The notes under the pieces: model-generated
The model's database searches: none
The model's input: the letters and a program-made list of their open reading frames with translations, nothing else
Told to the model about the DNA's origin: nothing
Program-made: the position numbers and the translations under genes
In this document: in pieces, positions 1 through 64,000 of the stretch
How positions within the stretch are numbered: position 1 is the stretch's first letter
Layout: each line of letters opens with the position of its first letter
Origin: Natrinema amylolyticum
GTDB taxonomy: Archaea > Halobacteriota > Halobacteria > Halobacteriales > Natrialbaceae
NCBI RefSeq assembly: GCF_020515625.1
Contig: NZ_JAIWPJ010000002.1
Span: forward strand, 930,001 to 994,000
Direction: 5' to 3'
Length of the DNA: 64,000 nucleotides

Positions 1-1155
1 GTGACCGACGTCTCGGTCGACGAGCGGGCCGTGCGGATCGGCGCGGATCTCACCGGGTTCGACGAGCCGACGGCGGAGGACGTCACCGAGGCGCTCCGCC
101 GACGGGCGCTTTCGACCCCCGGCGTCGAACGGGCGACGGTCGAGAGCGAGACGCCCGAGACGGCCGCGGACGACGGCATCGACGGCCCGGCGGGCGTCGA
201 CACCGTGATCGCCGTCGCCAGCGCCAAGGGCGGCGTCGGGAAGACGACGGTCTCGACGCAACTCGCCCGCGCGCTGGCCGCCGATTCCGACCGCGACGTC
301 GGCATCTTCGACGCCGACCTCTACGGACCGAACGTGCCCGAACTGCTGGACCTCGAGGGACCGGTCTCGGCCAACGCGGAGGGCGACGCCGAGCCGATCG
401 ATACTGGCGATCTCACCGCGATGAGCGTCGGGCTCATCGCGAACGACGAGCCGCTGGCCTGGCGGGGCGCGATGGCCCACGAGGCCGTCAGCGAACTGTT
501 CGAGGACACCGCATGGGGCGACCTCGATACGCTCGTGATCGACCTGCCGCCGGGGACCGGCGACATCGTCCTGACGGCGCTGCAGTCGCTGCCGATCGAC
601 GGCGCGGTGCTGGTCAGTACGCCCCACCCGACGAGCGTCGACGACACGGCCCGCAGCGCCACGCTGTTCGAGGAGAACGGCGTCCCGCTGCTGGGGACGG
701 TCGTCAACATGCGCGGCTTCACCTGCGAGTGCGGCCGCGAACACGACCTCTTTCCGGACGCGGACGTCGAGGCCGAACTCGACCAACCGGTGCTGTGCGA
801 ACTCCCCTTCGACGAGCGGGTCCGGGACTTCGGCGACGGCGTGCCGCCGGAAACGCTCGAGCTGGCAGCGGCCGTCCGCGAGCGGCTCGAGTCGATCGGC
901 GACCGCTCGGTGCCCGACCACGCGCTCGACCTGCGCGGGCTGCCGAAGCCGATCCGCCACGAGCAGGCCACCGAGGAGTTCCGCGCGACCGAGCCCGGCG
1001 AGACGTTCTACCTGATCAACGACCACGACCCGTCGCCGCTCGCGAACGAAATTGTCTCGGCGGTCGATCGGGAGGGCGCGCCCGGCGACGCCTTCGAGGA
1101 ATACGAGGTCTACAGGCGGGCCCCCGACGAGTGGGTGATGGCCGTCGCGCGGTAG
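1..1155 (+). CDS. Mrp/NBP35-type Fe-S carrier ATPase with C-terminal DUF2249
   Basis: P-loop ATPase of the Mrp/ApbC/NBP35 group, which binds and delivers Fe-S clusters in the cytoplasm. The deviant Walker A KGGVGKT is at residues 76-82, followed by DADLYGPNVP and VIDLPPGTGD, both typical of Mrp. The cluster-binding CxxC is represented by C-E-C at 242-244. From about residue 306 a DUF2249-like domain begins (LDLRGLPKPIRH, then LINDHDPSPL); such small domains occur in haloarchaeal and nitrate/redox gene clusters. The N-terminal ~65 residues do not look like the usual MIP18 domain of Mrp. A GTG is the first codon of the window, so the true start could lie upstream. mobB follows after 112 bases, suggesting a link to molybdoenzyme or Fe-S enzyme maturation (inference). 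Confidence 0.85.
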   Translation: MTDVSVDERAVRIGADLTGFDEPTAEDVTEALRRRALSTPGVERATVESETPETAADDGIDGPAGVDTVIAVASAKGGVGKTTVSTQLARALAADSDRDVGIFDADLYGPNVPELLDLEGPVSANAEGDAEPIDTGDLTAMSVGLIANDEPLAWRGAMAHEAVSELFEDTAWGDLDTLVIDLPPGTGDIVLTALQSLPIDGAVLVSTPHPTSVDDTARSATLFEENGVPLLGTVVNMRGFTCECGREHDLFPDADVEAELDQPVLCELPFDERVRDFGDGVPPETLELAAAVRERLESIGDRSVPDHALDLRGLPKPIRHEQATEEFRATEPGETFYLINDHDPSPLANEIVSAVDREGAPGDAFEEYEVYRRAPDEWVMAVAR

Positions 1156-1267
1156 TGGCGGACCGTAATCGACCGGAATCGGCGACGCGGCGTGCCGCGA
1201 TCGGAACGCCGCGACATGCCATCCGAACGGGTCTTCCCCGCGAACCGACAACCGACGATGCACACGT

Positions 1268-1843
1268 ATGAGTCAGGACTCGAGGCTACGGGTCGTCTGT
1301 CTGGCGGGACCGAGCGACGCGGGCAAGACGTCGCTCGTCGAGGCGCTGGTCGACCGGCTGGCCGCGGACGGCCGCGTCGCGACCGTCAAGTCGATTCATC
1401 ACGACGTCGAGATCGATACGCCGGGGACCGACACTCACCGCCACCGGACCGCGGGTGCCGAGACGGTCGTCGGCGTGACGCCCGAACTCACATTCGACAT
1501 CACGACGCGCGGAAAGCGCGACCCGCCCGGGCCCGACGGCGACGAGTCGCTCCTCGAGTCCGACGACCCCGAGGTTCGGGCGCTCGCGAGCACCCTCGAG
1601 CGCCTCGCCCGACGCGGGTACGACACCGTCCTGGTCGAAGGGTTCGCCGAGTCGCCGCTGCCGACGATCCTCGTCGGAGATCGAGACTCCTCCGCGGTCA
1701 GCGGCCCCGTCATCGGACGCGGCGAGGACTCGATCGACGACCTCGTCGAAACGATCCGCTCGCTCGAGGGGCTCGAGCGACCGACCGATGACCGGTCGAC
1801 TGACGGACCGGATCCGGACTCGGACCCGGACCCTGACGCCTGA
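1268..1843 (+). CDS. mobB: Molybdopterin-guanine dinucleotide biosynthesis protein B (MobB)
   Basis: MobB is a GTP-binding P-loop protein that assists attachment of GMP to molybdopterin during Mo-bis-MGD cofactor synthesis. The protein starts with a Walker A GPSDAGKTSL (residues 14-23). It then shows the family signature VKSIHHDVEIDTPGTDTHRH, in which the lysine, acidic residues and Thr-Asp-Thr-His pattern are typical, and VLVEGFAESPLPTI in the second half. Its 191 residues are normal for the family; the acidic tail rich in D and P is a halophilic addition. It sits just before a molybdate/tungstate transporter, which strengthens the assignment. Confidence 0.88.
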   Translation: MSQDSRLRVVCLAGPSDAGKTSLVEALVDRLAADGRVATVKSIHHDVEIDTPGTDTHRHRTAGAETVVGVTPELTFDITTRGKRDPPGPDGDESLLESDDPEVRALASTLERLARRGYDTVLVEGFAESPLPTILVGDRDSSAVSGPVIGRGEDSIDDLVETIRSLEGLERPTDDRSTDGPDPDSDPDPDA

Positions 1844-1956
1844 GTCGATTAAACGGCCGGTGGCGGCGATAGCTGAGCGTCGATTTCGTGCGACGACGAT
1901 CGGCGAGCGTAACCACTTTCGGTTGTTTTCCCACAATATAGGAACCGAAACCAGTT

Positions 1957-1965
1957 GTATTTATG
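1957..1965 (+). promoter_or_regulatory. TATA-like box for the molybdate/tungstate binding protein gene
   Basis: An AT-rich box (gtatttatg) is centred about 25 bases before the ATG at 1986. That spacing is expected for a leaderless haloarchaeal transcript, and it decides the start codon of the next gene, since the open frame extends further upstream. Confidence 0.45.
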
Positions 1966-1985
1966 CCGGAGATCCAACGGGACGT

Positions 1986-2939
1986 ATGCACAGTCGCGAC
2001 GGCTGCACCGGATCCGTCTCGGGGAGCCGCCGACACGTCCTCGCCACAACGGGCGGGCTCGCTGCGGGGCTGGTCGGGACCGCGGGCTGTCTCGGCGGTA
2101 CTGCCGGCGTTCGCGTGCTCGCCGCGGGCAGTCTGGCCGTCGCCCTCGAGAACGGTGTCGGCCCGGCGTTCGAATCCGAGACGGGGCTGCAGTACGCTGG
2201 CGAGTACTACGGGACCAACGCCGTGTTGCGACTAGTTGAGGACGGGACGAAGTATCCGGACGTCGTGATCGGTGCCGACGCCGAACTCCTTCGGGACCGA
2301 CTCTATCCCGCTCACACCGACTGGGACGCCGAGTTCGCGGCCAACGAGGTCGTGATCGCCTACGCGCCCGAGACGGCCCTCGGCGAACGGCTCGCGGCCG
2401 GCGAGCCGTGGTACGAGGTCTTCGCGGACGCCGACGAGGACGCGATCGCGATCAGCGATCCGGACCTCGATCCGCTGGGCTACCGTGCGCTCCTCCTCTT
2501 CGAACTCGCCGAGCGAGAACACGGCCTCGAGGGCTTTCGCGACGCGATGGCCGAGAGAGTCGCGACGGTCCCCGACGAACCCCAACTGCTCGCCGGCCTC
2601 GAGAACGGCAACCGGGCCTGTGCGGTCGCCTACGGCAACATGGCGGCCGAGCGCGACGTCGGCGTCCGACGGCTGGACGACGCCTACAACTTCGGCGATC
2701 CGGCGTTCGCCGACCGGTATGCGCGGGCGAGCTACACCACTGACAGCGGCCACACGGTCGAGGGATCGCCAGTCGTCTACAACGCGACGGTTCGAACCGA
2801 CGCGGACACCCCCGACGCGGGCCGGGCGTTCGTCTCCTTCCTGCTCGAAAACGACGCGCTGCTCGCCGAGCACGGCCTGCGCGTCGACGATTCGCTGCCC
2901 CGATTTCACGGGGAGCCACCGGAGGCGATCGAGCCGTGA
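1986..2939 (+). CDS. Molybdate/tungstate ABC transporter substrate-binding lipoprotein (WtpA/ModA type)
   Basis: Extracellular oxyanion-binding protein for molybdate/tungstate import. The N-terminus carries a Tat motif (SRRHVL, Arg 15-16), a hydrophobic stretch and a lipobox with Cys35 (GTAGC), so it should be exported folded and lipid-anchored. The mature part starts VLAAGSLAVALENGVGPAF, like the FHAGSL region of WtpA, and continues with PDVVIGADAELL and FAANEVVIAYAP, typical of archaeal WtpA. Length 317 residues is normal. The ATG at 1986 is chosen because it begins the signal peptide and has a TATA-like box 25 bases upstream; the open frame extends back to 1788 without signal features. It overlaps the permease gene by GTGA. 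Molybdate versus tungstate preference cannot be read from sequence. Confidence 0.85.
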   Translation: MHSRDGCTGSVSGSRRHVLATTGGLAAGLVGTAGCLGGTAGVRVLAAGSLAVALENGVGPAFESETGLQYAGEYYGTNAVLRLVEDGTKYPDVVIGADAELLRDRLYPAHTDWDAEFAANEVVIAYAPETALGERLAAGEPWYEVFADADEDAIAISDPDLDPLGYRALLLFELAEREHGLEGFRDAMAERVATVPDEPQLLAGLENGNRACAVAYGNMAAERDVGVRRLDDAYNFGDPAFADRYARASYTTDSGHTVEGSPVVYNATVRTDADTPDAGRAFVSFLLENDALLAEHGLRVDDSLPRFHGEPPEAIEP

Positions 2940-3811
2940 GCCGCGTCGAACGGAGTCGGAACGGTGGGTCAGGACGGGAGGCAGGTTCGCCCGAGGCCGA
3001 TACGGATATCGCTCGGTTCGACGCGGGTCGTGAGTGGCTCCCGGACGGACTCGCCGTGCCGGCGCTGCTCGGTGCGGTGTTGCTCGCCTACTTCGTCGTC
3101 CCGTTCGCGGTCTTTCTGTCCCGAATGCGGGACGTCGACGTCGTCGCCGGGCTCGCGGATCCGACGGTCCGGGACGCGATCTGGACCTCGCTGGTCACGG
3201 CCCCGATTTCGACGACCATCGCGACCGTCTTCGGCGTGCCGCTGGCGTACGTCCTCTCGCGGGCCTCGTTTCGCGGCAAGCGCCTGGTCGAAGCCCTCGT
3301 CTTGCTCCCGCTCGTCGTCCCCCCGATCGTCGGCGGCGTGATGCTGCTGACCGTCGTCGGCCGATACACGCCGATCGGCGCGGCCGCCGCCGCGCTCGGA
3401 GTGCCACTGACGGACAGTCGCGCCGGCGTCGTCCTCGCCCAGACGTTCGTCGCCGCGCCGTTTCTCGTCGTCACCGCCCGCGCGGGCTTCGACGGCGTCG
3501 ATCCCCGCCTCGAGGAGGCCGCGCGGACGATGGGGTACGGTCGACTCCGGACGGTACGGCTGGTCTCGCTGCCGCTCGCGCGAAACGCCATCGCTGCGGG
3601 GATCGTCCTGACGTTCGTCCGGGCGATCGGCGAGTTCGGCGCGACGATGATGGTCGCGTACACGCCGCGGACCATGCCGACCCAGATCCGCGTCTCGTTC
3701 ATCGCCCGCGGAATCGACGCCATCGTACCGGTCGCGCTCGCCCTGCTCGCCGTCGCCGTGATCGTCGTCGTCGCCGTCCAGTTGCTGGTCGGCACCCCTC
3801 GCCGTCGCTGA
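2936..3811 (+). CDS. Molybdate/tungstate ABC transporter permease (WtpB/ModB type)
   Basis: Inner-membrane permease of the binding-protein-dependent transporter. It has an N-terminal hydrophilic tail of about 38 residues, then about six hydrophobic segments. The EAA loop that contacts the ATPase is visible in the second half (EEAARTMGYGRLRTVRLVSL). Starts at GTG overlapping the stop of the binding-protein gene, so the two are translationally coupled. No ATP-binding subunit follows: the next gene is a separate regulator with its own promoter spacing. The ATPase must therefore be encoded elsewhere or shared with another system. Confidence 0.85.
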   Translation: MSRVERSRNGGSGREAGSPEADTDIARFDAGREWLPDGLAVPALLGAVLLAYFVVPFAVFLSRMRDVDVVAGLADPTVRDAIWTSLVTAPISTTIATVFGVPLAYVLSRASFRGKRLVEALVLLPLVVPPIVGGVMLLTVVGRYTPIGAAAAALGVPLTDSRAGVVLAQTFVAAPFLVVTARAGFDGVDPRLEEAARTMGYGRLRTVRLVSLPLARNAIAAGIVLTFVRAIGEFGATMMVAYTPRTMPTQIRVSFIARGIDAIVPVALALLAVAVIVVVAVQLLVGTPRRR

Positions 3812-3944
3812 ACTGCCGCGTTCGCGGCGCTGTCGAGACGCTGGCTCTCGAACCGATCAGATCGCGTGTAATTCGCTCTAACCGCCTCTAAGTGGTTTGG
3901 AAGTGGGGTTATGGATGTCGTCGTTCTATCCACGGGTGAGACTC

Positions 3945-4613
3945 ATGACATCCATCGCAGACATCGAGATTCCGGCCGACGGAACCGGTACCGGCGAGCT
4001 GTTCGAGGCCGTCCCCTCGCTGACGTGTGAAATGGAGCGGGTGATCGCCTCGAGCGGCCACGGACTCTGGCTGTCGGGCCCCTCCCAACCGGAGATCGAA
4101 TCGGCGCTCGACGAGGCCTCGGCGATCGGCAACTACTCCCAGATCAGCAGCGACGAGGACCGCTGGCTCTACGACATCGAGTTCGAGCCCGACACGGTCG
4201 ACCCGTTCGAGATCATTCTCGAAGAGAACGGGACGGTACTGAGCGCCTCGGCGTCGAACGGCACGTGGCTGCTCAGCATCCGCGTCGTCAACCGCGAGAG
4301 CGTGAGTTCGCTGTACGACCGGCTCGACGGCAACGACGTGACGCCGACGATCGTCCGCCTCTTCGATCTCGCCGAAGAGACCCACTCCCAGTGCGGGCTG
4401 ACGACCCGCCAGTATGAGACGCTGGTCGCGGCGATCGATCACGGCTACTTCGAGATCCCCCGCGAAGTCTCGATGCAGGAGCTCTCCGAGGAACTGGGCA
4501 TCTCCCATCAAGCGCTCTCCGAACGCCTCCGCCGAGCCTACCGCGCGCTGGTCACCTCCGAACTCAACGTGACCGAAGAGAACACCGCCGCACCGCCGAT
4601 GCCGACGAACTGA
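3945..4613 (+). CDS. Bat-type HTH_10 transcriptional regulator
   Basis: Haloarchaeal regulator of the bacterioopsin-activator type. The C-terminal ~55 residues form the HTH_10 domain: LTTRQYETLVAAIDHGYFEIPREVSMQEL followed by the recognition helix region EELGISHQALSERLRRAYRAL. The N-terminal ~150 residues are an uncharacterised sensor/effector domain common in this family (ends near LFDLAEETH). The ATG at 3945 is preferred over 3915 because the family begins with a short strand like IADIEIPADG and because a GGTGAG Shine-Dalgarno lies about 5 bases before it. It follows the transporter genes on the same strand after 133 bases; whether it responds to molybdate is unknown. Confidence 0.82.
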   Translation: MTSIADIEIPADGTGTGELFEAVPSLTCEMERVIASSGHGLWLSGPSQPEIESALDEASAIGNYSQISSDEDRWLYDIEFEPDTVDPFEIILEENGTVLSASASNGTWLLSIRVVNRESVSSLYDRLDGNDVTPTIVRLFDLAEETHSQCGLTTRQYETLVAAIDHGYFEIPREVSMQELSEELGISHQALSERLRRAYRALVTSELNVTEENTAAPPMPTN

Positions 4614-4791
4614 GTCAGTCGAGCATCCGGAGATCAGCCTGACGGCCTGACTCGATGCTTTTCGCCGACCGCCCGACCTCGGACAGTGGCGACGCCGTCG
4701 GAGGCGGAACGAGGCTCGCGAAGACGGAACGGGCTCGCGGAGACGGGACGGTGCTCGAAGAGTTAAGAGCCGGGCGTCCGACGCTTGCGAC

Positions 4792-5556
4792 ATGGAGATC
4801 GACAGCGACGACGGCGTTCTCCGGCTGACGTTCGATCGGCCGGACGCGCTCAACGCGATGACGACGGAGACGGCCGACGAACTGGCCGACGCGATCGAAG
4901 CCACCACTCCCGAGGAGAACGACGTGATCGTCCTCACCGGTCGGGGAGCGGCCTTCAGCGCCGGCGGCGACCTCGAGTCGCTGGCCGAGACTCCCGACTC
5001 GTCGCGGGCGGCCTACGAGGAGGTCACAGAGACCTTCGGTCGCGTCGTCGAGGCGATGCTCGAGTGTCCAGTACCGATCGTCGCGAAGGTCAACGGCGAC
5101 GCCATCGGCGCGGGGCTCTCGCTCGTCGCGCTCGCCGATATCGCCTACGCCGCCGCCGACGCGACGTTTTCCTGTGCGTTCGTCAGGGTCGGGCTGATCC
5201 CTGACACCGGCGGGACCGTCATGCTTCCCCACATCGTCGGGCTGCGGGCCGCGAAACGGTTGGCTTTCACCGGCGAGTTCTTCGACGCCGAGCGGGCGGC
5301 CGACCTCGAACTGGTCAACGAGGCGGTCCCCGCGGCGGAACTCGACGACCGCGTCGCCGAGACCGTCGAGCGACTCGCCGACGGCCCCACGGCCACGATC
5401 GGGATGATGAAACGGGCCATGAACGAGAACCTGGGTCGCTCCTGGGACGAGGCGCTGGATTACGAGAACCTGCTCCAGGCACAGGCTCGGACGTCCGACG
5501 CCCACGAGGAGGGCGTCGCCGCCTTCCTCGAGGATCGAGACCCCGAGTTCGAGTAA
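4792..5556 (+). CDS. Enoyl-CoA hydratase/isomerase (crotonase) family protein
   Basis: Acyl-CoA metabolism enzyme of the crotonase superfamily, 254 residues. The oxyanion-hole motifs are present: GRGAAFSAGGDLESL around residue 55 and DAIGAGLSLVALADI around residue 104. In the catalytic segment VGLIPDTGGTVMLP the usual second glutamate is replaced by aspartate, as in PaaG- and ECI-type isomerases, so isomerase activity is as likely as hydration. The C-terminal helix (LLQAQARTSDAHEEGVAAFLEDRDPEF) is canonical. A gttaag box lies about 28 bases before the ATG, suggesting a leaderless monocistronic transcript. The exact substrate cannot be told. Confidence 0.85.
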   Translation: MEIDSDDGVLRLTFDRPDALNAMTTETADELADAIEATTPEENDVIVLTGRGAAFSAGGDLESLAETPDSSRAAYEEVTETFGRVVEAMLECPVPIVAKVNGDAIGAGLSLVALADIAYAAADATFSCAFVRVGLIPDTGGTVMLPHIVGLRAAKRLAFTGEFFDAERAADLELVNEAVPAAELDDRVAETVERLADGPTATIGMMKRAMNENLGRSWDEALDYENLLQAQARTSDAHEEGVAAFLEDRDPEFE

Positions 5557-5669
5557 CCCCCTCGCGTTCGTCGCTCGGTTCGTTTCTCGATCCGTCACTC
5601 GATCAGACACGTTCGCAAGCACCCGCAAGCACCACGGCCTTGCGCGAATCGACCGTTAATTAGAGTGCA

Positions 5670-6314
5670 ATGTCCCCACAGTTTACCGACGACGATGTCG
5701 GCAAGCGCGTCGTCAACGCCAATGGTGACGAGGTCGGAATGGTCGCCGACGTCGAACACGGCACGGCCCACGTCGAACCGGATCCGGGAATCACTGACTC
5801 GATCAAAGCGACGCTCGGTTGGAGCGATAGCGGCGAGAGCACATATCCGCTCCAGGAGGAGGCAGTCAGTCGCGTAACTGACGACGAAATCCACCTCGAG
5901 AGCGACCTCTCCGGTCGCAATACGGGAGCGACCGGTGGCGGTGCAGGTGCGGGTAGCGATACCGGAATGACTGACACTGGAACCGGGACTGGAGCAGGAA
6001 CCGGAACCGAGAACCGCGGGATCGACCGGAACGAAGACGATATCAGCGGCCGGGACGACGAGGGCGTGATCCGCGACGATGACGACGATCAACTCATCGG
6101 AGACGACGATGACGACGGCCTGATGGGCGACGACAACGATAGGCGGGGAACGAACGATGACGACGGCTTGATCGGCGACGACAACGACGACGACGGCTTA
6201 ATCGGCGACGACAATGACGATGACGGCCTAATGGGTGACGACAACGACGATGACGGCCTGATGAGCGACGATGACGACGACGACCTCATCGGCGACGACG
6301 ACAATACGCGATAA
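5670..6314 (+). CDS. PRC-barrel-like protein with Asp-rich decapeptide repeat tail
   Basis: The N-terminal ~80 residues (FTDDDVGKRVVNANGDEVGMVADVEHGTAH and following) have the pattern of PRC-barrel-type small beta domains often found in halophile stress or envelope proteins. A Gly/Thr linker (GAGAGSDTGMTDTGTGTGAG region) follows. The tail is almost entirely Asp, Gly, Leu/Met and Asn, built from a ten-residue unit of the type DDDGLIGDDN repeated about five to six times. No membrane segment or signal is visible, so it is probably cytoplasmic. It is convergent with the Gln-rich protein downstream. Function unknown; the tail may bind cations or stay extended in high salt (inference). Confidence 0.7.
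   Translation: MSPQFTDDDVGKRVVNANGDEVGMVADVEHGTAHVEPDPGITDSIKATLGWSDSGESTYPLQEEAVSRVTDDEIHLESDLSGRNTGATGGGAGAGSDTGMTDTGTGTGAGTGTENRGIDRNEDDISGRDDEGVIRDDDDDQLIGDDDDDGLMGDDNDRRGTNDDDGLIGDDNDDDGLIGDDNDDDGLMGDDNDDDGLMSDDDDDDLIGDDDNTR
6087..6310 (+). repeat. 30-bp coding minisatellite (Asp-rich decapeptide)
   Basis: A repeat of about 30 bp with consensus of the type GACGACGGCYTRATSGGCGA followed by CGACAAYGAC recurs in frame about five to six times and encodes DDDGL(I/M)GDDN. One copy is interrupted by DRRGTN. Copies differ mostly at third positions, so the array is not newly made. Confidence 0.75.
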
Positions 6315-6470
6315 TTTCGGTTCTTCCGACCCCACCAGCCGACGGTCGCGACCCCCATCCCGAATTCCGTTTTTGTTTCGGCGACGCTGACCGCCGCTCG
6401 AACCACCGTGATCGGTGGCAGGACGGACCTCGAGCGGGAAGTCGAGAGACGAAGCGCGTGGGACCGCGGC

Positions 6471-7820
6471 TTACTCCTGGTTCGAGCCTCGCTCCTCGTT
6501 GCCGCGACTCTCCTCGGTCGGCCGCTGGGGTTGCTCCGACGTCACGTCCGTTTCCTCCATCGCCCGTCGCTCGGGAGACCGGTTCATTTCATCGCGGTCC
6601 TGATCGCGGCCGGTGTCCGCATCCGACCGCGGATCGGGTCGGTCGCGCATGGTCGACTGGTCGCCGCGTCGTTGTCGTCCCCGCTCTCCGCCCTCGCGGC
6701 GGTCGGTGTCGATCCGCTGTGAGTACTGGTCTCGCAAGCGGCCCTGTTCGGTCCGTTCCGGGGACGACTGCTGGCGCTGCGTCGGCTGGTCGTACGCCCT
6801 CCCGCGCCGAGCCCGGTCACTTTGGGGCTGACTGCCGTGCTGTCCGGGACCTTGTCGCGCCCCAGTTCGCGGCTGTGACCCCTGTGACTGGGACTGCCGT
6901 TCCCCCTGGTGCCCCTGCTCGAACTGGTCCCGTCCGGATGCGGGACCTCCTTCGGATCCCCGCTGCGATCGGTCAGGGCCGCCCCCCTGTGACTGGCCGC
7001 CGAACTGCCCGGACTCGGCTCCGCTCGAGTGGGTGGGCGATGCCGTCATCGGCCGTTGTTGGGAGCCCGACGCACTGGTCGATTCGCCGCCGTACTCCTG
7101 TGGCGTAACCCACTCGCCGGTCTGTGGATACTGGTTGGACTGCGAGCGACCGCTCTGGCCCTGCTGTCCCCCCATCTGAGCCCGTGTCTGCATTTGCGGC
7201 TGGCCGCCCATTCCCTGTTGTGACCGCATCTCTCCACCGGTCTGTTGTTGCTCGGTTCGCTGGCCGGTCATCCCCTGTCGGCTCATTCCTTGCTGACTTC
7301 GCATCGGGCCGCCCATCTGTTGACTCCCGGTTCGCTGGCCGCCCATCTGTTGGCCCTCCATCCCGCCGCTCGTCCCGCGCTGGCTCATTCCCTGCTCGGT
7401 CATCCGGCCCTGACCGGTCATCTGGTTTCGGGTTCCCATCCCTTGCATCTGGTCTCCCATCCCCTGCATCTGGTCCCCCATCTGCTCCATCTGGGCCATC
7501 TGCGGCTGGGTAGCGGCCTGCATGCCTCGTTCCATCACCTGTTCTATCTCCGGCATGACGGCTTCCATCCCCTGCAGATAGCTCCGCATCATCGACTCCG
7601 TGAACTGCGGGCCCGGCACGTTCTCGAGCATCGATTTCGTCATCTCGAGGCCCTGTTGCTGAGCGGTCTCCTGCCACTCGAGCGCGCTCAGTGTCATCCG
7701 AGCCACGTTCCGCTGGAGGTCGATCAGCTGTTCCATGGCCTGCCGGCTCTGATTCATCGTGGACTCCGCCATCTGCTCCGTGTTCGTCTCGGTGGACTGC
7801 TGGGTCTGTTGCTCTCTCAT
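6471..7820 (-). CDS. Gln/Gly/Met/Arg-rich disordered protein with phasin-like helical N-terminus
   Basis: About 449 residues. The first ~110 residues form amphipathic helices: MNQSRQAMEQLIDLQRNVAR, then LSALEWQETAQQQGLEMTKS and YLQGMEAVMPEIEQVMERGM. The pattern of Gln-rich helices and LQRNV resembles haloarchaeal phasin-like (PHA-granule coat) proteins, but this is similarity of style only. The remaining ~330 residues are low complexity: Met/Gln/Gly motifs (QMQGMGDQMQGMG), then Gln/Ser/Gly, then Arg/Asp/Glu-rich. ATG 7820 is chosen over 7826 because GGTGA lies 5 bases before it. No signal or membrane segment. Unusual for a halophile in its low acidity over the middle part. Could be a phasin, a chaperone-like desiccation protein or a condensate scaffold. 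Confidence 0.65.
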   Translation of the reverse strand: MREQQTQQSTETNTEQMAESTMNQSRQAMEQLIDLQRNVARMTLSALEWQETAQQQGLEMTKSMLENVPGPQFTESMMRSYLQGMEAVMPEIEQVMERGMQAATQPQMAQMEQMGDQMQGMGDQMQGMGTRNQMTGQGRMTEQGMSQRGTSGGMEGQQMGGQRTGSQQMGGPMRSQQGMSRQGMTGQRTEQQQTGGEMRSQQGMGGQPQMQTRAQMGGQQGQSGRSQSNQYPQTGEWVTPQEYGGESTSASGSQQRPMTASPTHSSGAESGQFGGQSQGGGPDRSQRGSEGGPASGRDQFEQGHQGERQSQSQGSQPRTGARQGPGQHGSQPQSDRARRGRAYDQPTQRQQSSPERTEQGRLRDQYSQRIDTDRREGGERGRQRRGDQSTMRDRPDPRSDADTGRDQDRDEMNRSPERRAMEETDVTSEQPQRPTEESRGNEERGSNQE

Positions 7821-8040
7821 AATCATCACCTGAGGATCCGCGGTCGTCGATCCTCGGTCACGACTGCAGGCAACCGAGACGCAAATAAAGGGCGTCGTCG
7901 GTTCCAGTCGGTCGCGCGGCCCAATCACTCGTGAACGACCGGCTCCAGACCGGGCGTCCGGCGCGGCGATAACTACCGCGTCATGTCGCGGTGTTCAGGG
8001 ATAAGCGCGCTATACTGGTACGTAATAGTCTCTTACGAAC

Positions 8041-8057
8041 GGCGGGATCGAACCCCG
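8041..8057 (-). other. tRNA T-arm-like fragment
   Basis: The reverse complement reads as a T-arm (GCGGG, GTTCGAT, CCCGC). No matching acceptor, D-arm or anticodon arm is found within 80 bases, so it is at best a tRNA remnant such as an old attachment-site scar, or chance. It lies in the 262-base gap between two minus-strand genes; I see no gene there. Confidence 0.2.
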
Positions 8058-8082
8058 CGAGCCGCGTCGGTATACCGCCCCG

Positions 8083-8928
8083 TCAGGACTCCGAATCGCC
8101 ACCCGGCTCGCCGTGCGTCACGCCCTCGCGCTCGTCGGCCTGCATCCGGCGCAGGGCCGCGCGCCCCTTGCTCGCCTCGTAGCCGAAGAAGACCCCCTCG
8201 GCGTACTCCTCGGCGACCTCGGTCGCGTGGATCAGGTTGTCGACGTCAATGTTTACAGCGTACAACTCGATATTAAACGGCGTCTCGAGCGCGCTCTCGA
8301 ACCCCTTCGCGATCGTCTCGAGCCAGTAGGTCGTCCCATAGGCCGTGTCGTACAGCGGGACGACGAACTCGTCGACGTACTCCGCGATCGCCTCGAGATC
8401 GATGCCGGCGCGCTCGTAGAGATGGCCCGGGTAGGGGTCGGGATAGAGCGTCATGTAGACCGTCCCGGGGATGTGCTCGACCGCCTCCGCGACGAAATCG
8501 GTGATGACGCTCGCCCGCCACGCCATGCGCTCGTCGTACTCGCTCGCTTCGAACGCCTGCTCGCAGACGCCGCAGCGACAGTACTCCGCGCGAGGGAAGC
8601 CGATATCGTCGAGGCGGACGTCCTCGTTTTCGGCAACGCAGTCGTCGATGACGTCGAGCAGCCCCTGTCGATAGTCCTCGCGGGAGGGACAGATGTAGGC
8701 CCAGTCGAAGTAGGACCGTTCACGGTCGGCCGGCCGTCCCATGTCGTCGACGGGAATCAGCGACGGGTCGGCGTCGGCGGCGGCGTTGTCGCCGAAACAG
8801 GAGACCATGTTCACCCCGTCGGCGATCGGTTCGGCGGACCGGCCGGTCACGTCCTTGACTTCGTAGAAGCCGCGGTCGAACTCCGGCCACCGTACTTCCT
8901 CGGCGTTCCGGGTGACGACGCCGTACAT
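8083..8928 (-). CDS. Glycoside-hydrolase-like TIM-barrel protein (haloarchaeal, uncharacterised)
   Basis: 281 residues, no signal peptide, acidic. The middle contains YICPSREDYRQGLLDVIDD, then VRLDDIGFPRAEYCRCGVCE. The combination 'CP..E(D)YR', an Asp-Asp-Ile-Gly strand end and a CxCxxC cluster is typical of putative glycosidase TIM barrels of the DUF4015/GHL kind. Later strands (TVYMTLYPDPYPGHLYERAG and FVVPLYDTAYGTTYW) fit barrel strands bearing aromatic and acidic residues. Substrate unknown, and catalysis is not proven. It ends in a basic-acidic tail (EPGGDSES). It lies upstream of the disordered-protein gene on the same strand, but separated by 262 bases. Confidence 0.55.
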   Translation of the reverse strand: MYGVVTRNAEEVRWPEFDRGFYEVKDVTGRSAEPIADGVNMVSCFGDNAAADADPSLIPVDDMGRPADRERSYFDWAYICPSREDYRQGLLDVIDDCVAENEDVRLDDIGFPRAEYCRCGVCEQAFEASEYDERMAWRASVITDFVAEAVEHIPGTVYMTLYPDPYPGHLYERAGIDLEAIAEYVDEFVVPLYDTAYGTTYWLETIAKGFESALETPFNIELYAVNIDVDNLIHATEVAEEYAEGVFFGYEASKGRAALRRMQADEREGVTHGEPGGDSES

Positions 8929-8974
8929 AGCTCAGTGTACGCCGCCGTCCCCGTAAGCCGTTCGGAATCGGGCG

Positions 8975-9088
8975 CTATTCTTCGGTCGGTTCGTAGTCGA
9001 CTTCGACGTCCGACGAGCCGCTAAACGCGACCTTGTAGAGGACGGCGATGACGAACAGGGCGAGCGCAATCTTGACGGTACGTGACAT
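8975..9088 (-). CDS. Small single-pass membrane protein (37 residues)
   Basis: The reading frame starts at an ATG (reverse complement of cat at 9086-9088) and encodes MSRTVKIALALFVIAVLYKV, then AFSGSSDVEVDYEPTEE and stop. One hydrophobic helix (residues 6-21) with a positive N-terminus and an acidic C-terminal tail predicts Nin-Cout topology. A TATA-like taagtattt lies about 30 bases upstream on the minus strand. Between the pyrBI genes and the glycosidase-like gene, same strand. Function unknown; short membrane proteins of this composition are common in haloarchaea. Confidence 0.6.
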   Translation of the reverse strand: MSRTVKIALALFVIAVLYKVAFSGSSDVEVDYEPTEE

Positions 9089-9179
9089 GTACGTCCGAAG
9101 AATCGGCCGGCAAATACTTAGGTATTCTGGATAGTAATCTCAGCGAGAAAATCGTGCCGACCACCGCATCGACTCGCCT

Positions 9180-9668
9180 TCAGGTGTCGATCAGCGACGC
9201 GATCTCGTCGCGAACGATCGTCTCGCAGTACGAACACCGAACGCCGTCCTCGAGCACCGAAAACCGCGAGGTGACGGGCTCGTCGCCGGTCGTGATACAG
9301 CCGGCGTTGGGACAGGAGAGCACGCCCTCGACGACGTTGGGACGTTCGACGCGGTGTTTCTCGACGACGTCGTAGTCCCGGACGATGTTGATCGTCGCGT
9401 CGGGCGCGATCAGGGAGAGGACGTCGACCTCGTCCTGGCTCAGCTCCCGGCCTTCGACCTTGACGATGTCCTTGCGAGCGAGCCGATCGGAGGGGACGTT
9501 CATCCCGACGGAGACCTCCTCGCCCTTGGTCCCGTCGATGCCCAGAATCGCGAGGACGTTCAGCGCCTGCCCGCCGTGGACGTGATCGATGACGGTGCCG
9601 TCGCGGATCTTGCTCACCCGCAGCTCGTGGTCGTCGTTGCCGTCGTGGTGATCGTGATCGCTACTCAT
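9180..9668 (-). CDS. pyrI: Aspartate carbamoyltransferase regulatory subunit
   Basis: Regulatory chain of ATCase, which binds nucleotide effectors and a structural zinc. The N-terminal domain carries [20 protein letters not shown], the typical PyrI start. The C-terminal zinc domain has four cysteines (CPNAGC ... CSYC), all present. A His/Asp-rich N-terminal extension ([11 protein letters not shown]) precedes the domain. ATG 9668 lies inside the end of pyrB (overlap of 8 bases), giving translational coupling. 162 residues is normal. Confidence 0.93.
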
Positions 9669-10605
9669 CGTCCTCACCTCCGATGGACTCGTCCTCGCTC
9701 AAGAGGAGGTCGAGCAGCGCCATCCGGACCGGAACGCCGTTGTGCGCCTGTTCGAAGTACGCCGCGTAGTCGGTATCGTCGATCTCGGGCGCGATCTCGT
9801 CGACGCGGGGCAGCGGGTGCATCACCGTCAGATCGTCGCTCGCGGCCGCGAGCGTGTCGGCGTCGATCTGGTACTCGCCGGCAATTTTCTGGTACTCGTT
9901 CTCGTCGGGGAACCGCTCGCGCTGGATCCGCGTGACGTAGAGGACGTCGAGCGAGGGCAGGACGTCCTCGAGCGCGTCGTGTTCCTTGATCCCTGTCCCG
10001 TTCTGTCGCTGGTGGAGGTCGTAAACGACCTCTCGCGGGAGTTGGAGGCTCTCAGGGCTGATGAAGTGCTGTTGGGTATCGAAGTTCGTCAGCGCGTGGG
10101 CCAGCGAGTGGACGGTTCGGCCGTACTTCAGGTCGCCCATGATACCGATAGTCAGGTCATCGAGGCCGGCATTCTCTCGGATCGTGTAGAGATCGAGCAT
10201 CGTCTGGGTCGGGTGATGGCCTGCGCCGTCCCCCGCGTTCAACAGCGGGACGTCGACGAACTCGCTGGCCATCGTCGCCGCGCCCTGTTTGGGATGGCGC
10301 AGGACGAGTGCGTCGGCATAGCCCTCGATGACGCGGACGGTGTCGGCGAGCGTCTCTCCCTTCTTCACGCTCGAGGATTCGACCGGACCCATGTCGACGA
10401 CGTCGCCGCCGAGTCGTTTCATCGCGGTCTCGAAGCTCATCTTCGTCCGCGTACTCGGTTCGAAGAAGAGCAGTCCGAGCAGGGTGCCGGCGTGGCGGTC
10501 GGCGACGGCCGACGGATCGGCGTCGATCTCGGCCGCGTAGTCGAGAACGGTCTCGATGTCCCCCCGAGAGAGTTGTTTGCTCGTGATGAGGTGATCGTGG
10601 CGCAT
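9661..10605 (-). CDS. pyrB: Aspartate carbamoyltransferase catalytic subunit
   Basis: Catalyses carbamoyl phosphate + aspartate to N-carbamoylaspartate, the committed step of pyrimidine synthesis. Carbamoyl-phosphate binding motif [13 protein letters not shown], substrate motif [12 protein letters not shown] and HPLPRVDEI are all present. 314 residues, slightly longer than usual because of an acidic tail ([12 protein letters not shown]). Start at 10605 gives [17 protein letters not shown], matching the family; the frame is open further upstream but without family similarity. Forms an operon with pyrI. Confidence 0.94.
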
Positions 10606-10770
10606 TCGTTCGTGTAGGCTGTGGCGTGCCCCTTGAATCTCTCCATTCGATGCGAGAACTCTCGCCGTCCGAGCGCGCTCGGACGAGGCGGTCGCCGATC
10701 CCTGACTGTCAGGGAACGAAAATATAAGGCAAAGAGTTATACAGACACTGCAGCAATTGAGAACAACTGT

Positions 10771-11397
10771 ATGGTCGGCCGGCTCGACACTGGAATCGAC
10801 GTGCTCGATCGGAAGCTCGACGGTGGGCTCCCACCGGGGTGTATCGTCGCGTACACCGCCGACCCGGCCAGCCAATCCGAACTCCTCCTCTACGAACTCA
10901 CGGCTGCCCGCGGGACGTTATACCTCTCGACGGAACGCTCCGACGACGCCGTCCGCCACGCCATCGAGGCCTCACCGTCCTCGGTCGGCAACCCGACAGT
11001 CAGACACGTCGCCAGCGAGACACCGCTCGAGGAGGCGACCCGGCTCATCGGGGCCCTCCCCGACGGGGCCAACCTCATCATCGACACGATGGACGTCTTA
11101 GAGCGGTGTGACACCGGCGAGTACGTCACTTTTCTCAACGAACTCAAGACCAAGATGCTCGAGACGGGGGGGATCGCCGTGTTACACTGCCTGAAAGGCG
11201 AGACCAAACCTGCGAACCGAGCGCGGACCGTCCACGCCGCCGACGCCGTCTTCGATCTCCGAACCAAGATCGCCGGCTCTGAACTCGAGAGCCATCTGAC
11301 GATTCCCAAGTTCCGCGGCGGCAGTCAGCCGACCGACGCGATCAAACTCGAGCTCACGGAGGAAGTCGCGATCGACACGAGCCGCGACATCGCGTGA
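10771..11397 (+). CDS. RecA/KaiC-superfamily protein with degenerate Walker A
   Basis: 208 residues. Begins [23 protein letters not shown], the typical KaiC/Rad55 opening, but the expected GxxGxGKT is replaced by [11 protein letters not shown], so ATP binding by a P-loop is unlikely. A Walker B-like strand is present ([10 protein letters not shown]). The later part ([19 protein letters not shown] and [10 protein letters not shown]) matches RecA-like core strands of haloarchaeal homologues. ATG 10771 chosen because the KaiC fold begins there; AT-rich boxes lie 30-50 bases upstream, divergent from pyrB. Probably a signalling or regulatory protein rather than an ATPase. A second degenerate RecA-like gene begins at 63463. 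Confidence 0.7.
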
Positions 11398-11416
11398 GTG
11401 CCGACGCCGACCCGTC

Positions 11417-11476
11417 CATGCTGGTTCCGTCAACGTCATACTGGTTCCATCAGACACGTATACTGCTCTCATCATA
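11417..11476. repeat. Degenerate 20-bp tandem repeat between convergent genes
   Basis: CATGCTGGTTCCGTCAACGT is followed directly by CATACTGGTTCCATCAGACA, and a weaker third copy (shifted by two bases) runs into the stop of the minus-strand gene. It fills the 74-base gap between two convergent stops. Confidence 0.45.
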
Positions 11477-12452
11477 CCTCCTGTTCGGGCGTCGTAAACG
11501 GCGTGATCGCGGCGGTCCGTTCGGTGACCGTCGCCGTCCGAAGGATAAACGAGAAGAGCACCGTAAGCGGGCACACGCCGACCGCGACGGCTACCGGAAA
11601 GACGACCGCACGGACGAGTCGTCCGAACGGCGGCCCCGACGCCACGGTCATCACGAACAGCGCGGCGATCGCGGTGCCGACCGCTGGAACCCCGGTGTAG
11701 AACAGATACCGCGAGAGTCGAGAGAGTTCGACCTGCAGGTAGACCGATTTGAAGTACTGCCGAGCGATGTCCATCTCCCGTAGCCGATCGAGCAGATCGT
11801 CGATCGCCGCGTCCGTGTCTCCGGGGATGTCCGCCCCGTACTCCCGACGACACTCCTCGAGGCGCTGTATCTCGTTGGCGAAGTTCGTCTCGAGCGTCGT
11901 CGAGAGCGTGTTGAAGATACCGGCGTCGGACTCCTCGACGAGCCCGTCGATCCGATCGAACTCGTCGGTGAGCTCCGTGACGATCTCGTCGATCTCGTCG
12001 CGGGCGTCCGGGGGCAGCGATCCGGCGGTGGTGCCGCCGAGTCGCTGGGCGTCTCGGCGCGCGCTCTCGACGACGAGCCGGAGAAAGCCCGACGGCTCCG
12101 CCGGTGCGGTCCGGTTCGATACCGCTTCGACCTCCTCGCGGTAGTCGACGGTCTCCTCGATCTCCGACTCGAGTTCGCCCGGTGACTGCAACTCCTGTGA
12201 GAGCAGCAGCTGATTGATCGAGACGACGACCGTGATCAGCGTGAAGTTTCCCGAGATCAGTCCACTGAACGCGTAGAACAGCGGCTGTGCGTCCGCGATC
12301 GGGGCGACGCCGTTGACCGAGAGCACGAGATACACGATCCCGAAGGCGGCCGCGAGAACGGCAGCGATTACGAACCGATTCCCGTCGAGGAGGAGCCACT
12401 GTTCGAGCCTGCCGGTCTCAGTGTCCGACTCCGGCCCCGGGCCGTCGCTCAT
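11472..12452 (-). CDS. Haloarchaeal integral membrane protein with central coiled-coil domain
   Basis: About 326 residues. Two hydrophobic segments near the N-terminus (FVIAAVLAAAFGIVYLVLSV and ISGNFTLITVVVSINQLLL), a long acidic soluble stretch of ~150 residues predicted helical (EIDEIVTELTDEFDRIDGLV region), then two more membrane segments (YTGVPAVGTAIAALFVMTVA, VFPVAVAVGVCPLTVLFSFI). The four-helix plan with a cytoplasmic coiled coil recalls bestrophin-like or ion-channel-like proteins, but no known motif is seen. Two starts are possible (12452 or 12464); neither has a clear ribosome site. Function unknown. Confidence 0.65.
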   Translation of the reverse strand: MSDGPGPESDTETGRLEQWLLLDGNRFVIAAVLAAAFGIVYLVLSVNGVAPIADAQPLFYAFSGLISGNFTLITVVVSINQLLLSQELQSPGELESEIEETVDYREEVEAVSNRTAPAEPSGFLRLVVESARRDAQRLGGTTAGSLPPDARDEIDEIVTELTDEFDRIDGLVEESDAGIFNTLSTTLETNFANEIQRLEECRREYGADIPGDTDAAIDDLLDRLREMDIARQYFKSVYLQVELSRLSRYLFYTGVPAVGTAIAALFVMTVASGPPFGRLVRAVVFPVAVAVGVCPLTVLFSFILRTATVTERTAAITPFTTPEQEV

Positions 12453-12566
12453 CGAACCGACCATCGTCGCCGCTCGAGCCTACGGTCCCGTCCGCGAAAA
12501 AGTCGAGCCACGCACGTTCGTGGTCGTCGTCAGCGAGTCGAAAACGGCCGGCGATCGCGACGGTAC

Positions 12567-13523
12567 TTATTCCTCTGCGCCTTCGAGTTCTTCGACGATC
12601 TCGTCGGCATCGACGTCGGCATCCTCGAGGGCCTCCTCGATGTCGCCGCCGCCCATTCCGCCGCCCATGCCGCCCATCATACCGCCCATGCCCATGCCGC
12701 CCATGCCGTCGATGACTTCCTGGACGATGACGCGGTCGACGCCGATCTTGTCGATGATGTCCTGTCCGATCTGCTGTTTGCCCATCATCCACTGCTGGTT
12801 CATGGTCATCTGGGGCGTGGCCTCGAGGTAGAGCGTCTCCTTCTCGACGGTCTCCGTCTCGAACTCGGGCTCTGCGTCCTCGTCGTCCTCGTCGGGTTCG
12901 ACGGGAACCTCCTCCTCGACCTCGTCCGTCTCGATCCAGAGTTCGGGCTCCATCCCGAGGTACATCTCGAAGAGACCGGCGGCCTGCTGCTCGCGGTCGT
13001 CGACCTCGTCGGCGATCGTGTACTCGTATTCGACGTCTTCACCGGCGAGCGGGTGGTTGAAGTCGACGCGGGCGCGGCCGCCGATGATCGTGCTAATGTA
13101 GCCCTGCTCGCCCTCGATCGTGACGTTCGCACCGGGGTAGCGGTCGTCCTCGTCGATCTTCTCGGCGCTGACGGTCTGGACGTCGTCCGGATCGTACTCG
13201 CCGAAGGCGTCCTCGGCGGGGACGGTCACGGTACCGGAGTCACCGGGCTCGGCGCCGATGATGTCGTTCTCGACGGCCTCGAAGATGTGGCCCTCGCCGA
13301 CCACGATCGTTCGCGGCTTGAACTCCTGGCCCTCTTGATCGACGCCCTCGTCCTCGGCGACTTCGGGGTCGGTCGTGTCGACCAGCTGTTCGTCCTCGGT
13401 GGTGTACGCCGTGTATTCGAGTTCGACGAAGTCGCCTTCCTGCAGTCCGTCGGCGTCTTCGGCGACTTCTTCGTCGACGTCATCGGCCTGCTCCTCGAGC
13501 TCGGCCTCTTGATCCTCAGTCAT
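12567..13523 (-). CDS. FKBP-type peptidyl-prolyl isomerase (SlyD-like), long acidic form
   Basis: Cytoplasmic folding helper, 318 residues. The FKBP core starts after an acidic leader: GDFVELEYTAYTTEDEQLVD, then FKPRTIVVGEGHIFEAVEND, GDSGTVTVPAEDAFGEYDP, and the inserted-flap region ending in ARVDFNHPLAGEDVEYEYTI, diagnostic of SlyD-like FKBPs. The C-terminal third is specific to halophiles: an acidic linker, then MTMNQQWMMGKQQIGQDIID and a Met/Gly-rich segment (MGGMGMGGMMGGMGGGMGGG) before an acidic end. The start at 13523 leaves an 88-base divergent promoter region shared with the CYTH gene. Confidence 0.88.
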   Translation of the reverse strand: MTEDQEAELEEQADDVDEEVAEDADGLQEGDFVELEYTAYTTEDEQLVDTTDPEVAEDEGVDQEGQEFKPRTIVVGEGHIFEAVENDIIGAEPGDSGTVTVPAEDAFGEYDPDDVQTVSAEKIDEDDRYPGANVTIEGEQGYISTIIGGRARVDFNHPLAGEDVEYEYTIADEVDDREQQAAGLFEMYLGMEPELWIETDEVEEEVPVEPDEDDEDAEPEFETETVEKETLYLEATPQMTMNQQWMMGKQQIGQDIIDKIGVDRVIVQEVIDGMGGMGMGGMMGGMGGGMGGGDIEEALEDADVDADEIVEELEGAEE

Positions 13524-13611
13524 ACGTTGTACGTCCCGCCGTCGACATTTAAGTACGACGTTTTCGTGCGAGAGCGACCGATACTTACGACCGCCGGCCG
13601 TCCCCCCGGGC

Positions 13612-14154
13612 ATGTACGAGGTCGAAGTGAAGGTCCCCGCCGATCTCGCGGCCGTCCGCGAACGCCTCGACGCACTCGAAGCCCGGCCCCTGGGAACCGT
13701 CGTGCAGGTCGACACCTACTACGACGCGCCCCACCGCGAGTTCGCCGAAACCGACGAGGCGTTGCGGATCCGCTCGGAGCGGCCCGAGGACGGGGCCGAC
13801 GAGACCCGCGTCACCTACAAGGGGCCGCTCGTCGACGACGAGTCCAAGACCCGCGAGGAGGTCGAGACCGCCGTCGCGGATCACGACAAGACGGACGCGA
13901 TCCTGACGAACCTCGGCTTCGAGGCCGCCGCGACGGTCCGCAAGGAGCGCGAACGGTTCGCACTCGACGGGTACACCGTCACCCTCGATTCGGTCGACGA
14001 CGTCGGCGAGTACGTCGAAGTCGAGACCGACGTCGAGGACAAGGCGGCCCTTGAGGCGGCTCGAGAGGGGGCGTACGACGTCCTCGAGCGACTGCACCTC
14101 GACCCGGACGACCAGCTTAGGACCTCGTATCTCGGATTGTTGCTCGAGTCCTGA
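13612..14154 (+). CDS. CYTH-domain protein (class IV adenylate cyclase / CyaB-like)
   Basis: 180 residues forming one CYTH (triphosphate tunnel) domain. The EXEXK signature is at the extreme N-terminus (YEVEVKV), followed by charged strands lining the tunnel (VVQVDTYYDAPHREF, ALRIRSE, RVTYKGP, EEVETAV, ERERFAL and EYVEVETDVED). Archaeal members are annotated as class IV adenylyl cyclases or thiamine-triphosphatase/triphosphatase-like enzymes; the product cannot be fixed from sequence. Divergent from the FKBP gene. Confidence 0.8.
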   Translation: MYEVEVKVPADLAAVRERLDALEARPLGTVVQVDTYYDAPHREFAETDEALRIRSERPEDGADETRVTYKGPLVDDESKTREEVETAVADHDKTDAILTNLGFEAAATVRKERERFALDGYTVTLDSVDDVGEYVEVETDVEDKAALEAAREGAYDVLERLHLDPDDQLRTSYLGLLLES

Positions 14155-14171
14155 TCGGCTGCCCCCTCCCA

Positions 14172-14207
14172 GCGGCATAACCTACATCGCCCGGCGGCAT
14201 AACCCAC
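14172..14207 (+). promoter_or_regulatory. Two direct repeats 22 bp apart upstream of the SAM synthetase gene
   Basis: GCGGCATAACCTAC (14172-14185) and GCGGCATAACCCAC (14194-14207) match at 13 of 14 positions and start 22 bp apart, two helical turns. They lie 34-70 bases upstream of the TATA box, the usual place for an activator site. Confidence 0.5.
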
Positions 14208-14240
14208 GGGAATTTTCTGACCCGTGTCTGTTTCCGCAAG

Positions 14241-14246
14241 TTATAC
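14241..14246 (+). promoter_or_regulatory. TATA box of the SAM synthetase gene
   Basis: TTATAC sits 26-31 bases before the ATG at 14272, giving a leaderless transcript. This favours 14272 over the in-frame GTG at 14224, which lies upstream of the box. Confidence 0.6.
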
Positions 14247-14271
14247 GAACTCGCTCCGACAAGTTCCGCCA

Positions 14272-15477
14272 ATGAGTGAGCGGAACATCCGAATCGAGTC
14301 TATCGATCGGCAAGCGGTCGAGGATCAGGAGGTCGAAATCGTCGAACGAAAGGGGATCGGACACCCCGACTCCATCTGTGACGGGATCGCCGAGAGCGTC
14401 GCCGGGGCGCTCGCACGCGAGTACTTGGATCGCGTCGGCGAGGTCCTCCACTTCAACACCGACGAAACGCAACTCGTCGCCGGCGAGGCGGCACCCGCCT
14501 TCGGCGGCGGCGAAGTCATCGACCCCATCTATCTGCTGATCGTCGGCCGCGCGACCAAACACTACGAGGGCCAGACCATCCCCGCCGAGACCATCGCCCT
14601 GCGAGCGGCGCGGGAGTACCTCGAGGAGAACATCCCGCAGCTGACCGTCGGCGAGGACATCGTCGTCGACGTCAAGCTCGGCGAGGGCAGTGGCGATCTG
14701 CAGGAAGTCTTCGGGGAAGACGAAGTGAGCGTCCCGATGGCCAACGACACGAGCTTCGGCGTCGGCCACGCGCCGCTGACCGAGACCGAGCAGATCGTTC
14801 TCGAGGCCGAGCGGCGACTGAACGGGGAGTACGCCGAGGAGAACCCAGCACTCGGCCCGGACGTGAAGATCATGGGCAAGCGCGAGGGCAACGAGATCGA
14901 CGTCACCGTCGCGGCGGCGATGGTCGACGAGTATATCCCGAATATGGACGGCTACGTCGAGGCCGTCGAGTCCGTCCGCGAGTTCGTCGATGACGTCGCG
15001 CGCGAGCACACCGATCGCGAGGTCGACGTTCACGTCAACACGGCCGACGACTACGACGAGGGCTCGATCTATCTCACGGTGACGGGGACCTCCGCCGAGC
15101 AGGGCGACGACGGCTCCGTCGGCCGCGGGAACCGCGCGAACGGACTCATCACGCCCAACCGCTCGATGTCGATGGAAGCGACGAGCGGCAAGAATCCGGT
15201 CAACCACATCGGGAAGATCTACAACCTGCTCTCGACGGAGATCGCCGAGGAGGTCGTCGGCGAGGTCGACGGCATCCGCGACCTTCGCGTCCGCCTCCTC
15301 TCCCAGATCGGCCGGCCGATCGATCAGCCCCACGTCGCCGACGTGCAGGTCGTCACCGACGAGGGCATCGCAGTGTCGGACGTCGATGACGAGGTCGAGG
15401 CGATCGTCGACGACGAACTCGCGGACGTGACCGAGATCACACGAAGCGTGATCGACGGCGAACTCTCGACGTTCTGA
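14272..15477 (+). CDS. mat: Archaeal-type S-adenosylmethionine synthetase
   Basis: Makes SAM from methionine and ATP. It belongs to the archaeal MAT family, distinct from bacterial Met[19 protein letters not shown] near the N-terminus, [20 protein letters not shown], then [20 protein letters not shown] and [20 protein letters not shown], all diagnostic. 401 residues, the normal length. Start chosen by the TATA box 26-31 bases upstream. Supplies methyl groups for methyltransferases; regulation may use the direct repeats upstream (inference). Confidence 0.95.
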
Positions 15478-15613
15478 GCGGCCAGCGGACTTTCTCGTGC
15501 CGGTCGAGTCGTTCATCGCGGTGAGCCGAAACCGGCATCCGCGTCTGCCGTCGGAATAGTCAAGGACTGGCCCGGTGTACGGCGTTACGAATCGAAACCC
15601 GCAGTGACTTCGC

Positions 15614-16873
15614 ATGGCCGACTCGAGCGAGCGATCGAACGCACGTCCCGTCGTCTACGCCGTCGTCGCGAGTACCTTCTTCGTCGGCTTCGGCGGTGGC
15701 GTCGTCTTTCCGATCCTGCCGAACCTCGGCGAAGTACTGGGGATCTCGGCGTTCATGGTCGGGGTCATCCTCTCGGCCAACCGCTGGACGCGGCTGGTGG
15801 CGAACGGGCCGGCGGGGGTGCTCGTCGACCGGATCGGCACCCGGAAACCGTTCGTCGTCGGGCTGGCGATCGAGGGCCTCGCGACGGTCGGCTACGTGAT
15901 CGCGATCCGCTCTGCGATGCCGGAGGTCTGGTTCATTCTCGCGCGGGTCACGTGGGGGATCGGCAGCGCGCTCGTGTTCGCGACGGCGTACACGATCACT
16001 GCCGACGTCAGCGAGGCCAGCTCGCGGGGGACGAGCATGGGCATCGTCCGGGCTGGGATCACGTTCGGCTTCCCCGCCGGCATGGTGCTCGGCGGGATCG
16101 TCAGCGAGGTGTACAGCAACGCGACGGCGTTCGTCCTCGCGGCCTCCTTCGCCGGCCTCGCGAGCGTCATCGCCTTCTTCATCGTCCCCGAGACCCACGT
16201 CGAGACCCCCGGTTCGTCGATCAGTCCCTGGGACCTCGAGACGACCCTGCCCGCGCTCACCGTCGGCCTGGTCAACTTCGGGCTCTACTTCGCCTATATC
16301 GGCGTCCTCTTCTCGACGCTCGTCCTCTACCTCGAGGTCGAGTCGCTGACGCTCTCGCTCGAGGTCGCGGGCTACGGCATCGACTACGGCGAACAGGGGA
16401 CGTCCGGGCTGTTGATGGCAGTGTCGGCCCTCTCGGGAGCGGTCTTCACCATCTCGGGGGGCAAGATCAGCGATTCGGTCGGCGCTCGCATGCCCGTCCT
16501 GATCGCCTTTCTGACGATCAGTTGTGCCGGCTTCGTCGTGCTCACGGTCGCGCCCTCGTTCGGAGCCGTCGTCTTCGCGTGTGCACTGATCGGCGCAGGA
16601 CAGGGCGGCGTCGGCGGTCCGCTGACGGCCCTGCTCGCGGACCTCACGCCCGAGGATCGGATGGGCAGGGCGATGGGGACGAACAATATCTTCGGCGACG
16701 TCGGTGGCGGCATCGGCCCGCTGATATCGCTGCCCTTCGCCAACGCGGTCGGCTACGACGCGCTGTACGCGCTCAGCGCGGTCATTCCGCTAGTGGCTGG
16801 AGCCGTTCTCGTCGCCGGCATCTACTCCTATACCGGCAGTCTGAGTCCGACGGTCGAGGAATCGATCGTCTGA
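15614..16873 (+). CDS. MFS transporter
   Basis: 419-residue membrane protein with about 12 hydrophobic segments in two halves. The MFS loop 2-3 motif is seen as GVLVDRIGTRKPFVVGLAIE (residues ~68-87), with the repeat equivalent GGKISDSVGARMPVLIAFL in the second half. The closing half has GAGQGGVGGPLTALLADLTP and MGRAMGTNNIFGDVGGGIGP, common in drug- or sugar-type efflux MFS proteins. Substrate unknown. Stands alone, 136 bases after the SAM synthetase gene on the same strand. Confidence 0.85.
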   Translation: MADSSERSNARPVVYAVVASTFFVGFGGGVVFPILPNLGEVLGISAFMVGVILSANRWTRLVANGPAGVLVDRIGTRKPFVVGLAIEGLATVGYVIAIRSAMPEVWFILARVTWGIGSALVFATAYTITADVSEASSRGTSMGIVRAGITFGFPAGMVLGGIVSEVYSNATAFVLAASFAGLASVIAFFIVPETHVETPGSSISPWDLETTLPALTVGLVNFGLYFAYIGVLFSTLVLYLEVESLTLSLEVAGYGIDYGEQGTSGLLMAVSALSGAVFTISGGKISDSVGARMPVLIAFLTISCAGFVVLTVAPSFGAVVFACALIGAGQGGVGGPLTALLADLTPEDRMGRAMGTNNIFGDVGGGIGPLISLPFANAVGYDALYALSAVIPLVAGAVLVAGIYSYTGSLSPTVEESIV

Positions 16874-16948
16874 GACGCGACCCGCGACCGCTCGAGGCGG
16901 AGACGCCCCTCGTAACCCCCTTATAGCCGCGACCGTCTATCACAGCCC

Positions 16949-18127
16949 ATGCACCCTCCGGGAGCCGACACCGTCCTCGTCCGTCACGGGGACCTCAACA
17001 CAAAGAGCAACACGGTCAAGCGGTACATGGAGGACCTCCTCGCGGAGAACGCGGAGGCCCTGCTGGCGGACCGGTCGATTCCCGGCGAGGTCGAGCGCCG
17101 GTGGAACCGCCCGCTGATCCACACGAGCGAGGACGCCGTCGAGGCCGCGACCGACGCCGCGACGGACACCTTCGGCGTCGTTTCCGCGAGCCCCGCCCTG
17201 ACCGTCAGCACGGAGAAAGCGCGCATTCTCGAGGCTGTCGAGGAAACGGCCCGCGAGCACTACGACGGCGGGACCTTCGCGGTCGACGCCCGCCGATCGG
17301 ACAAGAGTCTGCCCTACGACAGCGAGGACCTGGCCCGCGAGGCAGGCACGGCGATCTGGGAGGCCGTCGAGGACGAGTTCGATCCCGAAGTCGACCTCGA
17401 CGAGCCCGACCTCACCTTCGGCGTCGAGGTGCGCGAGGACGTGGCCTTCGTCTATCTCGAGCAGGTCGACGGACCGGGTGGACTCCCGCTCGGCTCGCAG
17501 GAGCCGGTCATCGCGCTTGTCAGCGGCGGGATCGACTCGCCGGTCGCGGCCTACGAGATGATGAAACGCGGCAGCCCGGTCGTCCCGGCCTACGTCGACC
17601 TCGGCGACTACGGCGGGATCGACCACGAGGCCCGCGCGATGGAGACGGTGCGGCTCCTCTCCGAGTACGCGCCGAACTTCGACATGCAGATCTACCGGAT
17701 TCCGGGCGGCGAGACCGTCGATCTCCTCGTCCGAGAGATGGAACAGGGACGCATGCTCTCCCTGCGCCGGTTCTTCTACCGCGCCGCGGAGACCCTGGCC
17801 GAACGCGTCGACGCGAACGGCATCGTCACCGGCGAGGCCGCCGGCCAGAAGTCGAGCCAGACGATCCGAAATCTCGGCGTCACCAGCCGCGCTACGCGAC
17901 TGCCGATCCACCGCCCGCTGCTGACCCGAGACAAACAGTACATCGTCGCCCAGGCCCGCGAGATCGGTACGTTCACCGACTCGACGATGGACGCCGGCTG
18001 CAACCGCGTCACTCCCGACCAGGTCGAGACCAACGCTCGACTGAAACCGTTGCTGCGGGCCGAGCCGGATGACCTGCTCGAGCGCGCCGAAGCGGCCGCG
18101 AAGAACGCGGATCTGGTCGAACCCTGA
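16949..18127 (+). CDS. thiI: tRNA 4-thiouridine synthetase ThiI (without rhodanese domain)
   Basis: Adenylates tRNA U8 for sulfur insertion; in some organisms also feeds thiazole synthesis. Order: N-terminal ferredoxin-like region, THUMP domain (~60-165, ending LTFGVEVREDVAFVYLEQVD), then PP-loop ATPase with SGGIDSPVAAYEMMKRG (~192-208). The conserved cysteine DAGCNRVTPDQ is in the C-terminal part. The rhodanese domain of the E. coli enzyme is absent, usual in archaea, so sulfide or another donor is expected. 392 residues. The repeat element at 18172-18312 lies just downstream. Confidence 0.92.
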   Translation: MHPPGADTVLVRHGDLNTKSNTVKRYMEDLLAENAEALLADRSIPGEVERRWNRPLIHTSEDAVEAATDAATDTFGVVSASPALTVSTEKARILEAVEETAREHYDGGTFAVDARRSDKSLPYDSEDLAREAGTAIWEAVEDEFDPEVDLDEPDLTFGVEVREDVAFVYLEQVDGPGGLPLGSQEPVIALVSGGIDSPVAAYEMMKRGSPVVPAYVDLGDYGGIDHEARAMETVRLLSEYAPNFDMQIYRIPGGETVDLLVREMEQGRMLSLRRFFYRAAETLAERVDANGIVTGEAAGQKSSQTIRNLGVTSRATRLPIHRPLLTRDKQYIVAQAREIGTFTDSTMDAGCNRVTPDQVETNARLKPLLRAEPDDLLERAEAAAKNADLVEP

Positions 18128-18171
18128 ACCGTCCGAACGACATTCGTTTTCTCTCCGCTCGTAGACAGCCC

Positions 18172-18312
18172 GGCGAGCCACCGCTGGGTGGGACTGAAAG
18201 GGGCTGATCCAGTCGACGAAGACGGACGACGTAAGCACTGCAGAGGTGAGCGAAGCGAACCTCGAAGCGCACAGCGAGTCCATCGAGTCGACCGGATCAG
18301 GGGCTTTCATCG
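18172..18312 (+). repeat. Dispersed hairpin repeat, copy A
   Basis: Leading hairpin CCACC-GCTG-GGTGG (18178-18191), then GAAAGGGGCT (18196-18205), arm GATCCAGTCGAC (18206-18217), a ~69-base core with its own hairpin (GAGGT...ACCTC), arm GTCGACCGGATC (18287-18298) and AGGGGCTTTC (18299-18308). GAAAG pairs with CTTTC and CT with AG, leaving an internal loop of GGG opposite GGG. Three other copies occur in the window. Intergenic, between thiI and the next plus-strand gene; the rest of the 294-base gap shows no gene. Confidence 0.8.
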
Positions 18313-18421
18313 GAGTAGTGTCCGCGTGAAGACCAGCATTCTAGCTCGATCGATACCGAGTAGCGGAGTCGGCATCTAGAAGCCGAAACCGACATTAGAC
18401 CGCCGCTCCCACCTCGATATA

Positions 18422-19057
18422 GTGACCCGCGTCTGTCTCATCGGCGAGGCCGGGACCAACCTCCAGTACGAACTCCTCTCCCGCGAAACGGCTCGAGAGG
18501 CGCTGGCGACCTACGATTTGGAGCGTCCCTTCGAGAACTCGCTGGCCGTCCGGACGGTCAGCGTCGGCGCCGCCGTCTCGCTGCTGAACGACCTGAACTG
18601 GTATCTCACTCGGTTCGTCGACGAGGCGCTCGTCCAGGAGCCGAGCATCAGCGACGAGGAGTGGCTCTCGCGGCCGCTGGCCGAGCGGCTCCGAAACGGC
18701 GATATCGAGCCCGCGGAAACGGCCGAGTTCTGCAAGATCTACGGCCTCGAGCGAGTGGACTCGAGTCCCGAGCCGGCCGCTGAAGACGCCGGCGCCGCTG
18801 AGAACGCCGACTCGAGCGAGGCGGACGCCGACGGCGGATCGAAGACGCCCCCCGGCTCCGAGAGCGGGACCGAGAGCGAATCGGATACAGAGACGGACGA
18901 CTCGAGCGGGGCCGGCCGAGCGGGCGTCGCCGAGCCGACGTATCGACTCGTCGAACCGCTGTACGTCCGTCGGACCGGCGGCGATCTTCCCGAGTACGAT
19001 CTCCGGGACGTCGAGGACACCCTCGTCGTCCGGCTGACCGAAGCCGAGTACTCGTGA
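18422..19057 (+). CDS. Conserved haloarchaeal hypothetical protein with acidic Ser/Glu insert
   Basis: 211 residues. The N-terminal ~120 residues are well structured (VCLIGEAGTNLQYELLSRET, LNDLNWYLTRFVDEALVQEP, EEWLSRPLAERLRNGDI). An acidic low-complexity segment (~118-165) follows, then a second ordered piece (PTYRLVEPLYVRRTGGDLPE). Looks like a haloarchaea-specific domain of unknown function, split by a disordered insert. Start GTG at 18422, with an acattag box about 25-30 bases upstream. I do not recognise a function. Confidence 0.65.
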   Translation: MTRVCLIGEAGTNLQYELLSRETAREALATYDLERPFENSLAVRTVSVGAAVSLLNDLNWYLTRFVDEALVQEPSISDEEWLSRPLAERLRNGDIEPAETAEFCKIYGLERVDSSPEPAAEDAGAAENADSSEADADGGSKTPPGSESGTESESDTETDDSSGAGRAGVAEPTYRLVEPLYVRRTGGDLPEYDLRDVEDTLVVRLTEAEYS

Positions 19058-19118
19058 GGCGATTCCCGAGGCCGATCTCGACAGTCGGTCCACTGATTCT
19101 CCCGCCGAGTTGACGGCC

Positions 19119-19841
19119 CTACTCGCCGTCGGACGTCTCGTCCGGGCTACTCGACTGCTCGGCGCTCGCGCTGCCGGATTCGCTCTCGCTCGCCATCGAG
19201 TATTCGTCTCCGTTTCGGTCCACGATGCTCGCCGAGATGTCCGTCAGGGGCTCGCCGTCGAACGTCGCCCGAACGAGGCGTCCGACGGTCGTCTCCCGGG
19301 CGATACAGGCCTCGTCGTCGTCGCTCGTCTCGCGGACCGCCCCCTCGAGAGCGAGCCGGCCGTCCTCGACGGCGATCGATTCGAGCGTCATCTCGTGGCA
19401 GGGATTGGGAGCGCCGGCCTCGAGTCGGACGAAGGTCGACGTCTCGAAATCAGTCTCGTCGACGAGGTCGACGACCGTCTCGGGCAGCGATTCGTGGTCG
19501 TCGAGCCACCGCTCCGCGCGGTCGCGATCGGACAGCACGGTCACCTCCGGCGACGTCGATCGCGTCGAGTACTGGTACGGCCGGGACTGGGAGTCGACTA
19601 ACTCGTTCGACTGATCGTCGCCGTCATTGCCGTCGTCGTCGGGTTCACCGTCGTCAGTACTGCCGTCGTCGGTCTCGCCGTTGCCGCCGTCGTCACCGCT
19701 CGATGGGGCTCCGGGATCGCCGCCGTCGGTCTCGGTATCGTTCGACGGCGCGGCGTCACCGCCGTCGGCGATACAACCGGCGGAGAGCGCGATCGCAGAA
19801 GCGGTTCCACAGAGCAGGGCGCGTCTCGAGGGGCGTGTCAT
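19119..19841 (-). CDS. Tat-exported lipoprotein, unknown function
   Basis: 240 residues. Signal: twin arginine in PSRRALL, hydrophobic stretch, lipobox LSAGC (Cys 23). A long Asp/Gly/Asn/Thr-rich linker (~residues 27-78) leads to a globular domain (VTVLSDRDRAERWLDDHESL, FETSTFVRLEAGAPNPCHEM, RLALEGAVRETSDDDEACIA) with a conserved-looking Cys pair that could be a disulfide on the cell surface. Tail acidic and Ser-rich. Convergent with the preceding gene. No enzyme motif seen. Confidence 0.7.
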   Translation of the reverse strand: MTRPSRRALLCGTASAIALSAGCIADGGDAAPSNDTETDGGDPGAPSSGDDGGNGETDDGSTDDGEPDDDGNDGDDQSNELVDSQSRPYQYSTRSTSPEVTVLSDRDRAERWLDDHESLPETVVDLVDETDFETSTFVRLEAGAPNPCHEMTLESIAVEDGRLALEGAVRETSDDDEACIARETTVGRLVRATFDGEPLTDISASIVDRNGDEYSMASESESGSASAEQSSSPDETSDGE

Positions 19842-20050
19842 CGTACCCGAACGTACGCGAGGGGTACTAAAGGTGATTCGGCTAGCTGAAAGAGCTCTTT
19901 TTGTGCCGCCGATCGCGGTTCGACCGGTCGGCCGGCGGTCGGAAGCGCCGCCACCGGCTCGAGTAGACGGAGCGCCATCGGCAGATCGAGTAGACCGAGC
20001 ACCGCAAGCGGATCGAGCGCCCGCGGCCGGACCGAATCGGACCGCGCGTG

Positions 20051-21034
20051 TCAGTCGAAGAGGCCGGTCGAGAGATACCGTTCGCCGCTGTCCCAGAAGA
20101 CGGTGACGACGAGCGGGCAGTCGTCGGCCGCCTGTCCGCCGTCCGTCTCGGGCGAGGCCGGCCGCTGTCCCTCGTCGAACGCCGTCGGCACCTCCGGACA
20201 CTCGAGGTCCGGCTCGGCGATCTCCCGTGCGACGCGCTGGGAGACGAGACTCGTCGCACCGCTTGACTGCCCCACGAGGACGCCTTCCTCGCGAGCGAGG
20301 CGGCGACACTCCTCCTCGGCGTCCTCGAGTTTCACGGTCTCGACCCGGTCTAACAGATCGAGGTCGAGGTTGTCGCTGATGAAACCGGGACCCATTCCCT
20401 GGAACTCGTCTTTCCCGGCTTCGCCGGTCGAGAGGACGGCGTTTCGAGCCGGTTCGACCGCGACGATTTCGACGTCGGGAAACTCCTCGCGGAGCCGGCG
20501 GCCGATGCCCGAGATGGTGCCCCCGGTCCCGACGCCGGCGACGAAGGCGTCGACCTCGCGGTCGCCGACCTGCTCAACGATCTCCTCGCCGGTCGTCCGG
20601 TAGTGGGCCTCGGGGTTCGCGGGGTTCTCGAACTGCCCGAGCTGGATCGCGCCCTCCTCCTCGAGTTCCTCGGCGCGAGCGCGGGCGTCGGCCATTTCGC
20701 CCTCGACGAGTTCGAGGTCGGCCCCGTAGGCCGACATGATCTGCTGGCGTTCCTTCGACTTGTCCGCCGGCATGACGATCGTCAGGTCGTAGTCGCGGGC
20801 GGCCGCGACGAGCGCGAGGCCGATGCCGGTGTTACCGCTGGTGGGTTCGACGAGCCAGTCGCCGGGCTCGATCAGCCCGTCGCGTTCGGCGGCCCGAACC
20901 ATCTCGCGGGCCGGCCGGTCCTTGGCCGATCCGCCGGGGTTGAACGATTCGATCTTGGCCGCGACCGTCGCGCCCTCCGGCGAGTCGACCTGGACCAGCG
21001 GCGAGCCGATCGTGTCCAGGATGCTCCCTTTCAT
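20051..21034 (-). CDS. cysK: Cysteine synthase (O-acetylserine sulfhydrylase family)
   Basis: PLP enzyme making cysteine from an activated serine and sulfide. The PLP lysine is in NPGGSAKDRPA, the substrate loop is EPTSGNTGIGLALVAAA, and the phosphate-binding glycine loop is GVGTGGTISGIGR. GQSSGATSL near the C-terminus is also typical. An acidic insertion (about residues 290-312) interrupts the C-terminal region. 327 residues. Start at 21034 (MKGSILDTIGSPLVQ) fits the family; the open frame upstream only reads through repeat copy B. The 209-base gap downstream, before the lipoprotein gene, has decayed ~27-base direct repeats (GAGTAGAC...GAGC) but no gene. Confidence 0.9.
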   Translation of the reverse strand: MKGSILDTIGSPLVQVDSPEGATVAAKIESFNPGGSAKDRPAREMVRAAERDGLIEPGDWLVEPTSGNTGIGLALVAAARDYDLTIVMPADKSKERQQIMSAYGADLELVEGEMADARARAEELEEEGAIQLGQFENPANPEAHYRTTGEEIVEQVGDREVDAFVAGVGTGGTISGIGRRLREEFPDVEIVAVEPARNAVLSTGEAGKDEFQGMGPGFISDNLDLDLLDRVETVKLEDAEEECRRLAREEGVLVGQSSGATSLVSQRVAREIAEPDLECPEVPTAFDEGQRPASPETDGGQAADDCPLVVTVFWDSGERYLSTGLFD

Positions 21035-21127
21035 TGGCCTGCAATAGGTATTCGAGACGTAAACCCGTGCTGGACCTCGGCAGGACGTGCCGGCTAGTAT
21101 TCTAGACCGAGTCACGTACCGCGACCA

Positions 21128-21262
21128 CCTCGAAAGCCCCCGACCGGCTCGAGTCGCCTGACGACGTGCGCTCCTCGGCTCGCTTCGCTCGCCTCCGGTG
21201 CTACGGCCGTCACGCTCCCCGACCCGGTCGGCCCCTTTCAGTCCCGCCCAGCGGTGGTTGGC
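21128..21262 (-). repeat. Dispersed hairpin repeat, copy B
   Basis: Read on the minus strand: CCACCGCTGGGCGG, GACTGAAAGGGGCC, arm beginning GACCGGGTCG, core including GAGGCGAGCGAAGCGAGCC, arm CGAGCCGGTC, then GGGGGCTTTC. The pair CT/AG of the other copies is changed to CC/GG here, a compensatory change, while GGG/GGG stays. It lies between the divergent cysK and thioredoxin genes (319-base gap, no other content seen). Confidence 0.78.
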
Positions 21263-21353
21263 CAATCAGGTACGAGAAACGGAGGACGCCACTCGAGTGA
21301 AGGGGCCCGTCGGAAACACCGCCGTTAAGCCCACCGACCGACAAGTCGTGTGT

Positions 21354-21734
21354 ATGAGTCTCGAGACCATGCGGCCGAACCCGACGTGGGACGCGGCGTC
21401 CTACGAGGAGGCGGTCGAGACGCTGGAAGCGCACAACGACGAGCTGGTGTACAAGATCTGGGGCGGCGACTGGTGTAAGGACTGTCGCGCCCTGCTGCCC
21501 GACTTCGGCGCGGCGCTCGAGGCCGCGGAGGTCCCCGACGACCGCATCGAGGAAGTCAACGTCGATCAGGACAAGCAGGGGCCGGGCGTCGAGGAGTACG
21601 GCATCGAGTACATCCCGACGATCGTGGTCGAGAACGACGCGGGCGAGGAAGTCGTCCGGTTCGTCGAGGAAGAGGACGTGCCGCCGGCGGTCTGGCTGGC
21701 CAACGAGATCGAAACCGCACTCGAGTCAGCGTAG
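21354..21734 (+). CDS. Thioredoxin-family protein (WCKDC)
   Basis: 126-residue cytoplasmic thioredoxin fold. Active-site motif WCKDC (in IWGGDWCKDCRALLPDFG) differs from WCGPC; cis-proline region is EYIPTIVV. The acidic surface fits a halophile. Could serve as a thiol reductase for a specific partner; the atypical CxxC suggests a redox potential different from the main thioredoxin. A gttaag box about 30 bases before the ATG at 21354 indicates a leaderless transcript. Divergent from cysK. Confidence 0.82.
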   Translation: MSLETMRPNPTWDAASYEEAVETLEAHNDELVYKIWGGDWCKDCRALLPDFGAALEAAEVPDDRIEEVNVDQDKQGPGVEEYGIEYIPTIVVENDAGEEVVRFVEEEDVPPAVWLANEIETALESA

Positions 21735-21788
21735 TTTCAGTTCGATCGGACTGACCGACGAAGACGGCCAGCAGGCAACCCGAGGCGT

Positions 21789-23354
21789 TCAGATCGGGTT
21801 GATCGGCCGTTTCTTCGGCGGCCAGTCGTCCTCGTGCGGTTCGTCCGCTCGAGCGAACGCGCGCAGGACCCGGTCGCGGGTGTCTTCGGGCTGGACGACG
21901 CCGTCGGTTCCGACGCGGGAGGCCGCTCGGACGGCGTCGGTTCTGTCCTTGAACTTCTCGATTAGTTCCGAACGTCGGGCCTCGGGGTCGTCTGCGGACT
22001 CGATCTCTCGGCGGTACGCGATGTCCACGGCTCCCTCGATGCCCATGGCGGCGACTTCGGCCGTGGGCCACAGCACCGTTAGCTCCGAGTCGATCGAGCG
22101 ACCGCCGCCCATCGCCACGTAGCCGAAGCCGTAGCCGCGTCTGAGGACGACGTTAGCGATCGGGACCGTCGCACGCGCGAGTTCGAACGGGAGCTTCGCG
22201 GAGTGGCGAGCGATCCCCTCGCGCTCCGAGTCCGGGCCGGGAAGGATTCCGGGTACGTCGGCAAGCGTGAGGACCGGGAGCCCGTAGGCGTCGCAGATCG
22301 CCGCGAAATGGGCCGCCTTCTCCGATGCGCCGGTATCGATGGTTCCGGCTTTGATCCGGGGGTTGTTGGCGATGACGCCGATCGGCTCCCCCTCGAGGCG
22401 AGCGAAGGCAGTGACGATGTTTCGCGCGTAGGTCGGCTTCAGTTCGAACACCGAGTCCCGGTCGACGATCCCCTCGACGATCGCGTCGATGTCGTACCCC
22501 TTGCGCGGGCTCGAGGGGATGATCTCTCGCAACCGCTCGCCGTCGACGGCCGGCGGTCGCGGGTCGGCCGTCGGTGGCTCCCGGCGAGCGTTTCGCGGCA
22601 GGTACGAGAGGAACGTCCGGATCGCGTCGAGGCAGGCCTCGTCGTCCTCGCAGGCGAGGTCGGCCATCCCGGTCTCGGTCGTCTGAAACCGCGCGCTACC
22701 GAGTTCCTCCTTGGTGCCGTCGACGCCGAGCGCGGCTTCGACCAGCGACGGTCCGGCGACCCCCATCGTTCCCGTTCCCTCGACGATCGGTACGAAGTCC
22801 GACAGCGCCGCGAAGTTTGTCGGCGCAGCGAAAGCCGGCCCCATCATCGCCGAGACGACGGGAACCCAGCCGGAGAGAGCGGTCTGGAGCTTCGAGAAGC
22901 CGTTGTCGCCCCGGGCGAACGGCGCGGCGTCGAGTCCCTCCTGGATGCGGTGGCCGCCGCCGTCGTGGAGCATGAGCAGCGGCAGTCCGCGGTCGAGGGC
23001 GCGCTCGGCGACCCGCGACATCTTTCGGCCACCGGCGTGGCCGATCGAACCGCCTTTGACCGTGAAGTCGGTGGCGATTAGCGCGACCGAGCGGCCGTCG
23101 ATCTCTCCGTAACCCGTGACGACGCCGTCAGCGGGGGCGTCCTCGCGCACCCAGTCGGTCGTCTCGGGCGTCGTCGGCATCGGCGACGCGAGGCGGCCGA
23201 TCTCCTCGAACGTCCCCTCGTCGAGCAGGTAATCGACGCGCTCTCTGGCGGTTAGCTTACCGAGGTCGCGCTGGCGCGCGGCGGCCTCCTCGCGCGCCTC
23301 GTCGGAGAGCGATCGCTTCGCGTCGGCGACTTCCTCGAACGGATCGTCGCTCAT
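21789..23354 (-). CDS. Acyl-CoA carboxylase carboxyltransferase (PccB/AccD-like) subunit
   Basis: Biotin-dependent carboxyltransferase fold, 521 residues. N-half: KLTARERVDYLLDEGTFEEI, GYGEIDGRSVALIATDFTVK, GGSIGHAGGRKMSRVAERAL. C-half: GVIANNPRIKAGTIDTGASE, ADVPGILPGPDSEREGIARH and AMGGGRSIDSELTVLWPTAEVA. These match the propionyl-/acetyl-/methylcrotonyl-CoA family; the substrate-deciding residues cannot be judged. No biotin carboxylase or BCCP is nearby, so it must use a partner encoded elsewhere. ATG 23354 preferred over GTG 23363 because GGAGG lies ~10 bases before it. The ATG overlaps the stop of the upstream small ORF (ATGA). Confidence 0.83.
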   Translation of the reverse strand: MSDDPFEEVADAKRSLSDEAREEAAARQRDLGKLTARERVDYLLDEGTFEEIGRLASPMPTTPETTDWVREDAPADGVVTGYGEIDGRSVALIATDFTVKGGSIGHAGGRKMSRVAERALDRGLPLLMLHDGGGHRIQEGLDAAPFARGDNGFSKLQTALSGWVPVVSAMMGPAFAAPTNFAALSDFVPIVEGTGTMGVAGPSLVEAALGVDGTKEELGSARFQTTETGMADLACEDDEACLDAIRTFLSYLPRNARREPPTADPRPPAVDGERLREIIPSSPRKGYDIDAIVEGIVDRDSVFELKPTYARNIVTAFARLEGEPIGVIANNPRIKAGTIDTGASEKAAHFAAICDAYGLPVLTLADVPGILPGPDSEREGIARHSAKLPFELARATVPIANVVLRRGYGFGYVAMGGGRSIDSELTVLWPTAEVAAMGIEGAVDIAYRREIESADDPEARRSELIEKFKDRTDAVRAASRVGTDGVVQPEDTRDRVLRAFARADEPHEDDWPPKKRPINPI

Positions 23355-23521
23355 TCGAGACACGCCTCCCGGAGTTCGAACGTCCGCATCTCGTTCGTTC
23401 CCGTCTGTAATCCGTCTCTACTGCGCATCTCGTCGGCTTGTCCGAAGCCGGGGAGTCGAATCGGGAAGTGATTGTCCGTCGCGCTCTCCTCGATCGGCCG
23501 ATCGTCGAACGTGGTTGCCAT
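23351..23521 (-). CDS. Small ORF (56 residues) translationally coupled to the carboxyltransferase
   Basis: Encodes MATTFDDRPIEESATDNHFP, then IRLPGFGQADEMRSRDGLQT and GTNEMRTFELREACLE, ending in TGA that overlaps the carboxyltransferase ATG. No stop interrupts the frame and the Shine-Dalgarno of the next gene lies inside it. It is not similar to the short epsilon/PccX-type subunits, whose typical VRGEPT...EELAAL motif is missing. Could be a small subunit or a leader ORF controlling the downstream gene. The 199 bases beyond it, up to 23720, show no gene. Confidence 0.45.
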   Translation of the reverse strand: MATTFDDRPIEESATDNHFPIRLPGFGQADEMRSRDGLQTGTNEMRTFELREACLE

Positions 23522-23720
23522 TGTCTCTCTCGGATTTGGCTAACTACGTACAAGAATCTCCGACATGCGGTAACATTGTTCTCGAACGGCGGGACGAGCG
23601 CTAACAATAGACGTGGCGCGTCGAGAACGCGTGAGACCGCCCCATTACGTGGCAGCTCGAACGTTCCGTCTCGAGACGAACGCCGGCGGCTCCGCGGACC
23701 GGGGTAGTTCTGCGGCAGGT

Positions 23721-25901
23721 TCAGAACGGCGCGTCCGACTCCCCTTCCGTGTTCTCGCCCGAATCGCCGAGCCACTCGAGCGCCTCCTCGACGACGTGCG
23801 TCGGCGGCGAGCACGTCCGGTCGCGGCAGACGTACAGCGTCGGTTCGCCGTCGCGCGCCTCGCGGCCCGCCCAGATCGGGGGCGCATCTTCGAGCCCGAG
23901 CGTCTCGAGCCACGCCTCGAGTCCCGCCTCGGTCGGCGGCCGTCGCGCGAAGAGTCGGTCCGGGAAGTACCGCGACGCGAACGCGTCGCGCCACGCTTCG
24001 GGGAGTTCCTCGGCGGCGATCGTCACCTCGAGCGCGCCCGCCTTGAGCCGGTCGGCGGCGAGACAGAGCGTCGCGTGCTCGAGCGCGTTCGCCTCGAGCG
24101 TGTCGGCGTGGGTCTCGAGGACGGTGGCGGCAATCTCCTCGAAGTCCTCGTCGGCGAACTCGTCGAGCGCGAGCAGGGCCTCGACCGCGACGCCGGTCGC
24201 GGAGGGGGTCGACTGGTCGCCCAGTTCCTGCGGTCGCGTGACCAGCGACTCGCCGCTCTCGGGCGTGAAGTAGAGGGTGCCCTGATCGGCGTCCCAGAAC
24301 TCGACCTCGATGACGCGGGCCAGTTCGAGCGCGAACTCGAGGTGGTCGACCTCGCCGGTGGCCTGATAGCAGTCCAGTGCGCCCCGCGCGAGGAAGGCGT
24401 AGTCCTCGAGATAGCCGTCGACCTTGACGTTTCCATCTTTGTAGCGCCGCGAGAGTCGCTGCTCGTCCTCGTCCCAGAGCCGATCGCGGACGAACTCGAG
24501 GGCGTCGACGGCGGTGTCGGCGTAGTCGTCCTCGCCGAGCGCCAACGCCGCTTCGGCGTAGGTCGAGATCATCAGCCCGTTCCAGCCCGCGAGGACTTTC
24601 TCGTCGCGGTTCGGTCGCGGTCGCTCCTCGCGGGCCTCGAACAGCCGCTGGCGGGCCGACTCGAGGCGCTTCAGGATTTCGTGCTCCGCGAGATCGAACT
24701 GGCCGGCGAGCTCCGACACCCTGGCCACGCGATTCGGCTGGTTCCGCCCCTCGAAGTTGCCCGACTCCGTGATGTCGTAACGCGCACAGAAGAGGGCGGC
24801 GTCGGTCTCGTCCTCGAGTACGTCGTGCACTTCGTCGGGCGTCCAGACGTAGAACGCGCCCTCCTCGCGCTCGCCGGTCTCGGGGGACTCGCTCTGGGCG
24901 TCGAGGGTGCTGAAGAAGCCGCCCTCGTCGTGGGTCAGTTCCCGATCGACGAACGTCAGCGTGTCCGCGACGATCTCGGCGTAGCGATCCTCGCCAGTGA
25001 GCTGGTAGCCCGAGAGAAACGCCCGCGGAATCTCGGCGTTGTCGTACAGCATCTTCTCGAAGTGGGGGACCGTCCAGTCCCGATCGACGCAGTAGCGGTG
25101 GAAGCCGCCGCCGACGTGGTCGTAGAGCCCGCCCGCAGCCATCGCGTCGAGGGCCTCTACGAAGACCTCGCGGTACTCCTCCCGACCGGTTCGGTCGTAC
25201 GCCCGGGCGAGCACGCGCAGCCGTGACGGCTGGGGGAACTTCGGCCCACCGGAGCCGAAGCCGCCGAACTGGCGGTCAGCGCTCCGGAGCGTCGCGTCCG
25301 CTGCCGTCTCGAGCACGTCGCTCGAGGGGGGCTCCGCGGCTCCGCCGGCGTCGACCCCCGCGGAGTCCGGCGTCTCCTCGAGTCGGTCCTTTGCGGCGTC
25401 GGTCCACTGCTGGGCACGATGTTCCATCTCCTCGCGGTCGTCCTCGCTCTCCCAGGAGTCGCTGATGCGCTCGCAGAGATCGAGAAAGCCGGGCTGGCCC
25501 TGCTGTCCCTCTTTGGGGAAGTAGGTCCCGACGAAGAAGGGCTTCCCCTCGGGAGTGAGCCACGCCGAGAGCGGCCAGCCGCCCCGTCCGGTCACGAGCT
25601 GGCAGACGGTCATATAGATGCTGTCGACGTCCGGTCGCTCCTCGCGGTCGACCTTGATCGGGACGAAGTTCTGATTGAGTACCTCGGCGACCGCCTCGTC
25701 CTCGAAGCTCTCGTCTTCCATGACGTGACACCAGTGACACGCCGAGTAGCCGATCGAGAGGAAGATCGGGACGTCGCGTTCCCTCGCGGCCTCGAGGGCC
25801 TGCTCGTCCCAGGGCTGCCAGTTGACGGGGTTGTCCGCGTGCTGGCGCAGATACGGGCTCTCCTCGTCCTCGAGCCGATTGCGCTCGGTCGGGTCGGTCA
25901 T
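23721..25901 (-). CDS. Thioredoxin-domain protein of the YyaL/spermatogenesis-associated 20 family
   Basis: 726 residues. N-terminal DUF255/thioredoxin-like domain with SIGYSACHWCHVMEDESFED (CHWC), preceded by the family hallmark SPYLRQHADNPVNW. Then an (alpha/alpha)6-barrel region like N-acylglucosamine 2-epimerase (GGGFHRYCVDRDWTVPHFEK, LYDNAEIPRAFLSGYQL, KVLAGWNGLMISTYAEAALA). Widely conserved but biochemically undefined; the CHWC suggests redox or a thiol-dependent hydrolase role. ATG 25901 starts MTDPTERNRLEDEESPYL, matching the family. The 349-base gap downstream of its start (25902-26250) has no gene, only a GC-rich perfect hairpin (CGCGGCGC/GCGCCGCG at 26079-26097). Confidence 0.85.
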   Translation of the reverse strand: MTDPTERNRLEDEESPYLRQHADNPVNWQPWDEQALEAARERDVPIFLSIGYSACHWCHVMEDESFEDEAVAEVLNQNFVPIKVDREERPDVDSIYMTVCQLVTGRGGWPLSAWLTPEGKPFFVGTYFPKEGQQGQPGFLDLCERISDSWESEDDREEMEHRAQQWTDAAKDRLEETPDSAGVDAGGAAEPPSSDVLETAADATLRSADRQFGGFGSGGPKFPQPSRLRVLARAYDRTGREEYREVFVEALDAMAAGGLYDHVGGGFHRYCVDRDWTVPHFEKMLYDNAEIPRAFLSGYQLTGEDRYAEIVADTLTFVDRELTHDEGGFFSTLDAQSESPETGEREEGAFYVWTPDEVHDVLEDETDAALFCARYDITESGNFEGRNQPNRVARVSELAGQFDLAEHEILKRLESARQRLFEAREERPRPNRDEKVLAGWNGLMISTYAEAALALGEDDYADTAVDALEFVRDRLWDEDEQRLSRRYKDGNVKVDGYLEDYAFLARGALDCYQATGEVDHLEFALELARVIEVEFWDADQGTLYFTPESGESLVTRPQELGDQSTPSATGVAVEALLALDEFADEDFEEIAATVLETHADTLEANALEHATLCLAADRLKAGALEVTIAAEELPEAWRDAFASRYFPDRLFARRPPTEAGLEAWLETLGLEDAPPIWAGREARDGEPTLYVCRDRTCSPPTHVVEEALEWLGDSGENTEGESDAPF

Positions 25902-26250
25902 GTCTTCGCATACGTGAGGACGTTGTAAAAGGTCGGCGTACGACGGACAGAGACGGGTTCGTTCGCTGCATTCCGGCTGCCCAACAGCAGGCGACGCTAC
26001 CGTGGCAACTAGGGACTCCTCGTCCTCCCCAACCGATTCGCTCGCTCCGAGGCTCACGGCTCGCGCCGTTCGCTTCACCGCGGCGCGTCGCGCCGCGCTC
26101 CGCTCGCTCATCCCTCGCGCATAGTCGAGCCACGGTTCGCTGTTGCTCACCGCGGCTCAGCGCGCGCCACCGCGAGTGGTCTGTTTGGCCGCCGAAATAC
26201 CGGAATAGAACGAGAACACCGGAGAAAGAAACTACTTCGAGTCCGCTACC

Positions 26251-29061
26251 CTACTCCAGCTCTTCCTGCAGCAGTCGGCGGAGCACGAGATGGAGGACGC
26301 CGCCGTGCTCGACGTACTCGACCGCCATCGGCGTGTCGACCTGTGCGGTTACGTCGAACTCGGTCACGGTACCGTCGTCGTCCTCGGCGGTGACGGTCAC
26401 TTCAGCGTTCGGCTCGAGGCCGTCCTCGAGCCCTTCGATCGTGTAGTACTCGTCGCCCTCGAGGCCGAGTTCTTCCCAGCCCTCGCCGTCTTCGAACTGC
26501 AGGGGCAGGACGCCCATGCCGATCAGGTTGTCGCGGTAGATGCGCTCGTAGCTCTTCCCGATGGTCGCGCGGATGCCGAGCAGGTCGGTCCCCTTGGCGG
26601 CCCAGTCGCGGCTCGAGCCGGTGCCGAGTTCCTCGCCGGCCATGACGATGAGCGGGGTGTCCTCCTCGCGGTAGCGCTCGCTGGCCTCGAAGACGGTCGT
26701 TTCGTCACCCGTCGGATGATGGATAGTGTAGCCACCCTCCTTCCCATCCAGCAGCTGGTTTTCGATGCGGATGTTCGCGAAGGTCCCGCGCATCATGACC
26801 TCGTGGTTCCCTCGGCGGGAGCCATAGGTGTTGAACTCGTAGGGTTCGACGCCGTGCTCCTTCAGCCACTGGCCGGCGGGCAGCTCCTCGCTGAATTGAC
26901 CGGCCGGGCTAATGTGGTCGGTCGTGACCGTATCACCGAGGGTCAGCAGACAGCGCGCGTCCTCGACGTTCTCGACGCCGGGCTTCTCGAGCGGGAAGTC
27001 CTGGAAGAACGGTGGCTCACGGATGTAGGTCGATTCGTCGTCCCAGTCATAGACGTCTCCCGCGGGCGCGTCGAGGGCCTCCCAGCGCTCGTCGCCTTCG
27101 TAGACGCTCGCATACTTCTCCTCGAACATCTCTGGGGAGACGCTCTCGTGGATCGTCCGGCGGACCTCCTCCGGGTCCGGCCAGACGTCCTCGAGGTATA
27201 CTTCTTCGCCGTCGTCGTTCGTACCGATCGGTTCCTCCTCGAGGTCGATATCCATCCGGCCCGCGAGGCCGTAGGCGACGACCAGCGGCGGGCTGGCGAG
27301 GTAGTTGGCTTTGATCTTCGGGTGGATGCGGGCCTCGAAGTTCCGGTTGCCCGAGAGAACGCTCGTCGTCCAGAGGTCGTGTTCGTCGATGGCGTTCTCG
27401 ATCGGCTCCGGGAGCGGGCCGGAATTCCCGATACAGGTCGTACAGCCGTAGCCGACGACGTGGTAGCCCAGTTCCTCGAGGTCGTCGAGCAGTTCGGCCT
27501 GCTCGAGATACTCCGTGACGACCCGGCTGCCGGGTGCGAGGCTCGTCTTGACGTACTCGGGCACCTCGAGCCCCTGCTCGGCCGCGTTGCGCGCGAGCAG
27601 GCCGGCAGCGACCATAACGGATGGGTTCGAGGTGTTCGTACAGCTCGTGATCGCGCTGACGAGCACGTCGCCGTGGCCGATCTCGATCTCCGTGCCGTCC
27701 TCGAGTTCGACGGGGATCTTCTCGTCTAACGCGAGGCCGGGGCCGGACGCGGTCGAGTCGCTCGCGGCCGCACCACTGCCGTCTCCTATGGCGGGCTCGC
27801 CGCCGGGGCCAATCACGCCCTGCTCCTCGAGCAGACGCGGGAAGTGCTCGTCGAGATCGCCCATCGGGATGCGCGAGTGGGGCTTCTTGTGGCCCGCGAG
27901 GCTGGGCTCGACGTCGCTCAGATCGAACTCGACGGTCTCGGTGTACTCGGGTTCCTGTTCGCCGAAGAGGCCCTGCGCCTCGAGGTACTCGCGGACGAGT
28001 TCGATGTGGTCCTCGTCGCGGCCCGTGAGTTCGAGGTACTCGAGAGTCTTCTCGTCGACGGGAAACATGCTGATAGTCGAGCCCTGTTCGGGGGCCATGT
28101 TCGAGATGGTCGCCCGATCCGCCACCGAGAGTTGCGAGACGCCGGGACCGTAGAACTCGACGAACTTGTCGACGACGCCGACCTCGCGCAGTCGTTCGGT
28201 GATGTGGAGCACGAGGTCCGTCGCCGTGGCCCCCTCGGGGAGCTCGCCCGACAGGCGGACGCCGACGACCTCCGGCAGCGACATGTTGATCGGCTGGCCG
28301 AGCAGCGCCGCTTCGGCCTCGATGCCGCCGACGCCCCAGCCGACGACGCCGATACCGCCGATCATGGGCGTGTGGCTGTCGGTGCCGACGAGCGTGTCGG
28401 GGACGAGCCACTGTTCAACGTCGGACTCGTCCGACGAGCCTCCGCTCGCTTCGCTCGCGGAGACGCCGTCAACCTCGCGGACGTCGACTACGCGCCCGAG
28501 GTGCTCCAAGTTGACCTGGTGGACGATGCCCGTCCCCGGCGGGACGACGTTGAAGTCCTCGAACGCCTGCTCGGCCCACTTGATCGCGCGGTAGCGCTCC
28601 GCGTTGCGCTCGTACTCGAGTTCGACGTTCTGCTCGTAGGCGTCCGCGCTGCCGAAGTGGTCGACCTGGACGCTGTGGTCGATCACGAGATCACAGGGGA
28701 CTTCGGGCTCGACGACCGTCGGATCGACGCCCTTCCGGTCCGCGGCCGAGCGAAGCGCCGCGAGGTCTACCACTGCTGGAACGCCGGTCAGGTCCTGCAG
28801 AACGACCCGCGAGACCGTGAACGGCACCTCGGCGTCCGGCACGTCGGGCTCCCACGAGGCCGCAGCGCGAACCGAGTCCGCGTCGATCTGACCGCCGTCA
28901 GCGTTTCGCAGTACCGACTCGAGCAGGATGCGGATGCTCACGGGCAGTTTCTCGAGGTCGCAGAGTCCCTGCTCCTCGAGAACCGTGAGGTCGGCCATCT
29001 TGTACGTCTCGCCGTCGTGTTCGAATTCTCGGATAGCGTCCGAGAACGGTTCGGTTGACAT
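26251..29061 (-). CDS. acnA: Aconitate hydratase (AcnA type)
   Basis: TCA-cycle enzyme interconverting citrate and isocitrate via a 4Fe-4S cluster. Cluster cysteines: ITSCTNTSNPSVMVAAG and GYGCTTCIGNSGPL. Substrate loops QVDHFG, LVGTDSHTPMIGG, GEELGTGSSRDWAAKG are present. 936 residues is usual for AcnA. GGTGATA sits directly before the ATG at 29061 as ribosome site. Oddity: at about residues 205-222 an insert (SASEASGGSSDESDVEQW) interrupts the loop between VREVDGV and LVPDTLVGTDSH; it is encoded by two palindromes. The 206-base upstream gap holds only AT-rich promoter-like sequence. Confidence 0.94.
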   Translation of the reverse strand: MSTEPFSDAIREFEHDGETYKMADLTVLEEQGLCDLEKLPVSIRILLESVLRNADGGQIDADSVRAAASWEPDVPDAEVPFTVSRVVLQDLTGVPAVVDLAALRSAADRKGVDPTVVEPEVPCDLVIDHSVQVDHFGSADAYEQNVELEYERNAERYRAIKWAEQAFEDFNVVPPGTGIVHQVNLEHLGRVVDVREVDGVSASEASGGSSDESDVEQWLVPDTLVGTDSHTPMIGGIGVVGWGVGGIEAEAALLGQPINMSLPEVVGVRLSGELPEGATATDLVLHITERLREVGVVDKFVEFYGPGVSQLSVADRATISNMAPEQGSTISMFPVDEKTLEYLELTGRDEDHIELVREYLEAQGLFGEQEPEYTETVEFDLSDVEPSLAGHKKPHSRIPMGDLDEHFPRLLEEQGVIGPGGEPAIGDGSGAAASDSTASGPGLALDEKIPVELEDGTEIEIGHGDVLVSAITSCTNTSNPSVMVAAGLLARNAAEQGLEVPEYVKTSLAPGSRVVTEYLEQAELLDDLEELGYHVVGYGCTTCIGNSGPLPEPIENAIDEHDLWTTSVLSGNRNFEARIHPKIKANYLASPPLVVAYGLAGRMDIDLEEEPIGTNDDGEEVYLEDVWPDPEEVRRTIHESVSPEMFEEKYASVYEGDERWEALDAPAGDVYDWDDESTYIREPPFFQDFPLEKPGVENVEDARCLLTLGDTVTTDHISPAGQFSEELPAGQWLKEHGVEPYEFNTYGSRRGNHEVMMRGTFANIRIENQLLDGKEGGYTIHHPTGDETTVFEASERYREEDTPLIVMAGEELGTGSSRDWAAKGTDLLGIRATIGKSYERIYRDNLIGMGVLPLQFEDGEGWEELGLEGDEYYTIEGLEDGLEPNAEVTVTAEDDDGTVTEFDVTAQVDTPMAVEYVEHGGVLHLVLRRLLQEELE
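28426..28462. repeat. Palindromic insertion inside aconitase
   Basis: CTCGT-CCG-ACGAG (28426-28438) and CTCCGC...GCGGAG (28440-28462, enclosing TCGCTTCGCTC) lie side by side and encode the Ser/Gly/Ala/Glu insert of the protein. The TCGCTTCGC core resembles the core of the dispersed hairpin repeats. Confidence 0.55.
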
Positions 29062-29267
29062 TATCACCACTTGGGGACGAGCACATTTGAAACTGCCGAG
29101 ATTTCGAGTTAGAGGCCATATACACCCGACATTTGACGGTATAGCGGTTTCTCGGGTTGTGAATCTATTCTCACGAGGCGCTATTCTGGACGGGTTGTAG
29201 AAAGCGCGCAATATTTGCCGAACACAACAGTGAATCTGAATTTTATACACCGGGAGAGAGTCGCCAG

Positions 29268-29828
29268 TCAACCCGATCGAGCGTACTCGACGAAGTCGAA
29301 CCCGTCGCGTTCGTCGCGGTCGACGACCCGCCAGTCCTCGCGGTTCCAGTCGGGGAACCGCGTGTCTCCGTCGGGTTCGCGGTGGACTTCGGTGACGGTT
29401 AACCGATCGAGCGCGGAGAGGAACTGCTCGTAGACGGTCGCACCGCCGGCGACAAAGATTCGCTCGGCGTCGTCGTGGCGTTCGCGGGCGGCCGACTCCG
29501 CCTCCTCGAGCGCGTCCGCCAGCCCGTTCGCGACTACCGCGTTCTCGGGCGTCTCGAGGCCCCGACTCGTCAACACGATCGTCGTCCGACCGGGGAGCGG
29601 TTCGCCCAGCGCCTCGAGGATCCCCTCGTACGTCACCCGACCCATGATGACCGGGTGATCCATCGTCGTCTCCTTGAAGTGCTCGAGGTCGGCGGGAATG
29701 TGCCAGGGCATGTCGCCGTCCTTGCCGATGACGCCGTTGTCGGCGACGGCGGCAATCGCGACGAGTTCGCGGTCGGTCTCGAGGTCCGGCGTCGCGTTCG
29801 CGCCCCCGGACGCACCGTCCTCGCTCAT
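29268..29828 (-). CDS. folA: Dihydrofolate reductase
   Basis: Reduces dihydrofolate with NADPH, regenerating the cofactor used by ThyA. Motifs: VAIAAVADNGVIGKDGDMPW, VIMGRVTYEGI, RTTIVLTSRG, FVAGGATVYEQFL; the final pair of strands (VTEVHREPDGDTRFPDW) is typical. 186 residues with a ~20-residue acidic N-terminal extension. ATG overlaps the thyA stop (ATGA), so the two are one operon with thyA first. Confidence 0.93.
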   Translation of the reverse strand: MSEDGASGGANATPDLETDRELVAIAAVADNGVIGKDGDMPWHIPADLEHFKETTMDHPVIMGRVTYEGILEALGEPLPGRTTIVLTSRGLETPENAVVANGLADALEEAESAARERHDDAERIFVAGGATVYEQFLSALDRLTVTEVHREPDGDTRFPDWNREDWRVVDRDERDGFDFVEYARSG

Positions 29829-30841
29829 TCGGCCACCGAGAACTCGAGGCCGTCGTGGGACTCGTAGTCTCGAAGCGCGACGTCCTCGTACGATAGCTCG
29901 TCGATCGAGACGTCCGCCACCTCGAGCGTCGGGCGCTCGAGCGGTTCCCGGGACAGTTGCTCGAGCAGGCCCGGCACGTGATCGAGCCGTTCGTCGCCCT
30001 CGGCCTCAGCGGGGGCCTCGGACTCGAGCCACGCCTTGACCTCGAGGTAGTCCTCGCGAGTGTCGACCCCGGCCAGCCGCGACTGGAGGACCTCGAGGTT
30101 GTCCGCGTACCACTCGCCGCGGTCGCCGCGGCCGCAGTAGACGTGCGTGTCGACGACGGTGTGAGCGAACGTGCCCGGTTCGAAGCCGGTCTGTTGCGCG
30201 ATGACTTTGGTCAGCAGCGCGTAGGCCGCGATGTTGAACGGAATGCCCAGCGCGGTGTCGCCCGAGCGCTGGGTCAGGTGACAGTTCAGCCGGTCGCCCT
30301 GCACGTTGAAGACGAACGAGTAGTGACAGGGCGGCAGCGTCGAGACGGCCGCGTTAGCCGGGTGCCACGCGTTGACCACGAGTCGACGGGAGTTGGGCGA
30401 GTCGGAGAGCGTGTCGATGACGTACTGCAATTGATCGAACGTCTTCCGGCCGTCGGCCTCCTCGGTGACCCACTGCTGGGTCTCGTCGGGCCAGGACTCG
30501 CCCTCGAGTCGCGCGTCGTCCTCGGGGACCGGAAACCGCCGCCAGAAGCGACCGTAGGCCGTATCCAGCTTTCCGTCCTCGTCGGCCCAGGCGTCCCAGA
30601 TCTTGGTCTCCTCGCGGAGATCGCGGATGTGCTCCTCGCCGGAGAGATACCAGCAGACCTCGTGGAGCATCGAGTTCCAGCGGTAGCCGTCCATCTCCTT
30701 GGTCGTCAGCAGCGGATACCCCTCCTGAAGGTCGACCTCGTAGTGCTCGCTGAACGACGAAATCGTGTCGACGCCGGTTCGGTTGGGCTTGTAGGTGCCC
30801 TCCGAGAGGACCGCGTCGACTAACTCGAGGTACTGTTGCAT
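29825..30841 (-). CDS. thyA: Thymidylate synthase
   Basis: Methylates dUMP using methylene-tetrahydrofolate. Catalytic cysteine in STLPPCHYSFVFNV; dUMP-binding RSGDTALGIPFNIA; N-terminal PNRTGVDTISSFSEH. 338 residues, longer than the bacterial ~264 because of a halophile-type insert near residues 115-130 (DDARLEGESWPDETQQW) and an acidic insert (~284-305, EAPAEAEGDERLDHVPG). The start at 30841 gives MQQYLELVDAVLSEGTY, typical. Haloarchaea carry either ThyA or ThyX; this one uses ThyA. Confidence 0.94.
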   Translation of the reverse strand: MQQYLELVDAVLSEGTYKPNRTGVDTISSFSEHYEVDLQEGYPLLTTKEMDGYRWNSMLHEVCWYLSGEEHIRDLREETKIWDAWADEDGKLDTAYGRFWRRFPVPEDDARLEGESWPDETQQWVTEEADGRKTFDQLQYVIDTLSDSPNSRRLVVNAWHPANAAVSTLPPCHYSFVFNVQGDRLNCHLTQRSGDTALGIPFNIAAYALLTKVIAQQTGFEPGTFAHTVVDTHVYCGRGDRGEWYADNLEVLQSRLAGVDTREDYLEVKAWLESEAPAEAEGDERLDHVPGLLEQLSREPLERPTLEVADVSIDELSYEDVALRDYESHDGLEFSVAE

Positions 30842-30925
30842 TGTCGCGCCATTCGAAGTCCCTGACTAAAACATTGATCGCTCGCCGCTCGTGATGTTCA
30901 GGTATCTGTAACGATCGAGAACACT

Positions 30926-31057
30926 ACGAAAGCCCCTGCCTCGCTCGACCGGTTGCGACTCGTTGCGGTCCTCGGCCTTCGGCCTGCGGTCCTTACGTCG
31001 TCTCACCGGGTCGAGCGAGGCAGCCCCTTTCATTCCCACCCGTATCGGCTGGCCGAT
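30926..31057 (-). repeat. Dispersed hairpin repeat, copy C
   Basis: Minus strand: GGGAATGAAAGGGGCT, arm GCCTCGCTCGACC (31009-31021 on the complement side), core with GACGACGTAAGGACCGCAGG, arm GGTCGAGCGAGGC (30938-30950), AGGGGCTTTCGTAG. Perfect 13-bp arms. Head to head with copy D in the thyA/31277 divergent gap. Confidence 0.8.
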
Positions 31058-31186
31058 CATGCCACTGCGGGCGGGAATGAAAGGGGCTGCCGGCTCCGGT
31101 CGATGGGCTCGCTGCGCTCCTCGGCCTTCGGCCTCTGGTGCTTACTTCGCCCGTCTTCCCGGAGCCGGCAGGGGCTTTCGTGGTGT
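31058..31186 (+). repeat. Dispersed hairpin repeat, copy D (core inverted)
   Basis: GGGAATGAAAGGGGCT, arm GCCGGCTCCGG (31089-31099), core, arm CCGGAGCCGGC (31159-31169), AGGGGCTTTCGTGG. The flanks read in the same sense as copy A but the core reads as its reverse complement (CTCGGCCTTCGGCCTC and GTGCTTACTTC instead of GACGTAAGCAC). The remaining gap to 31276 shows only the promoter of the next gene. Confidence 0.78.
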
Positions 31187-31276
31187 TAGTAGGAACTACC
31201 AGGCCATCTACATCCCATCATCACTTTCACTCCGGTGTCCAAACCCTCTTTGTCGCCGCCCGCCTCCCGACGACCA

Positions 31277-32944
31277 ATGACCGCTCGAGCCGGCGTCCGC
31301 CTCCTCGCCCTCCCGCCGTCGGCGCTGGCCGACCGCCCCGTCGCGACCCTCGAGGACATCGATCGGACCCTCGAGCCGGACGCGGTCTGGGTGCTCGGTC
31401 CGGGCCGCGAGCCGCAGGCGTTCGCCCGGGCTCGCGGAGCGTTCGACGCGCCGGCGTTCCATCCGCCGCTCGAGACCGCCGGGGACGAACCGATTCACCG
31501 TCAGGTGGTGGCCGCCAGCGACGGAACCGAACTCGAGCTCGCCGTCGCCCAGCGCACGCGCGCGCTTCAGGTATCGCCCGAGGCAGTCTCGAGCGCGCTT
31601 TCCGATGCGACCGCCGACGTGGCCGCGCTCGTCTGCGATGACGTCTCGACGACCGTTCGGCCGACGGCCCTCGAGACGTACCTCGAGGGCGCGGCGACGC
31701 TCGCGAGCGCGCTCCCGGTGGGACAGGTTACGACTGTCCTGACGGGTGCCGAACCCGCAGAGTACGACGAGTTATGGCACCTCGAGCCCGAGAGCGGCGC
31801 CGTTCGCGGCGTCGACCACGAACTCCGCGCCGGCGTCGAACCGCTCGACGAGAACTGCGTCTCCGTCCGCGTGCGCGGTGCCGGTCCCGTCGAAGGGTAC
31901 GGCCGCTCCCGATCGATCGCGATGCTGACGCTCACGCCCGACGGCATCGAGCGCATCGAAACGCACGACGTGACCGACTTCGGCCTCGAGGCGGTCACCG
32001 GAATCGGCCCGAAGACCGCCGAGCGACTGGCCGATCGCGGCGTGACGACCCGCGCGGAACTGCTCGAGACGCCGCTCGAGATGCTCGCGGCGCTGCCGAA
32101 CGTCGGTCGCGACCGCGCCCGCAAAATGCACGATCACGCGACGGTGCTCGAGACCGGCGAGCCCCGCCGGCTCACCGACGAGTCGCTGCCGGGCGCGGGC
32201 TGGTCGACGCCGCCGCTGTGTCTCGACATCGAGACCGACGGCCTCTCGCCGACGATCATCTGGCAGATCGGCGTCTACGATCCCGTGACGGACACCTATC
32301 GGGCGTTCGTCGAGACGGACGATCCGAGCGATCCGGCGTCGGTGCTCGAGGCCTTCTGCGACTGGCTGCTGGGAATGCACCCCAATCGAGCCCTGCTCAC
32401 GTGGAACGGCTGGCGGTTCGACTACCGCCATCTCGGCTCGTTTATCGCCAAACACGTCCCCTACTACGTCGACGAGTGGGAGTCGATCCCGAAGTTCGAT
32501 CTCTACCTCTGGGCCGTCGAAAACGAGCACGCCCTGCTTCCGGGGCGGACGAACAAACTCGAGGCCGTCGCCGACGCGCTCGGGTACGAGGACGCGGCGA
32601 CGGGTCTCGACGGTGCGGCGACCGCAGCGGCCTACCAACGGTTCATGCGCACGGGCGCGGCACTCGAGTGGGACCGCCACGAGGCCTACTGCGAGGACGA
32701 CTGCCGGGCGCTCTGGCACGTCTACGAGCGCCTGCGGGAGGCGCCGACGGCGTCGGCGTCGATCGAGAGCGCCTCGTTCTCGAGTCAGTCCGATTCGAGC
32801 GACTCGTCCGCGGCGTCCGATCGCTCGAGCGCGAGCACGCTGGAGTCCGAGACGGGCGACTCCGGCACGACGGGGCGAACGGCGACGCGACGCGACGCGA
32901 GTAGCGAGACCGACAGCGAGCAAACCGGACTGAGTGATTTCTGA
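31277..32944 (+). CDS. RNase H-like DEDD exonuclease with helix-hairpin-helix (MrfB/YprB-like)
   Basis: 555 residues in three parts: an unrecognised N-terminal ~220 residues, a helix-hairpin-helix pair (~225-285, VTGIGPKTAERLADRGVTTR and ALPNVGRDRARKM), and an RNase H-like nuclease (~314-500). Catalytic carboxylates: D317 and E319 in LDIETDG, an Asp in TWNGWRFDYRHLG, and the YCEDDCRAL motif. This matches B. subtilis YprB/MrfB, an exonuclease in a RecA-independent repair pathway for mitomycin-type damage. It is followed two bases later by an MrfA-like helicase. The C-terminal ~55 residues are a Ser/Asp-rich tail. Start 31277 is the first ATG after the promoter gap. Confidence 0.75.
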   Translation: MTARAGVRLLALPPSALADRPVATLEDIDRTLEPDAVWVLGPGREPQAFARARGAFDAPAFHPPLETAGDEPIHRQVVAASDGTELELAVAQRTRALQVSPEAVSSALSDATADVAALVCDDVSTTVRPTALETYLEGAATLASALPVGQVTTVLTGAEPAEYDELWHLEPESGAVRGVDHELRAGVEPLDENCVSVRVRGAGPVEGYGRSRSIAMLTLTPDGIERIETHDVTDFGLEAVTGIGPKTAERLADRGVTTRAELLETPLEMLAALPNVGRDRARKMHDHATVLETGEPRRLTDESLPGAGWSTPPLCLDIETDGLSPTIIWQIGVYDPVTDTYRAFVETDDPSDPASVLEAFCDWLLGMHPNRALLTWNGWRFDYRHLGSFIAKHVPYYVDEWESIPKFDLYLWAVENEHALLPGRTNKLEAVADALGYEDAATGLDGAATAAAYQRFMRTGAALEWDRHEAYCEDDCRALWHVYERLREAPTASASIESASFSSQSDSSDSSAASDRSSASTLESETGDSGTTGRTATRRDASSETDSEQTGLSDF

Positions 32945-32946
32945 CG

Positions 32947-35772
32947 ATGAGCGACTCACAGACGGACCGACAGGAACAGGCGGACGTCCCGGTCACCGGC
33001 GACGAACTGGTCGACACCTTCCCTGGCTACCGGGCCGAAGATGACATCACCGTCCTCGAGCGCCCCGGCCGCGAGGCGTCGACGGTCCCCAACGAGCGCG
33101 TTCTGCGACCCGAACTGGCCGATCCGCTCGAGAACGACCTCTACTCGCATCAGGCCGAGGCCCTCGAGGCGCTGGGACGCGACGAGAACGTCTGCGTCGC
33201 GACGAGCACCTCTTCCGGGAAGACCCGGATCTACGCCCTCCAGATCGCCAGAAACTATCTCGAGGCCCGTGCCCGGAACGAGGACGCCACAGCATACGTC
33301 CTCTACCCGACGAAGGCGCTCTCGCGGGACCAGGAGCGGGAGCTGAACGACCTCTTCGACGATCTGGGACTCGAGATCACGGTGCGAGTTTACGACGGCG
33401 ACACCGAGCGCGGGAGCAATCGCAAGCGGATCCGCGAGGAGGCCGACGTCATCATCTCGAACTTCGCGGGCGTGAACACCTACCTCCACGACCACGACCG
33501 CTGGGCGCGGTTCCTCTCGGCCTGCGATCTGGTCGTGATCGACGAATCGCACACCTACACGGGCGTCCACGGGATGCACGTCGCCTGGATCGTCCGCCGG
33601 CTGAAACGCGTCCTCGGCTACTACGACGCCGATCCGCAGTTCGTCCTCACGAGCGCGACGATCGGGAACCCCGGCGAGCACTCCGCAGCGCTGATCGACG
33701 AACCCGTGTCCGTGGTCGACGAGGACGGCTCTCCCACGGGACCGCGGGATCTGGTGCTCTGGAACCCGCCGCCGCGGGCTCGCGAGGACGGGCGAAGCGA
33801 GTCCTCGGAGACGCGACCGGGAGCGACGCGGGCCGAGCGCGGCGAGGGCCGCGAGGAGCGACGCGCGAGTCGCGAGGACGCGGTTGACGAACGCAACGAG
33901 CGGAGCGGAAGCGACGAAGAGCCAGTACGGAACGGACCGTCCGACGCGGCCGAGGACGCCATCCTCGAGCGCGTCCCCGCCACCGTCGAGGCCCCGCGGA
34001 TGCTTTCCCATCTGACCTACCACGACGCCCAGACGCTGCTCTTTACCCCCTCGAGGAAGCTCGCCGAACTCTCGGTCAAGCGGGCGTCGAAACACCGCCA
34101 CGACAACCGCCGCTACTATACGAACCCCGACCGCGGGAGCGCCATCGAACCCTACCACGCGGGTCACTCGCGGAAGAAGCGCCACGGGACCGAACACCAG
34201 CTCAAGACCGGCGTGTTAGACGGCGTCGCCTCGACCAACGCTCTCGAGTTGGGGATCAACATCGGCGAGATGGACGCCACCGTCCAGTTGGGCTATCCGG
34301 GCCAGCGTCAGTCGTTCTGGCAGCAGATCGGCCGCGCAGGACGGGGAACCAAACGCGCGCTCTCGGTGCTCGTCGCCGAACACCGCACGCTCGACCAGTA
34401 CGTCGTCTCGAACCCGGACTACCTCCTTGAGTCCGACGTCGAGGACGCGGTCGTCGACGTGGACAACGACGCGGTGTTCGCCCAGCACCTGCGCTGTGCG
34501 GCCGACGAACTGGCGATCGACGAGACCGACGCGGGGGACCTCGCCGACCGCGAGCGCCTCGAGCGGGCGATCGAGATGTGGCGCCGCGCGGGTCAGCTTC
34601 GGGGGAACCTCGAGACCGGCGTCTCCTACGTGGGTCCGCCCCGTCCCCAGCAGACGATTTCGCTGTACGCGACGACTGGTCAGGAGTACGAGGTCGATCT
34701 CGCCGACGGCGTCGACGAGCGCCGCGATCCGGGGATGGAGCCGCTCGCGAAGGAGCGAGTACTGCGGGACTTCCACGAGGGCGCGGTTCGGCTGCATCAG
34801 GGCCAGCAGTACGAGGTGACGGACGTCGACCACGACGCGCCCCGGCCCTCGGTGACGGTCCGACCGACGGACGTCGACTACTACACGCGGACGCGGACCG
34901 ACGTGACGGTCCTCGACGCCGTCTCAGAGGAGTCCCGCGACGTCGGCGGCTTCACGTTGCACTTCGGCCGCGGCCGGGTGCTGGTCTATCACGGTACCTA
35001 CGACAAGGTCGCCGTCCACGGCGGGAAACGCAAGGAGCAGGGGATCCCCACCGAGAATCCGCCGCTCGAGATGGAGACCCAACTGTGCTGGCTCGAGGTG
35101 CCCCAGCGCGTCGAGCGGGCGCTGATCGAGAAATACCGCGACTTCGAAGTGCCCGAACTCGAGGACGGGCTGGCGGGGACGGCCCATCTGGGCTACGCGG
35201 GCGGGCTTCACGCCGCCGAGCACGCGACGATCGGGGTCGCCCCGCTCGAGTTGATGGTCGACAAGCGCGATCTGGGCGGACTGGCGACGCTGACGATCGA
35301 CTCGCACCTCGCTCAGGAGCAGGGCGGAGACGACGGGAACGGGATGGGGCCAGGGACAGGCCCCGGTCCCGACGGGGCGGGCGGCGACGCCGCACCGCGA
35401 AACATCGCCGCCGCCGAGGCCGCGGTGCGGGAGATCGCGAACGGCCTTGACCGGACGCCAGCCAGCGGCTGGTTCATCTACGACGGTATCGAGGGTGGCC
35501 TGGGATTCGCGCGGGCGATCTACGAGAACTACGAGGCCGTCGCCGAGCGCGCCCGCGAACTCATCGCGGACTGCGACTGCGGGAACGTCGACGGCTGTCC
35601 GGCCTGTGTGATGGACGACCAGTGTGGCAACGATAACCAGCCGCTGCACCGCGACGCGGCCGTGGACGTGCTGGATCAGTTGCTCGAGAACGAGGGCGAG
35701 GGAGCGCTCGAGGCGTATTTGCCGGACGAGGAACACGGCGGAGATCGGCGGCCGCCGCTGTTCTACGCGTGA
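32947..35772 (+). CDS. Superfamily 2 helicase with C-terminal DUF1998 cysteine cluster (MrfA/YprA-like)
   Basis: 941 residues. Motif I ATSTSSGKT (K92), motif II DESH (199-202), motif III TSAT, motif VI QQIGRAGRG (~459-467). C-terminal domain with CDCGNVDGCPACVMDDQCG, the zinc-binding cluster of YprA/MrfA-type helicases. Partner of the preceding nuclease: gap of only two bases. A charged low-complexity insert (~residues 278-338, Arg/Glu/Ser) sits between the two RecA-like domains and contains a palindrome in its DNA. Likely role: DNA-damage repair with the nuclease, by analogy to MrfAB; a defence role is also conceivable. Confidence 0.8.
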   Translation: MSDSQTDRQEQADVPVTGDELVDTFPGYRAEDDITVLERPGREASTVPNERVLRPELADPLENDLYSHQAEALEALGRDENVCVATSTSSGKTRIYALQIARNYLEARARNEDATAYVLYPTKALSRDQERELNDLFDDLGLEITVRVYDGDTERGSNRKRIREEADVIISNFAGVNTYLHDHDRWARFLSACDLVVIDESHTYTGVHGMHVAWIVRRLKRVLGYYDADPQFVLTSATIGNPGEHSAALIDEPVSVVDEDGSPTGPRDLVLWNPPPRAREDGRSESSETRPGATRAERGEGREERRASREDAVDERNERSGSDEEPVRNGPSDAAEDAILERVPATVEAPRMLSHLTYHDAQTLLFTPSRKLAELSVKRASKHRHDNRRYYTNPDRGSAIEPYHAGHSRKKRHGTEHQLKTGVLDGVASTNALELGINIGEMDATVQLGYPGQRQSFWQQIGRAGRGTKRALSVLVAEHRTLDQYVVSNPDYLLESDVEDAVVDVDNDAVFAQHLRCAADELAIDETDAGDLADRERLERAIEMWRRAGQLRGNLETGVSYVGPPRPQQTISLYATTGQEYEVDLADGVDERRDPGMEPLAKERVLRDFHEGAVRLHQGQQYEVTDVDHDAPRPSVTVRPTDVDYYTRTRTDVTVLDAVSEESRDVGGFTLHFGRGRVLVYHGTYDKVAVHGGKRKEQGIPTENPPLEMETQLCWLEVPQRVERALIEKYRDFEVPELEDGLAGTAHLGYAGGLHAAEHATIGVAPLELMVDKRDLGGLATLTIDSHLAQEQGGDDGNGMGPGTGPGPDGAGGDAAPRNIAAAEAAVREIANGLDRTPASGWFIYDGIEGGLGFARAIYENYEAVAERARELIADCDCGNVDGCPACVMDDQCGNDNQPLHRDAAVDVLDQLLENEGEGALEAYLPDEEHGGDRRPPLFYA
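33783..33807. repeat. Palindrome at the start of the helicase insert
   Basis: CGAGGAC (33783-33789) and GTCCTCG (33801-33807) enclose GGGCGAAGCGA. It opens the Arg/Glu-rich coding insert of the helicase gene, similar in design to the inserts in aconitase and purD. Confidence 0.45.
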
Positions 35773-35889
35773 CGGACGGCCGTCAGCGTCCGGAATCGCA
35801 CAAACGGATCGATCCCGGACAGCTACGGCGGATTCTATCGCCGGTGGCGCTCTCGGAAGATATTTCAACTCGCTGTACTTTGTCGAACT

Positions 35890-36222
35890 ATGAGCGGCGC
35901 AGTATTCGTCGGGTTCGTCTGGCTGTTCGTAGGGATCGTCGGAACGCTCTGGGTGTTCATCGACGCGTCCGAAAACAGCTCGCAGAGCGCGGTGCTCTGG
36001 GGGCTCGTCGCGTTCCTCGGTGGGATTCTCGGGATACTCCTCTACGTGCTTCTCGGACGGGACGGCGGGTCCGAGCGGTCTCGAACACGGACCGAACCGG
36101 CCCGCGGAACGGCGAAGATCAGCCATCGATGCCAGTCGTGTGGCGAGAAGTACTACGCCCCGGACAGCGAAATCAGTAGCTGCCGCAACTGCGGCGGCAT
36201 AAAAGTCGAGCGGCTGGGGTGA
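35890..36222 (+). CDS. Small membrane protein with C-terminal zinc ribbon
   Basis: 110 residues: two membrane helices (FVGFVWLFVGIVGTLWVF and LVAFLGGILGILLYVLLG, a PLD-nuclease N-terminal-like hairpin), a basic linker, then a zinc ribbon CQSCGEKYY ... CRNCGG. Suggests a membrane-tethered nucleic-acid- or protein-binding module facing the cytoplasm. An agatatttc box about 30 bases upstream supports the start. Follows the helicase by 117 bases, same strand. Function unknown. Confidence 0.7.
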   Translation: MSGAVFVGFVWLFVGIVGTLWVFIDASENSSQSAVLWGLVAFLGGILGILLYVLLGRDGGSERSRTRTEPARGTAKISHRCQSCGEKYYAPDSEISSCRNCGGIKVERLG

Positions 36223-36242
36223 AGCGGGAACGCGTGGTCCGG

Positions 36243-37064
36243 TCAGGGCTCGACGACCAAATCGGGACAGACCGCCGCCGCTCGTCCCTCGAGTTTGGTC
36301 GGGCTGCCCTCGAGACGGTACGCGAAGTCGTAGGCGGCGCTGCCGCCGGAGCCGTGAACGACGGCGATTCTGCCGGTGCCCTCGTCGCCGGTACAGCCGT
36401 CCGCGGCGGTCTCATCGAGGAACGCAAACGGCGCGTACGTCGTCTCGAACGATTTCGTCTCCCCCGGTTGCACGACGAGATCCGTTCTCGAGGGGGATAG
36501 CGGACGGTTCTCGTCGACGCCGACGACGCCCGATCCGAGCTCGAACGACGACTGATCGAACGAGTCGCTCTGCGGGTCGATCGTCGGGTTCGGAACGTCA
36601 CCATGGATTGCAACGAACCTGACGAGCAGTGGTCCGTCACCCTGATTCTCGATCTCGAGGCGCGCGCGACCGTCTGGGAGGGGTTCCACGGTGCTCACGT
36701 ATGCGTGAGCCAATCCCCAAATCCGCTGCTGGGCCGAGCCGTCCGGCGTCTCAGCCTTCACGCGGAGCGACTGAGAGACGTACGTCTCGAGTCGGTCCGG
36801 GAAGACGACGGGGAATCGGACGGGGTTCGACGGCCGCTCGACCGTCTCGTACTCCTCGTCCGCGACGCCGTCGAACAGGACGACCCGCTGAACGTCGCGG
36901 TCGTCGCGAAACCGGACGACGAGCTCCGTTCCCTCGTACCGGTAGTCCGCGAACACGTCGTCGGCATCGGGACCGGTATTCGAGAACGATATCGAACTTA
37001 CGCAGCCGGCCGAGAGGACGATTCCACCGGTTGCGAGCGTCTGGAGGAACGGGCGGCGGTTCAT
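36243..37064 (-). CDS. Tat-exported lipoprotein, unknown function
   Basis: 273 residues. Signal MNRRPFLQTLATGGIVLSAGC has twin arginine and lipobox (Cys 21). The rest is beta-rich (TELVVRFRDDRDVQRVVLFD, RFPVVFPDRLETYVSQSLRV, RARLEIENQGDGPLLVRFVA), with the VEPLPDGRARLEIENQG pattern of a surface beta-sandwich. Two Cys near the end (AADGCTGDEG, AAVCPDL) could form a disulfide. ATG 37064 chosen over an upstream GTG because the signal starts there and a ctatacttatc box lies ~30 bases upstream. Divergent from purD. Confidence 0.7.
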   Translation of the reverse strand: MNRRPFLQTLATGGIVLSAGCVSSISFSNTGPDADDVFADYRYEGTELVVRFRDDRDVQRVVLFDGVADEEYETVERPSNPVRFPVVFPDRLETYVSQSLRVKAETPDGSAQQRIWGLAHAYVSTVEPLPDGRARLEIENQGDGPLLVRFVAIHGDVPNPTIDPQSDSFDQSSFELGSGVVGVDENRPLSPSRTDLVVQPGETKSFETTYAPFAFLDETAADGCTGDEGTGRIAVVHGSGGSAAYDFAYRLEGSPTKLEGRAAAVCPDLVVEP

Positions 37065-37263
37065 GTGCACGCATATTAAACCAATTGATAAGTATAGATT
37101 CCTATCCTTTCATCGACGCATTCGTGTCGCGTTCGTCGGATTGGGACGGCGCGTCGTCCTCGAAGACGCCGCCACGTTCGCCGACGAAATATACCACGTC
37201 CGTGCATACTTTCACCTCGAGGAAAGAGCAACGCTTACAGGTTCGTGCGTTCCGCTATCGACC

Positions 37264-38607
37264 ATGCGAGAGAACGTGCTGCTGATCGGGGGCGGCGGCC
37301 GCGAGCACGCCATCGCCCGCGCGTTAGCGGACAGCGAGGCCGACCTGTACGCCTGTGCCGGCAACAAGAATCCCGGTATCGCCCGCATCGCGGCCGGGTT
37401 CGACACGCTCGAGACGACGAACCCGAAAGCCGTGGTCGACTACGCCGAGGACGTCGACGCGACGATCGCCGTCATCGGCCCGGAAGCGCCGCTCGAGGCC
37501 GGCGTCGCGGACGAACTCGAGGCCGCCGGCATCTACGCCTTCGGGCCGAAGGAAGAGGACGCCCGCATCGAGACGGACAAGGCGTTCCAGCGGCGGTTCA
37601 TGGCGGAGAACAACATCCCGGGCTGTCCGGACTTCGAGACGTTCGACGACATGGAGGCCGCCTGCGACTTCATCGACGAGTACGACGGCGACCTCGCGAT
37701 CAAGCCCGCCGGACTGACCGGCGGGAAGGGGGTCAAAGTCATCGGCGATCAGGTCACCGCCGAGGAGGGCAAGGAGTACATTCGAGAGTCCGACTACGAC
37801 CGGATCGTCTTGGAGGAGCGGCTTATCGGCGAGGAGTTCACCGTACAGGCGTTCGTCGCCAACGGCGAGTTCCGCACCGCGCCCGCGGTCCAGGACCACA
37901 AGCGCGCCTACGAGGGCGACGAGGGACCGAACACGGGCGGGATGGGGAGCTACTCCGACGCGACCGACGAACTGCCGTTCATGACCGAGTCGGACTACGA
38001 GGACGCCGTCTCGATCATCGAGGCCACCGTCGACGCCCTCGACGACTATCGGGGCATCCTCTACGGTCAGTTCATGCTGACCACCACCGGTCCCCGCGTC
38101 GTCGAGTTCAACGCCCGCTTCGGCGACCCCGAAGCGATGAACACGCTGCCCGTCCTCGAGACCGATTTCCTCGACGTGCTCACCGCGGCTCGAGACGACG
38201 ATCCGCTGCCAGCACTCTCGTTCGCCGAGCAGGCGACGGTCTGCAAGTACGCCGTGCCCGAGGGCTACCCGACGGATCCCGAGTCCGGCGCGAAGGTTCG
38301 AGTCGACGAGGAGAGTGCGGGCGACGCGTTGCTCTACTACGCCAGCGTCGAAGAGCGAAGCTCTTCGGGCAATCAGAACTCTTCGAGTTCTGATGACGTC
38401 GACGAACGCGACGACGGCATCTACACGACGACCTCCCGATCGTTCGCGCTGGTCGGCGTCGCCGACTCGATCGCCGAGGCCGAGGAGATCGCCGAAGACG
38501 CGCTCGCGGTCGCCGGCGAAGAGGGACTGCGCGTGCGCCACGACATCGGTAAAGCGGATCTCATTCAGCGCCGGATCGATCACATGAACGAGCTTCGCGG
38601 CGAGTAA
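37264..38607 (+). CDS. purD: Phosphoribosylamine-glycine ligase
   Basis: ATP-grasp enzyme of purine synthesis making GAR. Motifs: LLIGGGGREHAIARALADS at the N-terminus, AIKPAGLTGGKGVKVIG (ATP-grasp loop), GPNTGGMGSYS, EFNARFGDPEAMNTLPVLET. 447 residues. Odd feature: an insert near residues 365-382 (EERSSSGNQNSSSSDDVDER) in the C-terminal domain, encoded by two perfect palindromes. The family normally has only a short turn there. Start at 37264 fits the family N-terminus; the open upstream frame does not. Confidence 0.94.
   Translation: MRENVLLIGGGGREHAIARALADSEADLYACAGNKNPGIARIAAGFDTLETTNPKAVVDYAEDVDATIAVIGPEAPLEAGVADELEAAGIYAFGPKEEDARIETDKAFQRRFMAENNIPGCPDFETFDDMEAACDFIDEYDGDLAIKPAGLTGGKGVKVIGDQVTAEEGKEYIRESDYDRIVLEERLIGEEFTVQAFVANGEFRTAPAVQDHKRAYEGDEGPNTGGMGSYSDATDELPFMTESDYEDAVSIIEATVDALDDYRGILYGQFMLTTTGPRVVEFNARFGDPEAMNTLPVLETDFLDVLTAARDDDPLPALSFAEQATVCKYAVPEGYPTDPESGAKVRVDEESAGDALLYYASVEERSSSGNQNSSSSDDVDERDDGIYTTTSRSFALVGVADSIAEAEEIAEDALAVAGEEGLRVRHDIGKADLIQRRIDHMNELRGE
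38350..38392. repeat. Twin-palindrome insertion inside purD
   Basis: GAAGAGC-GAA-GCTCTTC (38350-38366) is followed 7 bases later by CAGAACTC-TTC-GAGTTCTG (38374-38392). Both are perfect and encode the Ser/Asn-rich insert without breaking the frame. Suggests a palindromic microelement that entered the gene. Confidence 0.65.
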
Positions 38608-38669
38608 CGGTCGATCGTCCCCGTCCGTTCACGACTTCCCAGTTCCACTCGACTCCCGTCCGAGTCGCG

Positions 38670-40037
38670 TTACCGTTTTTCGACGTCCGTCTCGTCGGCG
38701 ACGTCGTCGATCGTCTCGAGCAACAGCCTCGCACCCAGTTCGATCTCTCGTTCGGTGACGTCGAGCGGCGGCAGCAATCGCAGCGTCTTGTAGCCGCAGC
38801 CGAGGGTCAACAGGCCCCGTCGGAACGCCGACTCGAGGACCGCGTCGCGGCGGTCTTTCGTATCGAACTCCACGGCGAGCATGAGCCCGCGGCCGCGGAC
38901 GTCGATCGCGCCGGGCGCGTCGCCGTCCGCGACGGCGTCCTCGAGGATCGTCCGGAACTGCTCGCCTCGCTCGCGGACGTTCGCGAGCAGATCCTCCTCG
39001 TGGATGGTGTCGATCGTGAGAACCCCCTGCATCGCGGCAACGAGATCGCCCGCGCCCCACGTCGAGGAGAGCCGGCTCTTCTCCCGGGGGAAGACGTCCG
39101 ACCGCGAGATCGTTGCGCCCACGCGCAGCCCCTTCCCGCTCGTGATGACGTCCGGTGTGAGATCGAGGTGGTCGACGGCCCACAGTTCGCCGGTCCGGCC
39201 CACTCCGGACTGGATCTCGTCGGCGATTATCTTGAGCCCGTACCGATCGCGGAGCGCTTCGAGGTCGCGGGCGAACTCGGGGTGAGCGACCCGGTAGCCG
39301 CCCTCGCCCTGGATCGGCTCGAGGATGAGATAGGCGACTTCCTCGGGATCGACGACGCCGCGCTCGGGGTGGAGGGCGTCGGCGACGACGTTGCCGCCGG
39401 GACCGTCGGTTCGCCAGCGGGTTTCGTACTCCTCGTCGGTCGCGGGATAGGGGACGCTGACGACGCCCGGAATTTCCGGAAAGCCGCTGCGGTGGACGGC
39501 CTTCGAGCGGTTGAGCGAGAGCGCGCCGAGCGTGCGGCCGTGGAACGCCCCGTCGAACGTGAACGCGCGGTGGCCGCCCGCGGCGTAGCAGATCTTGATC
39601 GCGTTCTCGACGGCCTCCGCGCCGGAGTTCGAGAGGAAGACCCGATCCATATCGTAGTGGTCGGTCATCGCGATCAGCCGGTCCATCAGCTGCGTCGGAC
39701 CGGGAAAGTCGGGGTCGTCCGGCCGGCCGCCGCCGCTGACGTAGAAATCTTGCCCCGCGATCTTCAGCGGATCGACGAGGTCGAACGAGCGGAGTTTCTC
39801 GCGAATCGTCGGGTTGTTGTACCCCAGCGGCGCGGCCGCGACGTGACTCGTAAAGTCCAGCAGGACGTTGCCGTCGACGTCGGTACAGAAGGGGCCGACG
39901 GCCTCGGCGGTCGTGTCCCAGACGAACTCGTAGACGTACGTACTCGGGGCGGCGAACTCGTGGTGGTAATCGACCCACTCGCTGGCCCGTTCGCCGGGGA
40001 TCGTATCGACCTGCGGTTCGACCGTTGCTCGGTCCAT
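38670..40037 (-). CDS. Class III PLP aminotransferase (4-aminobutyrate/ornithine type)
   Basis: 455 residues. Typical motifs: HVAAAPLGYNNP, FLSNSGAEAVENAIKI, GAFHGRTLGALSLN, LEPIQGEGGYRVAHPEF, IADEIQSGVGRTGELWA, and PLP lysine in VITSGKGLRVGAT. Related to GABA, acetylornithine and L-lysine 6-aminotransferases; long haloarchaeal members are usually labelled GabT-like. Substrate not decidable. The start gives MDRATVEPQVDTIPGERAS. Stands alone between purD (convergent) and the MgtC-like gene. Confidence 0.85.
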   Translation of the reverse strand: MDRATVEPQVDTIPGERASEWVDYHHEFAAPSTYVYEFVWDTTAEAVGPFCTDVDGNVLLDFTSHVAAAPLGYNNPTIREKLRSFDLVDPLKIAGQDFYVSGGGRPDDPDFPGPTQLMDRLIAMTDHYDMDRVFLSNSGAEAVENAIKICYAAGGHRAFTFDGAFHGRTLGALSLNRSKAVHRSGFPEIPGVVSVPYPATDEEYETRWRTDGPGGNVVADALHPERGVVDPEEVAYLILEPIQGEGGYRVAHPEFARDLEALRDRYGLKIIADEIQSGVGRTGELWAVDHLDLTPDVITSGKGLRVGATISRSDVFPREKSRLSSTWGAGDLVAAMQGVLTIDTIHEEDLLANVRERGEQFRTILEDAVADGDAPGAIDVRGRGLMLAVEFDTKDRRDAVLESAFRRGLLTLGCGYKTLRLLPPLDVTEREIELGARLLLETIDDVADETDVEKR

Positions 40038-40094
40038 GGTACTCCCTTCGTCCGCCCGCCGGTAAATACTGCCCGTCGGTACAGTACCTGCGTT

Positions 40095-41420
40095 CTAGAC
40101 GACGAGCAGTACCGACGCGATCGCCCCGCCCAGCAGCAAAATCGTGCTGTAGGCCGCGACCCGGTTCCGGAAGCCGTCGTTCGCCGACGTCGCCGCCAGT
40201 AGGGCCTTGACCACGATGCTCGAGACCGTCGCGAGCAGGATCGCGATCGTCGCCTCCGCCGGCCCCAGTTGGCCGCCGCGGTAGAGGACGACCGCCGAGG
40301 TGGTCGCACCGGCGCTCGAGACGAAGCCACTGGCGACCGCCGTCGCGTAGAAGCCGAGCGTTCCGAACCACGTCTCGGCCAGCGATCCGAACACGAGCAC
40401 GACGAGAAAGACGGCCCCGAACCCGAGGGCGTTCTTCAGCGAGAACGGGCTCTCGAGTTCCATCGGCCCGGACTCGCTCCAGTCAGCGGTGAGCGCGGCG
40501 ACGGCGAAGGCCAGCAGGATGACGGCACCCAGCGGGACGATCGCCTCGATGAGGATATCGGTGCCGCCGCCCGCCGTGAAGCCGACCGCGATCGCCAGAT
40601 TCCGGGCCGCCATGGCAGCGTTCGCGAGCAAGATCGCCGCGACGGCGTAGGAGGACGCTTCGGGCCGCTGGTTGACGTGATCGAGCATCGTCCCGACGAC
40701 GGCCGTCGAGGAGGCCAGGCCGCCGAAGAAGCCGGTGATCGCGATGCCGCGCCCGCCGTAGGTCGAGACGATCGCGTAGTTAGCGATACCGATCCCCGCG
40801 ACGGCGACGACCATCAGCCAGATGACCTGCGGCTCGAGCGGGATCGTGATCCCCGCGATTTCGGGCTCGTAGGTGGCCGGGAGCACCGGGTAGATGACGA
40901 ACGCGAGGATGGCGAACTCCGTCGTCGAGCGCATCTCCTCGCGAGAGAGGCCCCAGGCGAACTCGTGGAGCTCCCGCTTTAACACCAACAGGAGCGACGA
41001 GAGAACGGCGACGGTGACGCCCTCGAGGATGAAGCCGGCGGCGACCAGGACGCCGACGCCGTAGGCGACGAGCATCGAGACTGAGGTCGTCAGCGACAGT
41101 CCCGTCTCCTCGGGATCGTCCTCCATGAGCCCCTGGACGGCGAGCAAGACGCCCTGGACGATCACCAGGAACCCGCCCAACGGGAGCAGACTCTCGCCGA
41201 CGCCGCCCTCGCGCACGAGCACGGTAAAGACCGCACCGAGCAGACTGATCAGCGAGAAGGTTCGGATACCCGCCGACTTCTGGGACCACTCGCGTTCGAG
41301 TCCGAGGAACATCCCCAGCGCGCCCGCGAGGGCCATCCGGACGACCGTCTCCTCGAGGGGTGCGTCAGCGATCTGCAGCGCTACCTCGTTCACTGCTGAT
41401 CGTTCGCCGCGATCACACAT
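40095..41420 (-). CDS. MgtC/SapB-DUF4010 family membrane protein
   Basis: About 430-440 residues, 11-13 hydrophobic segments. The N-terminal part has the MgtC/SapB signature (MALAGALGMFLGLEREWSQK, then SAGIRTFSLISLLGAVFTVL); the C-terminal part is DUF4010 (GFFGGLASSTAVVGTMLDHV, ASGFVSSAGATTSAVVLYRG). Such fused proteins occur across bacteria and archaea and are linked to cation homeostasis or acid/Mg stress, without firm function. Start uncertain: ATG 41420 or GTG 41393; a cttatgtg box 27 bases before the GTG would favour the shorter form as leaderless. Confidence 0.78.
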   Translation of the reverse strand: MCDRGERSAVNEVALQIADAPLEETVVRMALAGALGMFLGLEREWSQKSAGIRTFSLISLLGAVFTVLVREGGVGESLLPLGGFLVIVQGVLLAVQGLMEDDPEETGLSLTTSVSMLVAYGVGVLVAAGFILEGVTVAVLSSLLLVLKRELHEFAWGLSREEMRSTTEFAILAFVIYPVLPATYEPEIAGITIPLEPQVIWLMVVAVAGIGIANYAIVSTYGGRGIAITGFFGGLASSTAVVGTMLDHVNQRPEASSYAVAAILLANAAMAARNLAIAVGFTAGGGTDILIEAIVPLGAVILLAFAVAALTADWSESGPMELESPFSLKNALGFGAVFLVVLVFGSLAETWFGTLGFYATAVASGFVSSAGATTSAVVLYRGGQLGPAEATIAILLATVSSIVVKALLAATSANDGFRNRVAAYSTILLLGGAIASVLLVV

Positions 41421-41512
41421 AAGCGACGTGCCGGGAGCGAACGGAGAACGAGCGTCGCGACTCCTGATGATGTCCGACGATACCGATGGAACCGAACGGC
41501 TTCCGGATCGCG

Positions 41513-41788
41513 TTACAGGTCGACGTACTGCGATTCCCAGTCGCGGCGCGCCTCGAGTTCGCGGCGGCCGCGGCGGGTGAGCGTGTAGAAGTTCGTTCGA
41601 CGATCTCGGCGGCCCTTTTCGACGAGGCCCTTGTCGACGAGCGTATCGAGATTGGGATAGAGCCGTCCGTGGTGGATCTCTTTTTCGTAGTACTGTTCGA
41701 GTTCCTCCTTGATCGCCAGTCCGTGGGGTTCGTCCTCGCCAGCGATGACGTAGAGCAGGTCACGCTGGAATCCTGTCAGGTCGTACAT
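41513..41788 (-). CDS. PadR-family transcriptional regulator
   Basis: 91 residues, a minimal PadR winged helix: FQRDLLYVIAGEDEPHGLAI, then EIHHGRLYPNLDTLVDKGLV (the 'YP L L GL' signature) and RRTNFYTLTRRGRRELEAR. It lacks the C-terminal dimerisation helices of long PadR proteins. A perfect inverted repeat lies in its own promoter, suggesting autoregulation. The neighbouring MgtC-like gene on the same strand, 92 bases downstream, could be in the same transcript. Confidence 0.85.
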   Translation of the reverse strand: MYDLTGFQRDLLYVIAGEDEPHGLAIKEELEQYYEKEIHHGRLYPNLDTLVDKGLVEKGRRDRRTNFYTLTRRGRRELEARRDWESQYVDL

Positions 41789-41793
41789 TGGGA

Positions 41794-41810
41794 AAGTACC
41801 AATCGTACTT
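41794..41810 (-). promoter_or_regulatory. Operator-like palindrome upstream of the PadR gene
   Basis: AAGTAC-CAATC-GTACTT is a perfect 6-5-6 inverted repeat ending 6 bases before the ATG. A TATA-like TTATTAAAA lies at about 41818-41827, so transcription should begin within the palindrome, a repressor-type position. Confidence 0.6.
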
Positions 41811-41829
41811 ACTGTCGAATTTTAATAAG

Positions 41830-42248
41830 GCTATCGGGTCGTTTCGATCGAAAGGGGGCTATTACCAGTGAGGGCTCTCGTTTTCAGCGTCAACGATCCA
41901 TAACACCCGTGATGGATCGCACGGCGAACCACACATAACGCGCAGTTCATGTTTACAGTTCAGGGATTACGTTTCGGTACAATTATATTGGATAAACGCA
42001 TTATTGCCGACTCATATCGGGAGATAATAACGGCAGCAGTGCCACTGAGTGAATGGATATCGAAACAGGAAAGCAGATCGCGTGACGGAAAAAGTCACGC
42101 GATCGCTTGCCGCCCTGAATTGGTCCCCGCTGACGCTTCGGCCCTCCAAGCGAAGCGTCACGTGAAACGTTCTGCCGTGTGTACTTAAATGTAACGACAC
42201 GGTCCAGGGTCGGGGACGACGATGCCGTCTCGGCGCACGCGGTCGCGA
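41830..42248. other. AT-richer 420-base gap with two perfect hairpins
   Basis: Base composition is lower in GC than its surroundings (e.g. around 41955-42040). Two perfect stems: GATCGCGTGAC/GTCACGCGATC with a 7-base loop (42076-42104) and TGACGCTTCG/CGAAGCGTCA with a 10-base loop (42131-42160). Short open frames here have no recognisable protein. It could hold a small RNA or the debris of a transferred element. Confidence 0.4.
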
Positions 42249-42395
42249 TCAGATGTGCTCTTCCTCGAGTACCCAGCCGAGCGCGCGCTTGTAGTAGGTG
42301 AACATCTCCTCGACGCCGTCGTGGCGCATTTCGTCGCTCTCGAGGTGCTCTTTGAGAAACTCGTACTGCTCGCGGATTTCGTCTTCGTCACGCAT
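42249..42395 (-). CDS. Small conserved-looking acidic helical protein (48 residues)
   Basis: Encodes MRDEDEIREQYEFLKEHLES, then DEMRHDGVEEMFTYYKRALG and WVLEEEHI. Entirely helical and acidic, without signal or membrane segment. Alternating charged/hydrophobic spacing suggests a helical hairpin that pairs with itself or a partner. ATG 42395 chosen; the upstream open frame has no such character. The next ~386 bases upstream (42396-42781) show no gene. Confidence 0.6.
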   Translation of the reverse strand: MRDEDEIREQYEFLKEHLESDEMRHDGVEEMFTYYKRALGWVLEEEHI

Positions 42396-42781
42396 ACCCG
42401 TGACTACCGACCGGACGGGGAAAAAAGCCGCCACGCGGAGCGGGGCAGCATCGATTCCCTCGGCCCGGAGTCACACTCGAGCGGGCGAGGAGACAGTGCC
42501 GACTGGCCACACGTGCGCGAACGAGATGCTCGACTCGACAGTAACGGGAACCAACTGCCGCTGTCGATAGGGGTCATCACTGCGCGCCGAGCGTCGTCGT
42601 TTCGGGTCGGAAGGATAGGGTTTCCGGCCTGAAACGATCTCGAACGGTCGGTTCGCTGTGACACTCGATGCTCGGCGTCGATCCGCTGACGCTCGCGTCG
42701 AAAAAGGACTGCACATCGATGCTCGAGTCGATACGATCGAAATCGATGGGACACGGCCCGCGGTGGGCCCGATGGAACCGA

Positions 42782-43522
42782 TTACGAACTGTTCTCGTCG
42801 TCGCTCTCGTTGTCACTTTCCGTCTCGTTACCGCTCTCCGTCTCGTTGCCCTCGGTTCCGCCCTCGCCGAACGTCAGCGTGACGTCCTCGTCGCCGCCGT
42901 CGATTTCGACGTCGTCTTCGGTTTGCTCGCCCTCGTATTCGGCGCTGACGGTGTACTCTCCGTCCTCGAGATCCTCGAACTCGACCTCGCCGTCCTGGTC
43001 GGTCTCGTCTTCTATGGGGAAGCTCTGACCGCCGACGTCGGACGTGGTCTCGTTGTCGGACTCGTTGCCCGATTCGTTGTCGGACTCGTTGTCCGTCTCG
43101 TTTTCAGTTATGTTGCCCATCCCATCGTCGTCGACCGTCGTCTCGTCGGACGCGTTCTCGGACTCGTTGTCCATCCCGTCCTCGGTCATCGTCTCGTTGT
43201 CCGACGCGTTCTCGGACTCGTTGCCCATCTCCTCGTCGTCGGTCACACCGCCCATGCCCGCTTCCTCGAGGGTGACGGACGCGCCTTCGACCGGTCCCTC
43301 GTCGTCTTCGACCGTGACGGTCAGCATGTACGTCTCGTCCTCGCCGCTCTCTTCGTCTTCGGTCTCGTTTTCGTCACCGGTCGTCTCGTCCTCGCCGGTC
43401 GTATCGTTCTCGTCCTCGGTCTCGTTGCCGCCGGGGCCGCTGTCGGCACAGCCGGCGAGCGCGAGCGCACTTGCTGTTCCTGCCGCGGTCACGAACGTCC
43501 GCCGGTTCAGTCTACGGGACAT
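42782..43522 (-). CDS. Tat lipoprotein with very dense N-glycosylation sequons
   Basis: 246 residues. Signal LNRRTFVTAAGTASALALAGC. Two ordered stretches resemble a carboxypeptidase-regulatory/Cna-B-type beta fold: YMLTVTVEDDEGPVEGASVT and VEFEDLEDGEYTVSAEYEGE, interrupted by long Asn/Glu/Asp/Ser/Thr-rich segments. I count about 18 N-X-S/T sequons (NET, NES, NAS, NIT), mostly in the inserts. On the cell surface this would be a heavily glycosylated, acidic, stalk-like protein. The 264-base upstream gap has no gene. Confidence 0.72.
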   Translation of the reverse strand: MSRRLNRRTFVTAAGTASALALAGCADSGPGGNETEDENDTTGEDETTGDENETEDEESGEDETYMLTVTVEDDEGPVEGASVTLEEAGMGGVTDDEEMGNESENASDNETMTEDGMDNESENASDETTVDDDGMGNITENETDNESDNESGNESDNETTSDVGGQSFPIEDETDQDGEVEFEDLEDGEYTVSAEYEGEQTEDDVEIDGGDEDVTLTFGEGGTEGNETESGNETESDNESDDENSS

Positions 43523-43786
43523 ATATTCGGGTTGGACGTTCCGGCTGGTTTCGATGTGGCCTGCACCTGCAGTCTGTTAATCACCTATTGAACGACGCCA
43601 AGCGACCGGTGACCGTCATCGGTTCCGCACCATCAACGGACCCAAAGTATCACGAGAAGCGACACTCAATCGGGTCCGGACGTGGCCTCGCTGCCGATTT
43701 CGACCGGCGTTTCGAACCGACTGACCGGCGACGCCCGGTCGCGGCGGGTCGGTGGGACTTTTGGTGTCCCGACCGTACCCTCGCTC

Positions 43787-44512
43787 ATGAAAATCCGGGG
43801 TGAGCGCGAGTGCAAGGAGTGTGGGACCCGCTGGTCGTACTACGAAACCGGCAGCGTCGGCTGTCCGGCCTGTGGGAGCCTCCGAAGCGTCGGCGTCGAC
43901 GAGCGCACCGAACACACCGATCTGCAGGTCGCGTTCGATCTCACCCCCGTTCGGAACGCGATCGACGACGCCGCGACCGACGATATCGCCGATCAGGCCC
44001 GCGACCGCTGTCGCGAGTACGTTCGCCGGCGCGGGTTCGTCAACGCCGGCACCCTCCGCGAGCTCGACGACACCTACCTCGCCGCGACCGAACTGCTCCA
44101 CGTCGCCGATATCGTTGCCCGAGAGATCCACCTCGAGGACCGCGAAGAGCTGTACTTCCTCTCGCTGCTCCGCGACGCCGATCGGGGCGAGCGCCCACCC
44201 GTCGAGGAAGTCCCCCGATCGCTGCGGGCGGCCCGCGGGCTCGCGTACGCGAACGCGGTTCGCGAGTACCGCCGCGACGTTCGGACCTGGGCCGACGACC
44301 GCGATCTGACCGCCAGCGAACGAAGCGCCCTCGAGACGCTCGGCGAACACGTCAAGCGCATCCGGATGCTCGACGGCGACGTCGAGCCGGGGACCGCCGA
44401 ACGGCTCGTCGAGGCGACCCGCGATCTGGCCAACGGCCTGCGCGGCGACGAGTTCGCGTTCTCGCAGGCACAGGAGCGACTGGACGCCCTCGAGTTCGAT
44501 CCGATCGATTGA
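43787..44512 (+). CDS. Haloarchaeal protein with N-terminal TFIIB-like zinc ribbon
   Basis: 241 residues. N-terminal zinc ribbon: RECKECGTRWSYYETGSVGCPACGS. Then an all-helical domain (VRNAIDDAATDDIADQARDR, TYLAATELLHVADIVAREI, SLRAARGLAYANAVREYRRD). No HTH recognised. Typical of haloarchaeal zinc-ribbon proteins of unknown function that could contact nucleic acid or protein. ATG 43787 is chosen because the ribbon follows at once (MKIRGERE). Convergent with folD. Confidence 0.72.
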   Translation: MKIRGERECKECGTRWSYYETGSVGCPACGSLRSVGVDERTEHTDLQVAFDLTPVRNAIDDAATDDIADQARDRCREYVRRRGFVNAGTLRELDDTYLAATELLHVADIVAREIHLEDREELYFLSLLRDADRGERPPVEEVPRSLRAARGLAYANAVREYRRDVRTWADDRDLTASERSALETLGEHVKRIRMLDGDVEPGTAERLVEATRDLANGLRGDEFAFSQAQERLDALEFDPID

Positions 44513-44591
44513 CGGAGACGAACCCGACCCGAGCGACGACCGGCGAAATCGCCGTCAAAAACGAACTGCGGACCGTCGATACGGCGGTGAT

Positions 44592-45485
44592 TCAGGGCAG
44601 GTCGATGTCGATATCTTCCTGCAGGCTGGCGGCTTTGACCGTGTTGTAGAGCAACATCGCGCGGGTCATCGGCCCGACGCCGCCGGGGACGGGCGTGATC
44701 GCGCTGGCCTTCTCCTTCGCGCTCTCGAACTCGACGTCGCCGACGAGTTCGTACCCTTTCTCCGTATCTGCGTCGACGCGGTTGACGCCCACGTCGATGA
44801 CGACCGTGCCGTCCTCGAGCATGGAGCCGTCGACGAGTTCCGGGACGCCGGCGGCGGCGACGACGATATCCGCGCTGCGGGTCTTCGCGGCGAGGTCGTC
44901 CGTGCGGGAGTGACAGACCGTCACCGTCGCGTTACCGTCGTCGGCCTTCTGGATCAGCAGGTTCGCGAGGGGTTTGCCGACGATGTCCGAGCGGCCGACG
45001 ATGGTCACGTCCTTGCCCTCGGTGTCGATATCGGCGGACTCGAGCAGTTTCTGGACGCCGTGGGGCGTGCAGGGACGGAAGCGGGCGTCGCCGGCGACGA
45101 GTCGACCGACGTTCTCGGGGTGGAAGCCGTCGACGTCCTTGATCGGGTCGACGCGGCGGATCACGTCGCGGTAGTCGACGTGGTCCGGCACGGGGGCCTG
45201 GACGATGTAGCCGTGGACGTCGTCGTTCTCGTTGAGATCGGCGATGGTGTCGAACAGCTCCTCGGGGGGCGCGTCGCCGTCGACGTCGACGTGGTGGCTC
45301 TCGATGCCGACCTCCTCGCAGTCGCGCTGTTTCATGTTCACGTAGGTCTGGCTCGCGGGGTCGTCGCCCATGAGCACGGTCGCCAGTCCCGGCCGCGAAC
45401 CCGCGTCGGCCAACCGCTCGATTGCGTCCGTCAGGTCGTCCCGAATCTCGCTCGCGACGGCGTTACCGTCGATGATTTCGGTCAT
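44592..45485 (-). CDS. folD: Methylenetetrahydrofolate dehydrogenase/cyclohydrolase
   Basis: Bifunctional C1 enzyme converting methylene-THF to formyl-THF. Motifs: TYVNMKQRDCEEVGIESH (active-site lysine), GYIVQAPVPDH, IKDVDGFHPENVG, VTIVGRSDIVGKPLANLLI, ITPVPGGVGPMTRAMLLYNT. 297 residues. Functionally tied to glyA (48.4 kb) and thyA-folA in the same window, though not in one operon. A ggattaatg promoter-like box lies upstream. Confidence 0.95.
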   Translation of the reverse strand: MTEIIDGNAVASEIRDDLTDAIERLADAGSRPGLATVLMGDDPASQTYVNMKQRDCEEVGIESHHVDVDGDAPPEELFDTIADLNENDDVHGYIVQAPVPDHVDYRDVIRRVDPIKDVDGFHPENVGRLVAGDARFRPCTPHGVQKLLESADIDTEGKDVTIVGRSDIVGKPLANLLIQKADDGNATVTVCHSRTDDLAAKTRSADIVVAAAGVPELVDGSMLEDGTVVIDVGVNRVDADTEKGYELVGDVEFESAKEKASAITPVPGGVGPMTRAMLLYNTVKAASLQEDIDIDLP

Positions 45486-45583
45486 TACCTGAGTGGGCGA
45501 CCGCGAGGCTCATTAATCCCCGGATTCGTGCGCAGAACGTCGCCAGAGTCGGCTCAAATAAACACGTTCGTGTATACTATCGC

Positions 45584-46396
45584 TCAGAACCGCTCGTCGA
45601 GGAACGAGCGAATCGCGTCGGTGGTCGGCTCCGGCCGCTCGAGGTTCGCGGTGTGGCCCGCGTCCAGAATCAGTTCCATCTCGGCGTCGGGCAGCTCCTC
45701 GAGCATCGGTTCGGCCCGCGACGGGGGAAGCGACGGGTCCTCCTCGCCGTGGACGATTAGGACCGGGACGTCGATCTCCGAGAGGCGATCGGTCACGTCC
45801 GGGCGGCCGAGCCACGAATTGAGTTCGTGGTAGACCGCTTTCCCGGGATAGGTCGCCCAGCGATCGACCCACGCTTCGACCAGTTCGGGGTTCTCCTCGC
45901 GAGTCGTCTCGCCGAACAGCTCGGCCGCCGACCCCTCGGCGATCGCTCGAGGCATCGGCTCGAGGACGTCTTCGTAGGGCTCGACGAGGTCGCTGAACGC
46001 CGCCCGTTCGTCTTCGGGATGGGGCGCGGCCATCGAGTCGATCAGGACGAGGCCGTCGACGCGCTCCGGATACGCGAGCGCGAAGCGAAGCGCCATGAAC
46101 CCGCCAAGCGACATACCGGCGATGACGGCGCTGTCCTCGCCGATCCCGTCGAGTACCGCCGCGCAGTCGTCGGCCAGATCCCACAGGTCGTAGCCCGGCG
46201 CGTACCGGTCCGTTCGCGCCCGCAGGTCGTAGGCGACGGCCCGATACTCGCCGCGCAGGGCCTCGAGTTGCGGCGCGAACATCGTCCGATCCATCAGCGT
46301 CCCGTGGGCGAAGACGATCGGTCGTCCATCGCCGACGTCGGTCGTCAGCGCGTCGGTCCGCGATCGATACATCTCCGTTGCGGAATCGTCCGTCAT
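45584..46396 (-). CDS. Alpha/beta hydrolase
   Basis: 270 residues. Oxyanion strand IVFAHGTLMDRTMFAPQLEA, nucleophile elbow AGMSLGGFMALRFAL (Ser), acid HGEEDPSLPP, His AGHTANLERP. The cap is of medium size. Resembles 3-oxoadipate enol-lactonase/carboxylesterase-like members; substrate unknown. ATG 46396 gives MTDDSATEMYRSRTD. Confidence 0.82.
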   Translation of the reverse strand: MTDDSATEMYRSRTDALTTDVGDGRPIVFAHGTLMDRTMFAPQLEALRGEYRAVAYDLRARTDRYAPGYDLWDLADDCAAVLDGIGEDSAVIAGMSLGGFMALRFALAYPERVDGLVLIDSMAAPHPEDERAAFSDLVEPYEDVLEPMPRAIAEGSAAELFGETTREENPELVEAWVDRWATYPGKAVYHELNSWLGRPDVTDRLSEIDVPVLIVHGEEDPSLPPSRAEPMLEELPDAEMELILDAGHTANLERPEPTTDAIRSFLDERF

Positions 46397-46486
46397 GTGA
46401 ACTACCTTACGTAAATCAGTCGGAAAAGGATGTGGTATGCGGAAGCACACGACACAGACGGGCCGCGGCGAACCGGTCGGTGCCGA

Positions 46487-46964
46487 CTAACCGAGTTCGT
46501 GGCGCACCGTATCGCTCATGACGGTCGCGCGGACCCCGTGTTCGTACCCGTCGCGGATGCCGTTGGTCACGTAGGCGAACGCGAGGTCGTTTTCGGGATC
46601 GGCCCAGCCCATAATGCTCCCGAGGCCGCCGTGGCCGAACGTACTCGGCGGGGCGGTCACGCCGTAGGAGTCGTGGACCAGCCCGCCGAGGAAGAAGCCG
46701 AGCGAGAACCGACCCGGCGAACCGCCGCGGACCGGATCCGACTCGGTCTCCGCCTCGAGCGAGGTCCACTCCCGAACGGTCTCCGGACTGAACAGCCGCG
46801 TCCCCTCGAGTTCCCCGCCGTTCAGGAGGCAGGCGTAGAAGCGAGCCATGTCACTGCTTTTCGCCGCCGGTCTGCGATGCACAGCCGGCGAGGGCGGCGG
46901 CGCTCACGGCACCCACTGCCGACAACACCGTTCGCCGATCCACTGAACTGTCAGTTCGTGACAT
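46487..46964 (-). pseudogene. Remnant of a Tat-exported serine beta-lactamase-family lipoprotein
   Basis: On the minus strand, ATG 46964 opens a lipoprotein signal (DRRTVLSAVGAVSAAALAGC ...) that runs into a stop after GGEKQ. In another frame the sequence continues as the C-terminal third of a class-C beta-lactamase/DD-peptidase-like domain (SSDMARFYACLLNGGELEG, FSLGFFLGGLV, TFGHGGLGSIMGWADPENDL), containing the HGG third motif. The SxxK and YxN motifs are absent. The two parts meet around 46856-46880. Read as: an internal deletion of most of the catalytic domain plus frame loss. Confidence 0.7.
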
Positions 46965-47168
46965 GGAGAGGGACCGCCAACGCGCTGGCGTATGACTAAT
47001 GTTAACGTACGCTGTCACGGCGGATCGTACGCGATCACGATGAATCGTACGCCGCACTGACAGCGGTGTACACCGTCGTTTCTGCGGTGAGTTCGTTACG
47101 GAACGGGGTAGAGAAACCGGACCGGCCGTCCCAGAGATCGACCCGACGGCGTGCAGGTCGCGAACCGA

Positions 47169-48125
47169 TCAGTTCGTGCCGCTTCGATCGGCGGTTCCCG
47201 GTTCCGAAACCTCCCACTCCGCGGTGTCGCGTGCGTCGGTCACGACCATCGCGTATTCGTCCTCGAGACCCTCGTACTCGGTCGTTCCGGCCGCGTCGAT
47301 CAGCTCGCGGGCCTGGCGTTCGTGGACGGCGCGAGCGACCGCCAGCGCGTCCGGATCCACGTCGACGCCCTCGGCCTCGAGTTCGGGTCCGAGTCGCTCC
47401 GTCCAGACGTTTTCGGGGAGCAGACAGACGGCCCGCTCGTCGGCCGACAGCGGCGGGACGCCGGCGACGTGATCCCCCGTGCCGACGAGGTCGAGGCGCT
47501 CGACCGCCTCGAGGATCCCGATCACGTCGGTCTCGGAGACGTCGCGCTCGGTCTCGGCCAGGGTCGACTCGAACACGTCGGCGTCGATCGGCGCACTCAT
47601 CGTCTCGGGACGGGGCGTCGGATCCCCGCGGTCCTCGTGTTCGATGACCTCCTCCGCGACGGGGTCGCTGTCGTCCGCGACGCCCGGCAGCGGGTCGGCG
47701 CGGTAGGTTTCCCCGTTATCGAACCGGACCGGAACGAGACCGATCGTCTCCCCGGTCGTGACGGCGTCGAACAGCAACGGGTCGTCGGTGTCGTAGGTCT
47801 CGATCTCGAGGCCGAGTCCCTCCGGCGGCTCGGCCCGTACCAGCGGGTCGGGAACGGGTGCGACGACCTCTCCACCCTCCTCGCGGAGTCGTCGCGGGTA
47901 CGGCGCGTCGGCGGTGGCCGCCTCGTCGATCCCGCTGCACACGAGCATGACCTGATCCTCGTAGTCGTCGACGTCCCAATCGATGTGGTCGCCGCTCGCG
48001 GCACCCATGCGATCGGCCACCGGCGTCACTTCGACGGCCAGCTCGGAGGCCGCCGTCTCGTCGGTCTCCCGGAGCGCGAGCAACCGATCGTCGTCGAGGA
48101 TGGTTCCGGTCGGGCGCGTGGACAT
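47169..48125 (-). CDS. Haloarchaeal hypothetical protein, soluble, acidic
   Basis: 318 residues, no signal or membrane segment. Segments: TGTILDDDRLLALRETDETA, WDVDDYEDQVMLVCSGIDEA, FDAVTTGETIGLVPVRFDNG, EERAVCLLPENVW-like (ADERAVCLLPENVWTERL). Alternating strands and helices suggest a globular domain or two related halves, but no known motif. Acidic and Pro-rich as expected in a halophile. I do not recognise it. Confidence 0.6.
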   Translation of the reverse strand: MSTRPTGTILDDDRLLALRETDETAASELAVEVTPVADRMGAASGDHIDWDVDDYEDQVMLVCSGIDEAATADAPYPRRLREEGGEVVAPVPDPLVRAEPPEGLGLEIETYDTDDPLLFDAVTTGETIGLVPVRFDNGETYRADPLPGVADDSDPVAEEVIEHEDRGDPTPRPETMSAPIDADVFESTLAETERDVSETDVIGILEAVERLDLVGTGDHVAGVPPLSADERAVCLLPENVWTERLGPELEAEGVDVDPDALAVARAVHERQARELIDAAGTTEYEGLEDEYAMVVTDARDTAEWEVSEPGTADRSGTN

Positions 48126-48257
48126 TGGCGGCGGTACGACGAGCCGGCGGAAAAGCCGCGTGCCGGCGAGTGACAGGGGCCGTTGCGAGCGGTCACGGGC
48201 GACTCGAGCACTGAGTCGAAGCGTACGTTCTTCCCCTCGGGGTTCGAGAGGCTACCT

Positions 48258-48389
48258 ATGGCCTCGAGATCGACGACGCGCGAATCGGTGCGCTCGCTAT
48301 CGCCGGTCGTCGGGTTCGGTCTCACCGTGGCGATCACGTTGGCCGCGGCGATCGCTATCGGCGTACTTGCGATAATTATAGTCGGCTAA
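48258..48389 (+). CDS. Pilin-N-terminus-like small membrane protein (43 residues)
   Basis: Encodes MASRSTTRESVRSLSPVVGF, then GLTVAITLAAAIAIGVLAII and IVG. A short basic leader followed by LSPVVGFGLTVAITLAAAIA recalls the class III signal/hydrophobic core of haloarchaeal type IV pilins (typically [KR]G.SPVIG...VAI), but nothing follows the hydrophobic helix. Either a mini-pilin/decoy or a simple one-helix protein. ATG 48258 is used; the upstream part of the frame is non-membrane and unlikely. Confidence 0.5.
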   Translation: MASRSTTRESVRSLSPVVGFGLTVAITLAAAIAIGVLAIIIVG

Positions 48390-48445
48390 GAAGTGTGGGT
48401 GCGTGATCGGATCCGATAGAATCCGTCGGGCCGATCGCCGCTATC

Positions 48446-49693
48446 TCACTCGTACAGTGGGTTCTCGTCGCACAGCGTCGCGACTTCGGCGCGAACCTCC
48501 TCGATAACGTCCTTGTCCTCGGGGGCGTCGACGACGCGAGCGATCAGGTCGCCGACCTCGCGACAGTCGTCCTCGTCGAAGCCGCGCGTGGTCAGCGCCG
48601 GCGTGCCGGCGCGGATTCCGCTCGGGTTGAACGGCGAGCGCGTCTCGCCGGGCACCGTGTTGCCGTTGAGGACGATGCCGGCGTCCTCTAAGGCCTCCTC
48701 GGCGTCGCCGCCGGAGGTGTCGGGGTGGCTGTCCCGCAGGTCGACGAGCACGAGGTGGTTGTCCGTGCCCTCGGAGACCAGCGAGAGGCCGTTCTCGGAG
48801 AGGGACTCGCCCAGTGCCTTCGCGTTCGCGACCGTCTGCTCGGCGTAGTCCTCGAACTCGGGCTCGAGCGCCTCTTTGAAGCCGACGGCCTTGCCGGCGA
48901 CGTTGTGCATGAGGGGGCCGCCCTGTCCGCCGGGGAAGACGGCAGCGTCGATATCGTCGGCGTACTCCTCGTCGCACATGACGATGCCGCCGCGACCGGA
49001 GCGGATGGTCTTGTGCGTCGAGCCGGTGACGAAGTCGGCGACGCCGACCGGCGAGGGGTGGACGCCGGCGGCGACGAGACCCGTAATGTGGGCGATATCC
49101 GCGAGGTGAAGCGCGTCGACGTCGTCGGCGGCGTCCTGAATGCGCTCCCACTCGATCTCGCGCGGGTACGCGGAGTAGCCCGAGACGATGATGTCGGGAT
49201 CGAACTCGGCGGCGTGGTCGGCGAGGTCGTCGTAGTCGATGTAGCCCGTCTCGGGGTCGACCTCGTACTGCTCGACCTCGTAGAGCTGGCCCGTGAAGTT
49301 CGCCGGGTGGCCGTGGCTGAGGTGGCCGCCGTGGTTCAGATCCAGCGACAGGATCTTGTCGCCCGGCTCGAGCATCGCGAAGTAGACCGACTGGTTGGCC
49401 TGCGTGCCCGAGTGGGGCTGGACGTTGACGTGCTCGGCACCGAACAGCTCCGTCGCGCGGTCGATCGCGAGCTGTTCGACCTCGTCAGCGTACTCGCAAC
49501 CGCCGTAGTAGCGCTCGCCGGGGTAGCCCTCGGCGTACTTGTTCGTCAGCGCGCTGCCCTGCGCGTCGATGACGGCCTCGCTGACGTGGTTCTCGCTGGC
49601 GATCATCTGTAACGTCTCTCGCTGGCGGTCTACCTCGCCCTCGAGCGCATCGGCGACGGCGGGATCGACGTCCCGAACCTGATCGTGGTTCAT
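48446..49693 (-). CDS. glyA: Serine hydroxymethyltransferase
   Basis: Interconverts serine and glycine, loading methylene-THF. Motifs: MIASENHVSEAVIDAQGSAL, EGYPGERYYGGCEYADEVEQ, NVQPHSGTQANQSVYFAMLE, ADIAHITGLVAAG, PLP lysine in VTGSTHKTIRSGRGGIVM. 415 residues. ATG 49693 gives MNHDQVRDVDPAVADALE. Works with FolD and ThyA in C1 metabolism. Confidence 0.95.
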   Translation of the reverse strand: MNHDQVRDVDPAVADALEGEVDRQRETLQMIASENHVSEAVIDAQGSALTNKYAEGYPGERYYGGCEYADEVEQLAIDRATELFGAEHVNVQPHSGTQANQSVYFAMLEPGDKILSLDLNHGGHLSHGHPANFTGQLYEVEQYEVDPETGYIDYDDLADHAAEFDPDIIVSGYSAYPREIEWERIQDAADDVDALHLADIAHITGLVAAGVHPSPVGVADFVTGSTHKTIRSGRGGIVMCDEEYADDIDAAVFPGGQGGPLMHNVAGKAVGFKEALEPEFEDYAEQTVANAKALGESLSENGLSLVSEGTDNHLVLVDLRDSHPDTSGGDAEEALEDAGIVLNGNTVPGETRSPFNPSGIRAGTPALTTRGFDEDDCREVGDLIARVVDAPEDKDVIEEVRAEVATLCDENPLYE

Positions 49694-49962
49694 ATCCGAA
49701 CTGCAGTCTGGCGGCCGCATAAGTGTACCCTTCCCCGGCAAGTGAGGCCACTATGCTGGCCGGTGGCCAGTGAACGTTCGCTCACCGTCCGCCCTCATCG
49801 ATGAACGCAACGGCTCGTTTGATACCGATCGACTCTCTAATGGAAGTATCTTCCCGAAATAACTGGTAGATATTATAACCGAGCGTGCCGATTACGGCAC
49901 CATTTGCCACTCTCTCACAGCCCGATACAACTAACTTGTCGCAGTGACATTCTCCCAACCGA
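49694..49962. other. Intergenic gap with a weak 42-codon minus-strand frame
   Basis: The divergent region between glyA and the CHAT gene. A GTG-initiated minus-strand frame (49782-49910) would encode VANGAVIGTLGYNIYQLFRE, then DTSIRESIGIKRAVAFIDEG and GR. The frame is plausible but there is no clear ribosome site and no recognisable family, so it is not called as a gene. An AT-rich patch near 49868-49880 may be promoter. Confidence 0.3.
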
Positions 49963-52140
49963 ATGATCGAGTGGGCGGTAGACGGCGACACCCTCCACGT
50001 CACCGACGCTGACAACGCCGAGTTGGCGGTCAACGGTGACGAACTCGACGTCAGCGCTTCCGACGTCGGCGTCTCGCGCCCGGTCGACGAGACGGTCGCC
50101 CTGACGACGGACGAACTCCGGTTCCCCCACGCGGTCGTCTACGCGTTCTCTCTCGGACTCGAGGAGCAGTACGAACTCGACCCCAGCGGAGAGCCGCTCG
50201 CGCTGTCACCCGGCGAGTACATCGTCGACATCGATACGGAGATCAAGGCGTACCTTCGGTTCGCCGGTGGGGCGACGATCGAAAAAACCGACGACTACGA
50301 GGAGATCGTCGTCTCCTTTCCGGAGCGAACGCGCGTCATCCTCGGCGTCCGCTGTCGCCACGAGTTCCCCGCCGGTACGATCACCGTGCCGGACTCCCCG
50401 TCCGCGATCGCCGAGGCCATCACTCACATGGCCGCCTCGCACAAGACCGACCGTCCGGACCGGTCGTACCCCACCCTCCGCGGCCACCCGTCGCTGATCG
50501 AACGCGGTAACGAACTCGAGATTTCCGACTGCATTCGGTCCGACACTCCGGATCACGGGATCGAACTGGTCGTTCCACCGGACTACGAATCCCTGTTCGT
50601 GACCGCACCGCTGGCGTACTACCTGCAGGCAACTGTCCGGACGACCGACGAGGGGCTCGGAAACCGATCCGGGGCCGACCTCGAGCGGCCGCGGCTCCGA
50701 CTCCGCGATCACGCCATCGAGGAGGAACTCTCGCCGATGCCAGACTTGGAGCGCGACGTCGAGCGACTGCTCCGAAAGACGTTCTTCCTCGACTGCCTGG
50801 TGCGCAACGCCGGTCCCTACGGAACGACCCTCTCGGAGCACAGCCTGCTCGCAGCGCTCGGCCTCGACGCCGACGTGCTGTATCACGCCTCACCGCAGGA
50901 TCGACTCGCGACGTATCTCGACGTCCCGTATGCGGCGATCAAACACCGCCTCCCGGAGTGGCACCTCTCGACGTACGTCGCCCCGGCCTACGACAGCGTC
51001 GAGACGCTGCCCTTCCTGCTCGACCGGCTGAGCATGATCTACACGCCCCGAACCTCCGAACTCGAGGGCCAAGAGCTGGTCGAACGCTCGCTCGAGGACT
51101 TCTATCGGGGTGAGGGCGGGCCCGCCGAACTCGCGTCCGGTATCGAGGCCGGACGCGCGGCCGAGCGCGGCGGCGATCCCGGTGCCGGTAGAGCCACCAC
51201 TGGGCAGGTCGCCTCGGTCGACATCGTCAAACCCGACCTCCGGAGCGGCCGTACCCACGGCTGGCTCGCGGACGGCGTTCCGATCGACGTCTTCAAATCG
51301 ACGCCCGCGGCCTACCACAACCGCCTGGACTTCCTCGAGCGGACGAGCGATTCGACCTCGATCTGTGTCGTCCTCAACGATCCGGAGATGGCCGGCGAAC
51401 ACGACGACGTCGCCGAGATCTATCGCCAGCGCTCCGAGGAACTCACGATGGATCTCACCGTTGCGGAGTCCCTCGAGACGGCCGACCTCGCCCGCATCTT
51501 AGAGGACGACAACGACTTCGTCCACTACATCGGCCACTGCGAAACCGGCGGGCTGTGCTGTCCCGACGGGACGCTCGCGACCTCGAGTCTCGATCGCTGT
51601 AACGCACAGACGTTCTTCCTGAACGCGTGTGGCTCCTTCTACGAGGGCATGAGCCTGATCGAGAAGGGGAGCGTCGCCGGTGCCGTCACGTTCACCAAGG
51701 TGTTGAACGACCACGCCGTCAAGGTCGGGTCGACGTTCGCCAAGCTACTGGTCCACGGCTTCAGCATCGAACGCGCGATGGGGCTCGCCCGCAGGCGGAT
51801 CATGATGGGCAAGGACTACGCCGTCGTCGGCGACGGCACCCACTCGCTCACCCAAGGCGAAAGCCGCAATCCGACGACCGCGCGACTCGAGGAACTCGAG
51901 GCGAGCGGGAGCGACCGGCGGTACCTGCTGACGCTCGATTGCTACTCGACGCGGGTGACCGGCTCGTACTACTTCCCGCACACCGAAACCAACGAGTACG
52001 CCTACCTCTGTGGGAACGAGTCGAGCTTTACGCTGTCGGAGCCAGAGCTGGCGACCATGCTCGAAGAGACGGAGGCGTCGGTGATATACGACGGCGATAT
52101 CTACTGGTCGAAAGAACTCAGCAAGCGGTTCGATCAGTGA
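49963..52140 (+). CDS. CHAT-domain (caspase-like protease) protein
   Basis: 725 residues. The N-terminal ~430 residues are unrecognised (beta-rich start MIEWAVDGDTLHVTD, then helical parts around 260-360). The C-terminal part is a CHAT caspase-like domain: FVHYIGHCETGGLCCPDG gives catalytic His525 and FFLNACGSFYEGMSLIEKGS gives Cys556, in the expected order and spacing, followed by VAGAVTFTKVLNDHAVKVGSTFAKLLVHG. An Arg/Gly-rich hinge lies at ~395-410. No signal, so cytoplasmic. CHAT proteases process partners such as gasdermins or CRISPR-associated proteins elsewhere; no such partner is adjacent. Confidence 0.78.
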   Translation: MIEWAVDGDTLHVTDADNAELAVNGDELDVSASDVGVSRPVDETVALTTDELRFPHAVVYAFSLGLEEQYELDPSGEPLALSPGEYIVDIDTEIKAYLRFAGGATIEKTDDYEEIVVSFPERTRVILGVRCRHEFPAGTITVPDSPSAIAEAITHMAASHKTDRPDRSYPTLRGHPSLIERGNELEISDCIRSDTPDHGIELVVPPDYESLFVTAPLAYYLQATVRTTDEGLGNRSGADLERPRLRLRDHAIEEELSPMPDLERDVERLLRKTFFLDCLVRNAGPYGTTLSEHSLLAALGLDADVLYHASPQDRLATYLDVPYAAIKHRLPEWHLSTYVAPAYDSVETLPFLLDRLSMIYTPRTSELEGQELVERSLEDFYRGEGGPAELASGIEAGRAAERGGDPGAGRATTGQVASVDIVKPDLRSGRTHGWLADGVPIDVFKSTPAAYHNRLDFLERTSDSTSICVVLNDPEMAGEHDDVAEIYRQRSEELTMDLTVAESLETADLARILEDDNDFVHYIGHCETGGLCCPDGTLATSSLDRCNAQTFFLNACGSFYEGMSLIEKGSVAGAVTFTKVLNDHAVKVGSTFAKLLVHGFSIERAMGLARRRIMMGKDYAVVGDGTHSLTQGESRNPTTARLEELEASGSDRRYLLTLDCYSTRVTGSYYFPHTETNEYAYLCGNESSFTLSEPELATMLEETEASVIYDGDIYWSKELSKRFDQ

Positions 52141-52510
52141 GCGGCTACGGCCCGCCGTAGGTACTGACTCGCTTCGCCCGCGCTGTTAACCGTCGCGACG
52201 TCCGGTCCGTTCTTCGCCCGTTCACTGCGCTCTCGACTAACTCCTGTACGACCCACCACAGTCGGTTGCGTCGAACGCCCATACGATATCGTAATAACAT
52301 GTTTTCGGTATATAGTTATTGTACGCTCGACTACAGATGTCCGTTCGCCACCGGTCGTCGATGGGACCCACCTCAACGACCGAGAGCGAGGAAGAGGGGG
52401 GAGGGGTTTTCGTCTCGCTACTACCGTAAGTGATATCACTCATTCATCGGCGAACTAACGAATTATAGGACAAAAATTACCGGTACAGGCCTCAGGGGAG
52501 AAGTTCTGGT
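52141..52510. other. Gap downstream of the CHAT gene
   Basis: 370 bases without a convincing gene. Contains an AT-rich inverted repeat (AATAAC...GTTATT around 52290-52320) and the promoter region of the next gene. A minus-strand frame at 52237-52443 (68 codons) was considered and not called. Confidence 0.4.
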
Positions 52511-52564
52511 GTGCAAACGGCCACCAAAATTAAGTACGCTGCTCTCGATTACTTCTGTATAGGC

Positions 52565-53383
52565 ATGACCTCGAATTTACTTAACCACCAGATTGACGAT
52601 ATCCTCGAGTCCGTGCTCGAGGACGCGAGCGGCGATATCTACATGGTCAACCCGTCGCGGGACGCCATCGAAGAGTTCGTTTCCGTCGCGACCGCGTTCG
52701 ACGGCGACCTGCCGTCGGTACACATGCTCGCCGACGAACGAACGCTGAAAGACGTCATGGACGACTTCATCGTCGCCTCGAACGCCGCCGACCTCATCAG
52801 CGAGGGCGCGCTGTCGCTGCGAACGCTCGAGGAGGCCCCCGAGAACTCGCTGCTGGTCAGCGAGGACCGCGTCGTCGCGCTGGTCCACGCCGGCGACCGC
52901 GTCGGCGGGCTCACCACCGACGACGAGAGCTTCGTCGACGATACCTACGCCACCTACGCGGGTCGCTGGGAGGACGCCACCGACTTCAACCTCCGGACCC
53001 CGCCGATCACGGACGTCCGCGAAACGCTCTCCGACGAGATCAGTCCCGAGGCCGAGGCCGACTTCACCGCGATCCTGAACTCGCTCGAGACCGCTCGCGG
53101 CGACGGCGACGGGCTCGACGAGGTCACCATTTCCCTGCTCGTGGCCGCCAAGAACGAGGCCCTGCTGTACGACATCAGCAAGTGGGGCGAGGACGTCGGG
53201 ATCGCCTCCAAGGCGACGTTCTCCCGAACGAAGACCAAGCTCGAGGACATGGGTCTAATCGACACCGAGAAGGTCCCGATCGACGTCGGCCGCCCGCGCC
53301 TGCGCCTCAAGATCGGCGACGAGCGCCTCAGCGAGGCCGACAACGGCCAGCTCGCGACGGTGGCGCAGTCGATTCTCAACTAA
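52565..53383 (+). CDS. tbsP: TbsP-like transcriptional regulator (DUF5821)
   Basis: 272 residues, haloarchaeal family. N-terminal domain: LLNHQIDDILESVLEDASGD, IYMVNPSRDAIEEFVSVATA and HMLADERTLKDVMDDFIVAS. C-terminal winged helix: VTISLLVAAKNEALLYDISK, then GIASKATFSRTKTKLEDMGL and DVGRPRLRLKIGD, a classical HTH. It matches my recollection of TbsP, which in Haloferax volcanii acts with TrmB on gapII and gluconeogenic control. ATG 52565 chosen; an ttaagtac box 30 bases upstream fits a leaderless transcript. Confidence 0.72.
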   Translation: MTSNLLNHQIDDILESVLEDASGDIYMVNPSRDAIEEFVSVATAFDGDLPSVHMLADERTLKDVMDDFIVASNAADLISEGALSLRTLEEAPENSLLVSEDRVVALVHAGDRVGGLTTDDESFVDDTYATYAGRWEDATDFNLRTPPITDVRETLSDEISPEAEADFTAILNSLETARGDGDGLDEVTISLLVAAKNEALLYDISKWGEDVGIASKATFSRTKTKLEDMGLIDTEKVPIDVGRPRLRLKIGDERLSEADNGQLATVAQSILN

Positions 53384-53384
53384 C

Positions 53385-53454
53385 AACCTTTTACTCTGCA
53401 GTCTGTTGCGCTGGCGGCTTCGCCGCACAGCGCAACGTCCCTCGGTAAAAGGTT
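53385..53454 (+). terminator. Large hairpin just after the tbsP-like stop
   Basis: AACCTTTTAC (53385-53394) pairs with GTAAAAGGTT (53445-53454), and inside it GTTGCGCTG (53405-53413) pairs with CAGCGCAAC (53428-53436) around a GCGGC/GCCGC tip. A pyrimidine run (actcctccctcccc) follows. It begins two bases after the TAA, so it may stop transcription or protect the 3' end; it could equally be a repeat. The rest of the gap to 53668 shows no gene. Confidence 0.55.
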
Positions 53455-53668
53455 GATCAAAAGCACTCCTCCCTCCCCTACGGGTCGGTCGTCGGCCCGC
53501 TCGCTCACTTCGTTCGCTCGCGGTGGATTACAGGTAAGCGCCTGCCCTCCCCCGAGTCGCGTGCCCTCACGTTCGTTCGGGCCCGCTCCCGGCCACGGCG
53601 TTCTCCAGTTGGTTTTCTACGGTTTCTATGGCGCAAACCCCAAGTCCTCGCCGTGCGACGGTTCGCGT

Positions 53669-54373
53669 ATGTACGAGGCCGTCCACGCCCATCCCGACGG
53701 ACAGAGCACGGTCGCCAGGTTCGCGAAGACGGCGGCCGACTACGGCTACGAGGGCGTGGTCGTGCGCAATCACGGCGACGCTCGAGCGGCGTACGATCCC
53801 GAAGCGATCCGCGAGGAGTACGGGATCGACGTCGTCGAGGGCGTCGAGATTCGGGCCGACGACCCGCAGCAGGCGAGCGGGTCGGTAGGGAACTATCGGA
53901 CGTCGGAGACGATCGTCGGCATCCACGGCGGGACGAACGGGCTGAACCGCTTCGCCGTCGAACAGCCGAAGGTCGACGTGCTCGCACACCCGATGACCGA
54001 TGGCGGCGACATCAATCACGTGCTGGCGAAAGCCGCCGTCGAGAACGGTGTTCGGATCGAATTCAATCTCTCCGGAGTCCTGCGAGAGAGCGGCGGCCAC
54101 CGCGTCCGGGTCGTACAGTCGCTGCGAAAGCTTCAGGAGATCGTCGACCACTACGACGCGCCCTACGTCGTGAGCGCCGATCCGACCTCGCACCTCGAGC
54201 TGCGGGTACCCCGCGAACTGAAAGCCCTCGGCGAGCAGATCGGCTTCGCTCCCGAATTCATCGAGGACGGGCTCGCGGAGTGGGGCCGGCTGGCCGAGCG
54301 CAACCGCCACGTCGACTCCGAGTCGTTCATTGAGCCGGGGGTCGAACGTGGCAGGTATGAAGAAGAGTCTTGA
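53669..54373 (+). CDS. rnp3: RNase P protein component 3 (Rpp30)
   Basis: Archaeal Rpp30-type subunit of RNase P, a TIM-barrel-like fold, 234 residues. Motifs: YEAVHAHPDGQSTVARFAKT, GYEGVVVRNHGDA, VVEGVEIRADDPQQASGSVG, QPKVDVLAHPMTDGGDINHV, GVRIEFNLSGVL, APYVVSADPTSHLELR. ATG 53669 chosen by family fit. It starts the superoperon with a methyltransferase, Pop5 and psmA, overlapping the methyltransferase start by 17 bases. Confidence 0.9.
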   Translation: MYEAVHAHPDGQSTVARFAKTAADYGYEGVVVRNHGDARAAYDPEAIREEYGIDVVEGVEIRADDPQQASGSVGNYRTSETIVGIHGGTNGLNRFAVEQPKVDVLAHPMTDGGDINHVLAKAAVENGVRIEFNLSGVLRESGGHRVRVVQSLRKLQEIVDHYDAPYVVSADPTSHLELRVPRELKALGEQIGFAPEFIEDGLAEWGRLAERNRHVDSESFIEPGVERGRYEEES

Positions 54374-54989
54374 GGAGCACGCCGCGCGGTTCGACGAGAA
54401 GGCCGGCGAGTACGACGACTCGAAGTCCAAGGAGTACCACGCCTGTGCGAACCTCGTCGTCGAGCACGCCGCTCCCGCGGCCGACGACGTCGTCCTCGAT
54501 CTGGCGACCGGGACCGGCGCGATCGCGCTCGCGCTGGCCCCCGACGCGAAGCGGGTCGTGGGCCGCGACATCAGCGAGGAGATGATGGCCGAAGCCGAGG
54601 AGAAGGCCGACGACGAAGGCCTCGAGAACCTCGCGTTCGATCACGGGAGCTTTCGGGAACCGAACTACGACGGCCCGGTCGATATCGTCACCTCGAACTT
54701 CGCTCTGCACCACCTCTCGGACGAGGAAAAGCGCGAGGCGATCGCGGTCATCGCCGACCTGGAGCCGCGCAAATTCGTGCTCGGGGACGTGATGTTCTTC
54801 GGCGAGCCGGATCCGGACGCGCCCTTCTACTCGCCCGAGGTCGACGATCCGGCGACCGTCGGCGTGCTCGCGGACGCCTTCACAGACGCCGGCTTCTCGC
54901 TGACGGCCGTCGAGCGCGTCCACGATCAGGTGGGCGTACTGGTCGCCGAACGGAGCCCGACCGCGGTCGACGCAACGACCGACGAATGA
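54357..54989 (+). CDS. Class I SAM-dependent methyltransferase
   Basis: 210 residues with Rossmann-type SAM motif VLDLATGTGAIALALAP, acidic second strand (VVGRDISEEMMAEAEEKA), motif FDHGSFREP and DIVTSNFALHHLSDEEKREA. Wedged between two RNase P subunits and overlapping both, a placement seen in haloarchaea. This context suggests a tRNA/RNA or translation-related target, but the sequence alone does not tell. Confidence 0.85.
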   Translation: MKKSLEEHAARFDEKAGEYDDSKSKEYHACANLVVEHAAPAADDVVLDLATGTGAIALALAPDAKRVVGRDISEEMMAEAEEKADDEGLENLAFDHGSFREPNYDGPVDIVTSNFALHHLSDEEKREAIAVIADLEPRKFVLGDVMFFGEPDPDAPFYSPEVDDPATVGVLADAFTDAGFSLTAVERVHDQVGVLVAERSPTAVDATTDE

Positions 54990-55471
54990 AACACCTCCCG
55001 AAGCACCTCCGCCCGCGCTGGCGATACCTCGCGGTCGAACTCGAGACGTGGCCGGACGAGCGGATCGGTAGGCGATCGTTCCAGCGGGAACTGTGGTATG
55101 CGGGCCAGAACCTGCTGGGCGATCCGGGCAGCGCCGACGCCGATCTGTCGGTCGTCAGGTTCGAGTTCGCCGACGGAACCGGCGAAGCGATCGTTAAAGT
55201 CCGCCGCGGGGAGACCGAACCCGCTCGAGCGGCGCTGGCCTGTATCGATGGAATCGACGGCGCTCCCCTCGGGATTCGGGTCCGCGGTATCAGTGGCACG
55301 ATCCGTGCCGCTGAAGAAAACTATTTAGGACGCGCCGGGCAAGATTCGGGAGAGAGAAACGTCGTGTTCGGGAACGAAGAGCGAGTCGCCGTCCTGCGGG
55401 ACGGCGTTGGGGACGTGCGACTCGATGAGGCGTTCGTGGGCGCGACAGACCTCGATTACCATTTAGTGTGA
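54986..55471 (+). CDS. rnp2: RNase P protein component 2 (Pop5)
   Basis: Archaeal Pop5-type RNase P subunit. N-terminus [19 protein letters not shown] and [18 protein letters not shown] are characteristic; the ferredoxin-like fold continues [20 protein letters not shown]. 161 residues, with a halophile-type tail ([20 protein letters not shown]). ATG overlaps the methyltransferase stop (ATGA). psmA begins 4 bases after its stop. Confidence 0.88.
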
Positions 55472-55475
55472 TACT

Positions 55476-56078
55476 ATGCAGGGACAACAACAACAGCAGG
55501 CGTACGACCGCGGCATCACGATCTTCTCGCCCGACGGCCGACTCTACCAGGTCGAGTACGCTCGTGAGGCGGTCAAACGAGGCACGGCGAGTATCGGAGT
55601 CCGAACGAACGACGGCGTCGTCCTCGCGGTCGACAAACGAGTTCCCTCCCCGCTGCTCGAGGACTCGAGCGTCGAGAAGATTCACAAGGCCGACGACCAC
55701 GTCGGTATCGCCAGCGCGGGCCACGTGGCCGACGCCCGCCAGCTGATCGACTTCGCACGCCGCCAGACGCAGGTCAACCAGCTGCGCTACGGCGAGCCCA
55801 TTGGCGTCGAGACGCTGACCAAGGAAGTCACCGACCACATCCAGCAGTACACCCAGGTCGGCGGTGCCCGACCGTTCGGTGTCGCGCTGATCGTCGGCGG
55901 CATCGACAACGGCGAACCGCGCCTGTTCGAGACCGACCCCTCGGGGACCCCCTACGAGTGGAAGGCGCTGGCCGTCGGTTCCGACCGCGGCGAACTCCAG
56001 ACCTACCTCGAGGAGAACGACCTCCTCGATACGGGCGAGAGCGAGGACGAGGACGCAGACGACGAACCTGCCGAGTAA
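55476..56078 (+). CDS. psmA: Proteasome alpha subunit, C-terminally shortened
   Basis: Alpha-ring subunit of the 20S proteasome. The N-terminal gate and helix H0 are intact ([20 protein letters not shown]), followed by [20 protein letters not shown] and [20 protein letters not shown]. The family continues after [12 protein letters not shown] with helices and strands for ~50 more residues (H4, S9, S10). Here the sequence jumps to [20 protein letters not shown], resembling the final helix and acidic tail. Total 200 residues against the usual ~230-255. The frame is intact. Either a real in-frame deletion (possibly between two YLEEN-like segments) or an assembly artefact. Haloarchaea often have a second alpha subunit. 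Confidence 0.88.
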
Positions 56079-56291
56079 TCGAGACGCCACGTGCGGTTTC
56101 CGACGCCGTTTTCCGCAGTCACTGCGCGAGGAGCGCCCCGCTCGACGGTCGTGATCGGCGAGGGAGACGATCAGGGGCTCGATCGCATCGAGACGGCGAC
56201 CGCACCGACCCGATACGGCCCGGTGCGTTTCGACCGCGATACCGGATCAGTTCGGGAAACACTCTTTTCATTGGCGGGGGAACCGTCAGGT
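56079..56291. other. Gap between psmA and SBDS, open in the SBDS frame
   Basis: The SBDS frame is open back to 56091 and reads coding-like (VVIGEGDDQGLDRIETATAP), but SBDS proteins begin at M-I-S-L-D-E-A. The stretch could be a short leader peptide, a 5' UTR or a decayed gene. No other content seen. Confidence 0.3.
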
Positions 56292-57017
56292 ATGATTTCG
56301 CTTGACGAGGCAGTGACGGCGCGACTCGAGTCCCACGGGGCGCGCTTCGAAGTGTTAGTCGACCCGGACGCGGCGCTCGAAATCAAACGCGACGAGTTCG
56401 AGGGGGATCTCGAAGACGTGATCGCCGCCGAGGACGTCTTCGAGGACGCCTCCCGCGGTGATCGGCCCGCCGAGGCCGACCTTGAGAAGGTCTTCGATAC
56501 CACGGAGCCGCTGGAGATCATCCCCCAGGTGATCAAGCAGGGAGAGATCCAGATCACGGCCGATCAGCGCCGCGAGATGCAAGAACAGAAGCGAAAGCAG
56601 TTGATCGACACGATCACGCGCAACGCGGTCAACCCGCAGATGGACAACGCGCCCCATCCGCCCGAACGGATCGAGAACGCCTTAGAGGAGGCCGGCTTCA
56701 CCGTCGATCCGATGGAGCCGGTTCAGGAGCAGGTCGACGACGCCTTAGACGCGCTGCGGCCGATCATCCCGATCCGGTTCGAGGAGGTCACCGTCGCCGT
56801 GCAGGTGCCGGCCGACCACGCCGGCAGCGCGCAGGCGAAGATCCGCCAGTTCGGCGATCTCGAGCGCGAGGAGTGGCAGGGCGACGGCTCGTGGATCGGC
56901 GTGCTCACGTTCCCGGCCGGCCTGCAAAACGAGTTCTACGACACCGTCAACGAACACACCAGCGGCAACGCGGAGACGGAGATCGTCAAAGACAAAGACG
57001 ATCTTCGAACGCGATAA
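56292..57017 (+). CDS. Ribosome maturation protein SBDS
   Basis: Archaeal Sdo1/SBDS homologue, 241 residues, which with EF-2-like GTPases releases the anti-association factor from the large subunit. Motifs: MISLDEAVTARLESHGARFE (FYSH domain start), DVIAAEDVFEDASRGDRP, LEIIPQVIKQGEIQITADQR, NAVNPQMDNAPHPPERIENA, then the ferredoxin-like C-terminal domain (RFEEVTVAVQVPADHAGSAQ). Start at 56292 fits the family. Same strand and block as RNase P and proteasome genes, as in many archaea. Confidence 0.93.
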   Translation: MISLDEAVTARLESHGARFEVLVDPDAALEIKRDEFEGDLEDVIAAEDVFEDASRGDRPAEADLEKVFDTTEPLEIIPQVIKQGEIQITADQRREMQEQKRKQLIDTITRNAVNPQMDNAPHPPERIENALEEAGFTVDPMEPVQEQVDDALDALRPIIPIRFEEVTVAVQVPADHAGSAQAKIRQFGDLEREEWQGDGSWIGVLTFPAGLQNEFYDTVNEHTSGNAETEIVKDKDDLRTR

Positions 57018-57052
57018 GGACGACGCGAGCCGAGTGTCCGTTCGACGCCGCG

Positions 57053-57370
57053 TTATCCGCGTCGAAAGCCGACCAGAAAGCCGCCGGTAAAGCCCGCGCC
57101 GATCGACAGCGTCGAGATCATCGACTGGAGCCAGTGAATGTCCGCCGCATCCCCCGCTCGTTCCTGTGTCTTCAGGATCCCGGCCGAGAGCCGGTTCCAG
57201 TCGACGATGATGATCCCCTGGGACTCGAGGTAGCGAAAGGCCATCAGTTGGACGCCGACGATGATCGCGAGGAGTTTCGCGATCTTCTTCGCTGCGAACC
57301 CGATGAGGCCGCCGATGACCGCGCCGCCCCCGAACTCGAGGCCGAGCGCCGTCGGATCGAGATCTAGCAT
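57053..57370 (-). CDS. FUN14-family membrane protein
   Basis: 105 residues. FUN14-like helices: LEFGGGAVIGGLIGFAAKKI with the conserved Gly-rich first helix, LLAIIVGVQLMAFRYLESQG and the final helix STLSIGAGFTGGFLVGFRRG. In haloarchaea such genes commonly sit near SBDS/RNase P genes; function in archaea unknown. Convergent with the SBDS gene. The 359-base gap beyond (57371-57729) shows no gene. Confidence 0.8.
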   Translation of the reverse strand: MLDLDPTALGLEFGGGAVIGGLIGFAAKKIAKLLAIIVGVQLMAFRYLESQGIIIVDWNRLSAGILKTQERAGDAADIHWLQSMISTLSIGAGFTGGFLVGFRRG

Positions 57371-57729
57371 TATGCACCTCAATTCGAGTCGGTTCCTATG
57401 ACTGTTGTGGTCGGCTCCGTTCGAGGAGCGCGTGAGCGATCCGATCGAGGGACGATACCCTGCCGAGACGACATCGAGCCGATCTGCGAGCGAATCGAAT
57501 GACCGCGGTGGGCGCGGGATTCAAGACGGTTCGTCGCGTACGGGCGGGTATGACTCACGTGCGTCCAACGGAGGTGTGCGACCGGCATCGTTAGCGTCTC
57601 CGGGTCCACGCGGCAGTGCCCGCACCGTCGACGCGGCCGGCGCGTGCGAGCGACGGATCGCAGGAGCGTCGAGCGACGGCGCTTGAGCGAGCACGACCGA
57701 CCACGCCCGGCAGACACACAGCCACCCGT

Positions 57730-59034
57730 ATGAACACGATCATCGCAAAACGCGTCGATTCCGGCACGGCCGACACGAGCGAGATTCGCGACCTGGCCCG
57801 CGCGGCGGGGTACACCGTCGTCGGCGAGGTCACGCAGTCCAGACGGGCCGACCCGGCCCTTCAGATCGGTGAGGGAAAAGCCGAGGAACTGGCCGCGCTC
57901 GTCGCGGAGACCGACGCGACGACCGTCGTCTTCGACAATCGGCTCGGCCCCTATCAGACGTACAACCTCGGACAACTTCTGCCCGACGGCGTCGAGGTCA
58001 TCGACCGGTTCACGCTGATCCTCGAGATCTTCGGTCAGCGCGCCCAGACCCGGAAGGCCCAGCTCCAGGTCGAACTGGCCGAACTCCGATACGAACTACC
58101 CCGCGCAGAGGCGAAGACGAGCCTCGCCAAGCGGGAGGAACATCCGGGCTTCATGGGCCTCGGTGAGTACGACGAGAGCCGCGAACGGGACATCAAGGCC
58201 CAGATCAGCCGGATCAAGGACGAGCTCGAGCGGATCGAGCAGACCGAACAGCAACGCCGGGAGCGCCGTCGCGACTCCGGGTTCGATCTGGTCGCGCTCG
58301 CGGGCTACACCAACGCGGGCAAGTCGACCCTGTTGCGCCAGATCGCGACCGATCTCGAGGTCGAGGAAAACGAGGAGCTCCACCCCGATCTGGACCCGAC
58401 GGCCGAGTCCCAGGACAAGCTGTTCACGACGCTGGGGACGACGACTCGACGCGCGGCGATCGATCGGCGGGACGTGCTGGTGACCGACACCGTCGGGTTC
58501 ATCAGCGATCTGCCCCACTGGCTGGTCGAGTCGTTCAAGTCGACGCTGGACTCGGTCTACCGGGCCGACCTGGTCTTGCTCGTCGTCGACGTCAGCGAAC
58601 CGATCGACGAGATCCACGAGAAGCTGGTCACCTCCCACGACACCCTCTACGAGCGCAACGAAGCGCCGATCGTGACCGTCCTGAACAAGGTCGATCAGGT
58701 GAGCGACGAGGAACTCGCGGAGAAACGCGAGGCGCTCTCGTCGCTCGCGCCGAACCCGGTCACCGTCAGCGCCAAGGAGGGACTCAACGTCGACGGCCTC
58801 CTCGAGCGGATCGATCACGAACTGCCGGACTGGGAGGAAGAGCGCCTTATGTTGCCGATGACCGACGACACGATGAGCGTCGTCTCGTGGCTCCACGACA
58901 ACGCGAACGTCGACGACGTCACCTACGGCGACGAGGACGTCATCGTCTCCTTCGAGGCCCGACCCGCGGTCATCTCGCAGGCGCGCTCGCGAGCGAGCGA
59001 GTTGCGGACGACGGCAGCGGAATCGGCGTCGTAA
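57730..59034 (+). CDS. hflX: HflX-type GTPase
   Basis: Ribosome-associated GTPase, 434 residues. N-terminal HflX domain: VVFDNRLGPYQTYNLGQLLP, EIFGQRAQTRKAQLQVELAE, YELPRAEAKTS. GTPase: G1 GYTNAGKSTLL, G3 DTVGFISDLPHWLVESFKST, G4 NKVD, G5 VSAKEG. C-terminal HflX extension short. It splits or rescues stalled ribosomes in bacteria; the archaeal role is thought similar. ATG 57730 chosen by family N-terminus MNTIIAKRVDSGTAD. Confidence 0.93.
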   Translation: MNTIIAKRVDSGTADTSEIRDLARAAGYTVVGEVTQSRRADPALQIGEGKAEELAALVAETDATTVVFDNRLGPYQTYNLGQLLPDGVEVIDRFTLILEIFGQRAQTRKAQLQVELAELRYELPRAEAKTSLAKREEHPGFMGLGEYDESRERDIKAQISRIKDELERIEQTEQQRRERRRDSGFDLVALAGYTNAGKSTLLRQIATDLEVEENEELHPDLDPTAESQDKLFTTLGTTTRRAAIDRRDVLVTDTVGFISDLPHWLVESFKSTLDSVYRADLVLLVVDVSEPIDEIHEKLVTSHDTLYERNEAPIVTVLNKVDQVSDEELAEKREALSSLAPNPVTVSAKEGLNVDGLLERIDHELPDWEEERLMLPMTDDTMSVVSWLHDNANVDDVTYGDEDVIVSFEARPAVISQARSRASELRTTAAESAS

Positions 59035-59138
59035 GGATATCAATCGCCGGTTCGAGCTATTACTCGCGTTTTCGAGACACAGCACGTCGGTCCGATTCCG
59101 TCTCTCGCGGTGAGTCCGACCGCTGCCACGACCCTCAC

Positions 59139-59147
59139 TTATAAATC
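59139..59147 (+). promoter_or_regulatory. Strong TATA box before the first ketothiolase gene
   Basis: TTATAAATC ends 22 bases before the ATG at 59170 (centre about -27), a near-ideal archaeal TATA element for a leaderless message. The second copy lacks an equally good box at this distance. Confidence 0.65.
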
Positions 59148-59169
59148 AATACCTCGAGTCTGATAGGTT

Positions 59170-60327
59170 ATGGAACGTGTTGCAATCATCGGAGCCTCAA
59201 TGACCCAGTTCGGGCAACGGGAGGGGGAGTGGATACAGGACCTCCTCGCGGAGGCCGGCATCGAGTGTCTCGAGGACGCGGGTGTCGACGCGAGCGACGT
59301 CGAGCACCTGTACGTCTCGAACATGGCCAGCGGCGAGTTCGAAGGGCAGACGGGCGCTCCCAACGCGCTAGCTCACGACCTCGACGCGATGCCGGCGTAC
59401 ACGCAGCGCGTCGATCAGACGAGTTCCAGCGGCGGCGCGGGGATCTTCGCCGCCTGGCAGTCGGTCGCCAGCGGGGCCAGCGACATGACGCTGCTCGTCG
59501 GCGGTGAGAAGATGACCCACAGGACGACCGGGGAGGCCACCGACGTGATCGCGTCGCTGACCCACCCCGTCGAGTACAAGACCGGCGTCACCCTGCCGTC
59601 GTTCGCCGGCCTCACCGCGCGCCACTACTTAGAGCGGTTCGACGCGCCGCGCGAGAGCCTCGGCAAGGTCGCCGTCAAGAATCACAAGAACGGCGTCGAC
59701 AATCCCCACGCCCAGTTCCAGAAGGAAGTCGATCTCGAGACGGTGCTGGAGTCGCCGATCGTGGCCGATCCGCTGCGGCTGTACGATTTCTGTCCGATCA
59801 CGGACGGTTCGGCGGCGCTCATGCTCTGTCCGGAGTCGATGGCCGAGAACTACGCGGACGACTACGTCGTCATCTCGGGGATCGACGGCGCGACGGACAC
59901 CCACGTCGTCCACGAGCGCGAGGACCCGACCGTGATGGGCGGCGTCGTCGAGAGCGGGAGGGGGGCCTACGAAATGAGCAATACCAAACCGGAGGATATC
60001 GACGTGGCCGAACTCCACGACATGTTCACGATCCTCGAGTTCCTGCAGATGGAGGGGCTGGGCTTCGCCGAGCAGGGCGAGGCCTGGAAACTCGTCGAGG
60101 ACGGCTACACGGAGCGCGACGGCGAGTTACCGATCAACACCTCGGGCGGACTCAAATCGAAGGGGCATCCGCTCGGTGCGAGCGGTGTCGCTCAGGGCGT
60201 CGAGATCTACGAACAACTCGTGGGCGAGGCCGGCCCGCGGCAGGTCGACGCGGACGTGGGCCTGTGCTGTAACGTCGGCGGCTTCGGCAACTGCGTGATT
60301 ACGACCATCATGGAGGCTGCACAATGA
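59170..60327 (+). CDS. Haloarchaeal-type beta-ketothiolase alpha subunit (copy 1)
   Basis: Thiolase fold, 385 residues, condensing or cleaving beta-ketoacyl-CoA. The nucleophilic Cys of ordinary thiolases is Ser85 here (QRVDQTSSSGGAGIF), with His283 (VAELHDMFTILEF, replacing NEAF) and His333 (GLKSKGHPLGASG). A Ser-His-His set is what I recall for the two-subunit haloarchaeal ketothiolases (BktB/PhaA) of Haloferax mediterranei. Followed with ATGA overlap by a small OB-fold partner. Likely role: short-chain ketoacyl-CoA metabolism such as PHA precursor supply. Strong TATA box upstream. Confidence 0.83.
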   Translation: MERVAIIGASMTQFGQREGEWIQDLLAEAGIECLEDAGVDASDVEHLYVSNMASGEFEGQTGAPNALAHDLDAMPAYTQRVDQTSSSGGAGIFAAWQSVASGASDMTLLVGGEKMTHRTTGEATDVIASLTHPVEYKTGVTLPSFAGLTARHYLERFDAPRESLGKVAVKNHKNGVDNPHAQFQKEVDLETVLESPIVADPLRLYDFCPITDGSAALMLCPESMAENYADDYVVISGIDGATDTHVVHEREDPTVMGGVVESGRGAYEMSNTKPEDIDVAELHDMFTILEFLQMEGLGFAEQGEAWKLVEDGYTERDGELPINTSGGLKSKGHPLGASGVAQGVEIYEQLVGEAGPRQVDADVGLCCNVGGFGNCVITTIMEAAQ

Positions 60328-60683
60328 CCATGGAAGCGACGCGCTACGACGACGGCTCGATCACCTACCCCGGCCATCCGCGCGGCCCCGGCGGTTCGGA
60401 GCCGGTCGAGACGATCGACCTCAGCGAGTACACCGCCGAAGTCGTGACCTGGACGACCAGTACCGCGACGCCGCCCGGCGTCCGCGAACCGAACCACCTC
60501 GCGATCGTCGAGTTCGAGATAGACGGTGAGTCCGTCCGCGCGATCGGTCAACTGACCACCGGCGACGTCGAAACCGGTGACGAAGTTCGGCCGGTCTACG
60601 TCGACGAACTCCGCGAACCCGGCGCAGGCATTCGGGAACCGGAGAGTCAAGCGTGGGACGGCTACCGGTTCGAGCCGGTGTAA
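60324..60683 (+). CDS. Haloarchaeal-type beta-ketothiolase beta subunit, DUF35 OB-fold (copy 1)
   Basis: 119 residues. DUF35-type OB fold: TAEVVTWTTSTATPPGVREP, HLAIVEFEIDGESVRAIGQL, GDEVRPVYVDELREPGAGI. The N-terminal zinc ribbon usual in DUF35 proteins has no cysteine pair here. Overlaps the thiolase stop (ATGA), as expected for an obligate two-subunit enzyme. The 254-base gap downstream (60684-60937) holds only the promoter region of the duplicate. Confidence 0.8.
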   Translation: MTMEATRYDDGSITYPGHPRGPGGSEPVETIDLSEYTAEVVTWTTSTATPPGVREPNHLAIVEFEIDGESVRAIGQLTTGDVETGDEVRPVYVDELREPGAGIREPESQAWDGYRFEPV

Positions 60684-60937
60684 GCCGTCGATGAGTTGAA
60701 TGCGGGTTCCTCGAGTCCGGGGGAGGGTACAGGACCGCTGACCGCGAGAGATCCGGCTTCCGGCCATCGCTGACTACCGTTGCACACCTCTGATCGTCGC
60801 CGGCAGCCGCTTGTGCCACCTCTCGAGCCGTTTCTCACGGAGACCCGTAGTTCCGCACACCGAGTTCATTGAGTGGTTCTCGTCCGTAGTTTTAACCGAC
60901 AACTCGTAGTCAGAAATCGGCAGAGGAATCACCAGAT

Positions 60938-62097
60938 ATGGAACGTGTCGCGATCATCGGTGCGTCGATGACTCAGTTCGGGCAACGGGAGGGCGAGTGG
61001 ATTCAGGACCTCCTCGCGGAGGCCGGCATCGAGTGTCTCGAGGACGCGGGTGTCGACGCGAGCGACGTCGAGCACCTCTATGTCTCGAACATGACGAGCG
61101 GCGAGTTCGAAGGACAGACGGGCGTGATGAACGCGCTGGTACACGATATCGGTGCCATCCCGGCGTACAGCAGCGCGTCGACCAGACGAGTGCGAGCGGC
61201 GGTGCGGGGATCTACGCCGCTTGGCAGTCGATCGAAAGCGGGGCCAGCGACATGACCCTGCTCGTCGGCGGCGAGAAGATGACCCATCGGTCGACGCCCG
61301 AGACGACCGACATCATCGCCTCGGTGACGCATCCGGTCGAGTACAAAGCCGGCGTCACGCTGCCGTCGTTCGCCGGCCTCACCGCACGCCGCTATCTCGA
61401 GCGGTTCGACGCGCCGCGTGAGAGCCTCGGGAGGGTCGCGGTCAAGAATCACCAGAACGGCGTCGACAACCCGAACGCGCAGTTCCAGCGCGAGGTCGAC
61501 CTCGAGACGATCCTCGAGTCGCCGATCGTGGCCGATCCGCTGCGGCTGTACGATTTCTGTCCGATCACGGACGGTTCGGCGGCCCTCCTGTTCTGCCCGG
61601 AATCCGTCGCGCGAGAGTACACCGACGACTACGCCGTCGTCTCGGGCATCGACGGGGCGACCGACACGCAGGTCGTCCACGAACGCGAGGACCCGACCGT
61701 GATGGGCGGCGTCGTCGAGAGCGGGAAGGGGGCCTACGAGATGAGCAATACCAAACCGGAGGATATCGACGTGGCCGAACTCCACGACATGTTCACGATT
61801 CTCGAGTTCCTGCAGATGGAGGGGCTGGGCTTCGCCGAGCAGGGCGAGGCCTGGAAACTCGTCGAGGAGGGGTACACCGAGCGAGACACTGGCCAGTTGC
61901 CGACCAACACCTCGGGCGGACTCAAATCGAAGGGGCATCCGCTCGGTGCGAGCGGTGTCGCTCAGGGCGTCGAGATCTACGAACAACTCGTGGGCGAGGC
62001 CGGCCCGCGACAGGTCGACGCGGACGCGGGCCTGTGCTGTAACGTCGGCGGCTTCGGCAACTGCGTGATCACGACCATCATGGAGACCGCACAATGA
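60938..62097 (+). pseudogene. Beta-ketothiolase alpha subunit (copy 2), frameshifted
   Basis: Duplicate of the gene at 59170. The frame beginning at 60938 follows copy 1 up to IPAY, then diverges (SSASTRRVRAAV) and stops at 61255. From ~61171 the +1 frame continues the thiolase without error to 62097, including VDQTSASGGAGIYAAWQS and VAELHDMFTILEF. Alignment shows one missing C: copy 1 has TACACGCAGCGC, copy 2 TACAGCAGCGC, at 61169/61170. The rest is intact, so the loss is recent or a sequencing error. Confidence 0.85.
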
Positions 62098-62498
62098 CCA
62101 TGGAAGCGACGCGATACGAGGACGGCTCCATCACCTACCCCGGACACCCGCGCGGGCCGGACGGATCGGAACCGGTCGAAACGATCGATCTCAGCGAGCA
62201 CACCGCCGAAATCGTGACCTGGACGACCAGTACCGCGACGCCGCCCGGCGTCCGCGAACCCAACCACCTCGCGATCGTCGAGTTCGAGGTGACCGAGGCA
62301 CGGGGAGCCTCGGAGAGCCGGACGGAGTCCGACGGTGAGGGCGAGTCGGTCCGAGCGATCGGCCAGTTGACCACCGGCGACGTCGAAACCGGCGACGAGG
62401 TCCGACCGGTCTCCGTCGACGAACTCCGCGAACCCGGCGCGGGCATCAGAGAGCCCGAGAGTCAGGCGTGGGACGGCTACCGGTTCGAGCCCGTCTGA
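62094..62498 (+). CDS. Haloarchaeal-type beta-ketothiolase beta subunit, DUF35 OB-fold (copy 2)
   Basis: 134 residues, near-identical in N-terminal half to the protein at 60324. It differs by a ~19-residue insert (VTEARGASESRTESDGEGE) in the loop between IVEFE and SVRAIGQL, acidic and Ser-rich. ATGA overlap with the frameshifted alpha gene. Intact, so it may still serve copy 1's alpha subunit. Convergent with the next gene. Confidence 0.8.
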   Translation: MTMEATRYEDGSITYPGHPRGPDGSEPVETIDLSEHTAEIVTWTTSTATPPGVREPNHLAIVEFEVTEARGASESRTESDGEGESVRAIGQLTTGDVETGDEVRPVSVDELREPGAGIREPESQAWDGYRFEPV

Positions 62499-62532
62499 CA
62501 CCCGACGGACCGACGCGCCTGCCACAGCGGAG

Positions 62533-63327
62533 TCAGGTTTCGTCGCTGTCGTCTTCCGTGCCGTCAGCCCCAGCGCCGCCGTCGGAGCCGCCTCCGTCCG
62601 ATCCGTCGGTATCGCCCTCGCTCGAGTCGCCCGCCTTCGAGTCGTCCTCGCTCGAGTCGCCGTTCCCGTCGGCGTACTGGTCTCGCAGCGTCTCGAGTTC
62701 GGCGTCGACGTCGACGGCGGAGTCGCGGTCGGGGTCGTCGTCGGCGCGGTCCGTCTCCGTCCCGTCGTCGGTCAGCGGTCCGTCCTCGATATCGATCGTC
62801 ACCCCGCTTTCGGACGCCGGTCGATCGAGGTCGGAATCGGTCGACTCGATTCGCGATTCACGCTCGGCGGCGTCCCGGAGGCGGCTGTCGACGTCGTCGC
62901 GCAGTTCCCGGGCTTCCGTGAGGAGGTCGCGGGCCTCCTCGTCGGCGGGGAGCCCGCCCTCGGAAGCGGCTCGCTGGAGTTCCGAGAGCACGGAGTCGAG
63001 TTGGGAGAGCGTCGTGCGGCGGAGTTCGCTCGCGCGCTCGCTCGTCGCTTCGGTGGCCGCAGACGTTCGGTCGCGAGCCTCTTGCCCGGTTCGAACGACT
63101 TTCAGGCTCCGCTGGAACGCCTCGAGCGCGCGGACGCTGGTCTCGAGGACGGCCAGGACGGCGGGGAGCGCGACTTCGTCAGTGAATCGCAGGAGTTCGC
63201 GCGGCGTCGGCGGGCGCAGCGGTGGCCGGCGACGCGAGCGCGGGCCCTCGAGTTCGTCTCGGAGCGCATCGATCGTCCGCGCGAGTTCGCGAACCGCGTC
63301 GGCGAGTTCGTCGTCGGAATCGGCCAT
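62533..63327 (-). CDS. Haloarchaeal coiled-coil protein with long acidic tail
   Basis: 264 residues. N-terminal helix MADSDDELADAVRELARTID, a basic-Pro linker (GPRSRRRPPLRPPTPREL), a helical bundle (RFTDEVALPAVLAVLETSVR, QRSLKVVRTGQEARDRTSAA, LRRTTLSQLDSVLSELQRAA), then a strongly acidic, Ser/Gly/Asp-rich disordered tail of ~90 residues. No enzyme motif. GGTGGC lies just before the ATG at 63327. The open frame further upstream is not coding-like. Shares a divergent promoter region with the gene at 63463. Confidence 0.65.
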   Translation of the reverse strand: MADSDDELADAVRELARTIDALRDELEGPRSRRRPPLRPPTPRELLRFTDEVALPAVLAVLETSVRALEAFQRSLKVVRTGQEARDRTSAATEATSERASELRRTTLSQLDSVLSELQRAASEGGLPADEEARDLLTEARELRDDVDSRLRDAAERESRIESTDSDLDRPASESGVTIDIEDGPLTDDGTETDRADDDPDRDSAVDVDAELETLRDQYADGNGDSSEDDSKAGDSSEGDTDGSDGGGSDGGAGADGTEDDSDET

Positions 63328-63333
63328 ATGCCA

Positions 63334-63419
63334 CCTACGGGAGCCGATGTAAAAAACCGGCCGATCAGTGGGACCGGGGAGAATTTCCCTACCGTAGGAC
63401 CCTTTTCGGATCCGTAGGA
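63334..63419. promoter_or_regulatory. Three CCGTAGG sites in a divergent promoter
   Basis: CCTACGG (63334-63340, reverse) lies beside the minus-strand start; CCGTAGGA occurs at 63392-63399 and 63412-63419, exactly 20 bp apart. The latter precede a TATA-like caattttta near 63426-63434, so a factor bound there could control the gene at 63463, and the first site the gene at 63327. Confidence 0.5.
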
Positions 63420-63462
63420 AGCCACAATTTTTATCTCGATACCCTCTGACTGATCGAACGGA

Positions 63463-64000
63463 ATGGAAGACGAGCGAGGGGGAGCCGTGCCCGACCGTGC
63501 GACGTTCGCACGGACGCTCGGGACGCTCAAGCGGGAGGGGAGCAACGTTTTGCTCGTCGGTGCGGCGGCGAGTACACATGAGACGGTCTGTCAGCAACTG
63601 CTCGGCGCAGGGGAACGCGACTCTCGGTACCGACTGTTCGTTACGAACGCGGACGACCGCGTCGCGTGCGACCGAACGGCCGACGCCGAGACCGACCGAG
63701 TTCGGACGATCGATTACTCGCGGTCGGGACTCGAGACGGACGTGGACTCGGACGGCGAGAACGGGCGGCCGTCGCTGGGAACGCTCGGGATCGAAATCGT
63801 CGAGACCATCGACGAACTCGCCGACGCCGCCGACGAGTTCGACCCGTCGGAACTCCGCGTCTGCGTCGACTCGCTCGTCCCGCTGCTCCGGGAGTACGAC
63901 ACGGAAACGGTGTTCCGACTGTTGCATCTGACGACCTCGCGAGTCGATCAGGCTCGCGGCATGGGCCACTATCACCTGCCGCTCGCGTCCGACCACGACG
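63463..64000 (+). CDS. Degenerate RecA/KaiC-like signalling protein (partial, runs off the window)
   Basis: At least 179 residues visible; the frame is still open at the last base. Begins MEDERGGAVPDRATFARTLG, then a Rossmann-like strand NVLLVGAAASTHETVCQQLL where a P-loop would be expected but lacks the GKT, later LRVCVDSLVPLLREYDTETV (Walker B-like) and FRLLHLTTSRVDQARGMGHY. This is the pattern of haloarchaeal RecA-like regulators without ATPase motifs (DUF7504-type, from memory). A TATA-like box about 30 bases before the ATG supports the start. Compare the protein at 10771. Confidence 0.6.
   Translation, partial: MEDERGGAVPDRATFARTLGTLKREGSNVLLVGAAASTHETVCQQLLGAGERDSRYRLFVTNADDRVACDRTADAETDRVRTIDYSRSGLETDVDSDGENGRPSLGTLGIEIVETIDELADAADEFDPSELRVCVDSLVPLLREYDTETVFRLLHLTTSRVDQARGMGHYHLPLASDHD

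Follow-up and report, generated by a model that had tools for sequence, protein, structure and literature searches.

CHAT proteases serve CRISPR-linked defence in two of the closest systems described, namely the SAVED-CHAT protease associated with type III CRISPR (PDB entry 8tl0) and Csx29, the TPR-CHAT protease of Craspase. By cleaving Csx30, which inhibits the sigma factor CASP-sigma, Csx29 sets this factor free, and so provides a precedent for CHAT proteases that act on transcription (PMC10028731). Separase shares the clan CD fold, and gingipain R (peptidase family C25) is a further structural relative, secreted by bacteria. For H. volcanii, Seth-Pasricha et al. described a caspase-like activity that is dominant and sensitive to zVAD; they stated that clear homologues are missing from archaeal genomes (PMC3615174). 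Proteases of the CHAT kind are already known; for the order-wide family, the N-terminal architecture and the pairing with TbsP-family regulators reported here, the literature searches gave no earlier description, and they also yielded nothing on a CHAT domain in haloarchaea or Haloferax.

We analysed a window of 64,000 nucleotides from Natrinema amylolyticum, in which a CHAT-type protease gene lies between a divergent glyA and a gene for a TbsP-family transcriptional regulator (Table 1). TbsP belongs to a haloarchaeal regulator family (DUF5821) and, as cited in PMC13286277, acts together with TrmB in H. volcanii to control gapII and the metabolism of glucose. No protease link of TbsP was described in the literature that we found.

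Table 1. Features of the protease gene and its surroundings (positions in the window).
Feature	Position	Strand	Remarks
glyA, encoding serine hydroxymethyltransferase; divergent gene that serves as synteny marker	48446..49741	-	conserved context
CHAT-type protease ORF, 725 aa	49963..52140	+	ATG start
Residues 1-134, all-beta sandwich domain, possible sensor	49963..50364	+	borderline fold match, Z 8.4
Residues 140-372, conserved alpha/beta domain	50380..51078	+	predicted structure, alignment ranges
Residues 376-418, low-confidence linker	51088..51216	+	pLDDT under 50
Residues 455-636, CHAT protease core	51325..51870	+	8tl0 profile E 2.7e-6; Z 18.7
His525, predicted catalytic, CAC codon	51535-51537	+	in register with 8tl0 His; conserved
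Cys533, invariant second cysteine of the family	51559-51561	+	207/207 aligned rows with a residue there
Cys556, predicted catalytic nucleophile, TGT codon	51628-51630	+	in register with 8tl0 Cys; conserved
Residues 637-725, C-terminal alpha/beta cap	51871..52137	+	predicted structure
TACGATATCGTA, perfect palindrome between protease and tbsP	52282..52293	.	candidate regulator site
TbsP transcriptional regulator (NF047393; TbsP_N + HTH_TbsP_C), conserved partner gene	52565..53383	+	own ATG at 52565

The CHAT core and its predicted catalytic dyad

The start codon of the window protease (MIEW...) is common to its orthologues, and the N-terminus, MIEWAVDG, has no obvious signal peptide. Searched as a single sequence, the protein was matched by nothing in Pfam, NCBIfam, PADLOC or the PDB, which accounts for the label 'hypothetical protein' on most of its relatives; 'caspase family protein' and 'CHAT domain-containing protein' are isolated annotations. 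However, a profile of residues 455-636 built from 37 relatives and compared with PDB retrieved the SAVED-CHAT protease 8tl0 (E = 2.7e-6), and the segments YIGH525 and LNAC556 were aligned with FIGH and LNAC of that protein. A weak match of the full-length profile's N-terminal part to a gingipain chain (PDB, E = 0.097) was treated as chance.

An AlphaFold model of the full-length protein was built with 24 relatives (mean pLDDT 85, pTM 0.83). With it Foldseek found SAVED-CHAT 8tl0 (8.4e-8), separase (2.5e-7) and gingipain (1.7e-5). In VIA-align comparisons the model was superimposed on 8tl0 with Z 18.7 (168 residues aligned, 2.3 A), on gingipain with Z 18.1 (242 residues, 2.7 A, over residues 332-669), on separase with Z 17.4 (225 residues, 4.1 A) and on Csx29 with Z 13.5. 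The caspase-haemoglobinase fold of CHAT and other clan CD cysteine peptidases was therefore recovered with Z 17.4-18.7. In the model, His525 and Cys556 are each predicted to stand just after the end of a beta strand, at neighbouring strand ends and in motifs of the GH and NAC type, as in clan CD peptidases.

Both residues were retained in 179 of the 180 distinct relatives that span the two sites, in both deep clades of the family. The original prediction of a CHAT-type cysteine protease with the dyad in the active arrangement is thus borne out by the 8tl0 profile, the predicted fold and this conservation; the loss of His or Cys in orthologues, which it had named as counting against it, did not occur. 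In the sole exception (L068:7040-9100, minus strand, family f25) neither catalytic residue is kept; this distant relative, one of four from outside Halobacteriales, is likely a pseudoprotease. The invariant Cys533 sits between the catalytic His and Cys and could have a redox, metal or substrate-pocket role.

The query was not matched by PF12770 above the curated cut-off, which is a matter of annotation and not of biochemistry, and 4 of 24 relatives matched this model, at best with E = 0.0016. We attribute the miss to the limited reach of the model; the core profile and the fold matches are independent evidence. PF12770 also gave no match in the H. volcanii control genome; it misses this CHAT family and is hence uninformative. 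By fold class and conserved dyad the gene product is a predicted cysteine endopeptidase of the CHAT family (clan CD), and probably a soluble one.

The N-terminal region

The N-terminal ~430 residues had been described as matching no known domain and as a possible sensor, and this description held: no model of Pfam, NCBIfam or PADLOC matched them, and they are folded in the structure prediction. Predicted alone (pLDDT 92), this part comprised an all-beta sandwich (residues 1-134) and an alpha/beta domain (residues 140-372). In fold comparisons the sandwich weakly resembled the 'supersandwich' of galactose mutarotase/beta-galactosidase and the periplasmic domain of YidC, the best match being borderline (Z 8.4, 122 residues aligned, 3.1 A), and sugar binding is not claimed from it. 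Several alignments with separase and Csx29 in the full-length comparison begin at residues 147-214. These alignment ranges suggest that residues 140-372 of the model may correspond to the pseudo-protease half of those proteins. The N-terminal part may serve as a sensor.

The protein thus shares with SAVED-CHAT 8tl0 the CHAT core and the aligned His and Cys, but has other N-terminal domains. The query did not match the SAVED family, and the fold comparison placed its N-terminus in the beta-sandwich class only, with a borderline Z and residues 140-372 barely covered. Moreover, no CRISPR genes were found among the neighbouring genes examined. Csx29 likewise joins a large N-terminal part to a CHAT protease; unlike Csx29, the haloarchaeal protease has no recognised TPR, no Cas7-11 gene was found among its neighbours, and its partner is a TbsP-family regulator instead of Csx30/CASP-sigma. 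Separase is similar in its clan CD fold and in the matches that start in the N-terminal alpha/beta region, but there is neither a sequence match nor a cohesin link. Gingipain gave a long alignment, yet it is a secreted protein.

Distribution and phylogeny of the family

Relatives of the protease were present in 268 of the 293 Halobacteriales genomes (238 of the 255 good ones), and in the phylum sample matches outside this order came only from four genomes of one family. The window's own genome has two copies, Natrinema species head the list of named clade A orthologues, and some paralogues are plasmid-borne. No relatives were found in a viral contig collection.

A tree of 87 relatives separated two deep clades, A, which includes the window gene, and B. 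A TbsP-family neighbour accompanied 46 of the 59 tree rows in clade A and all 30 rows in the orthologue clade of the window gene, while a DUF7504 neighbour (its identity confirmed by Pfam) was found in 13 of the 25 clade B rows. The neighbour labels changed far fewer times on the tree than in shuffles. The 'stand-alone' protease of the original prediction therefore proved to be one with conserved neighbours in both clades.

DUF7504 genes lie directly upstream of the clade B CHAT genes at loci L047, L049, L051, L053, L056 and L057 and also at L073, L086, L258, L259 and L262-L276, which makes a second conserved two-gene cassette. One DUF7504 neighbour matched weakly the Elp4-like PAXNEB family, hinting at a RecA-like fold, and HalX response regulators or PAS/GAF histidine kinases occur near some clade B loci. 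In one genus, probably Haloferax as judged from sequence, exactly one DUF7504-CHAT pair of clade B, with the motif GH...NAC, was present in all 15 genomes; one of these showed 93% DNA identity over 2.4 kb to an H. mediterranei plasmid.

Pairing of the protease with TbsP-family regulators

On the chromosomes of many families the protease gene is fixed between glyA and tbsP. The original prediction saw no substrate gene adjacent, which needs correction in that a same-strand TbsP-family regulator gene follows directly downstream in 73 of the 80 named orthologues; in three of the seven exceptions less than 3 kb of contig sequence was left. Divergent glyA was found upstream in 76 of the 80. The gap between protease and tbsP is 126-800 bp, and the two genes are for this reason probably not one transcript.

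As a control, we inspected genomes without a clade A protease. In most of those checked, glyA and tbsP were direct neighbours, often with ycaO next. Inherited synteny could thus explain the adjacency at this locus, which alone proves little. Since TbsP is present in genomes without a clade A protease, it is also independent of the protease. The glyA-CHAT-tbsP arrangement was therefore abandoned as a strong sign of functional linkage, and we relied on scattered paralogues instead.

An unusual parallel expansion of both families was noticed in a Haloferacaceae-type genus (G251, G535-G537; loci L226-L255), whose genomes each have about 9-13 protease-profile matches and 11-23 TbsP_N matches.

A TbsP_N gene adjoined the protease gene at 4 of 11 and at 5 of 9 scattered loci of this genus, where 0.26 was expected (p about 1e-4 in the first case and under 1e-4 in the second); some protease paralogues had no TbsP neighbour. 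In addition, protease and regulator distances were correlated over 16 paralogous pairs (Mantel r 0.81, p 0.0002), and on a plasmid of Halobaculum salinum a protease gene and a TbsP-family gene are paired divergently. Adjacency beyond background synteny is thus indicated by the G251 genus, by the tree clades and by the co-diversification. The linked paralogues may owe their pairing to duplication of whole blocks.

Proposed function and alternative explanations

We propose, at what we consider about an even chance of being right, that the gene product is a cytoplasmic, N-terminally gated regulatory CHAT protease that takes part in metabolic or stress control together with regulators of the TbsP type. 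The beta-sandwich and the alpha/beta domain would probably perceive a signal and keep the protease switched off. On signal, the protease would cleave or otherwise modify a pathway protein, either a TbsP-controlled protein or TbsP itself, the latter being one candidate, and would in this way change the transcription of metabolic genes. A signal-gated protease in a TbsP-linked circuit is favoured by analogy with Csx29 and because of the role ascribed to TbsP and TrmB in glucose metabolism.

The long gap to tbsP, the adjacency of glyA and tbsP in many genomes without the protease, and the existence of clade B relatives that work without TbsP would suit an active regulatory or housekeeping CHAT protease whose substrate lies elsewhere and to which TbsP is merely a syntenic neighbour. 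We regard this as possible, although not probable, as TbsP_N neighbours recur independently, beside scattered paralogues and on a plasmid, and proteases and regulators have diversified together. Gene context does in part point to a housekeeping role, which the original prediction had named as evidence against a signalling or defence protease. It is unlikely that the protease accounts for the bulk caspase-like activity of haloarchaea as a housekeeping enzyme of protein quality control or salt stress. Such a role is suggested by the very high zVAD-sensitive activity of Haloferax extracts, for which there is no known gene (PMC3615174), and by the clade B member with its GH...NAC motif in every genome of the probable Haloferax genus. 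However, Haloferax-type genomes carry clade B and not the clade A of the window gene, CHAT proteases need not cut after Asp, and the proteasome was raised as a possible source by PMC3615174 itself.

The suggestion of a programmed-death or anti-virus protease, made in the original prediction, fits the CRISPR-linked use of 8tl0 and Csx29 and the occurrence of some paralogues on plasmids, but did not survive the comparison well. The protein had no PADLOC match, its ten neighbours matched only generic methyltransferase and GTPase models of PADLOC and contained no defence system, viral contigs had no relatives, and the family is near-universal in its order with a fixed chromosomal place between glyA and tbsP. 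We consider this role very unlikely. Even less probable is a role as signalling scaffold, caspase-like in fold but not proteolytic, to which the dyad-less L068 could be a pointer, given that His and Cys are otherwise invariant across very wide divergence.

Should the TbsP link of the gated regulatory protease be true, control of transcription by a caspase-type protease would be a normal archaeal metabolic device, not confined to CRISPR or death devices, and a largely chromosomal family, instead of mobile defence systems, would offer the record from which to trace how CHAT proteases evolved. Moreover, the haloarchaeal CHAT family supplies candidate genes for the orphan caspase-like activity, which can be deleted in genetically tractable hosts, and is a natural candidate for the enzyme behind this 'caspase activity'. 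A broader and rather doubtful picture is that of an order-wide ancient CHAT family of two-gene switches, in which clade A would cleave or otherwise control a TbsP-type factor and clade B would act with DUF7504 near two-component genes, the family at the same time being the source of haloarchaeal caspase-like activity.

Sequences around tbsP

The palindrome TACGATATCGTA upstream of tbsP is followed by a TATA-like stretch and adjoins a block that is partly conserved in Natrinema, and could be an autoregulatory site. In other families a gene with a YcaO domain stands beside tbsP as a conserved link (L170-L174, L176, L178-L183 and L079). In the window, tbsP is followed by genes for RNase P (rpp30, pop5), proteasome alpha and Sdo1 (53630-57017), an arrangement that in its full form was seen only at some Natrialbaceae loci (L032-L034).
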